Source: Peptococcaceae bacterium (GTDB taxonomy: Bacteria; Bacillota; UBA994). Taken from it: DNA of 32,972 nucleotides. A program made the position numbers and the translations under genes. Positions 1 through 32,972 of this stretch are shown in pieces. Numbering within the stretch: position 1 is the stretch's first letter; every line of letters starts with the position of its first letter. The stretch spans positions 1 through 32,972 of the forward strand of contig JAGXSS010000038.1 of NCBI GenBank assembly GCA_018334055.1. Direction: 5' to 3'. The notes under the pieces were generated by a model, which saw only the letters and a program-made list of their open reading frames with translations, did no database searches and was not told where the DNA came from.

Positions 1-450
1 CTCCTCCGCAAAGCGCAATACTAAGACGGAGCGGTACATGGGGTTGAGCCTGGCCATAGCCTGCTCGAGGGCGCTCTGCAAATCCTTAAACTCCACCACT
101 TCATCCGGCCAAGGTTCGTCATCCTCTAATTGCCATGCTTGGTCGTCAAATTCTCCTAAAGGTTCATCTAAGTATACTATGTTCTTTTTGCGGCGCAAAA
201 AATCAATGGCGATATTTTGGGCAATGCGGTAGAGCCACGGGGAAAAACGCAGACTGCTGTCATAGGTGTGCAGGTTGTTATAGAGCCGAAGGAAGACGTC
301 CTGCGCTAGGTCGCGGGCGTCTTCGCGGTTGCCGGTCAGACGATAAAGAAAGGACACAATCCTGTCTTTATATAATTCTACCAATTGAGCAAACGCATGA
401 ACATCGTTCTGTTTTGCCCTTCTGGCTAGGGCTTGTTCCACCACATCCAC
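1..450 (-). CDS. ECF-type RNA polymerase sigma factor, 3' end cut by window edge
   Basis: The visible 150 residues are an extracytoplasmic-function sigma factor, which directs RNA polymerase to stress or envelope promoters. Sigma region 2 covers about residues 18-90, with the region 2.2-type stretch DARDLAQDVFLRLY (44-57) and the region 2.4-type PWLYRIAQNIAIDFLRRKK (71-89). An acidic linker follows, and region 4 begins near 125 (ALEQAMARLNPMYRSVLVLR). The helix-turn-helix of region 4 lies beyond the window. I chose the GTG at 450, which has GAGG 8 nt upstream. An in-frame ATG at 489 lies inside the predicted promoter, lacks a Shine-Dalgarno, and would precede the transcript start. A neighbouring anti-sigma factor is expected downstream, outside the window. 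The target regulon cannot be read here. Confidence 0.9.
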   Translation of the reverse strand, partial: MDVVEQALARRAKQNDVHAFAQLVELYKDRIVSFLYRLTGNREDARDLAQDVFLRLYNNLHTYDSSLRFSPWLYRIAQNIAIDFLRRKKNIVYLDEPLGEFDDQAWQLEDDEPWPDEVVEFKDLQSALEQAMARLNPMYRSVLVLRFAEE

Positions 451-482
451 GCCGCCGCCCTCATTCCTGCTCCAAACTATAC

Positions 483-508
483 TACGCATCTATATTCGCA
501 AAGTTACA
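483..508 (-). promoter_or_regulatory. ECF-sigma-type promoter, probably autoregulatory
   Basis: On the minus strand TGTAAC (508-503) is followed after exactly 16 nt by CGTA (486-483). This is one base away from the TGAAAC-N16-CGTA pattern known for SigW-class ECF promoters. The site lies just upstream of the GTG start of the sigma gene, so self-activation is the natural inference. Confidence 0.6.
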
Positions 509-580
509 CGTAATTCCTGCCAAATAATCGCCCGAGACCGACTTAGTGCAGGCATTGCTTCTTCTCGCGGCCTCATAAGA

Positions 581-620
581 CGAAGTGCAGAAAAGAGCAC
601 GGCGCCCTTCCTGCACTTCG
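581..620 (-). terminator. Inverted repeat after the ornithine operon, possible weak terminator
   Basis: CGAAGTGCAG (581-590) and CTGCACTTCG (611-620) are perfect 10-nt arms around a 20-nt loop. They lie 27 nt past the stop of the last operon gene and before the sigma gene. In the direction of transcription only TCTTAT follows, with no true T-run. An intrinsic terminator is therefore doubtful; a binding site or a 3'-end stabilising hairpin is equally possible. Confidence 0.35.
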
Positions 621-646
621 CTATCCTGCTGGTCCCTAGAACCGTG

Positions 647-1957
647 TTATTTTAGCTTCTGCAAAACATCCGCGAGCGTGGGCGAGCCGATCTCTTGCAG
701 TTCGTAGCGCACGCGGGTGGTGGGTTGCTTGATCTTCAATATGCGGCGGAGGTCAATCGGGGTGGCGATGAGCACCGCATCACAGGGGCTCGCCGCAATG
801 GTCTCCTCAAGCTCCTTAATTTGCTTGGCACCATAGCCCATGGCGGGGAGCAAGGCCCCCATGTGGGGGTAGTTTTGGAATACTGTCTTGATAGTGCCCA
901 CGGCATAAGGACGGGCATCAACCAGTTCGGCGCCAAACTTCTTCGCCGCCATCACACCGGCGCCATACGCCATCTCGCCATGAGTGAGGGTCGGGCCGTC
1001 CTCGATGACTAAGACTCGCTTGCCGCGCATTAGCTCGACATCTTCGACAAAGATGGGCGAAGCGCCGTCGATGACGATGGCCTTTGGGTTAAACTTAGCC
1101 ACACTGGCGCGCACCTTGTTGACGCCATCGGGATGCGCTGTTTCGATTTTGTTGATGACAATGACATCCGCCATGCGCAAGTTGGCCTCGCCGGGGTGGT
1201 AAAGCACTTCGTGGCCGGCGCGATGAGGGTCGACCAGGGTGATGTGGATGTCGGTCTTGTAGAAGGGAGTATCGTTGTTGCCGCCATCCCACACGATGAC
1301 ATCGGCTTCTTGCTCGGCGGAGCGCAAAATTCGCTCGTAGTCAACGCCGGCATAGACGATAATGCCGCGGTCAATATGGGGCTCGAATTCCTCGCGCTCC
1401 TCGATGGTGCATTTATGCAAATCTAGGTCGGCATAAGTGGCATAGCGCTGGCAGGCCTGTGCGGCGAGGTCCCCATAGGGCATGGGGTGGCGAATGGCGA
1501 CGACCTTTTTGCCCATGGCCTTCAAGGTATCGCAGACCTTACGCGTGGTCTGGCTCTTGCCCACACCGGTGCGCACGGCACAGACGGCCACCACCGGCTT
1601 GGTGGATTTAATCATGGTCTGGGAGGCTCCGAGCAGGCTGAAGGTCGCGCCGCAGGCAATGACCTCGGAGGCCTTGTTCATGACATAGATATGGGGTACA
1701 TCGCTGTAGGAGAAGACCACTTCATCTACCTTGAGTGTCTTAATGAGCTCGCGCAGTTCGCTTTCAGCAAAAATGGGGATGCCGGCAGGGTAGAGCTTAC
1801 CGCTGAGTTCTGCCGGGTAGACTCGGCCCTCGATATCTGGAATTTGGGTAGCGGTAAAGGCCACCACCTCCACCGTGGCATTGTCGCGGTACATGACATT
1901 AAAGTTGTGGAAGTCGCGCCCGGCGGCTCCCATGATAAGAATGCGGCGTTTTTGCAT
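647..1957 (-). CDS. Cyclic 2,3-diphosphoglycerate synthetase-like P-loop protein (COG2403 type)
   Basis: A 436-residue cytoplasmic protein. The N-terminal part (1-115) is Rossmann-like (RRILIMGAAGRDFHNFN at 4-20). A nucleotide-binding domain follows: P-loop RTGVGKS (129-135), Walker-B-like VIVWDGGNND (219-228), and VINKIE (267-271), which resembles a guanine-specificity motif. The layout fits the family named after archaeal cyclic 2,3-diphosphoglycerate synthetase. In bacteria the reaction is, to my knowledge, not established. Here it is the last gene of the ornithine/citrulline operon, 60 nt after argF, with AGGGGG before its ATG. A link to carbamoyl phosphate, arginine or ornithine metabolism is inference from position only; an unrelated GTPase or metabolite ligase role is possible. 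Confidence 0.8.
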   Translation of the reverse strand: MQKRRILIMGAAGRDFHNFNVMYRDNATVEVVAFTATQIPDIEGRVYPAELSGKLYPAGIPIFAESELRELIKTLKVDEVVFSYSDVPHIYVMNKASEVIACGATFSLLGASQTMIKSTKPVVAVCAVRTGVGKSQTTRKVCDTLKAMGKKVVAIRHPMPYGDLAAQACQRYATYADLDLHKCTIEEREEFEPHIDRGIIVYAGVDYERILRSAEQEADVIVWDGGNNDTPFYKTDIHITLVDPHRAGHEVLYHPGEANLRMADVIVINKIETAHPDGVNKVRASVAKFNPKAIVIDGASPIFVEDVELMRGKRVLVIEDGPTLTHGEMAYGAGVMAAKKFGAELVDARPYAVGTIKTVFQNYPHMGALLPAMGYGAKQIKELEETIAASPCDAVLIATPIDLRRILKIKQPTTRVRYELQEIGSPTLADVLQKLK

Positions 1958-2017
1958 TATGGTTCCCCCTCTTTGGTTCTTGATTGACGAATATAATTTT
2001 TAACCGGCAACTACCTG

Positions 2018-2950
2018 CTACATCACGAGGGCCATGATGGCCTTTTGCACATGGAGGCGATTTTCGGCTTCGTCCCAGACCACAGATTGCGGTCCGTCGA
2101 TAACTTCGTCAGTCACTTCTTCGTTGCGGTGCGCCGGCAAGCAGTGCAGGAAGAGGGCATCTGGCTTGGCTAGCTGCATGAGCTTGGCATTTACCTGGTA
2201 AGGCATGAGGTCCTTGACGCGCTTAGCATGCTCCGCCTCTTGTCCCATCGAAGCCCAGACATCGGTGTAGACGACATCTGCCCCGCGCACGCCTTCTTCT
2301 ACATCGCCCGTCACCACGACTTTAGCGCCCGTGAGCAAGGCATCTTCTTTGGCTAAACGCACGATATTGGCATCGGGCAAGTAGCCGGAGGGAGAGCAGA
2401 TAGTTACATCCAACCCCATCTTGGCACAGCCAAAGAGCAGCGAATGCGCCATATTGTTGCCATCGCCGATGTAGACGAGCTTCAGCCCTTGGAGGCGATT
2501 CTTCTTTTCCCAAATGGTAAAGAGGTCGGCCGCCACCTGGCAGGGATGCAAGAGGTCGGTCAAGCCGTTAATAATGGGGATGCTCCCGTACTTGGCGAGG
2601 TCGAGGACGTCTTGATGGGCATAGGTACGAATCATGATGCCATCGACGTAGCGCGAGAGTACGCGCGCCGTGTCGGCGATGGTCTCGCCCCTCTTCAACT
2701 GCAGGTCATTGGCCGACAAGAACAAGGCATAGCCCCCTAGTTGCCACATGCCCACTTCAAAAGAAATGCGCGTGCGGGTGGAAGCCTTTTGGAAAATCAT
2801 GCCCAGGGTCTTGCCTTTCAGCGGTTGAAATGGTTCGCCCATCTTTTGCTTGAGCTTCATCATCTCGGTGGTCTTAAAGACCTGCCACAGTTCCTCTTGG
2901 GTGAAGTCGTGGAGTGAAATAAAGTGTCTGCCTTTTAGTGTTACGCTCAT
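2018..2950 (-). CDS. argF: Ornithine carbamoyltransferase, probably catabolic
   Basis: Interconverts citrulline plus phosphate with L-ornithine plus carbamoyl phosphate. The 310-residue length is normal. The carbamoyl phosphate loop STRTR is at 57-61, HPCQ at 135-138, the ornithine-binding DVWASMG at 230-236, and the catalytic HCLPAHR at 269-275. AAGGAGG lies 7 nt before the ATG, and only 17 nt separate it from the carbamate kinase stop. The biosynthetic and catabolic forms (ArgF and ArcB) cannot be split by motif. The neighbourhood of carbamate kinase and ornithine-degrading genes, with no arginine biosynthesis genes, favours phosphorolysis of citrulline to supply ornithine and ATP. Confidence 0.96.
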   Translation of the reverse strand: MSVTLKGRHFISLHDFTQEELWQVFKTTEMMKLKQKMGEPFQPLKGKTLGMIFQKASTRTRISFEVGMWQLGGYALFLSANDLQLKRGETIADTARVLSRYVDGIMIRTYAHQDVLDLAKYGSIPIINGLTDLLHPCQVAADLFTIWEKKNRLQGLKLVYIGDGNNMAHSLLFGCAKMGLDVTICSPSGYLPDANIVRLAKEDALLTGAKVVVTGDVEEGVRGADVVYTDVWASMGQEAEHAKRVKDLMPYQVNAKLMQLAKPDALFLHCLPAHRNEEVTDEVIDGPQSVVWDEAENRLHVQKAIMALVM

Positions 2951-2967
2951 GCTAATTCCTCCTTGTT

Positions 2968-3909
2968 CTATTTATGTAGAATGGTCCCGGCCAAGCCCGC
3001 TACAGCTTGTCCGGCCATTGCTAGCGAGGTGATAATGCTCCGTCTGCCTCCGTCCTCGATGAAACGAATGGCGGCGAGCATCTTTGGCCCCATGCTGCCG
3101 GCGGCAAAATGCCCTTGACTCTGGTAGATTTTGGCTTCGTCGAGGGTGAGAGCTCCGAGATTTACTTGCTCGGGAGTGTTGAAGTTGATAGCCACCTGCG
3201 GTACATCGGTGAGAATCATCAGGGTATCGGCCCGGACATCACAGGCTAAGCGCTCGCCAGCTAAATCCTTGTCGATGACGGCCTCCACTCCTAGGTACTG
3301 ACCGCCCTTTTCAACCACCGGTATGCCACCGCCGCCACTGGTCACCACTATAGCGCCAGCCTGAAGCAAGCTCAGCACGGCCTCTTTTTCGATAAGACCT
3401 ATCGGGTCAGGCGAAGGAACAACTCTCCGCCAACCCCCTCTGGCTTTGTCTTCTTTCATGGACCAGTTTTTGTCTGTGCTAAAGCGCAGAGCTTCTACCT
3501 CACTATAAAACGCCCCGACAGGCTTAGTGGGGGAAGTGAAGGCAGGGTCATCGCCGTTCACGAGCACCTGCGTCACCAAACTCACCACCGGCCGCGCCAG
3601 CCCCCGCTCTCTTAAGATATTGGTCAGGGACTGCTGCACCATGTAGCCGATTTGGCCCTGCGTGGCCGCCCCACACATATCGAGTGGCATGGGCGGCACT
3701 TGCTCCTTGGCGATATCATTCTGCAGGAGGACGGCTCCCACCTGCGGGCCATTGCCATGCGTGACCACCACCTGGTGCCCCGCCTGCACCAAGTCCGCGA
3801 CCGCGAGACAGGCCGTGTGCACATTGGCGCGCTGTTCCTCCACGGTGCCCTTCTGTTTAGACTGCAAGATAGCGTTTCCACCAAAGGCGATGACAATTCT
3901 CTCTGACAT
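2968..3909 (-). CDS. arcC: Carbamate kinase
   Basis: Transfers phosphate from carbamoyl phosphate to ADP, giving ATP, CO2 and ammonia; this is the energy-yielding step after ornithine carbamoyltransferase. The amino acid kinase fold is shown by GGNAI (10-14), HGNGPQVG (51-58), the KPVGAFYS segment, SGGGGIPV and the VIDKDLA stretch. The start is the ATG at 3909: AGGAGG sits 6 nt upstream and the product is 313 residues, the usual family size. An upstream in-frame ATG at 4011 would add 34 unrelated residues, and the ATG at 3915 touches the Shine-Dalgarno directly. The gene lies between orr and argF behind a 172-nt leader, so it may have some control of its own. Confidence 0.96.
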   Translation of the reverse strand: MSERIVIAFGGNAILQSKQKGTVEEQRANVHTACLAVADLVQAGHQVVVTHGNGPQVGAVLLQNDIAKEQVPPMPLDMCGAATQGQIGYMVQQSLTNILRERGLARPVVSLVTQVLVNGDDPAFTSPTKPVGAFYSEVEALRFSTDKNWSMKEDKARGGWRRVVPSPDPIGLIEKEAVLSLLQAGAIVVTSGGGGIPVVEKGGQYLGVEAVIDKDLAGERLACDVRADTLMILTDVPQVAINFNTPEQVNLGALTLDEAKIYQSQGHFAAGSMGPKMLAAIRFIEDGGRRSIITSLAMAGQAVAGLAGTILHK

Positions 3910-4081
3910 AGACATCCTCCTACTCTCGTGGCCATTGATACAGCGGAGATGGACCGAACATAAATTCGACTTACTGCAGATGATGTCCTTCCCTGGCAAA
4001 GACATCCGCAATTTTCGTCATATTTTCCCGGGAAATAATATAGCACGAACTATGTCGTTTAACCGCACCGAACCAACCGCA
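3910..4081 (-). promoter_or_regulatory. Structured leader between orr and arcC with possible internal promoter and operator
   Basis: This spacer is unusually long for the operon. An extended -10 box TGC-TATATT reads on the minus strand at 4045-4037, with no clear -35. A perfect 12-bp palindrome TTTCCCGGGAAA (4024-4035) follows it immediately, where an operator at the transcript start would lie. Further on, GGATGTC (4007-4001) can pair with GACATC (3987-3982). The same GACATC could instead pair with the second GGATGTC copy at 3917-3911, which overlaps the arcC ribosome binding site. CAGATGATG at the orr stop (4088-4080) also pairs with CATCATCTG (3985-3977). A switch is possible but untested. 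Confidence 0.4.
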
Positions 4082-5140
4082 TCATCTGACATATACTTTT
4101 TTCACATAAGGCGAAGTCGCCGCCGCCAAGAGAGCTCCATAGCTCGGAATAAAGGAGATGTGGTCACCCACCGCCAAGGCCGACGCCTTAGTCACGTCCA
4201 GAATAAGGTGGTCACTGCTACCCCCTAGCACCTCACAACCCTCGAGGAGCGGAGTCAAGCCCTCGGGGACCGTGTCCTGCCGCCCGATATCCAGTATGGC
4301 GCGCATCTGTAAACCGCGATCGACAAAGGACGGTACATTACCAAAGGCGTCTTGGCTGATAGTGCCCAGCGGCACGGACGGCTTGGACTTGAGTTCGATG
4401 ATCTCGGCGGTAATGAGACAGGCGTCCAAGTGGGCGCCGGGGAGGGGAGCGCGGTTAATGGTCTCCCGCCCGAGAATAATCCCTTCGCCGATGCGCAAGT
4501 TGTTCACCCCACGACCCAGCTTCTTCTCAGCCAAGAGCGCCAGGCTACTCGAATTGCCGCCCGAAACCAGCATGGGCAGGCCGAGTGTCTGTTCTGCCTG
4601 CTTAGCAAGCCCAGAGAGGAGGTCTTGATTGCTTTCGTCTGGGATGACGCCGCCAAAGCAGGCTAAATTGGTCCCCACCCCGACTATTTTAAGCCCGGGC
4701 AGCAGCTTGACAGCCTCTAGCAAAAAGAGAAAATCGTCCGGCCACACCCCTTCGCGCAGGTCACCCACATCGACCATCAAGATTATTTGGTGCGTAGTCC
4801 CCATGGCGATGGCCGCACAGCTGAGCGCTTGGCAAGTGGCTAGCTCAGAATTAAGACTGATGTCCGCGAGCGCCACTACTTCGGCGGCGGCGCTCAAAGT
4901 GGGCACACGCAAAAGCACAAAGGGCCCCTCCACGCCGGCCTGCCGCAGGCGGGCAATGTTTTCGAGGCGCGAGTCGGCAATGCCCACTGCTCCCGCAGCC
5001 AAGAAGACCTCGGCCACCCGCGGAGCGCCGCAAAGCACTTTGGTCACCGCAAAAATGCTGACCCCCTGCTCCTTGGCCTGCCGACAGACTAGGGCGGCGT
5101 TGTGCTCTAGCCGCGTTAAATCAATAGTTAGGTACGGCAC
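4082..5140 (-). CDS. orr: Ornithine racemase (alanine racemase-like, PLP-dependent)
   Basis: Converts L-ornithine to D-ornithine, the substrate of the aminomutase encoded upstream. It is a fold-type III PLP enzyme: an N-terminal TIM barrel whose Schiff-base lysine is K34 in AVTKVL, a glycine/serine phosphate-binding loop SGGNSSSLAL, the family stretch NLRIGEGIILGRET, and a C-terminal beta domain. I place the start at GTG 5140, where GGAGGAG lies 7 nt upstream, giving 352 residues. A TTG at 5155 extends the frame by five codons but falls inside that Shine-Dalgarno. The start overlaps the end of the mutL-like gene by 20 nt, indicating translational coupling. Another amino-acid racemase is possible from sequence alone; the operon makes ornithine the clear choice. 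Confidence 0.9.
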   Translation of the reverse strand: MPYLTIDLTRLEHNAALVCRQAKEQGVSIFAVTKVLCGAPRVAEVFLAAGAVGIADSRLENIARLRQAGVEGPFVLLRVPTLSAAAEVVALADISLNSELATCQALSCAAIAMGTTHQIILMVDVGDLREGVWPDDFLFLLEAVKLLPGLKIVGVGTNLACFGGVIPDESNQDLLSGLAKQAEQTLGLPMLVSGGNSSSLALLAEKKLGRGVNNLRIGEGIILGRETINRAPLPGAHLDACLITAEIIELKSKPSVPLGTISQDAFGNVPSFVDRGLQMRAILDIGRQDTVPEGLTPLLEGCEVLGGSSDHLILDVTKASALAVGDHISFIPSYGALLAAATSPYVKKVYVR

Positions 5141-6506
5141 CGGTCTCTCCTCCAATATTTAGACTTTGCTCCATGAGCACTTCTGCCGCCCCCTTATACT
5201 CCTGACTGAGGACGCCGAGCACCGCTAAGTTGTAGTGGCGGTCAATAACCACGCGAAACTCCCGCGGGTACATGGTTTGCTTGGCGGATGGACGAAGCGC
5301 CAGACGCAGTAAATCGGCCGCCCCCGCCAGACGAGTCAAGGGGCCTCCTGTGCCGATGACCCACTTGACGGCGGTCAAGTCGCGGCCCATGGCGACGACA
5401 TACTTCCCACCCGGTCCATAGAGATGCTTGACACAGCCGGCATGGCGCTCGAGGGCTGTGCCGACGGCCTTGGCGGTCAGTAGCTCTAGGGCGCGCACTT
5501 CCTCGGGTGTCTTTGGGAACGCCCCCCAACTGGCGATTACCGCCCCGAGGTCCACCATACTTTGTTTGGCCTCATCGGGAGTGACTAACAGGGCCACCTG
5601 CTCGGCGTTGACATACACTCCCAAATCTCCCTCGACGGTGCGCTTGGCTAAGGGCTCCGGGCTGTAGGCGAGGCGACTTAGCTCCTCACTCCCCATGGTC
5701 ACCGAATGCACATCGGTAGTGGCACCGCCGACATCAACGACGAGCAAGTCCCCGATATGCCGATAGAGCAACTCGGCGGCCTGCATCACCGCGCCCGGGG
5801 TGGGCATGATGGTCCCTTGCACGAGGCTACGGATTTTCTCCATGCCGGGCGCATGGACGATGTGTTCCTCGAAAACCTGTTGTATGGCTCGCCGCGCCGG
5901 TAAAACGTTTAGCTCGTCAATGCGGGGGTAGACGTTTTCGACGGTCAAGACCCTTTTGCCGGCCCGCCGGAGGATGTGCGCCACCTCATCACGGCAGGCA
6001 GAATTTCCGGCATAGATAATCGGCGCGTCTAGCGGCAGCTTGGCCAGCAAGGCAGCATTCTGTAAGGCCGTCTTGGTCTCACCGTGGTCGACCCCGCCGG
6101 CTAAAAGAATAATGTTGGGCCTGATGTCTTCGAGCCTGGCGAGATGCTCGATTGTAAGCTCGCCGGCTGTGACCATCCTGACTATGGCCCCGGCGCCCAG
6201 AGCCGCCTCGCGCGCCGCCCGCGCCGTCATCTCGTAGGCCAAGCCGTGCACTGTCATGCGAAGGCCACCGGCGGCACTACTCACCGCGAGCATGCGCTGC
6301 CAGTGCAGCCTTCCACCGAGCTTGTTCTCTAGGTCGACGGTCGCTTCCCTGAGGCCAATAGTAACGTCTCCCGCCGGCACTGAAGTCGGGGCCATGCCCT
6401 GCCCGAGAAAAACAGGGTGTGGACTGGCCAGGTCGGCAAAAGCATTGACCACCGTGGTCGTGCTGCCTATTTCTGCCACGAGGACATCGGCAGCGAACTC
6501 CCTCAC
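5121..6506 (-). CDS. MutL-like ASKHA ATPase, probable reactivating factor of ornithine aminomutase
   Basis: 461 residues related to the glutamate mutase MutL family, an acetate-kinase/Hsp70/actin-fold ATPase group that accompanies AdoCbl-dependent mutases. The first phosphate loop is AEIGSTTTVV (11-20), the second DVGGATTD (258-265), and LLAGGVDHG lies at 134-142. It is not the DNA mismatch repair MutL. The start is GTG overlapping the oraE stop in GTGA, so it is translated with oraE. Position between the aminomutase and the ornithine racemase suggests it restores or chaperones the cobalamin enzyme. That role is inferred; the family assignment is firm. Confidence 0.88.
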   Translation of the reverse strand: MREFAADVLVAEIGSTTTVVNAFADLASPHPVFLGQGMAPTSVPAGDVTIGLREATVDLENKLGGRLHWQRMLAVSSAAGGLRMTVHGLAYEMTARAAREAALGAGAIVRMVTAGELTIEHLARLEDIRPNIILLAGGVDHGETKTALQNAALLAKLPLDAPIIYAGNSACRDEVAHILRRAGKRVLTVENVYPRIDELNVLPARRAIQQVFEEHIVHAPGMEKIRSLVQGTIMPTPGAVMQAAELLYRHIGDLLVVDVGGATTDVHSVTMGSEELSRLAYSPEPLAKRTVEGDLGVYVNAEQVALLVTPDEAKQSMVDLGAVIASWGAFPKTPEEVRALELLTAKAVGTALERHAGCVKHLYGPGGKYVVAMGRDLTAVKWVIGTGGPLTRLAGAADLLRLALRPSAKQTMYPREFRVVIDRHYNLAVLGVLSQEYKGAAEVLMEQSLNIGGETGAVPNY

Positions 6507-8701
6507 TTTAAGCCACGCTCGCGGCGCTTTTTGACTATAAAGCTGACCACATGAAGGCCCTTAGTGCCACGGCCAAAGCCCGCATCAAGCCCACATTCCA
6601 CCGCCATTTCATGGTTCACCTGCGTGCCGCCGCCCAGAAGCATGAGTTTATTGCGCACACCCTTCTCGACCGCCAGGTCATGGAGGCGGCGCATGTTGAT
6701 GCGGTGGATATCCGCATGAGTGATAATGGTCGAGACTAAGATGGCGCCGGCATCAAGCTCGATGGCGGCATCGACCACCTTGTCGATCGAAACGGATGTT
6801 CCTAGGTAGTGGCACTCGACGCCATAGCCCTCGATGCCGCCATGCTTGATGTCGATGATTTCTCGTAGCCCCACGGAGTGCTCATCATGCCCCACTGTCG
6901 CCGCCACCACTTTAAGCGGGCGGTCATGTATGTCTGCCCGCACCTCGTCGGCGCTGAGCACAACTTCTTCTTCGGGCAGGCTCAGCTCGCGCGGGTTAAT
7001 CGCCCTTGGCAACCTGCCCTTGACCTCAAGGTAGGTGCCTTCGGCCTGCTGCATGACCTGCTTGTGAATGACCTGCGGGTCCTCCAAGTTCATCTGCTTC
7101 GCCAACTCTAGGGCGCTGTAGTGCGCGAGCCTGGGCTCGGCCGGCAAGAACATCTGCACATTGACCACGCCATCTCCCGCCCATTCTACTTCGGGCTTGA
7201 TGAGGCCCTGCTCGCGCAGTGTGGCCGTCTCCGTCAGGCGACGATTGGCATTGTCCCAATCATCCAGTTCATCGATATAGGCGACTTTTTCACTCACGCA
7301 CATGCTGCAGCCGGCGGTAGGCTCGCAGGCATGGCTGTATTCCGCCGGCACATTGTTGTAGCCAAAATGCACACACACGGGGGCGAAGTAGTCCGCATCC
7401 CGCGCCACGATGCTGTCGGCCGCTATGCCGCGGTCACTCTTTCTGACTATGCCATCGCCGTTGCGCTCGGGGTAGTAACCGCTGTCCACAAAGAAACCGG
7501 CCTCCACCGCCTTAAAGTAGCCACCCACCGCGAGCATTTCTTCCATGAACAAGATGGCCCTTTCCTTGAGCTCGCGCACCCTAGTCCCCAGCACCCCGTC
7601 ACGCTTAATTTCCACCATGTCCTGCAGGCCGTCCAGAGCGAGCAAGGCCTGCTTGGCGGTGTTGACCGCGCTGATATTGTTGTAATGCCAGGGCACATTG
7701 CGCCCTTCGTCGGGGGTAATCGTACTCTGGATGTCCACCGAAGTGAGGCGTGAAATGAGCAAGTTCAAAGTATGGGTGACCGTGGCCTCCCGCGTGTCGG
7801 ACTCGATGTACTTGGTGTTCATCTGGGCCCGCATGCGGTACCCCTTGAACAATTCGCGCAGCGCCACCGCATAGGGCAGGTCAAACTGGAAGGAGGGCAC
7901 GGGCGCGGCGCAAGGCGGCACCGTAGAAAGGCATATATTGCTCGGGTCCATGCCGACCAGACGAGAATAAGAGCTATTTAAGGCGTGCTGCACCAAGAGC
8001 TCGGGCATGACCTTCCAGCCTTCGCGCGCCGTGGCATTGGCATTGTGGGCGCCGTCAATTTGCGCCATGCCCGCGCTGGCCATAAGTTTCTTGGCTACCG
8101 CCGCATCCACAAAACTGCGATACATATTGACATTGCGGTAGAGCACATTGTACTGCGGGTCCTGATGCGCCCCGTTGACGCCTTCTTCCACAAAGAGCAC
8201 CGCAATCTCCGGGCCGGCGACGCCTGAAACATAGGAATGCAGGTTGATGGGCCTTCCCACCTCGTCTTCGATGAGGTCAAGGGCCTTCCGCGTGGCTCTG
8301 ATTTGCTTGCGCGTGATGGGCACGCCACCCACACCCTCGGGAGTGCCTTCAATCAGCCCATCATAGTGGCTCTGCCCCGCAGTGCGAATGACCATGATAT
8401 GGTCCGCACCATGCCAAGCCGCCATACGCATGCGCCTGATATCGTCTTCAAAGCGACCCGAGGCGATTTCGGTGGTGATGACGCAGTCCGGCTGGGGGTC
8501 AATGCCGCCAAAGTGTTTGGCGGCCGGCAAAGGGATGCTCTGCGTTAAATTCTCCGAAGTCTGTTTGTAAGTAAGCGAGTGCATTTGTTGGTCGGGCACG
8601 AGCTTCCGCCAAGTCCAGCCCTTGCGGCGCGGGCGGTAGTTCTCTAGGTTTTCTAAAATGGCGGGGACATTTATCTTGCTGTTCTTCTCAAGCCTGTCCA
8701 T
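6503..8701 (-). CDS. oraE: D-ornithine 4,5-aminomutase, large (E) subunit
   Basis: Moves the terminal amino group of D-ornithine to give 2,4-diaminopentanoate, using adenosylcobalamin and PLP. The bulk (about 1-580) is the TIM-barrel part. The C-terminal Rossmann domain carries the cobalamin motif DEHSVG, with the axial histidine at H610 in numbering from the outer ATG at 8707. The lysine of DIKHGG follows 11 residues later (K621), the same spacing as H618 and the PLP-binding K629 described for the Clostridium sticklandii enzyme. Two starts are possible: ATG 8707, only 3 nt past GAGGGGG, or ATG 8701, 9 nt past it and overlapping the oraS stop in TGATG. I prefer 8701 (732 residues). Confidence 0.95.
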   Translation of the reverse strand: MDRLEKNSKINVPAILENLENYRPRRKGWTWRKLVPDQQMHSLTYKQTSENLTQSIPLPAAKHFGGIDPQPDCVITTEIASGRFEDDIRRMRMAAWHGADHIMVIRTAGQSHYDGLIEGTPEGVGGVPITRKQIRATRKALDLIEDEVGRPINLHSYVSGVAGPEIAVLFVEEGVNGAHQDPQYNVLYRNVNMYRSFVDAAVAKKLMASAGMAQIDGAHNANATAREGWKVMPELLVQHALNSSYSRLVGMDPSNICLSTVPPCAAPVPSFQFDLPYAVALRELFKGYRMRAQMNTKYIESDTREATVTHTLNLLISRLTSVDIQSTITPDEGRNVPWHYNNISAVNTAKQALLALDGLQDMVEIKRDGVLGTRVRELKERAILFMEEMLAVGGYFKAVEAGFFVDSGYYPERNGDGIVRKSDRGIAADSIVARDADYFAPVCVHFGYNNVPAEYSHACEPTAGCSMCVSEKVAYIDELDDWDNANRRLTETATLREQGLIKPEVEWAGDGVVNVQMFLPAEPRLAHYSALELAKQMNLEDPQVIHKQVMQQAEGTYLEVKGRLPRAINPRELSLPEEEVVLSADEVRADIHDRPLKVVAATVGHDEHSVGLREIIDIKHGGIEGYGVECHYLGTSVSIDKVVDAAIELDAGAILVSTIITHADIHRINMRRLHDLAVEKGVRNKLMLLGGGTQVNHEMAVECGLDAGFGRGTKGLHVVSFIVKKRRERGLK

Positions 8702-9066
8702 CAGCATACGCCCCCTCTAAAGTGCTCTACCATTTGCTCGCCACCGGCAGCGGTCAGTATTTTCTCGCCGGCCTCGTTGACCGAACATTGGTGGAGCTTG
8801 GCCATGGTGACCACCACCTGCCCCGCTCCCTTGCCCAGTAGACCAAGCTCATGAATGCGCTTAACGATGGCCCCTGCTTCCACCGAGGCAAAGCCCATGC
8901 GCAGTAGCACCGACCGCTCGATGGACGGGGAGGTATGCTTGGCGGCTAGATCAACCAAGGGCTGCATTATTTTATCGGAAAGTTCCCAAAAACGCTTTTC
9001 CAGTTCGGCCTCACTCAACTCGGCGAGGTGTTTACGACGCGTGGCAAAATCATCAGCTCGTTGCAT
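8701..9066 (-). CDS. oraS: D-ornithine 4,5-aminomutase, small (S) subunit
   Basis: Small partner of OraE in the alpha2beta2 aminomutase. The product begins MQRADDFATRRKHLAELS and contains the conserved SIERSVLLRMGF and GLLGKGAGQVV stretches seen in the family. The frame is open for 41 more codons upstream, but those read through pyrimidine-rich spacer and have no family character. AAGGAGG lies 6 nt before ATG 9066, giving 121 residues, the length known for OraS. The ATG at 9069 is only 3 nt from the Shine-Dalgarno. The 3' end overlaps oraE. The 5' side borders a GxxExxY gene cassette rather than ortB directly. Confidence 0.94.
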   Translation of the reverse strand: MQRADDFATRRKHLAELSEAELEKRFWELSDKIMQPLVDLAAKHTSPSIERSVLLRMGFASVEAGAIVKRIHELGLLGKGAGQVVVTMAKLHQCSVNEAGEKILTAAGGEQMVEHFRGGVC

Positions 9067-9092
9067 CATTGGCCTCCTTAGTATTATGAATT

Positions 9093-9112
9093 GGGGGGAA
9101 GGGGGAAGGGGG
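9093..9112 (+). repeat. G-tract repeat (GGGGGG/GGGGG/GGGGG separated by AA)
   Basis: On the plus strand three long G runs are separated by AA. In the operon mRNA this is a C-rich run about 15 nt upstream of the oraS Shine-Dalgarno. It forms the outer part of the inverted repeat around the GxxExxY gene and can pair with the G-rich run at the ortB end. Confidence 0.8.
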
Positions 9113-9120
9113 AGTGTTTG

Positions 9121-9130
9121 CTCGAAGTGG
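9121..9130 (+). repeat. Left arm of the inverted repeat flanking the GxxExxY gene
   Basis: CTCGAAGTGG here is matched by CCACTTCGAG at 9545-9554. The arms enclose the whole GxxExxY reading frame. Purine-rich sequence continues outward on the corresponding strand at both sides, so the imperfect repeat is longer than its 10-bp core. Confidence 0.75.
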
Positions 9131-9170
9131 TGCGCAGCGAGGAAAAGTGGGACGAAGGGGAGGGAAGGAA

Positions 9171-9548
9171 TTAATGTATAAGCCGTTTCCATTCTAATTT
9201 TCCGCTGCTGCCAAAGTTTATGAGTAGGGCTACTCGTAGCCCTGTGGCCTTCAGGTAGTTACGCACTTGAGCATGCTCATGGCCACAGAGGCGCGCGACT
9301 GACTTGATTTCGACAATTATGCTGTTGTAGCATACGAGGTCGGCTACATACTTCTTACTCAAGAGCCTTTTTTTGTACCTAACTTCGAGTAAACTCTGGA
9401 CGACAAAGGGGATGTTTCGCTCCGTTAACTCTATCTCCATGGCTTCTTGGTAGATAGCCTCCAAAAAACCAAAGCCTAACTCCGAATGAACGGCAATCGC
9501 CGCCCCTACGATAGCGAAAACTTCATCCTTAAAAAAGGATTCGCCCAC
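9171..9548 (-). CDS. GxxExxY protein
   Basis: 125 residues of the GxxExxY family, whose function is unknown. The naming motif is GFLEAIY (G27, E30, Y33). Family features around it are AIAVHSELGFGFLEA, QEAMEIEL and NIPF. Later D70 (VADLVC) and E80-x-K82 (VEIKS) have the spacing of a PD-(D/E)XK-like nuclease fold, which is an inference. The start is GTG 9548; the only upstream purines are distant and no good Shine-Dalgarno is visible, so expression may be weak. The gene lies between ortB and oraS, which are expected to be adjacent in ornithine operons. It is flanked by inverted repeats and simple purine repeats, so recent insertion is likely. There is no obvious tie to ornithine metabolism. Confidence 0.88.
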   Translation of the reverse strand: MGESFFKDEVFAIVGAAIAVHSELGFGFLEAIYQEAMEIELTERNIPFVVQSLLEVRYKKRLLSKKYVADLVCYNSIIVEIKSVARLCGHEHAQVRNYLKATGLRVALLINFGSSGKLEWKRLIH

Positions 9549-9554
9549 TTCGAG
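9545..9554 (-). repeat. Right arm of the inverted repeat flanking the GxxExxY gene
   Basis: CCACTTCGAG on the plus strand (CTCGAAGTGG on the minus strand) overlaps the GTG start codon of the GxxExxY gene. It is the perfect inverted partner of 9121-9130. Confidence 0.75.
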
Positions 9555-9593
9555 CCCGTGTCCCTCTCCCTCTACTCCCTCTCCCTTTGTCCC
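9555..9593 (-). repeat. GGGAGAGGGA-type repeats forming a G-quadruplex motif over the ortB stop codon
   Basis: On the mRNA-sense strand six GGG runs follow each other with spacers of 5, 3, 6, 3 and 4 nt. Any four satisfy the usual quadruplex pattern. The ortB stop (9574-9572) lies inside, so the last ortB codons (GQRERE) are written in this repeat. Confidence 0.75.
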
Positions 9594-10972
9594 TCCAGCA
9601 CTTCTTCCGGCGTTAATCTGCTGTCCTCACACAAAAACTCCACTTCCCTTGGCGTCAGGGGCTGCCCTTTTTTTTGCTCAAAAGCATTGCGCAGGTAGGA
9701 TTGTCGCAGACCCTCGAGCGGCACTTCCTTATATCGCAACTGGCGCGGGTTACTTGGTATAACGATTGTCTTCCCCGGCACATTCTCCACGGGGTCGCCA
9801 GCCCTAACGACAATGCCCTGCTCGCGCGCAAAGGCAAGCTGGGCGTTCGGGTGCTTGCCCGCCCCGGTATACTCGGTTTCCTGCACGACAATGATTTGGT
9901 CTTGGTCCATCTCTTGCGCCAGGGCGAAGGCGGCCGCCAAGGAGATATTGCCGGCCGGACCGCGCTCTAGCCCTTCCAGTTGGGCCAGCATTTCGGTGGC
10001 ATAGAACACTTCGCCCTGTGTCACTGTGCCAAAGCGGTCTAGGTAGCGCAGCGACCTAGCGGCATTGCGCGGCACATCGGCCCGATCGGGCCACGTGGTA
10101 AAAGGCACCGCAAAGCCGGTATGACCGGTGGTGAAAGACTTGCGGTTAAAGTCATGGTCGCTGGCCATATGGAGACCCGAGAGGTCAACCGAGGCACCGA
10201 TAACTAAAGTGGCCAGGGCCCCGGCTTTCTTCATGCCCCGCGCCGTGCCCGTAACATTACCCCCCCCGGCATGGGTGATGACCACCGCATCGGGGTCGCG
10301 CCCAGTTTGTTGGCGGACGCCTTCCACCACCTCTAGGCCTAGGGTCTCGATGCCGGCGATACCATAGGGGGTGTAGAGCGAGGCGTTAAAGTACCCGGTG
10401 CTCTCGAGCACCTGCAAGAATACGGCAAACAGCTCCGGCCCCACCGTTAGCTGCAGGACCTCGGCCCCATAGGCCTCACAGGCGCGGCCCTTCTCGAGTA
10501 TTTCCGGCTGACCCTGGTTTTTGCTGTCATAGACCTCCTGCACGATGATGGCCTTCAGGCCACGCATGGCAGCCTGCGAGGCCACCGCCGCCCCGTAGTT
10601 GCCGGAGGTGGCCGCCACCACACCGGCAAAACCATGCTGCTGCGCATGGTAGACCGATATTGCCGCGCGGCGCGCCTTGAAACTGCCGCTGGGATTGGCG
10701 GCCTCGTCCTTGATAAATATGCGTGCGCCCTTGCCCCCTCCGGCCAGTTTTCTGGCCAGACGAGTAATATTTCTTAACTCCAACAGGGGGGTTGCTCCTA
10801 CCCCTGTTTCCAGCTGAATGCGGCGAATGTCGTCTAGGGTGTAGCCCGTGTTGTTCATCATGCCCTCGTAGTCGAAGGCCAGGCCTCCCTGTTCATACCG
10901 GGCATAGTCGAAGCCAAGGGCCTTGGCCGTGATTTCGCCCTTTCTAGCGATGATATCTGTATAACTCGGCAC
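9572..10972 (-). CDS. ortB: 2-amino-4-oxopentanoate thiolase, beta subunit (PLP-dependent)
   Basis: With OrtA it splits 2-amino-4-oxopentanoate with CoA to acetyl-CoA and alanine, the carbon-cleaving step of ornithine fermentation. OrtB is a fold-type II PLP protein resembling threonine synthase. The Schiff-base lysine is K99 in NPSGSFKARRA, SGNYGAAVASQAA is the substrate/asparagine loop, and HAGGGNVTGTA is the phosphate-binding glycine loop. The product is 466 residues. The start is GTG, whose G is also the last base of the ortA stop (TAGTG), implying coupled translation. The final residues EGQRERE lie in a purine repeat tied to the downstream GxxExxY cassette, so the native C-terminus may have been altered. 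Confidence 0.94.
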   Translation of the reverse strand: MPSYTDIIARKGEITAKALGFDYARYEQGGLAFDYEGMMNNTGYTLDDIRRIQLETGVGATPLLELRNITRLARKLAGGGKGARIFIKDEAANPSGSFKARRAAISVYHAQQHGFAGVVAATSGNYGAAVASQAAMRGLKAIIVQEVYDSKNQGQPEILEKGRACEAYGAEVLQLTVGPELFAVFLQVLESTGYFNASLYTPYGIAGIETLGLEVVEGVRQQTGRDPDAVVITHAGGGNVTGTARGMKKAGALATLVIGASVDLSGLHMASDHDFNRKSFTTGHTGFAVPFTTWPDRADVPRNAARSLRYLDRFGTVTQGEVFYATEMLAQLEGLERGPAGNISLAAAFALAQEMDQDQIIVVQETEYTGAGKHPNAQLAFAREQGIVVRAGDPVENVPGKTIVIPSNPRQLRYKEVPLEGLRQSYLRNAFEQKKGQPLTPREVEFLCEDSRLTPEEVLEGQRERE

Positions 10973-11262
10973 TAACTCAGCTCCTCCCGTAGCATGGGAC
11001 CGATAATTAATAGCTCGGGCTGCGGCCGGCCGAAACTATGGGTGTGGCAGGGAGCCACATCGATAAGCGTGCCGGTCAAGAGGCGACCCGCAAAAGTCCG
11101 CACGGCAAGTTCGGCCCCCAGCGGAACGCTGCTTTGGGCAAAACCTTTGACTCTGGCGATTACCGGCACCGCCTTACTGCTCTCCGGCAGGTGGGCGGCC
11201 CGCTCGGTAGCGCCAAGAGCGACCCACGATATCTCGACTAAGTGGCCCACCTCGCTTTTCAT
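10972..11262 (-). CDS. ortA: 2-amino-4-oxopentanoate thiolase, alpha subunit
   Basis: A small 96-residue partner of OrtB, required with it for CoA-dependent cleavage of 2-amino-4-oxopentanoate. The sequence is mostly beta-rich (VGHLVEISWVAL..., LAVRTFAGRLLTGTLIDV) and ends in HSFGRPQPELLIIGPML, typical of the family. No catalytic residue can be assigned from sequence alone. Its ATG overlaps the ord stop as ATGA and its stop shares a base with the ortB GTG, so ord, ortA and ortB form a tightly coupled trio. Identification rests on length, family character and position between ord and ortB. Confidence 0.9.
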   Translation of the reverse strand: MKSEVGHLVEISWVALGATERAAHLPESSKAVPVIARVKGFAQSSVPLGAELAVRTFAGRLLTGTLIDVAPCHTHSFGRPQPELLIIGPMLREELS

Positions 11263-12305
11263 TGGCTACAGCCGGCGACCAACTGGCTGATATCGCCCAT
11301 CAAGGCGCGGGGGATGGGGAGCTCGGCCATGGTGCAGAGCCCCGGAGCGGCATTGATGACCGCAGGTATCATGTTGACCGCCATGGCGATGGTCCCAATA
11401 CCTCCGGGGATTTCGGGCTTGATGGCCATGTTGATATTAGGCGTTCCGGTGATGTAGATATAGTCTCCGGTTTCAATCTGCTCTACTTCGGGGCGCACTT
11501 GTTGCGGATGCTCCAAGGTGATGACGAGCTTGTCCCCGTGATAGGCATAGGCGATGTGCTTACACCCGGCGACCATGCCCGGCTGCACCTTGATATGGGG
11601 GGTTTCGCGGTAGGTATTAGAGATAATGGCCTCTTTTACTTCCTCAATGCGGTCAATTTTAAGCCCCAGGGCCGAGGCGATGAGGCCGATGGATTCGGGG
11701 AAACCCACATGGCCGACAATGTTCCCCGAGCTGATGCCGGCGTTAAAGTCTTCTACCGTGGTACCAACCCCCTGGGTACGCATGACCGTGGGCCCAAAGG
11801 GCGAGAGGTCGTTGATGCGCACGGCCTTGATGCTTTCGATATGGGTGCAGACGCCGCTCAAGGCAATAATGAGGGCATCGAGGACAAAACCGGGATTGAT
11901 GCCGGTGCCGAGGAGGGATACTCCCGCTTGTTTAAAGGCCGCATCTAATTTAGCCGCCAGCTGTGGCTCCTGCGCCTCTGGATAAGCCATTTCTTCCGCA
12001 ATGGTGATGCAGTTCATTTTTGCCGCCGCCACCAGCTCCAGCTGGGGTAAAACCTCACGCGTAAACGAACCTGTACACACTAGGACAATCTCTGCTGCGC
12101 CTGCTACTATGGTCGCTTCAGGCCCAGCCTGCACTTCTAAATTCGGTGCGCTAACCCCGAGCACTGCCGAGAGCGTCTTACCCACTCGTGTGTCATGGTG
12201 GTCGATGGCGCCGACAATCTCAACGCCCTCCTTTTGCAGCAATAGCCTGGCCATCCCTCCACCCATGGCGCCTAAACCCCAGAGAATAACCCTAACTTTT
12301 TTCAT
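11259..12305 (-). CDS. ord: 2,4-diaminopentanoate dehydrogenase
   Basis: Oxidatively deaminates (2R,4S)-2,4-diaminopentanoate to 2-amino-4-oxopentanoate with NAD(P)+. It has 348 residues. An N-terminal Rossmann domain begins at once with VRVILWGLGAMGGG (dinucleotide loop at 10-17), and D36 in GAIDHHD ends strand 2. The middle has the dihydrodipicolinate-reductase-like GTGINPGFVLDALI segment. It is the first gene of the operon. AAGGAGG lies about 10 nt before the ATG, and a sigma-54 promoter lies about 55 nt upstream. The next gene overlaps by 4 nt. Confidence 0.94.
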   Translation of the reverse strand: MKKVRVILWGLGAMGGGMARLLLQKEGVEIVGAIDHHDTRVGKTLSAVLGVSAPNLEVQAGPEATIVAGAAEIVLVCTGSFTREVLPQLELVAAAKMNCITIAEEMAYPEAQEPQLAAKLDAAFKQAGVSLLGTGINPGFVLDALIIALSGVCTHIESIKAVRINDLSPFGPTVMRTQGVGTTVEDFNAGISSGNIVGHVGFPESIGLIASALGLKIDRIEEVKEAIISNTYRETPHIKVQPGMVAGCKHIAYAYHGDKLVITLEHPQQVRPEVEQIETGDYIYITGTPNINMAIKPEIPGGIGTIAMAVNMIPAVINAAPGLCTMAELPIPRALMGDISQLVAGCSQ

Positions 12306-12359
12306 CCTGTTCGCTCCTCCTTATGCGTAGCCCATTGCTTCGCCTTCTATAGTGTAATC

Positions 12360-12375
12360 TGCAATTATCATGCCA
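12360..12375 (-). promoter_or_regulatory. Sigma-54 (-24/-12) promoter of the ornithine operon
   Basis: The minus strand reads TGGCATGATAATTGCA. GG (12374-12373) and GC (12362-12361) are separated by exactly 10 nt, and both elements match the known TGGCACG-N4-TTGCA consensus except one base. The expected transcript start is near 12350, leaving a leader of about 45 nt before ord. Such promoters need an enhancer-binding activator, which is not in this window. Confidence 0.8.
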
Positions 12376-12398
12376 GTTATGGGTGATTTTCAATTCAG

Positions 12399-12441
12399 TA
12401 TGCTCATTTTTTTGAAAGTATGCGCGTCTATGCTTTTATGC
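12399..12441 (-). promoter_or_regulatory. Cluster of four GCATA repeats upstream of the sigma-54 promoter
   Basis: GCATA on the minus strand (TATGC on plus) starts at plus positions 12399, 12419, 12429 and 12437, so the first three are 20 and 10 nt apart, about whole helical turns. The cluster lies about 50-90 nt upstream of the predicted transcript start, where an activator could bind. Function is inferred from position and repetition. Confidence 0.4.
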
Positions 12442-12450
12442 AACCAAATA

Positions 12451-12468
12451 GTGCCGATATTTCGGCAC
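12451..12468. promoter_or_regulatory. Palindrome GTGCCGA-TATT-TCGGCAC: activator site or cwlD terminator
   Basis: Perfect 7-bp arms around a 4-nt centre lie about 110 nt upstream of the predicted sigma-54 start and 28 nt past the cwlD stop. No T-run follows in the cwlD direction (TATTTGG), which weakens the terminator reading. The distance suits an upstream activating sequence. A second short inverted repeat, GCCC/GGGC, lies at 12474-12487. Confidence 0.5.
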
Positions 12469-12496
12469 AAGTCGCCCGTATTTGGGCAGAGCCCAG

Positions 12497-13186
12497 TCAG
12501 CGCTGCCAGTAGCGAAGGATGCCCGCGAAGATGGCCCAGGCCAATTGCCGACGATATTCCTCGCTCGCCAACAGGCTCGCCTCTCTGGGATTAGAAATAA
12601 AGCCAACTTCCACGAGGACCGCAGGGCAATTACTCTGGCGCAACATATAAAAATCACCCCGGGCCACCTGTCGATTAGTATTCTTTAGATATTCGCGCAG
12701 GGCTTCTTGGAGATTTTGGGCCAATTTTTGGCCTTCATCAGACCCCTCCGCGAAAAAAGCCTGCGCCCCTGACCAACGAGCCGAGACCATACTGTTGACA
12801 TGGATCGAAACCAGAATTTCGGCCTTACTTTCATTGACAATCCGGACCCGGCGCTCTAGGTCTTGGCGCTTGCGCCGCGAATACTGCCTGCCTAAGGCGC
12901 TGTCGCTGAGGTCTGTGTCGGTTTCGCGGGTCATCACGACACTTGCCCCGGCTGCTTGGAGCAAAGTGCGCAGACGCAAAGCCACATCAAGCACGATGTC
13001 TTTTTCTAATAGCCCATCAGGGCCGAGCGCGCCCGGGTCCACCCCGCCGTGGCCCGGGTCGACGGCGATCACCCTGCCCGCTAGGGAAGCGCTAAAGATT
13101 ACGACATTGCTGTTTTGGCGCACCAAGATTAACGGCCCAAAAAGGACCGCCAAAGAGAGGAACAGCCACACCGACCACCTTGCCAT
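12497..13186 (-). CDS. cwlD: N-acetylmuramoyl-L-alanine amidase CwlD
   Basis: A zinc amidase of the Amidase_3 family; CwlD removes the peptide from muramic acid during formation of muramic-delta-lactam in spore cortex. The 229-residue product has an N-terminal membrane anchor or signal segment (about 6-22). Zinc ligands are H46 (DPGHGG), E61 and H129 (SIHVNS), and the catalytic glutamate is E193 (LVEVGF). GGAGGT lies 6 nt before the ATG. It sits just after rplM-rpsI, the place cwlD has in many spore formers, and this supports the name. A strong terminator separates it from rpsI, so it needs its own promoter. TTGTCA...GATATT in the 122-nt gap (about 13235-13207) is a weak candidate. Confidence 0.92.
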   Translation of the reverse strand: MARWSVWLFLSLAVLFGPLILVRQNSNVVIFSASLAGRVIAVDPGHGGVDPGALGPDGLLEKDIVLDVALRLRTLLQAAGASVVMTRETDTDLSDSALGRQYSRRKRQDLERRVRIVNESKAEILVSIHVNSMVSARWSGAQAFFAEGSDEGQKLAQNLQEALREYLKNTNRQVARGDFYMLRQSNCPAVLVEVGFISNPREASLLASEEYRRQLAWAIFAGILRYWQR

Positions 13187-13274
13187 CGTCTACCTCCGCG
13201 CTAAAGCTCGTAAATATCTATGCGCCAAAGCTTGTGACAAGAACAGCAGGCCACTTGAAAGACCTTAACCGCAA

Positions 13275-13300
13275 CAAAAAACCACGGGATAACCCCGTGG
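13275..13300 (-). terminator. Rho-independent terminator after rpsI
   Basis: On the minus strand CCACGGG-(GTTA)-TCCCGTGG type arms (13300-13282) are followed directly by TTTTTT. The hairpin begins 8 nt past the rpsI stop and closes the rplM-rpsI unit. Confidence 0.93.
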
Positions 13301-13308
13301 TTTGCGTA

Positions 13309-13701
13309 TTAACGTTTGGAGAACTGTGGTGCACGACGGGCCTTCTTCAAGCCGTACTTTTTGCGCTCCACCATGCGGGGATCGCGCGTGAGCAGCCCAG
13401 CCTTCTTGAGGGCGGGTCGCATACCGGCATCAACCAGAATCAGAGCACGAGCAATGCCGTGCCTGATGGCCCCAGCCTGCCCAGAGACACCGCCGCCGTG
13501 AACCAAGGCGATGACATCATAGTTGTTCCCGGTGTTAGTCAGGACGAGAGGTTGACGCACGATGAGCTTAAGCGTCTCCAAACCGAAATAGTCATCAATA
13601 TTCTTACGATTGATGACGATGTTTCCAGAGCCGGGCAGTAGACGAACCCTTGCCACGGAGGTCTTTCTGCGACCGGTGCCGCGGTACTGTAAAATGGCCA
13701 A
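13309..13701 (-). CDS. rpsI: 30S ribosomal protein S9
   Basis: A 130-residue small-subunit head protein whose basic C-terminal tail reaches the P-site tRNA. Family marks are [14 protein letters not shown] near the N-terminus, [19 protein letters not shown] in the centre and the terminal [12 protein letters not shown]. The start codon is TTG with GGAGG 5 nt upstream; no in-frame ATG could replace it. Cotranscribed with rplM (17-nt spacer) and followed by a strong terminator. Confidence 0.97.
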
Positions 13702-13718
13702 TTATACCTCCTCCTTTC

Positions 13719-14156
13719 CTAACCCCTTAGAGTCCAGACTTCTGGTAGTTGCGCCGCATGAGGATGTTCACCGCCGCGGTAGACCTTGACCTTCTTGCCC
13801 TGGGCGCGGCCAAGGCGGGTGTGCGGGAGCATGCCCTTCACGGCCTTTTCGATGACGAACTCTGGCTTGTTCTTCATCAGGGTGTCGTAATTGGTGGCAC
13901 GAAAACCACCCGGGTAGCCGGAATGGCGGTTGTACATCTTCTGTTGCAGTTTGTTGCCGGTGAGGACAACTTTGTCGGCATTGATAACGATAACAAAATC
14001 GCCGGTATCAAGGTGTGGAGTAAAATCTGGCTTCGTCTTGCCGCGAAGTATGGCGGCCACTTCACTGGCGAGGCGTCCAAGTGCCTGATCGGCAGCATCG
14101 ACAACCCACCATTTACGCTCCACTTCACTCTCTTTGGCGATGTAAGTGCTACGCAT
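13719..14156 (-). CDS. rplM: 50S ribosomal protein L13
   Basis: An early-assembly large-subunit protein of 145 residues. It begins [21 protein letters not shown] and contains [15 protein letters not shown], the [11 protein letters not shown] segment, HSGYPGG and [11 protein letters not shown], all typical of L13. It is the first gene of an rplM-rpsI unit. A consensus vegetative promoter and a short folded leader lie in the 132-nt gap after truA. L13 is known in Firmicutes to have an autoregulatory leader. Confidence 0.97.
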
Positions 14157-14221
14157 GGGGTTCCCTCCCTAAAAGGTTTGCAAATTTTTATCAAACGTTG
14201 GGCCCGGGGCTCAATCGGGCG
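14157..14221 (-). ncRNA. Putative L13-type mRNA leader
   Basis: Between the promoter and rplM the transcript can fold GCCCG/CGGGC and GTTTG/CAAAC hairpins, with GGGAGG as ribosome binding site at the end. Position and size (about 65 nt) fit the L13 leader class known in Firmicutes. I could not compare it with a covariance model. Confidence 0.45.
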
Positions 14222-14227
14222 TCTACC

Positions 14228-14256
14228 ATTGTATTATTTCCCGGCGGAATTGTCAA
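14228..14256 (-). promoter_or_regulatory. Sigma-A promoter of rplM-rpsI
   Basis: TTGACA (14256-14251), a spacer of exactly 17 nt, then TACAAT (14233-14228). This is the best vegetative promoter in the window. It shows that rplM-rpsI can be transcribed independently of the ecf-truA genes upstream. Confidence 0.88.
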
Positions 14257-14288
14257 CATCAGCCTGGTGCATTTGGTTTTTCGACCGT

Positions 14289-15020
14289 CTAGTATCTAAC
14301 CTCGACTAAGTACAAGCCTTGGGGCGGGGCGGTCAGCGGCGGGCGTCGGCGCTCCGCGGTGGCGAGGGTGGCTGCCACTTCCTCTGGGGTAACGCTGCCG
14401 AGGGCGACGGCCACGAGTTCGCCCACCATCATGCGAACCATGTGGTAAAGAAAACCATCGGCCGCAAACAGCAACTGGCAGTGCTCGCCTTGCCGCAGCA
14501 GCTCGGCCTGGGTGATGGTGCGCACGGTGCTCTTGACGCTACTTCCCTTCGCAGAAAAGGGGGCAAAGTCATGCCGCCCGAGGAAGAGGGAGATGGCCTG
14601 CTCCACTTTATCTAAATCAAAGCTCGCTCCCACACGGAGGGCGCGATGCCGAAGGAGGGGGCGAGGTCTATCGGAGAGGAGCAGGTGGTAACTGTAAAGC
14701 TTGCCCCGGGCGCTGAAACGGGCGTGCCATTCTTCGGCCACGACCTCGGAGGTGAGCACTTTTACATCGGGGGGGAGCAGGGGGTTTAGGGCTTTGGCAA
14801 ACTTCTCGGGGGGAATTTGCGTCTTGACCACGCAGTTGGCCACCTGCCCGAGGGCATGCACCCCGGCATCGGTGCGGCCCGCGCCATGCAGCTTGATGTT
14901 TTGACCGGTAAGGCGGGCTAGGGCCTCCGCCACTGTGCCTTGCACGCTCCGCTGCCCCATCTGCTCCTGCCAGCCGCAAAAGTCCGTGCCGTCATACTCC
15001 AAGGTCAACTTGAGGTTCAT
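14289..15020 (-). CDS. truA: tRNA pseudouridine(38-40) synthase TruA
   Basis: Isomerises uridines 38-40 in the tRNA anticodon arm. It has 243 residues. The N-terminus LKLTLEYDGTDFCGWQ and the catalytic stretch GAGRTDAGVHA (nucleophile D51) identify the family, and FLYHMVRMMVGELVAVALG near the C-terminus is the usual second block. The ATG overlaps the ecfT stop in ATGA. The order ecfA1-ecfA2-ecfT-truA-rplM-rpsI is the common Firmicutes arrangement. No terminator follows before the rplM promoter. Confidence 0.96.
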   Translation of the reverse strand: MNLKLTLEYDGTDFCGWQEQMGQRSVQGTVAEALARLTGQNIKLHGAGRTDAGVHALGQVANCVVKTQIPPEKFAKALNPLLPPDVKVLTSEVVAEEWHARFSARGKLYSYHLLLSDRPRPLLRHRALRVGASFDLDKVEQAISLFLGRHDFAPFSAKGSSVKSTVRTITQAELLRQGEHCQLLFAADGFLYHMVRMMVGELVAVALGSVTPEEVAATLATAERRRPPLTAPPQGLYLVEVRY

Positions 15021-15829
15021 AGAGCGTAACTCACATAGAAGGCGAGGGCCGAAACGGCCACAAAACAGGTCCAGGCGTAGAAATCAAGCTTGGTATAGCG
15101 GAGCACCTTGAACTTGGTGCGGCCGTCGCCACCGCGGTAACAACGGGCCTCCATGGCCATGGCGAGCTCATCCGCCCGCCGAAAAGCGGAGATAAAGAGC
15201 GGCACCAAGAGCGGCAGAAGGCTTTTGGCTCTTTTTATTAAGCCCCCGCTCTCAAAATCTGCCCCGCGCGCGAGCTGGGCCTTCATGATTCTCTCGGCTT
15301 CTTCAATGAGGGTCGGAATAAAACGCAGGGCAATGGTCATCATCATGGCCAATTCATGCGCGGGCAAGCCTATCCTCTTAAATGGCTTTAAGACAAATTC
15401 TATGGCGTCGGTGAGGGCAATGGGCGAGGTAGTCAAGGTCAAAACCGAGGTGGACAATACCAAGAGCACCAGACGCGCCGCCAAGAGGAAACCTTGATTG
15501 ACACCGCCGGAGTAAACCTCGAGAAACCACAGCCTAAAGAGCAAGGTGCCGGTGTGGGTGCTGAAAATGTGGAGGACAATGGTTAAAGAGAGGATGATGA
15601 GGATGGGGCGAAGCCCCCTCAGCACCATGCCTAAAGGTAGTTTGGCGGTGTAGATGACGATTAGCGCCGCCAGACCCAAAATGCCATATTCCATCCAACC
15701 ACCGGTAATGACAAATAGAACCATGATAAAGCCAAAGGCCATGAGGAGCTTGGTGCGCGGGTCGAGGCGGTGGACCACACTGTTGCCGGGGAGGTACTGA
15801 CCGAGCGTAATTTGTTGCATCATGCTCAC
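15017..15829 (-). CDS. ecfT: Energy-coupling factor transporter transmembrane protein EcfT
   Basis: The membrane scaffold that couples the two EcfA ATPases to exchangeable substrate-binding S components for vitamins and other micronutrients. It has 270 residues with several hydrophobic segments (for example LLMAFGFIMVLFVITGG and LVLLVLSTSVLTLTTSP). The cytoplasmic coupling signatures are ARGADFESGG and MAMEARCYRGG (Ala-Arg-Gly type). I start it at GTG 15829, which overlaps the ecfA2 stop as GTGA and has GGAGG 8 nt upstream. A longer reading from 15913 only translates the ecfA2 end in another frame. No S component is in the window, as usual for a shared group II module. Confidence 0.94.
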   Translation of the reverse strand: MSMMQQITLGQYLPGNSVVHRLDPRTKLLMAFGFIMVLFVITGGWMEYGILGLAALIVIYTAKLPLGMVLRGLRPILIILSLTIVLHIFSTHTGTLLFRLWFLEVYSGGVNQGFLLAARLVLLVLSTSVLTLTTSPIALTDAIEFVLKPFKRIGLPAHELAMMMTIALRFIPTLIEEAERIMKAQLARGADFESGGLIKRAKSLLPLLVPLFISAFRRADELAMAMEARCYRGGDGRTKFKVLRYTKLDFYAWTCFVAVSALAFYVSYAL

Positions 15830-16689
15830 GCTAACTCCCTCCTCAGCTGATAAGCCCTGACTATGGCCTGCCTGGCCTCGTCTAGGGTGAGGGCCACCTC
15901 GGGCACCGCCCATCCTTTGGTTTTTAATAACCCGAGCACTTCGGTAGCCTGAGGCACGCCGAGGCCGTATGTTTTAAGGCTGGAGCCATGAGCAAAGACC
16001 TCGCGCGGCGTGGCGTCATAGACAATCTGCCCGCCATGGATGACCACCAAGCGGTCGACTAGGCGCGCGACATCTTCCATGCTGTGCGAAACCAAGATGA
16101 CGGTGATGCCCCTCTGTCGGTGCAGCTCCCTAATGCGGCTTAGTATCTCATCTCGCCCCCGGGGGTCAAGCCCCGCGGTGGGCTCATCGAGGATGAGCAC
16201 CTTGGGGTTCATCGCCAAGACCCCGGCGATGGCGACGCGGCGCATCTGCCCGCCGGACAATTCAAAAGGCGAGCGCTCCTTTATCTCCAAAGGTAACCCC
16301 ACATTCAGCAGTGCCTGATCGACGCGCGCGGCGATCTCGGAGGCCGGCACGCCTTGGTTCTCCGGCCCAAAGGCCACGTCCGCCGCCACTGTTTCGGCGA
16401 AAAGTTGGTACTCGGCAAACTGGAAGACTAGGCCTACTTCCTGGCGCAAGCTTTTGAGCTTGACTCCCTTGGCGGTGGTCACCAAGCCATTGACGGTGAC
16501 GGTGCCTCGAGTGGGTTTTAAGAGCCCATTGAGCATCTGCACCAAGGTAGATTTACCCGAGCCGGTCTGCCCGATAATGCCGACAAATTCGCCATCAAGG
16601 AAGGAGAGGTTGATGCCCTTAAGGGCGGCGCGTTCAAAGGGGCTGCCTCCCGCATAGACAAAATCTACTTGCTCTAATTTAATCGGCAC
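15826..16689 (-). CDS. ecfA2: Energy-coupling factor transporter ATPase EcfA2
   Basis: The second ATPase of the shared ECF transporter. 287 residues: Walker A GQTGSGKST (40-48), a Q-loop within VGLVFQFAEYQLF, signature LSGGQMRRVAIAG, Walker B VLILDEPTAGLD, and the switch histidine in VSHSM. The C-terminal extension (about 220-287) is typical of EcfA proteins. The start is GTG, overlapping the ecfA1 end by 16 nt. Its Shine-Dalgarno is weak, so translation probably depends on coupling to ecfA1. Confidence 0.95.
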   Translation of the reverse strand: MPIKLEQVDFVYAGGSPFERAALKGINLSFLDGEFVGIIGQTGSGKSTLVQMLNGLLKPTRGTVTVNGLVTTAKGVKLKSLRQEVGLVFQFAEYQLFAETVAADVAFGPENQGVPASEIAARVDQALLNVGLPLEIKERSPFELSGGQMRRVAIAGVLAMNPKVLILDEPTAGLDPRGRDEILSRIRELHRQRGITVILVSHSMEDVARLVDRLVVIHGGQIVYDATPREVFAHGSSLKTYGLGVPQATEVLGLLKTKGWAVPEVALTLDEARQAIVRAYQLRRELA

Positions 16690-17507
16690 AGTTCGTCCAC
16701 CAATTGCTCGGCCGTCAAAATATTCGCGGGGAGAGGTAAGCCGCTTTCGGCGAGCAAGATGCTGAGTTTGGCCGCCACCGGCACATCAAGGCCCAGCGCC
16801 TCGAGCAACTCATATTGACTAAAGACCTCGGCCGGCGTGCCCGAGAGCACTATTTGCCCCTGGTCAATGACGACGACCCGGTTGGCCTTGACCGCCTCAT
16901 CCATATGATGGGTGATGAGAACTGCCGTCATGCCTTCTTCGCGATTAAGGCGAAGAATGGTGTTCATGACCTCAGAGCGCCCGATGGGGTCGAGCATGGC
17001 GGTGGCTTCGTCGAGGACTATGAGGCGAGGGCGCATGGCCAAGACGCCGGCAATGGCCACTCTCTGCTTTTGGCCACCCGACAAAAGATGTGGTGCATGG
17101 GTGCGATAGTCTTCCATGTTCACCTGTCTGAGTGAGGCGTCCACCCGTGCGATTATCTCCGCCGTGGGTACGCCGAGGTTCTCAGGGCCAAAAGCCACAT
17201 CTTCCTCCACCACCGTGGCAACAATCTGATTGTCGGGGTGTTGAAACACCATGCCCACCATTTGCCGCACCGGCCAAAGCAAAGCTTCTTCGCGGGTGTC
17301 AAGACCGGCGACCAACACGCGACCGCCCCCGGGCAGGAGGATGGCGTTAAAGTGCTTAGCAAGGGTGCTTTTACCGGAGCCGTTACGCCCGATGACGGCG
17401 ACGAACTCACCCTCGCTGACCACTAAATCGACTCCCGCAAGGGCGATGGTCTCGCCCTCGTGGCCGCGATAAATATGGTGTAAATCGGCGATATCTAGTA
17501 TATCCAA
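16674..17507 (-). CDS. ecfA1: Energy-coupling factor transporter ATPase EcfA1
   Basis: The first ATPase of the ECF transporter, pairing with EcfA2. From the chosen start it has 277 residues: Walker A GRNGSGKST (40-48), Q-loop MVFQHPDNQIVA, signature LSGGQKQRVAIAG, Walker B LIVLDEATAMLD and the switch histidine in ITHHM. The start is TTG 17507, 7 nt after GGAGG. A TTG at 17522 overlaps that Shine-Dalgarno and adds only MGGEH. It follows rplQ by 60 nt, with a terminator between, so its level may depend on readthrough or a weak local promoter. Confidence 0.94.
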   Translation of the reverse strand: MDILDIADLHHIYRGHEGETIALAGVDLVVSEGEFVAVIGRNGSGKSTLAKHFNAILLPGGGRVLVAGLDTREEALLWPVRQMVGMVFQHPDNQIVATVVEEDVAFGPENLGVPTAEIIARVDASLRQVNMEDYRTHAPHLLSGGQKQRVAIAGVLAMRPRLIVLDEATAMLDPIGRSEVMNTILRLNREEGMTAVLITHHMDEAVKANRVVVIDQGQIVLSGTPAEVFSQYELLEALGLDVPVAAKLSILLAESGLPLPANILTAEQLVDELCRLN

Positions 17508-17550
17508 GTGTTCACCTCCCAAGGGAATGCAGCCAAGCCGGTCATGAACG

Positions 17551-17580
17551 AAAAAAAGCTGGTGGGGTTACTCCACCAGC
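17551..17580 (-). terminator. Rho-independent terminator overlapping the rplQ stop codon
   Basis: GCTGGTGG and CCACCAGC arms (17580-17573 and 17565-17558 on the minus strand) are followed by seven Ts (17557-17551). The upstream arm encodes the last rplQ residues and the stop (17570-17568) lies in the loop, so a ribosome ending rplQ would cover the hairpin. Confidence 0.88.
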
Positions 17581-17909
17581 TCAATAATGGCCTGCGGTGC
17601 CGCATCGCCGCGGCGCACGCCTGTCTTCATGATGCGAGTGTAGCCACCCTCGCGGTCTTTATACTTTGGCGCAATCTCAACAAAGAGCTTGGTCACTACG
17701 TCTTCGTCGAAAATATATGACAGGGCTTGGCGACGGGCATGGAGATCCCCTCTCTTGCCGAGGGTTATCATTTTTTCGCTGATGCGCTGCACTTCGCTGG
17801 CGCGCGTCTCAGTCGTTTCCATGCGACCCAAGCGCAAGAGCGATGTGGTCAAGTTGCGTAGCAAGGCGCGACGGTGATTGGTTCTGCGCCCTAATTTGCG
17901 GTTAGACAT
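17568..17909 (-). CDS. rplQ: 50S ribosomal protein L17
   Basis: A 113-residue large-subunit protein near the exit tunnel. The N-terminus [18 protein letters not shown] and the later [12 protein letters not shown] block are diagnostic. ATG start, 12 nt after rpoA, as in other bacterial alpha operons. It is the last gene of the ribosomal super-operon: a terminator hairpin overlaps its final codons. Confidence 0.97.
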
Positions 17910-17921
17910 GTCATTCCCCCC

Positions 17922-18869
17922 TTACTCTTCAGCTTTAGTAAGATACAGCCCAAGTTCAGCCAGCTTGTGCTGTACTTCCTCCAGCGACTTCTTGCCGAGG
18001 TTGCGTACCTTCATCATTTCGTCTTCGGTTCTGCTCGTGAGGTCATGCACGGTGTTGATGCCGGCCCGCTTCAAACAGTTGAAAGAACGAACGGACAGAT
18101 CAAGCTCCTCAATGGTCATCTCCATCAGGCGTTCCTTGCTGTTCTCGGCTCTATCCACCAAGGTCTTGGTAGACTCGGCCTTCTCGGTCAAAGACACGAA
18201 AAGATGCAAGAGATCGCTCATGATCTTGGCTCCCACGCTGACGGCTTCCTCCGGGCTAAGGCTGCCATCGGTCGACACTTCGAGAATAAGCTTATCATAG
18301 TCGGTATGTTGACCGACGCGCGTATTCTCAACAGTGTAGTTCACCCTCGTGACCGGCGTAAACACCGAGTCCACAGGGATTACGCCGATTGGCTGGTGAT
18401 GCTTCTTGTTGCGCTCGGCGGGGCAGTAGCCACGGCCACCGCTGGCCGTAAGCTCCATAAAGAGCCGCGCGTCTTTGTCCAGAGTGGCGATGACGAGGGA
18501 GGGGTTGAGGACATCTACATCGGAACCGGTCTTGATGTCGGCCGCCGTTACTACGCCCTCACCCGTCTTTTCGATGCGGAGAATCTTCTCCCCCGGCGAG
18601 TGAATATGCAGGCGTAATTCCTTGATGTTCAGCACGATGTCCGTGACGTCCTCGACGACGCCGGGCACGGTCGAAAACTCATGCATCACGCCTTCGATTT
18701 TAATGGAGGTGACCGCAGCCCCGGGCAGAGAAGAAAGCAATATCCGGCGCAAGGCGTTGCCTAGCGTGGTACCATAGCCGCGTTGCAGCGGCTCGATAAC
18801 AAACCTGCCATAGGTGGTGGTCCCTTCCTGGCGTGTCACCCTTGGTTTTTCCATTGCCAATTCTAACAT
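17922..18869 (-). CDS. rpoA: DNA-directed RNA polymerase alpha subunit
   Basis: Alpha dimer nucleates RNA polymerase assembly and contacts upstream DNA and activators. It has 315 residues. The N-terminal domain (to about 230) contains [20 protein letters not shown] and [13 protein letters not shown]-type segments. The C-terminal domain (about 245-310) contains [16 protein letters not shown] and [12 protein letters not shown], the helix-hairpin-helix DNA-binding face. ATG 18869 stands 12 nt behind AAGGAGG, a rather long spacing. No better in-frame start exists. Confidence 0.97.
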
Positions 18870-18923
18870 ATAGGCGATTAGCCTCCTTACTTCCCCTATC
18901 TCAGCCCCGGTTTTGGGGATGCC

Positions 18924-19550
18924 TTATCTCGAATACTTCTCGACAATGAGATGCTCGCGGACCGGAATATCGATATCCTCTCGCTTGGGCAAAGCGGTAA
19001 CATTGACCCTGAGCAGTTGTGGCTCCAAGGTAAGCCAGGGCACAACGCGCCGGCCTTTCATGCTATCGGCCACTCCCTCAAAGACAACTATCTTGTGGCT
19101 TTTCTCGGCCACAGCGACCACATCGCCTTGCTTGACGAGATAGGACGGGATATCGACGCGGTGTCCATTGACCGTGAAGTGACCATGGCGCACTAACTGG
19201 CGGCCTTGGCTACGAGAATCGGCAAAGCCTGCCCGCATGACCACATTGTCCAACCTGAGCTCCAAGAGTTGCAGGAGCCTTTCGCCGGTAATGCCTTTTT
19301 CGCGAGCGGCCTTTAAGAAGTAGAGGCGGAATTGACGCTCGAGCACGCCGTAGATGCGGCGGGCCTTTTGCTTTTCGCGGAGCTGAATGCCATATTCGGT
19401 GGGTTTCTTGCGCCCTTGGCCGTGTTGGCCGGGAGCATAACCACGGCGGTCAATGGCACATTTCGGGGTGTAGCAACGAGTGCCTTTTAAGAAGAGCTTG
19501 GTGCCCTCGCGTCGGCAGAGCCGGCATACCGGACCTATATATCTTGCCAT
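18924..19550 (-). CDS. rpsD: 30S ribosomal protein S4, zinc-binding form
   Basis: A primary 16S rRNA binder of 208 residues. It keeps the four-cysteine zinc site C9-x2-C12...C26-x4-C31, the C+ form. The S4 RNA-binding domain ([20 protein letters not shown]) and the C-terminal [16 protein letters not shown] follow. The start is the ATG at 19550 (MARYIG) behind GGAGG; the open frame extends to 19598 only through the end of rpsK. In several bacteria S4 represses its own operon; nothing here tests that. Confidence 0.97.
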
Positions 19551-19567
19551 TATGCTTTCCTCCCTCT

Positions 19568-19966
19568 TTAGACGCGACGCCGCTTGGGCGGCCGGCAACC
19601 ATTGTGCGGTACGGGGGTTACGTCTTTAATCGTGCTGACCTCAAGGCCGGCGGCTTGCAGGCTGCGAATAGCCGCCTCGCGGCCGGAGCCCGGGCCCTTC
19701 ACATGGACTTCTACTTCCTTCAGGCCCTGGTCCATCGCCACTTTCGCACAGTTTTCGGCCGCCATTTGCGCGGCGAAAGGCGTGCTCTTGCGCGAGCCCT
19801 TGTAGCCGGCGTTGCCAGCGGATGACCAGGAGAGGGTGTTCCCCGCCTTGTCGGTAATGGTGACCATCGTATTGTTGAATGTGGACATAATGTGCGCTAC
19901 GCCAAATTCAACATTCTTGCGCTCGCGGCGCTTCACTTTAGTTGCAGCAACTTTACGTTTTGCCAT
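19568..19966 (-). CDS. rpsK: 30S ribosomal protein S11
   Basis: A 132-residue platform protein near the mRNA exit and anti-Shine-Dalgarno region. Conserved blocks are [49 protein letters not shown] and the terminal [19 protein letters not shown] start 20 nt after rpsM and 17 nt before rpsD, in the standard alpha-operon order. Confidence 0.97.
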
Positions 19967-19986
19967 GCGCTTTACTCCTCCTTCGA

Positions 19987-20355
19987 CTACTTGCGCTTCG
20001 CACCGACGGTACGGCGCGGGCCCTTGCGGGTGCGAGCATTAGTCTTTGTGCGCTGTCCGCGGACAGGCAGACCGCGACGATGGCGCAAGCCACGGTAGGA
20101 ACCAATCTCTATGAGTCTCTTGATGCTGGCAGATATTTCACGCCGCAAATCCCCTTCGACAGGGAAGCCCTTGTCTATAGTTTCGCGCAGACGAGAAACT
20201 TCTCCATCGGTCAAATCACGTACGCGAGTATCAGCATTCACTCCGGTCTTGGCGAGAATATCGGCGGAGCGACTCCGACCAATCCCAAAAATATAGGTGA
20301 GTGCAATCTCAACACGCTTTTCCCTCGGCAGGTCAACACCTGCAATGCGAGCCAT
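19987..20355 (-). CDS. rpsM: 30S ribosomal protein S13
   Basis: A 122-residue head protein contacting tRNA and bridging to the 50S subunit. It begins [26 protein letters not shown] and has the [25 protein letters not shown] tail region, split here as [15 protein letters not shown] followed by KTNARTRKG. Both are diagnostic. ATG start; the first gene after infA-rpmJ in the usual order. Confidence 0.97.
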
Positions 20356-20389
20356 CTGTGTAATGCCACCTCCTGTTTATTAATCCTTC

Positions 20390-20503
20390 TTATCCCTGTG
20401 CTTGCTTGTGTGTCGGCTCCTCGCAGATAACCATGACACGCCCCTTGCGCTTAATCAACTTGCACTTTTCGCACATACGTTTGACGGACGGCTTGACTTT
20501 CAT
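20390..20503 (-). CDS. rpmJ: 50S ribosomal protein L36
   Basis: A 37-residue zinc-ribbon protein read directly from the sequence. It starts [15 protein letters not shown] and ends [13 protein letters not shown]. The zinc ligands are C11, C14, C27 and H32, the C-C-C-H type. GGAGG lies 7 nt before the ATG. Its place between infA and rpmJ's usual partner rpsM supports the call. Confidence 0.96.
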
Positions 20504-20526
20504 GTGAGTACCTCCTTGATGGGGAT

Positions 20527-20748
20527 CTACTTATAGCGGTAGATAATACGTCCCCGGGTTAAATCGTATGGTGAAAGCTCCATCGTCACAGTATCCCCCG
20601 GCAATATACGGATAAAATTGATGCGAATCTTGCCGGAGACGTGAGCTAAGATCTTGTGGCCATTGTCAAGTTCAACTCTAAACATGGCATTTGGCAATGA
20701 TTCTATGACCTTGCCCTTGACCTCTATAACATCATCACGCTTAGTCAA
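20527..20748 (-). CDS. infA: Translation initiation factor IF-1
   Basis: A 73-residue OB-fold protein that occupies the 30S A site during initiation. Conserved stretches are [34 protein letters not shown] and [15 protein letters not shown]. The start is TTG 20748 with GGAGG 9 nt upstream. The frame stays open to 20901, but those extra residues are the map 3' end in another frame. In many Firmicutes a small KOW-domain gene lies between map and infA; here only 19 nt do. Confidence 0.95.
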
Positions 20749-20767
20749 GCTCTCAGACCTCCCTCGC

Positions 20768-21514
20768 TCAGCATCTAGTGAGTATTTCAGGACCACGTTC
20801 GGTGATGGCCACGGTGTGCTCAAAATGGGCGCTGCGACTGCCATCCTTGGTGACGACAGTCCAATTGTCATCGAGCACCGCTGTGTCGAACCTGCCGACA
20901 TTGACCATTGGTTCGATAGCTAGGACAAGGCCGGGAGACAACTTGATCCCCCTCCCGGGTTTCCCGAAGTTCGGCACCTGGGGGTCCTCATGCATGGCTC
21001 TGCCTATGCCGTGCCCTACATACTCCCTGACTACAGAGTAACCGTTTGACTCAGCCACGCTCTGTATCGCGTGAGAAATGTCCGACAGCCTCTTATCCCT
21101 TGTGCATTGTCTAATCCCAGCCTCTAGGCACTGAGCAGTTGTCTCTAAGAGTCGGCGCGACACGGGGTCAATGTCCCCAACAGCCAAAGTGACTGCCGCA
21201 TCGGCGAAATACCCATTGATTTCCGCCCCAATGTCAATGCTAATAATATCGCCCTCTTTAAGCACTTTCAAACCTGGAATGCCATGCACAATTTCTTCAT
21301 TGATCGAGGTGCAGATGCTGGCCGGGTAGCCGTGATAACCCTTAAAGGCAGGACGCGCCCCTTGTTTGGCCATGAGGTTTTCTACAAGCGCATTGAGCTC
21401 CCCCGTAGAAATGCCTGGGCGCACGGCCCGTGTGACCTCGGCGATGGCTAGCGCTACTATCTTACCGGCCTCGCGCATGAACGCAATCTCCCGCTCTGAC
21501 TTAAGAATGATCAT
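20768..21514 (-). CDS. map: Methionine aminopeptidase, type I
   Basis: Removes the initiator methionine from nascent proteins. The 248-residue pita-bread fold shows the five metal ligands in the expected order: D94, D105, H168, E201 and E232. H77 of EEIVHGIPG and the [13 protein letters not shown] block are also present. There is no N-terminal zinc-finger extension, so it is type Ia. Its ATG overlaps the adk stop (ATGA). Confidence 0.97.
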
Positions 21515-22173
21515 GTGCCCTTGGCTGCGAGAACTGTTCTGAGCTCTGCCGTGACCTCGGCAATCGGCTTCAGACCATCGATGTTCCGGAGCTTACCACT
21601 CGCGGCGTAGTAGTCTAAAAGCGGGGCAGTCTGCCTTTGGTACACCGCCAGCCGACTTATAGCGGTCTCCTCGCTATCATCCGAGCGCTGGTACAATTCG
21701 CCGCGGCAGATGCCGCATACTTCTCCCCCCGGAGATGGGTTAAATACCCGATGGTAGGTCGCGCCACAGCTTCGACAGACCAGGCGACCCGTCAGGCGCC
21801 GGATTAACTCTGCCTCCGGGACGACCACATTGATGACGAGGGTGATTTCTCTCCCGAGAGAAAACAACACTTCTTCTAGGGCTGCCGCCTGCACCGCGGT
21901 GCGCGGAAATCCGTCGAGCAAAAAACCTTTAGCGACGTCTTTTTCTGAAAGCCGCTCGCGGACGATGCCGATGGTGACTTCATCGGGCACCAGCTCGCCC
22001 CGGTCCATGTAAGACTTCGCGGCAAGTCCCAGTAAAGTAGCATTTTTCACCGCTAGGCGAAACATATCGCCGGTGGAGATATGGGGGATGCTTTGCTCCC
22101 GGCAGAGAAAGGCGGCTTGCGTGCCCTTCCCTGCCCCCGGTGGTCCGATAATGATCAGGTTAATATCTGCCAT
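21511..22173 (-). CDS. adk: Adenylate kinase, zinc-lid form
   Basis: Catalyses ATP + AMP = 2 ADP. 220 residues with P-loop [10 protein letters not shown] (10-19), AMP-binding GDMFR and LLDGFPRT (85-92). The lid holds four cysteines C133-x2-C136 and C153-x2-C156 that bind structural zinc, common in Gram-positive lineages. The gene begins 7 nt after secY and overlaps map by 4 nt. Confidence 0.97.
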
Positions 22174-22180
22174 AGCAGTC

Positions 22181-23440
22181 CTACTTCATAAAGCCACTGT
22201 AGTGGCGCATGACGAGGTGACCCTCAATCTGCTTCATGGTCTCTAGCGCTACACCCACGACGATGAGCAAGGCGGTGCCGCCTAAGCCGATGTCCATGCG
22301 GATGACACCCGAGAGCATGAGGGGCAAGATGACAATCGCTACTAAGAAAAGCGAGCCTACCAAGGTGAGTCGCGTAACTACCTTGAACAAAAAGTCCGCA
22401 GTTACTCGACCGGGGCGCACACCGGGGATGGCCCCGCCGTGTTTTTGCATATTTTCAGCCAGTTCTTTGGGGTTAAACTGAATAAATGTGTAGAAGTAGC
22501 TGAACACGAAGATAAAGAGCACGTAGAGGGCGATGTGCAAGGCACTGCCAAACCGAAAAACCTGCGCGATGCTCTGCGCCCAAGGGTGCTGAATAAACTG
22601 CGCGATCACCTGGGGGAAGAGCAGCAAGGATGAGGCGAAGATTACCGGGATAACCCCAGCTTGGTTGACCTTGAGGGGAATGTGCGTGGTCTGCCCGCCA
22701 TACATCTTGCGCCCTACAACCCTTTTCGCATACTGCACCGGCACTTTTCGCTGGCCTTCTTGTACAAAAACCACGCCGGCGATGACAAATAGGGCGAGGA
22801 GACCAAGCAGTACCACCGTAAAGATGTTCACGGTGCCCTCCATGACAAAGGCGCCCAAGCCAGCCAAGGTCCTTGGCATTTGCGAAACAATGTTGGCGAA
22901 TATGACTAGGGATATGCCGTTGCCGATGCCCTTCTCGGTGATCAACTCACCAAGCCACATGACCATCATTGTTCCGGCGGTAAAACTTAAGGCCGTTAGA
23001 ACATTGTTGGCGAGGCCACTGGCTAGCACCCCTTGGGTGGCGAGTCCGGCGGATGTCGCAAAACCCTGGATAAAGGCCAAAATGACGGTACCGTACCTGG
23101 TGTATTCATTGAGCTTCTTGCGGCCCTCATCGCCCTCCTTGGCTAGCTTCTCCCACGCGGGGATGATGACTTGCAGCAAGCTGACAATGATGCTGGCCGT
23201 GATATATGGCCCAATGGTCAAGGTGAAGATAGAGATATTGGCCAAGGCACCCCCCGAGATGGCGTCAAGGAGGCCAAAAAGGCCGCCCTGTCCTTCGAGA
23301 AACTGGGCCATCGCGGCGCGGTTAGCGCCGGGAACGGGAATAAAATTACCCAAGCGGATGATGAGGAAGATACCGAGAGTATAGAGTATGCGTTTACGCA
23401 GTTCATCTATGCGCCACATATTGCGCAAACTCTCTAGCAT
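22181..23440 (-). CDS. secY: Preprotein translocase subunit SecY
   Basis: The channel of the Sec translocase in the cytoplasmic membrane. The 419 residues have about ten hydrophobic segments, beginning with [26 protein letters not shown]2-region glycines ([21 protein letters not shown]) are typical, and the cytoplasmic loop [23 protein letters not shown] contacts SecA and the ribosome (given here only as the start [14 protein letters not shown]). The ATG directly follows the rplO stop. The overlapping GGAGGTGATC is a 10-base match to the anti-Shine-Dalgarno end of 16S rRNA. Confidence 0.97.
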
Positions 23441-23881
23441 CTAGATCACCTCCACCTTTCCGCCGGCAGCGTTAATCTTCGCTATGGCCGAGGCACTAAA
23501 AGCGGTCGCCCTGACGGTGAGGGGATGTGTTAGCTCACCCATGCCGAGAATTTTCACCCCGTCGAGCGGCTTATTGACCAAGCCCACTTCTTGGAGCATG
23601 CCAAGGTCAACGACTGTTTCCGCGGGGAAGATATTGAGGTCATTGATTTGCACCAAGGCATAGAAGGTCTTGAACTTATTGTTAAAGCCGCGCTTAGGCA
23701 AGCGACGGTAGAGGGGCATCTGCCCGCCCTCGAAGCCCGGGCGTACTCCGCCGCCCGTGCGCGCCCATTGACCTTTCGTGCCGCGTCCGCTGGTCTTGCC
23801 CCTTCCGGAGCCGTGACCGCGACCGACACGCGTCCTTACTTGGCGGGAGCCTTCAGCCGGTTGTAGATTCTCTAGTTTCAT
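23441..23881 (-). CDS. rplO: 50S ribosomal protein L15
   Basis: 146 residues. The glycine/arginine-rich N-terminal extension ([20 protein letters not shown] and [15 protein letters not shown]) threads into 23S rRNA, followed by the globular domain with [11 protein letters not shown] at the end. The ATG overlaps the rpmD stop in ATGA, and the stop is directly followed by the secY ATG, so rpmD, rplO and secY are translationally linked. Confidence 0.97.
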
Positions 23882-24069
23882 CCTTGCACCTCCTCGGCCA
23901 GTACCACCACAAGATGAGCGACTTTTTTAATCATACCGCGAATGGCGGGGGTGTCGGAGTGGATGACTGTGGAATTGGTCTTCTGAAGGCCTAAAGCTCT
24001 GCAGGTGGCCCGTTGATCCTCCGGCCGCCCAATGAGGCTGCGCGTCAAGGTAATCTGTAACTTTGTCAT
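23878..24069 (-). CDS. rpmD: 50S ribosomal protein L30
   Basis: 63 residues: [19 protein letters not shown] followed by [21 protein letters not shown], the standard short bacterial L30. ATG start with a purine-rich Shine-Dalgarno, 12 nt after rpsE; 4-nt overlap with rplO. Confidence 0.96.
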
Positions 24070-24081
24070 GTGCTTCGCCCC

Positions 24082-24582
24082 CTAACCCAGGAGTTGCTCC
24101 ACGGAAACACCGCGGAGTTTGGCGACTTGCTCTGCCGTGCGCAGAGACTTCAAGCCTTCCAAAGTGGCCTGAGCCATGTTCATGGCGTTCGATGAGCCTA
24201 GGGATTTGGTGAGAACATCGCGTACCCCCGCTAGTTCCAATATCGCCCGCACTGCACCGCCCGCAATAACCCCAGTACCTAGGGAAGCCGGCTTCATCAA
24301 CACGCGTCCGGCACCGGAAGTGCCGATAATCAGGTGCGGAATTGATGTCTCAACCATAGGCACGGTGATGAGATTTTTCTTGGCGTCTTCATTGGCCTTG
24401 CGGATGGCTTCGACAACTTCCTTGGCCTTCCCAAGCCCTACGCCGACATGACCTTTGCCGTCGCCAACAGCGGTCAGGGCACTAAAGCTAGCATCGCGGC
24501 CGCCCTTACGTGTCTTGCTGACGCGCTTGACCACAATGACTTTTTCTGTCAAATCCAATGATTTAGGATCGATGCGTTCCAA
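24082..24582 (-). CDS. rpsE: 30S ribosomal protein S5
   Basis: A 166-residue protein involved in decoding accuracy and mRNA helicase activity. The N-terminal dsRNA-binding-like domain includes [20 protein letters not shown] and [17 protein letters not shown]. The C-terminal domain includes [20 protein letters not shown] and [18 protein letters not shown]. The start codon is TTG, 7 nt after GGAGG; no alternative ATG exists in frame near the conserved N-terminus. Confidence 0.96.
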
Positions 24583-24600
24583 TGTTTTCCCTCCTTACCG

Positions 24601-24963
24601 CTAGAACTCTAGGCCTGCTTCGCGCGCAGCTTGGGCCAACGCCGCGACACGACCATGGTAGAGGTAGCCACCGCGGTCAAATACTACTCGGGTAATCCCC
24701 AGAGCGAGTGCCTTCTCCGCGATTAACTTGCCTGTGGCCGTGGCGGCCTCTTTATTGCCACCTGCTTGACCCGATAGCTCCGGGCTAAGGGTGGAAACGC
24801 CAACAAGAGTATGTCCCGCTGTATCATCAATGATCTGGGCGTAGATGTGACCGGCGCTACGAAAAACATTCAGCCGCGGACGCTCTACCGTTCCCGATAC
24901 ATTCTTGCGCACTCGCAGGTGACGCACTTTGCGGAGCACATTTTTATCTTCTTTTTTAAACAC
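24601..24963 (-). CDS. rplR: 50S ribosomal protein L18
   Basis: Binds 5S rRNA. 120 residues with [35 protein letters not shown] and the C-terminal [18 protein letters not shown] block. The start is GTG with AAAGGAG about 10 nt upstream. Order rplF-rplR-rpsE is the conserved spc arrangement. Confidence 0.96.
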
Positions 24964-24993
24964 CGTTGACTCACTCCTTTCCTTGCCCGTTCA

Positions 24994-25554
24994 CTACTTA
25001 GATGTCTTGCCGGCCTTGCGCCTGATAACCTCGCCGACATAGGCAATGCCCTTGCCGAGATAGGGTTCAGGTGGACGGACATTCCTGATGGTGGCAGCCG
25101 TCTGCCCCACGTCTTCCTTGTTATAGCCCGACACGGTGATGAGCGGAATGTTGCCAAAGGGTGGCTTAGCCACGACCTCTGTCTTAAACTCCACTCCTTG
25201 TGGCGGTTCAATTTCTACCGGATGGGAGTAGCCGACCGTGAGGACTAACTTCTTGCCCTGCACATTGGCGCGCCAACCCACACCCGCTGCCTGCAACTTC
25301 TTTTCATAGCCCTTGGTCACGCCCTCTACCATGTTGGCAATAATGGTGCGCGTAACGCCATGCAAGGATTTGTGCAAGGGGCGGTCGGAAATTCTCTCGA
25401 CCCTGATTTCACTCTGTTCGACCACAACTCTCACTTCCGCATGCAAGACGCGGGTAAGAGTGCCCTTAGGGCCACTCACCACTATGGTCTGGCCGTTCAG
25501 GTGAACATCGACCTTGGGCGGCACCACAATTGGTTTCTTGCCGATTCTGGACAT
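24994..25554 (-). CDS. rplF: 50S ribosomal protein L6
   Basis: A 186-residue two-domain protein near the factor-binding site. It starts MSRIGKKPIVVPPKVDV; the second domain has GYSHPVEIEPPQGV and the RPPEPYLGKGIAYVGE block. The C-terminal tail (RRKAGKTSK) is basic, and the protein is a few residues longer than common homologues. ATG start, 12 nt after rpsH. Confidence 0.97.
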   Translation of the reverse strand: MSRIGKKPIVVPPKVDVHLNGQTIVVSGPKGTLTRVLHAEVRVVVEQSEIRVERISDRPLHKSLHGVTRTIIANMVEGVTKGYEKKLQAAGVGWRANVQGKKLVLTVGYSHPVEIEPPQGVEFKTEVVAKPPFGNIPLITVSGYNKEDVGQTAATIRNVRPPEPYLGKGIAYVGEVIRRKAGKTSK

Positions 25555-25566
25555 ACTGTTACCTCC

Positions 25567-25965
25567 CTACCAGACGTAGCAAATGACTTCTCCGCCGAGG
25601 CCCTTGGCCCTGGCTTGCTTGTCGGTCATCAGCCCCTGTGAAGTCGAAACTATGGCAATTCCAATGCCCCCTAGTACCCGGGGCAGTTCATCTTTGCGTG
25701 CGTAAACCCTAAGACCAGGCTTACTGATACGCTTTACACCGACGATAACCCGCTGCTTATTAGCACCGTACTTGAGCATGAGACGCAGCATACCCTGCTT
25801 GCCGTCATCCTCCCATTTGTAGTCGCGGATGAAACCCTCAGTCTTCAAAATCTCAGCGACACTCTTCTTCATCGCTGAACCGGGCACATCCACAGTATCG
25901 TGTAGTGCATGATTGGCGTTGCGGACTCTCGTCAGCATATCCGCGATAGGATCTGTCATAACCAT
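25567..25965 (-). CDS. rpsH: 30S ribosomal protein S8
   Basis: 132 residues, a primary central-domain 16S rRNA binder. [16 protein letters not shown] at the N-terminus and [14 protein letters not shown]-like [14 protein letters not shown] near the C-terminus are diagnostic. I kept ATG 25965 (MVMTDP), 11 nt after AAGGAGG; the inner ATG at 25959 would lie 17 nt away. S8 is a known spc-operon repressor in E. coli; no matching site was searched here. Confidence 0.96.
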
Positions 25966-25998
25966 TACGTACCAAACCTCCTTCCTGTATGAAGGGCC

Positions 25999-26184
25999 TT
26001 ACCAGCTGGCCTTCTTGACGCCGGGAATTTGGCCCTCATGGGCAAGTTCGCGGAAGCAAATTCTACAAGTCCCGAACTTGCGCATGTAGGCGTGGGGACG
26101 ACCACAAATGCGGCAACGATTATACCCGCGCACAGCAAATTTTGGTACCCGAGCTTGCTTGATAATCATCGACTTTTTGGCCAC
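25999..26184 (-). CDS. rpsN: 30S ribosomal protein S14, type Z (zinc-binding)
   Basis: The short 61-residue zinc form. It has C24-x2-C27 (CRIC) and C40-x2-C43 (CRIC), and ends [21 protein letters not shown] start 17 nt after rplE. The zinc form inside the spc operon is usual for Firmicutes; a zinc-free paralogue could be elsewhere. Confidence 0.97.
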
Positions 26185-26201
26185 ATTTTCTCCTCCTTTG
26201 C

Positions 26202-26741
26202 TTACGCGCTAAAGGGCATGCCTAGCTGGGCCAGCAATTCCTTTGCTTCCTCATCAGTCTTGGCTGATGTCACAATAGTGACATCCATGCCCTGGACATG
26301 GTCCACCTTGTCGTAGTCTATTTCAGGGAAAATCAGCTGTTCTTTAACGCCTACGGTGTAGTTGCCGCGGCCATCAAAGGACTTAGGTGACACCCCGCGA
26401 AAGTCTCTGACGCGTGGCAGGTTGATGTTCATAAATTTGTCCAAGAACTGATACATCCGTTCACCGCGCAAAGTGACCTTAGCGCCAATCGCCATGCCCT
26501 CGCGCAGCTTAAAGTTCGAGACGCTCTGCTTGGCCCTAGTAATGATAGGTTTCTGTCCGGCGATGCTGCCGAGGTCTTTCGCTGCGGCATCGAGAATCTT
26601 GCTGTTGCCCACTGCCTTGCCCACACCCATGTTGAGAACGATTTTCTCGAGGCGAGGAATTTGCATGGTGTTCTGGTAGCCGAACTTTGCTTCTAGGGCA
26701 GGCCGCACTTCACTAAGGTACTTTTCTTTCAACCTTGTCAT
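26202..26741 (-). CDS. rplE: 50S ribosomal protein L5
   Basis: 179 residues; binds 5S rRNA and contacts P-site tRNA. Conserved segments are [37 protein letters not shown] and the [20 protein letters not shown] region near the end. ATG start with GGAGG upstream, 15 nt after rplX. Confidence 0.97.
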
Positions 26742-26756
26742 GGCTAGCCCTCCTCT

Positions 26757-27077
26757 CTACTTGTCAATGTGCTCGCCGCACTTTTTACAGGCGCGGGCGA
26801 ACTTGCCATCGGTCATTACTTTGTGAGCGGTCCGAGTCGGTTTCTTACAGCTAGGGCAGATAACCATCACGTTAGAACTGTGAATGGGTGCTTCCTGCTT
26901 GATGATGCCGCCCTGGGACACAGTAGGGGTGGCCTTGCGGTGACGGCTGACAATATTGACGCCTTCCACCACTACGCGACCTTTCTCCGGTTGAGCACTG
27001 ACGATTTTGCCCTTCTTGCCCTGGTCCTTGCCGGTGAGGACAATGACTTGGTCGTCTTTACGGACATGAAGCTTCAC
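26757..27077 (-). CDS. rplX: 50S ribosomal protein L24
   Basis: An assembly initiator of 106 residues with a KOW motif (VIVLTGKDQGKKGKI) and the NIVSRHRKATPTVSQGGI stretch. The C-terminus carries two CxxC pairs (CPSC and CKKC), a zinc-ribbon-like extension seen in some Firmicutes L24. The frame opens at GTG 27089, but GGGAGG abuts that codon. GTG 27077 lies 11 nt after it and gives the usual N-terminus (MKLHVRKDD), so I prefer 27077. Confidence 0.93.
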   Translation of the reverse strand: MKLHVRKDDQVIVLTGKDQGKKGKIVSAQPEKGRVVVEGVNIVSRHRKATPTVSQGGIIKQEAPIHSSNVMVICPSCKKPTRTAHKVMTDGKFARACKKCGEHIDK

Positions 27078-27103
27078 GATACTTGGCACCTCCCTTGCAT
27101 GAG

Positions 27104-27472
27104 CTAGAGTACTTCCGGTGCGAGAGAAACGATTTTCATAAAGTTCTTCTCCCGGAGTTCACGGGCCACCGGGCCAAATATACGGGTCCCGCGCGGGTTG
27201 TTGTTTTGGTCAATAATCACGGCGGCATTATCATCAAACTTGATGTAGGAGCCATCCGCGCGACGAGAGTCCTTGGTGGTGCGAACGACAACGGCCTTAA
27301 CCACGTCGCTTTTTTTAACAACTCCACCGGGTGTTGCTTCCTTGACGGCAGCAATGATAACATCCCCCACCCGAGCGTAGCGCCGACTAGTACCACCTAG
27401 TACCCTGATGCAGAGGATCTCTTTGGCTCCAGAGTTATCTGCAACCTTTAATCTCGTCTCGTTTTGAATCAC
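27104..27472 (-). CDS. rplN: 50S ribosomal protein L14
   Basis: 122 residues at the subunit interface. The family N-terminus [18 protein letters not shown] and the [28 protein letters not shown] region (shown here by [20 protein letters not shown]) are clear. An ATG at 27481 sits directly against the AAGGGG Shine-Dalgarno. GTG 27472 lies 9 nt after it and gives exactly the family start and length, so I chose GTG. Confidence 0.94.
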
Positions 27473-27500
27473 GACGATCATCCCCTTCCCTATGCAGGGT

Positions 27501-27758
27501 CTATTCTGCTTTTTTTACGATCTCCATTAAACGCCAGCACTTTTCCTTGCTGATTGGACGTGTTTCCATGATTCTTACGGTATCACCAACACGAGCCTCG
27601 TTGTTTTCGGCATGAGCCTTATACTTCTTGGTCTGTTTGACAATGCGACCATACAATTTGTGGGGCACCATTTCTTCGGTAGCTACCACTATTGTCTTGT
27701 CCATTTTGTCGCTGACCACAACTCCCTGACGGACCTTGCGCAGTCTTCTATCTTCCAC
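27501..27758 (-). CDS. rpsQ: 30S ribosomal protein S17
   Basis: An 85-residue OB-fold primary 16S binder. [19 protein letters not shown] and the [20 protein letters not shown] region are diagnostic. The start codon is GTG behind GAGGAGG; no ATG is available before the conserved core. Confidence 0.97.
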
Positions 27759-27773
27759 AGCGAAACCTCCTCT

Positions 27774-27971
27774 CTAGCCGATATTGAGTTCGCGCTCGTG
27801 GAGAATGGTCTTCACCCGAGCAATTGTTTTACGAACTTCCTTAATCCGCATGGGGTTTTCTAGTTGGCCGGTTATAAGACGGAAGCGCAGGTTAAACAGT
27901 TCGCCCTTGAGATCATCAATCTTTTGGACTAGTTCTGCCTCGTTCATGTCGCGAATGTCTTTAACCTTCAT
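27774..27971 (-). CDS. rpmC: 50S ribosomal protein L29
   Basis: A 65-residue helical hairpin at the exit tunnel, a docking area for trigger factor and [23 protein letters not shown] and [19 protein letters not shown] are diagnostic. Its ATG lies inside the end of rplP (11-nt overlap), so translation is coupled. Confidence 0.97.
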
Positions 27972-28395
27972 TTACTTCACCACCCACATCAACCCGTGCG
28001 ACGAACTTTGTCCTGATGGGGAGCTTATGCCCAGCTAGGCGCAATGCCTCCCGGGCAGTGGCTTCGTCAACACCGGCTATCTCAAACATGATACGCCCAG
28101 GTTTTACGACGGCTACCCAGTACTCGGGAGAACCTTTACCGCTACCCATACGGGTTTCGGCAGGCTTTTGAGTGACGGGCTTATGCGGGAAAATACGTAT
28201 CCACACCTGGCCACCGCGCTTGATGTAGCGGGTCATGGCCACACGGGCGGCCTCGATTTGCCGGCTGGTAATCCAAGAAGCCTCGAGAGCCTCGAGCCCG
28301 TACTGCCCGTGAGCAATAGTGGCCCCGCCCTTGGTGCGCCCCTTCATCCTGCCTCTGTGTACCTTGCGGAATTTGACTCTGCTCGGCATCAACAT
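27961..28395 (-). CDS. rplP: 50S ribosomal protein L16
   Basis: 144 residues, near the A-site t[22 protein letters not shown] and the [19 protein letters not shown] block are diagnostic. ATG 28395 lies 12 nt after GGGAGG and only 3 nt past the rpsC stop. The C-terminal tail overlaps rpmC. Confidence 0.97.
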
Positions 28396-28398
28396 GAT

Positions 28399-29058
28399 TT
28401 ACACGCCTCCCTCTGCGTCCACCTTGACAGGCTTAGGCAGAATCTCACCTTTGTAAATCCAGACCTTAACACCTATTTGACCATAGGCGGTATGGGCCGT
28501 GGCAACACCGTAGTCGATGTCAGCACGCAGAGTGTGCAGGGGAATGGTGCCTTCACGCGCCCACTCGCGACGAGCAATTTCTGCCCCATTCAAGCGTCCC
28601 CCGATGGCGACTCTGATGCCCTTTGCGCCGCTACGCATGGTGCGACCCATGACTTGACGCATGGCACGACGAAAGGCAATGCGCTTTTCAATCTGCTGCG
28701 CTACGTTTTCGGCGACTAACTGAGCGCTTAGCTCGGCAGTCTTGATTTCCATGATATTGACATAGACTTGCTTCTTCGTGAGAGTTTCAAGCGACTTGCG
28801 CAGGTCTTCGACGCCTGCACCGCCACGACCAATCACCATGCCGGGCTTGGCGGTGTGAATAAAGACCCGCACAATATTCCCGGTGCGCTCAATCACCACT
28901 TGACCTACTCCGGTGGCAAAGAGCTTTTCCTTGATGTAGCGGCGAACCTTGAAGTCCTCAAGGAGCAAGTCGGCGTAGTTCTTATCAGCATACCACTTGG
29001 AGTCCCAGTCCCTGATTACGCCAATGCGAAATCCCTTGGGATGTACTTTTTGACCCAC
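28399..29058 (-). CDS. rpsC: 30S ribosomal protein S3
   Basis: 219 residues at the mRNA entrance. It begins [20 protein letters not shown]; the KH domain GxxG loop is GRGG at 77-80. The C-terminal domain has [20 protein letters not shown]. The start is GTG 29058 with GGAGGG 9 nt upstream. The frame runs open to 29196, but the added 46 residues read rplV in another frame and are not part of S3. Confidence 0.96.
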
Positions 29059-29071
29059 GCTGCAATCCCTC

Positions 29072-29404
29072 CTATTTTTCCTTGACCACAACGGTGATGT
29101 GGCAGGATCGCTTGAGAATTTGGTACATACGCCCTTGGGCGCGAGGATGCCAACGCTTGAGAGTAGAACCGCTATCCACAAAAGCCTCTTTGACAAAGAG
29201 TTTCTCAGGATTTAGTTGATAGTTATGCTCGGCATTGGCAGCTGCGGACTGCATGACCTTCAAAATAACGAGAGAGGCCACTTTAGGCGTGAAACGGAGA
29301 ATGTTGGCCGCCTCTGCCACACTCTTCCCGCGGATGAGGTCAATAACGATGCGCGCTTTACGAGGGGCAATGCGAATATTTCGCGCGCTGGCTCTAGCTT
29401 CCAT
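29072..29404 (-). CDS. rplV: 50S ribosomal protein L22
   Basis: 110 residues lining the exit tunnel. [20 protein letters not shown] at the N-terminus and the tunnel-loop region [20 protein letters not shown] are clear; macrolide-resistance changes in other species map to this loop, and nothing unusual is seen. ATG with GGAGGG upstream. Confidence 0.97.
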
Positions 29405-29416
29405 CCCTTATCCCTC

Positions 29417-29701
29417 CTACTTCAATGTTGTTGAGCGCTCGGTGTGACCACCGTGGCCCCGGAAAGTGCGGGTGGGAGCAAATTCGCCGAGCTTGTGCCC
29501 AACCATTTCCTCGCCGACATAGACTGGCACGTGTTTGCGCCCATCGTAAACCGCAATGGTGTGCCCAATCATATCCGGGAATATGGTCGACGCCCGCGAC
29601 CAGGTCTTTATGACCTTCTTTTCTCTCTTGTCATTCATACGTTTAATCCGCAAAAGCAGACGCTCTTCAACAAACGGACCCTTCTTAACAGAACGCGACA
29701 T
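29417..29701 (-). CDS. rpsS: 30S ribosomal protein S19
   Basis: 94 residues; forms the S13-S19 head complex. [36 protein letters not shown] and [14 protein letters not shown] are diagnostic. ATG start 17 nt after rplB. Confidence 0.97.
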
Positions 29702-29718
29702 GACCTAGCCTCCCTTCC

Positions 29719-30549
29719 CTACGACTTACGACGGCGAACAATGTACTGGTCGCTCTTGTTTTTCTTCTGGCGAGTCTTGTGACCCAAGGTCGGCACACCC
29801 CAGGGAGTAACCGGGCTCTTGCGACCAATGGGGGCACGGCCTTCGCCACCACCATGGGGATGATCCACTGGGTTCATGACCACTCCACGGACCGTGGGGC
29901 GCTTGCCCAGCCAGCGATTACGGCCGGCCTTACCGATAGAAAGGTTCTCGTACTCGAGGTTGCCCACCTGGCCGATAGTCGCGCGGCATTCAATGTGCAC
30001 CAGGCGATCTTCACCCGAAGGCAGACGTAAAAGCGCGTACAAGCCTTCCTTGGCCATGAGTTGAGCGGAGGCACCGGCAGAACGTACCATTTGTGCGCCC
30101 TTGCCCGGCTTGAGCTCAATATTGTGGATGACCGTACCGACCGGTATTTTTTTCAGTGGCAGCGCATTGCCGACCATGATATCGGCATCTACTCCCGAAA
30201 AGATTTTTGTACCCACCTTAAGACCATGCGGAGCGAGGATGTAGCGCTTCGCGCCATCGGCATAGTGCAGGAGAGCAATATAGGCAGTGCGATTAGGGTC
30301 GTATTCAACGGTAGCGACTGTCGCGGGGATGCCATCCTTATCGCGCTTCCAATCGATGATGCGGTACTTGCGCTTGTGACCACCGCCCTGATGGCGGACA
30401 GTGATGCGCCCTTGATTGTTACGCCCGGCTTTCTTCGTGAGCGGCGCGAGCAAGGAGCGTTCCGGTTCGGTACAAGTAACCTCGTCAAAACTCTCTACGG
30501 TCATAAAGCGGCGCCCCGGAGAAGTAGGCTTAAACTTCTTCATAGCCAT
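29719..30549 (-). CDS. rplB: 50S ribosomal protein L2
   Basis: 276 residues, close to the peptidyl transferase centre. [14 protein letters not shown] at the N-terminus, [19 protein letters not shown], and the conserved [19 protein letters not shown] loop with its functionally important histidine. ATG 30549 is 10 nt after GGAGG; an ATG two codons later (30543) is a minor alternative. Confidence 0.97.
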
Positions 30550-30599
30550 GTTGGTTGTCCCTCCTTTTCAGGAAAACGTCATAATCTGGAGCAGTGAAG

Positions 30600-30890
30600 C
30601 TAGATAGAGTCAAAGATGGGGATGGTCTTGCTCTTCGGAGTGAGCTTAACGATGGCCTTCTTCCAATCGGAGCGATAACCGCTGTGCACGCCGTGACGCT
30701 TAAACTTACCGGTGACGTGCATGGTGTTTACTGCCTCAACCTCTACCTTGAACAAGAGCTCCACCGCTTGGCGAATTTCTGTTTTATTGGCCTTAGGGTC
30801 GACAGAGAAGACATACTTACGCTCCGTTTGCAGCGCGGTGGTGCGCTCGCTGATAATCGGCTTCTTAATAATATCTCTGGCGTCGCGCAT
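30600..30890 (-). CDS. rplW: 50S ribosomal protein L23
   Basis: 96 residues at the exit tunnel, a docking site for trigger factor and SRP. ARDIIKKPIISERTTALQ and the KANKTEIRQAVELLFKVEVE segment are diagnostic. The ATG shares one base with the rplD stop (TAATG), indicating coupled translation. Confidence 0.97.
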   Translation of the reverse strand: MRDARDIIKKPIISERTTALQTERKYVFSVDPKANKTEIRQAVELLFKVEVEAVNTMHVTGKFKRHGVHSGYRSDWKKAIVKLTPKSKTIPIFDSI

Positions 30891-31513
30891 TAGATGAGCA
30901 CCTCCTCAACCTTGAGAACTGCATCCTTGGTCAGTACGACCTTGCCGGCATTTAGAATATCGTAGACATTGAGTCCGACGGCACCGAGAGTGGCCACACC
31001 GGGAATGTTGCGGCAAGATTTTTCCACGTTCTCATTCACTTCACCTAGGACTAAGAGTGGCTTCTTCGCGAGTTGTAGCTTGCCGAGGAATTCGACCATG
31101 AGCTTCGTCTTAGGTGCGGCGAACTCCAAGGTGTCAACGACGATAACATCGCCCGCCTGCAACTTGCTCGTCAGGGCGGATTTGAGAGCGAGCCTTCTCA
31201 CCTTGCGGGGGAGATCAAAATTGTACTTGCGAGGGGTTGGCCCAAAGGCTATACCACCGCCTACCCAAATGGGCGAACGACGACTACCCGCCCGGGCGCG
31301 TCCCGTACCTTTTTGCTTCCAGGGTTTACGGCCACCGCCGCGCACCTCGGCTCTATTCTTGGTATCGTGGGTGCCGAGGCGCTGGCCGGCTAATTGTTTG
31401 AGCACGGCCAAATGTAGTACATGCTTGTTGACCTCGATGCCGAAAACGGCGTCAGAGAGCACCATCTGCCCTACAATTTCACCTTTGACATTGAATACAT
31501 CAACAGTAGGCAA
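30890..31513 (-). CDS. rplD: 50S ribosomal protein L4
   Basis: 207 residues. The extended tunnel loop is GGGRKPWKQKGTGRARAGS (about 59-77). In E. coli L4 represses the S10 operon; the equivalent in this lineage is not established. The start is TTG behind GGAGG at 9 nt, and no ATG fits the conserved N-terminus (PTVDVFNVKGE). Confidence 0.96.
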   Translation of the reverse strand: MPTVDVFNVKGEIVGQMVLSDAVFGIEVNKHVLHLAVLKQLAGQRLGTHDTKNRAEVRGGGRKPWKQKGTGRARAGSRRSPIWVGGGIAFGPTPRKYNFDLPRKVRRLALKSALTSKLQAGDVIVVDTLEFAAPKTKLMVEFLGKLQLAKKPLLVLGEVNENVEKSCRNIPGVATLGAVGLNVYDILNAGKVVLTKDAVLKVEEVLI

Positions 31514-31553
31514 AGCGTTTTTCCTCCTTTCACCTGCCTGAGTTGTTACTAGG

Positions 31554-32180
31554 CTAGGCCTTGACGCTGTTTTTAATTGTGACCAGACAACCCTTCGGGC
31601 CGGGAACAGAGCCCTTGACCAGCACCAGGTTACGCTCTAGGTCAACTCTCACTACCTGCAAGTTCTGTACCGTGCGGCGCGCGCGGCCATACTGTCCCGG
31701 CAGCTTACGACCGGGGAAGGTACGCGCTCCGGCACGAGAGGACAAGCTGCCGACCCCGCGATGGTACTTAGAGCCGTGCGTCATGGGACCGCGGCTAAAG
31801 CCCCAACGCTGGATGACCCCGGCGAAGCCTCTGCCCTTGGAAATACCGGTTACATCTACCGCTTCGCCGGGGGCGAAGATGGTGGCGAGAACCACCTGGC
31901 CGGTCTTGTATTCGGCGATGCTCTCGAGGCGAAACTCGCGGAGAAAACGGTGCGGCTTGACGCCGGCGCGGGCGAAATGGCCCTTCTTTGGCTTGTTGAG
32001 CGCACTCTCTTTTACCGGCAGAAAAGCTACCTGAATGGCTTCATAGCCATCTGTTTCCTTAGTTTTAACCTGCGTGACGACGCAAGGTCCGGCTTCGATA
32101 ACCGTCACCGGAACAACTTCGCCGGTTGCCGCGAACACTTGAGTCATGCCGATTTTTTTGCCTAATATCGCTTTTTGCAT
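31554..32180 (-). CDS. rplC: 50S ribosomal protein L3
   Basis: 208 residues; assembly initiator reaching the peptidyl transferase centre. ILGKKIGMTQVF at the N-terminus and the central finger GISKGRGFAGVIQRWGFSRG followed by PMTHGSKYHR are diagnostic. ATG start behind GGAGGTG, 55 nt after rpsJ, with a small hairpin in between. Confidence 0.97.
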   Translation of the reverse strand: MQKAILGKKIGMTQVFAATGEVVPVTVIEAGPCVVTQVKTKETDGYEAIQVAFLPVKESALNKPKKGHFARAGVKPHRFLREFRLESIAEYKTGQVVLATIFAPGEAVDVTGISKGRGFAGVIQRWGFSRGPMTHGSKYHRGVGSLSSRAGARTFPGRKLPGQYGRARRTVQNLQVVRVDLERNLVLVKGSVPGPKGCLVTIKNSVKA

Positions 32181-32204
32181 CCTTGGTTACACCTCCATAC
32201 ATCG

Positions 32205-32221
32205 GTTCCCCTGCGGGGAAC
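32205..32221 (-). other. Hairpin GTTCCCC-tgc-GGGGAAC between rpsJ and rplC
   Basis: Perfect 7-bp arms with a 3-nt loop in the 55-nt spacer, 14 nt past the rpsJ stop. No T-run follows, so it is not a standard terminator; mRNA processing, stability or attenuation are possible. Confidence 0.55.
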
Positions 32222-32235
32222 TTGTATTTGTGCCG

Positions 32236-32544
32236 TTAAAGCTTAATTTCTATGTCCACGCCCGCAGGAAGGTCTAAGCGCATGAGCGCATCTACCGTCT
32301 TGTGGTTGTGCTCGACGATGTCAATGAGGCGCTTGTGCGTCCGCATTTCGAACTGCTCGCGGATGTCTTTTTCGACGTGCGGCGCCCGCAGAATGGTGAA
32401 CAGATTGCGCTCGGTCGGCAAAGGAATCGGCCCGGAAACCATAGCCCCGGTACGCCGTGCGGTTTCCACAATTTTCTCTGCAGACTGATCCAATATTTTA
32501 TGGTCAAAAGCCTTGAGCCGGATGCGAATCTTTTGCTGTGCCAT
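32236..32544 (-). CDS. rpsJ: 30S ribosomal protein S10
   Basis: 102 residues; head protein that is also the NusE antitermination factor. [20 protein letters not shown] and the extended loop [20 protein letters not shown] are diagnostic. ATG start behind GAGGAGGG, first gene of the S10 operon, 110 nt after tuf across a spacer rich in hairpins. Confidence 0.97.
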
Positions 32545-32559
32545 GTCTAACCCTCCTCA

Positions 32560-32601
32560 TTGCCCAGAGTTTACCCCCGCTCATGGCCCTGGGGCAACTC
32601 T
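32560..32601 (-). promoter_or_regulatory. Possible S10 leader with two mutually exclusive stems
   Basis: In the transcript AGAGTT-g-CCCC (32601-32591) can pair with GGGG...AACTCT (32577-32566). Alternatively TTGCCCCAG (32597-32589) can pair with CTGGGCAA (32567-32560), which lies just before the rpsJ Shine-Dalgarno. The two foldings use the same bases. Regulation is an inference. Confidence 0.35.
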
Positions 32602-32616
32602 AGGTAAAAGTGTTAA

Positions 32617-32647
32617 CCGGGCAGGTGGCGTAAACCACCTGCGCCGG
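32617..32647 (-). terminator. Strong hairpin after tuf, attenuator or terminator without T-run
   Basis: GCAGGTGG/CCACCTGC arms (32621-32628 and 32635-32642) with a 6-nt loop are extended by CCGG/CCGG (32617-32620 and 32644-32647). It begins 7 nt past the tuf stop. After it come TTAACACTTTT, so the Ts are too distant for a classical terminator; partial termination or RNA processing is possible. Confidence 0.5.
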
Positions 32648-32654
32648 GGTGATT

Positions 32655-32972
32655 CTAGAGTAAAACTTCGGTAACTACGCCGGCGCCCACGGTGCGGCCG
32701 CCTTCACGAATGGCGAAGCGGACGCCGGGTTCCATAGCGATAGGGGTGATGAGCTCTACCGTCATGGTGATTTTGTCCCCGGGCATGACCATCTCGACTC
32801 CCTCGGGTAGGTTGAGTACGCCGGTGACGTCGGTGGTGCGGAAGTAAAACTGGGGACGATACCCGTCAAAGAAGGGCTTGTGACGGCCGCCTTCTTCTTG
32901 GGAGAGGACGTATACTTCACCCTTAAACTTGGTGTGGGGCTTGATGGTGCCGGGCTTAGCCAACACCTGGCC
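32655..32972 (-). CDS. tuf: Elongation factor Tu, C-terminal part (5' end outside the window)
   Basis: The last 105 residues of EF-Tu, which brings aminoacyl-tRNA to the ribosome. The visible part is the end of domain 2 and all of domain 3: [49 protein letters not shown] and [19 protein letters not shown]. The G domain lies beyond the window. An apparent start at 32966 is an internal leucine codon. Its place before rpsJ implies the usual rpsL-rpsG-fusA-tuf order upstream. Confidence 0.97.

Follow-up and report, generated by a model that had tools for sequence, protein, structure and literature searches.

The ornithine-fermentation operon headed by ord in this Peptococcaceae genome is probably driven, through a tandem pair of palindromes, by the activator of the lysine-fermentation operon, OrdR having been lost. 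This reading draws on the window, the whole stretch of 32,972 nucleotides that was analysed, and on its own and related genomes, from which a -24/-12 promoter, rpoN, an operator shared between ord and the activator gene, the clade of the activator and the lack of a detectable OrdR were computed. A wider reading, which we favour with less assurance, is that in two Bacillota families the ornithine operon would have passed from OrdR to the lysine activator, the half-site changing from GCAAA to GCC with no change in tandem geometry or promoter, and that one genus would then have lost sigma-54; there the same activator would have become a DNA-binding regulator that works without sigma-54, its AAA+ domain dead but its pairing with the operators intact.

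The operon runs in the order ord, 96-aa ORF, ortB, GxxExxY gene, oraS, oraE, GlmL-like factor, orr-like gene, arcC and ornithine carbamoyltransferase gene (Table 1). The GxxExxY gene is also found in G001 and is absent from the ord region of G002 and G004.

Table 1. Features of the ornithine operon and its upstream region, with the candidate activators encoded on other contigs of the genome
Feature	Position	Strand	Basis or remark
-24/-12 (sigma-54) promoter TGGCATGATAATTGCA of ord operon, predicted	12360..12375	-	exact GG-N10-GC; conservation at ord; rpoN in genome
Shine-Dalgarno GGAGGAG of ord	12314..12320	-	sequence
ord, 2,4-diaminopentanoate dehydrogenase	11259..12305	-	NF040740, 515 bits
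96-aa ORF in ortA position (2-amino-4-oxopentanoate thiolase small subunit)	10972..11262	-	position only
ortB	9572..10972	-	NF040741
GxxExxY-family gene, ortB/oraS interval	9171..9548	-	
oraS	8701..9192	-	conserved part from ~residue 38-43 of ORF
oraE	6503..8707	-	NF040743, 1329 bits
GlmL-related ornithine degradation protein	5121..6506	-	NF040744
orr-like ornithine racemase	4082..5155	-	388 bits, under curated cut-off of 480
arcC, carbamate kinase	2968..4011	-	
ornithine carbamoyltransferase	2018..2950	-	
GCATA block, conserved, four copies	12399..12441	-	
Predicted operator of the activator (upstream activating sequence), a tandem of two 14-bp GCC-N8-GGC palindromes	12453..12487	-	top match of activator-leader matrices
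Operator half 1 (distal), GCCCAAATACGGGC	12474..12487	-	
Operator half 2 (proximal), GCCGAAATATCGGC	12453..12466	-	may double as weak amidase-gene terminator
N-acetylmuramoyl-L-alanine amidase, gene upstream of ord	12497..13186	-	context
GAF-PAS activator	contig C37		near corrinoid protein
CBS-PAS activator	contig C68		near CoA transferase; non-canonical GTFPGA loop
PAS activator (PAS-AAA+-Fis), GSFTGA	contig C73		between agmatinase gene and kdd-kamA-kamB-kamC-kamD-kamE

The sequence TGGCATGATAATTGCA, 70 bp 5' of the ord ATG (12305), has at 12360-12375(-) the GG-N10-GC taken here as the criterion for a sigma-54 promoter (consensus TGGCA-N6-TTGCW), and predicts a transcription start of ord at ~12349-12350. 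The exact GG-N10-GC promoter that the earlier note had claimed for the operon was confirmed at this position, and it recurs at ord in relatives. In the window it is the sole exact match to TGGCAYRNNNNTTGCW, and four matches were found when one mismatch was allowed, against 1.5 expected; a promoter match alone is weak, and conviction comes from conservation.

Usable sequence upstream of ord was available from 20 genomes, the window's own included; in 14 of them, all of which possess rpoN, a -24/-12 element precedes ord, and the distance from the site to the ord start is at most 165 bp in 13 of these 14, the site in G014 lying at -327. The other six comprise four genomes without rpoN (the three ord-bearing members of genus g2, and G039) and two rpoN-positive genomes, G062 and G080, in which no -24/-12 element was recognisable at ord. 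Counted by rpoN status, the element is present in 14 of 16 positive and none of four negative genomes (Fisher p = 0.003), but the events are not independent, as one genus accounts for three of the four negatives. The window's genome (G000) has one copy of rpoN, and the refutation foreseen in the earlier note, a genome lacking this gene, does not apply. Judged by sequence conservation, the predicted -24/-12 promoter at ord is real. Sigma-54 control of ord is not new, having already been published, with OrdR as activator, for C. difficile and other Clostridiales. In C. difficile a -24/-12 start of ord has been mapped and OrdR named, and SigL had no effect on ord under the conditions used (Soutourina et al. 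2020, PMC7438776), while OrdR control of ord has been predicted in five species (Nie et al. 2019, PMC6615313).

Upstream of the promoter lies the predicted operator, with the layout GCCCAAATACGGGC-N7-GCCGAAATATCGGC at 12453-12487, its two palindromes starting 21 bp apart and covering ~ -104 to -138 from the expected transcription start. The palindrome that the earlier note placed at about -110, GTGCCGA-AATA-TCGGCAC, is present at 12451-12468 and contains the proximal half, but the note had overlooked the second 14-bp palindrome, with which it forms a tandem pair as the downstream member. Across the window's family ord is preceded by 14-bp GCC-N8-GGC palindromes exactly 21 bp apart, three genomes having AGC in place of GCC in the distal one; in f3, the sister family, it is the second palindrome that is degenerate (GAC...GGC). 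Leaders of lysine-type activator genes contain this tandem element too, its members 20 or 21 bp apart, in nine genomes, five of the window's family, three of the sister family, plus G058 (G000, G002, G004, G005, G006, G009, G011, G013 and G058). Shuffling of these leaders gave nothing as good in 300 trials for eight of the nine, and 7/300 in G009. Single GCC-N8-GGC sites also stand ahead of related activator genes in G069 and G019. A matrix built from the leaders only gives the ord site the highest score of the window (27.9; runner-up 14.6), and one trained on leaders outside the window's family again puts 12453-12487 first (26.8 vs 13.1). Pattern searches of genomes, on which all genome-wide statements about motifs are based, found error-free tandem pairs in G000 only at ord (spacing 21) and in the activator leader (C73:48341-48374, spacing 20). 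Because the same tandem motif stands at the activator gene and leader matrices find the ord site, the activator site is, on sequence grounds, better assigned to the palindrome pair than to the GCATA repeats that lie nearer the promoter.

In OrdR-bearing Clostridia, ord is preceded by two 14-bp GCAAA-N4-TTTGC palindromes exactly 22 bp apart (L045, L046, L049, L051 and L052), a motif derived in this analysis from Clostridia. The two operator types split cleanly by activator type: all ten ord regions of the window's family and f3 score 18.5-31 with the lysine-type motif and at most 12.7 with the OrdR-type motif, whereas six Clostridia-type ord regions adjoining OrdR score at most 16.4 with the former and 35-40 with the latter, whose matrix was built from five of these same six loci. 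The ord region of G000 itself, at 6.0 vs 35-40 in the six loci, does not carry the OrdR-type tandem. In some Clostridia (L045, L048 and L049) the tandem OrdR-type operator is also a long inverted repeat with T-runs behind it, and may double as an ordR terminator.

The proposal that an enhancer-binding protein is encoded outside the window is supported, with activator genes present on other contigs. G000 encodes just three native activators in which the sigma-54 interaction domain is complete. The one on C73 has the features looked for in a lysine-linked activator, namely a place beside the kdd/kam operon (its neighbours being kdd and kamA-kamE products by NCBIfam), a GAFTGA-type loop, Walker A and B motifs and a Fis-type helix. 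Its nearest relatives by sequence are Clostridia activators adjoining ord. The tree unites 13 ord-linked activators in a single group (support 92/94) and places the C73 activator outside it, with the lysine-linked ones, on a side that has weaker support (69/88) and whose f3 members are near, not adjacent to, kdd. Six genomes (G019, G023, G050, G058, G065 and G069) hold an ord-linked activator together with at least one further paralog, which is kdd-linked in three (G023, G058 and G069). No activator of the ord-linked clade (OrdR) was detected in the window's genome, a 96%-complete MAG of 109 contigs, and OrdR seems, from the sequences, to be absent both from the window's family and from f3, the relatives being mostly MAGs and such absences provisional. 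A truncated activator fragment on contig C45 (L004) was set aside as a probable MAG contaminant on a high-GC contig. Members of the CBS-PAS family (L002, L083, L084 and L086) have GTFPGA, GSFLGA or GAFFGA in place of GAFTGA; they occur in the rpoN-bearing G000, G001 and G004 and in the rpoN-less G007, and may act without sigma-54.

Both the C73 activator gene and kdd have -24/-12 promoters nearby. The element TGGCACAATTCTTGCA lies directly upstream of kdd (L003 1012-1027; G000 C73:46868-46883), and sites of this type are also found at kdd in G001, G002, G004, G011, G013, G058, G023 and G069, so that lysine fermentation looks, from these promoter sequences, to be sigma-54 controlled across these Bacillota. 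No clear tandem operator was found near the kdd promoter in the window's family, and control of kdd would therefore need the leader site ~1.5 kb off or a degenerate site. In G058 a single GCCTATTTTTGGGC lies upstream of kdd.

Genus g2, a sister genus, offers a natural case of sigma-54 loss. The rpoN gene was undetected in all four of its genomes (G003, G005, G006 and G007; 90-96% complete), and in G005 no -24/-12 element was found at kdd. By alignment, the activators of G005 and G006 (L091 and L092) have ASFPSA in place of GSFTGA, and LDAL or LEQI in place of the Walker B LDEI, with the acidic pair lost, and they keep the PAS domain, Walker A (GKK) and the recognition helix RIPRQTLQYKLR. In addition, palindrome pairs remain in this genus at ord and at the activator gene. 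The apparent outcome, read from these substitutions, is conversion of the g2 activator from an enhancer-binding protein to a sigma-54-independent regulator.

Other explanations of the upstream region turn on what the palindromes and the GCATA repeats are. It is unlikely that the palindromes serve solely for intrinsic termination of the amidase gene upstream, with the ord activator binding elsewhere. The segment 12451-12468 does form a stem of 7 pairs with a loop of 4, followed by TATTTGG, the fold z-score for 12441-12500 is -3.8, the inner stem bases covary between genera, as in a terminator, and the T-run, weak behind the good stem in G000, is stronger in G004, G005 and G006. Nevertheless, the conserved unit is a pair with a fixed 21-bp phase, not a single hairpin, the same tandem motif is found at the head of the activator gene, a place in which a terminator would serve no purpose, matrices built solely from activator leaders recover the ord site, and f3 has a separate hairpin-like repeat downstream. 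A plain terminator had been the initial reading, from stem covariation, and was dropped after the tandem copies were found at the activator gene; the proximal palindrome may serve as both operator and terminator, a double role that fits either reading. The four GCATA copies that the earlier note described upstream of the promoter were located as it stated, at 12399, 12419, 12429 and 12437 (-), with spacings of 20, 10 and 8 bp, although GCATA as such is no commoner across the window than chance predicts (51 copies vs 58 expected). The 0/10/30 triple occurs there with 0 mismatches, and its spacing recurs in two further lineages, G002 and G004 (the last copy being GCAAA in G002), so that it is conserved in three rpoN-positive lineages; elsewhere in the four genomes searched, the arrangement was matched only with at least two mismatches. 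It is none the less highly improbable that these repeats are the activator site, as the earlier note had supposed. The comparison of relatives that it recommended did reveal conservation, but the block (TTGCATAGAAGYATAAAA), lying between operator and promoter, is conserved across three genera that include the rpoN-less g2, and because it persists there it is probably no sigma-54 enhancer. Moreover, the repeats are unlike the motif at the activator gene and were not found there or at kdd, and it is the palindrome pair that goes with the activator. Fis-type activators usually bind inverted repeats, and the GCATA copies are direct repeats. As an ARG box, a sporulation promoter or a housekeeping promoter the block gave no good fit by eye; G004 alone has a fair TTTACA-N16-TATACT.

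Other factors might also act at ord in place of sigma-54 or of the lysine-linked protein. Transcription by the housekeeping sigma factor from a TTGAAA-N18-GATAAT that overlaps the -24/-12 element, or the action of both factors, is very unlikely. This sequence matches at 10/12 positions, its second hexamer ends at 12364, and GATAAT is common to G000, G001, G002 and G004; however, one housekeeping-type match per 400 bases is at chance level (0.5 expected), the -24/-12 sites of other families lack GATAAT yet keep GG-N10-GC, and genomes without rpoN are also without the -24/-12 element. That the activator on ord is instead the GAF-PAS protein (C37), the CBS-PAS protein (C68) or an unassembled OrdR seems quite unlikely, even though both of these genes are in G000 and the genome is a MAG in 109 contigs. 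In G002, of the same genus, the same ord promoter and operator are retained in a genome that has neither GAF-PAS nor CBS-PAS protein and whose only strong activator-domain match is the lysine-linked PAS protein; the CBS-PAS loops depart from GAFTGA, and the ord operator is not of the OrdR type.

In the mechanism that we prefer, two dimers of a PAS-AAA+-Fis-type enhancer-binding protein would occupy the palindromes at 12453-12487, which are spaced by two helical turns, and the bound activator would loop the DNA to the sigma-54 promoter. This activator would be the lysine-operon protein of C73, encoded between the agmatinase gene and kdd-kamABCDE, and not OrdR, and lysine and ornithine fermentation would share one activator in this lineage. 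Binding, activation and a sensed ligand are what we infer from this arrangement, together with a loss of OrdR rather than its never having been gained. That the activator senses ornithine, as the earlier note envisaged, is only one possibility, the best candidate being tied to lysine fermentation; lysine, ornithine and a shared product are all candidate ligands. If the scheme is correct, it would be a case in which the replacement of a transcription factor by a paralog can be traced at an operon that is itself conserved, relatives alive today still showing operators of both types, and the natural loss of sigma-54 would reveal which portions of an enhancer-binding protein are retained and which degenerate. 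A further suggestion is that a single sensor may coordinate the fermentation of lysine and ornithine.

Among known systems, PrdR, the proline reductase activator, is comparable in that sigma-54 controls a Stickland amino-acid pathway, but it has a different target and a site of the TGT-N10-12-ACA type (PMC6615313). KamR of Bacillus thuringiensis, which acts on the lysine 2,3-aminomutase locus, resembles the C73 protein in being a PAS-type sigma-54 activator whose gene adjoins a lysine-degradation operon containing kamA and points the same way, although it has been reported for kamA and not for ornithine genes (PMC4428206). The OrdR regulon of Clostridiales (PMC6615313, PMC7438776) shares with the present system the operon type, the -24/-12 promoter, the PAS-AAA+-Fis activator family and an upstream tandem of 14-bp palindromes set roughly two helical turns apart. 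It differs in that here there is no ord-linked activator gene and the activator belongs to the lysine-linked group, and in the half-site (GCC here, GCAAA there) and spacing (21 here vs 22 bp). The statement that the ord site matches nothing known is right only in part, as its geometry copies that of the OrdR sites found here in Clostridia, with an altered half-site.
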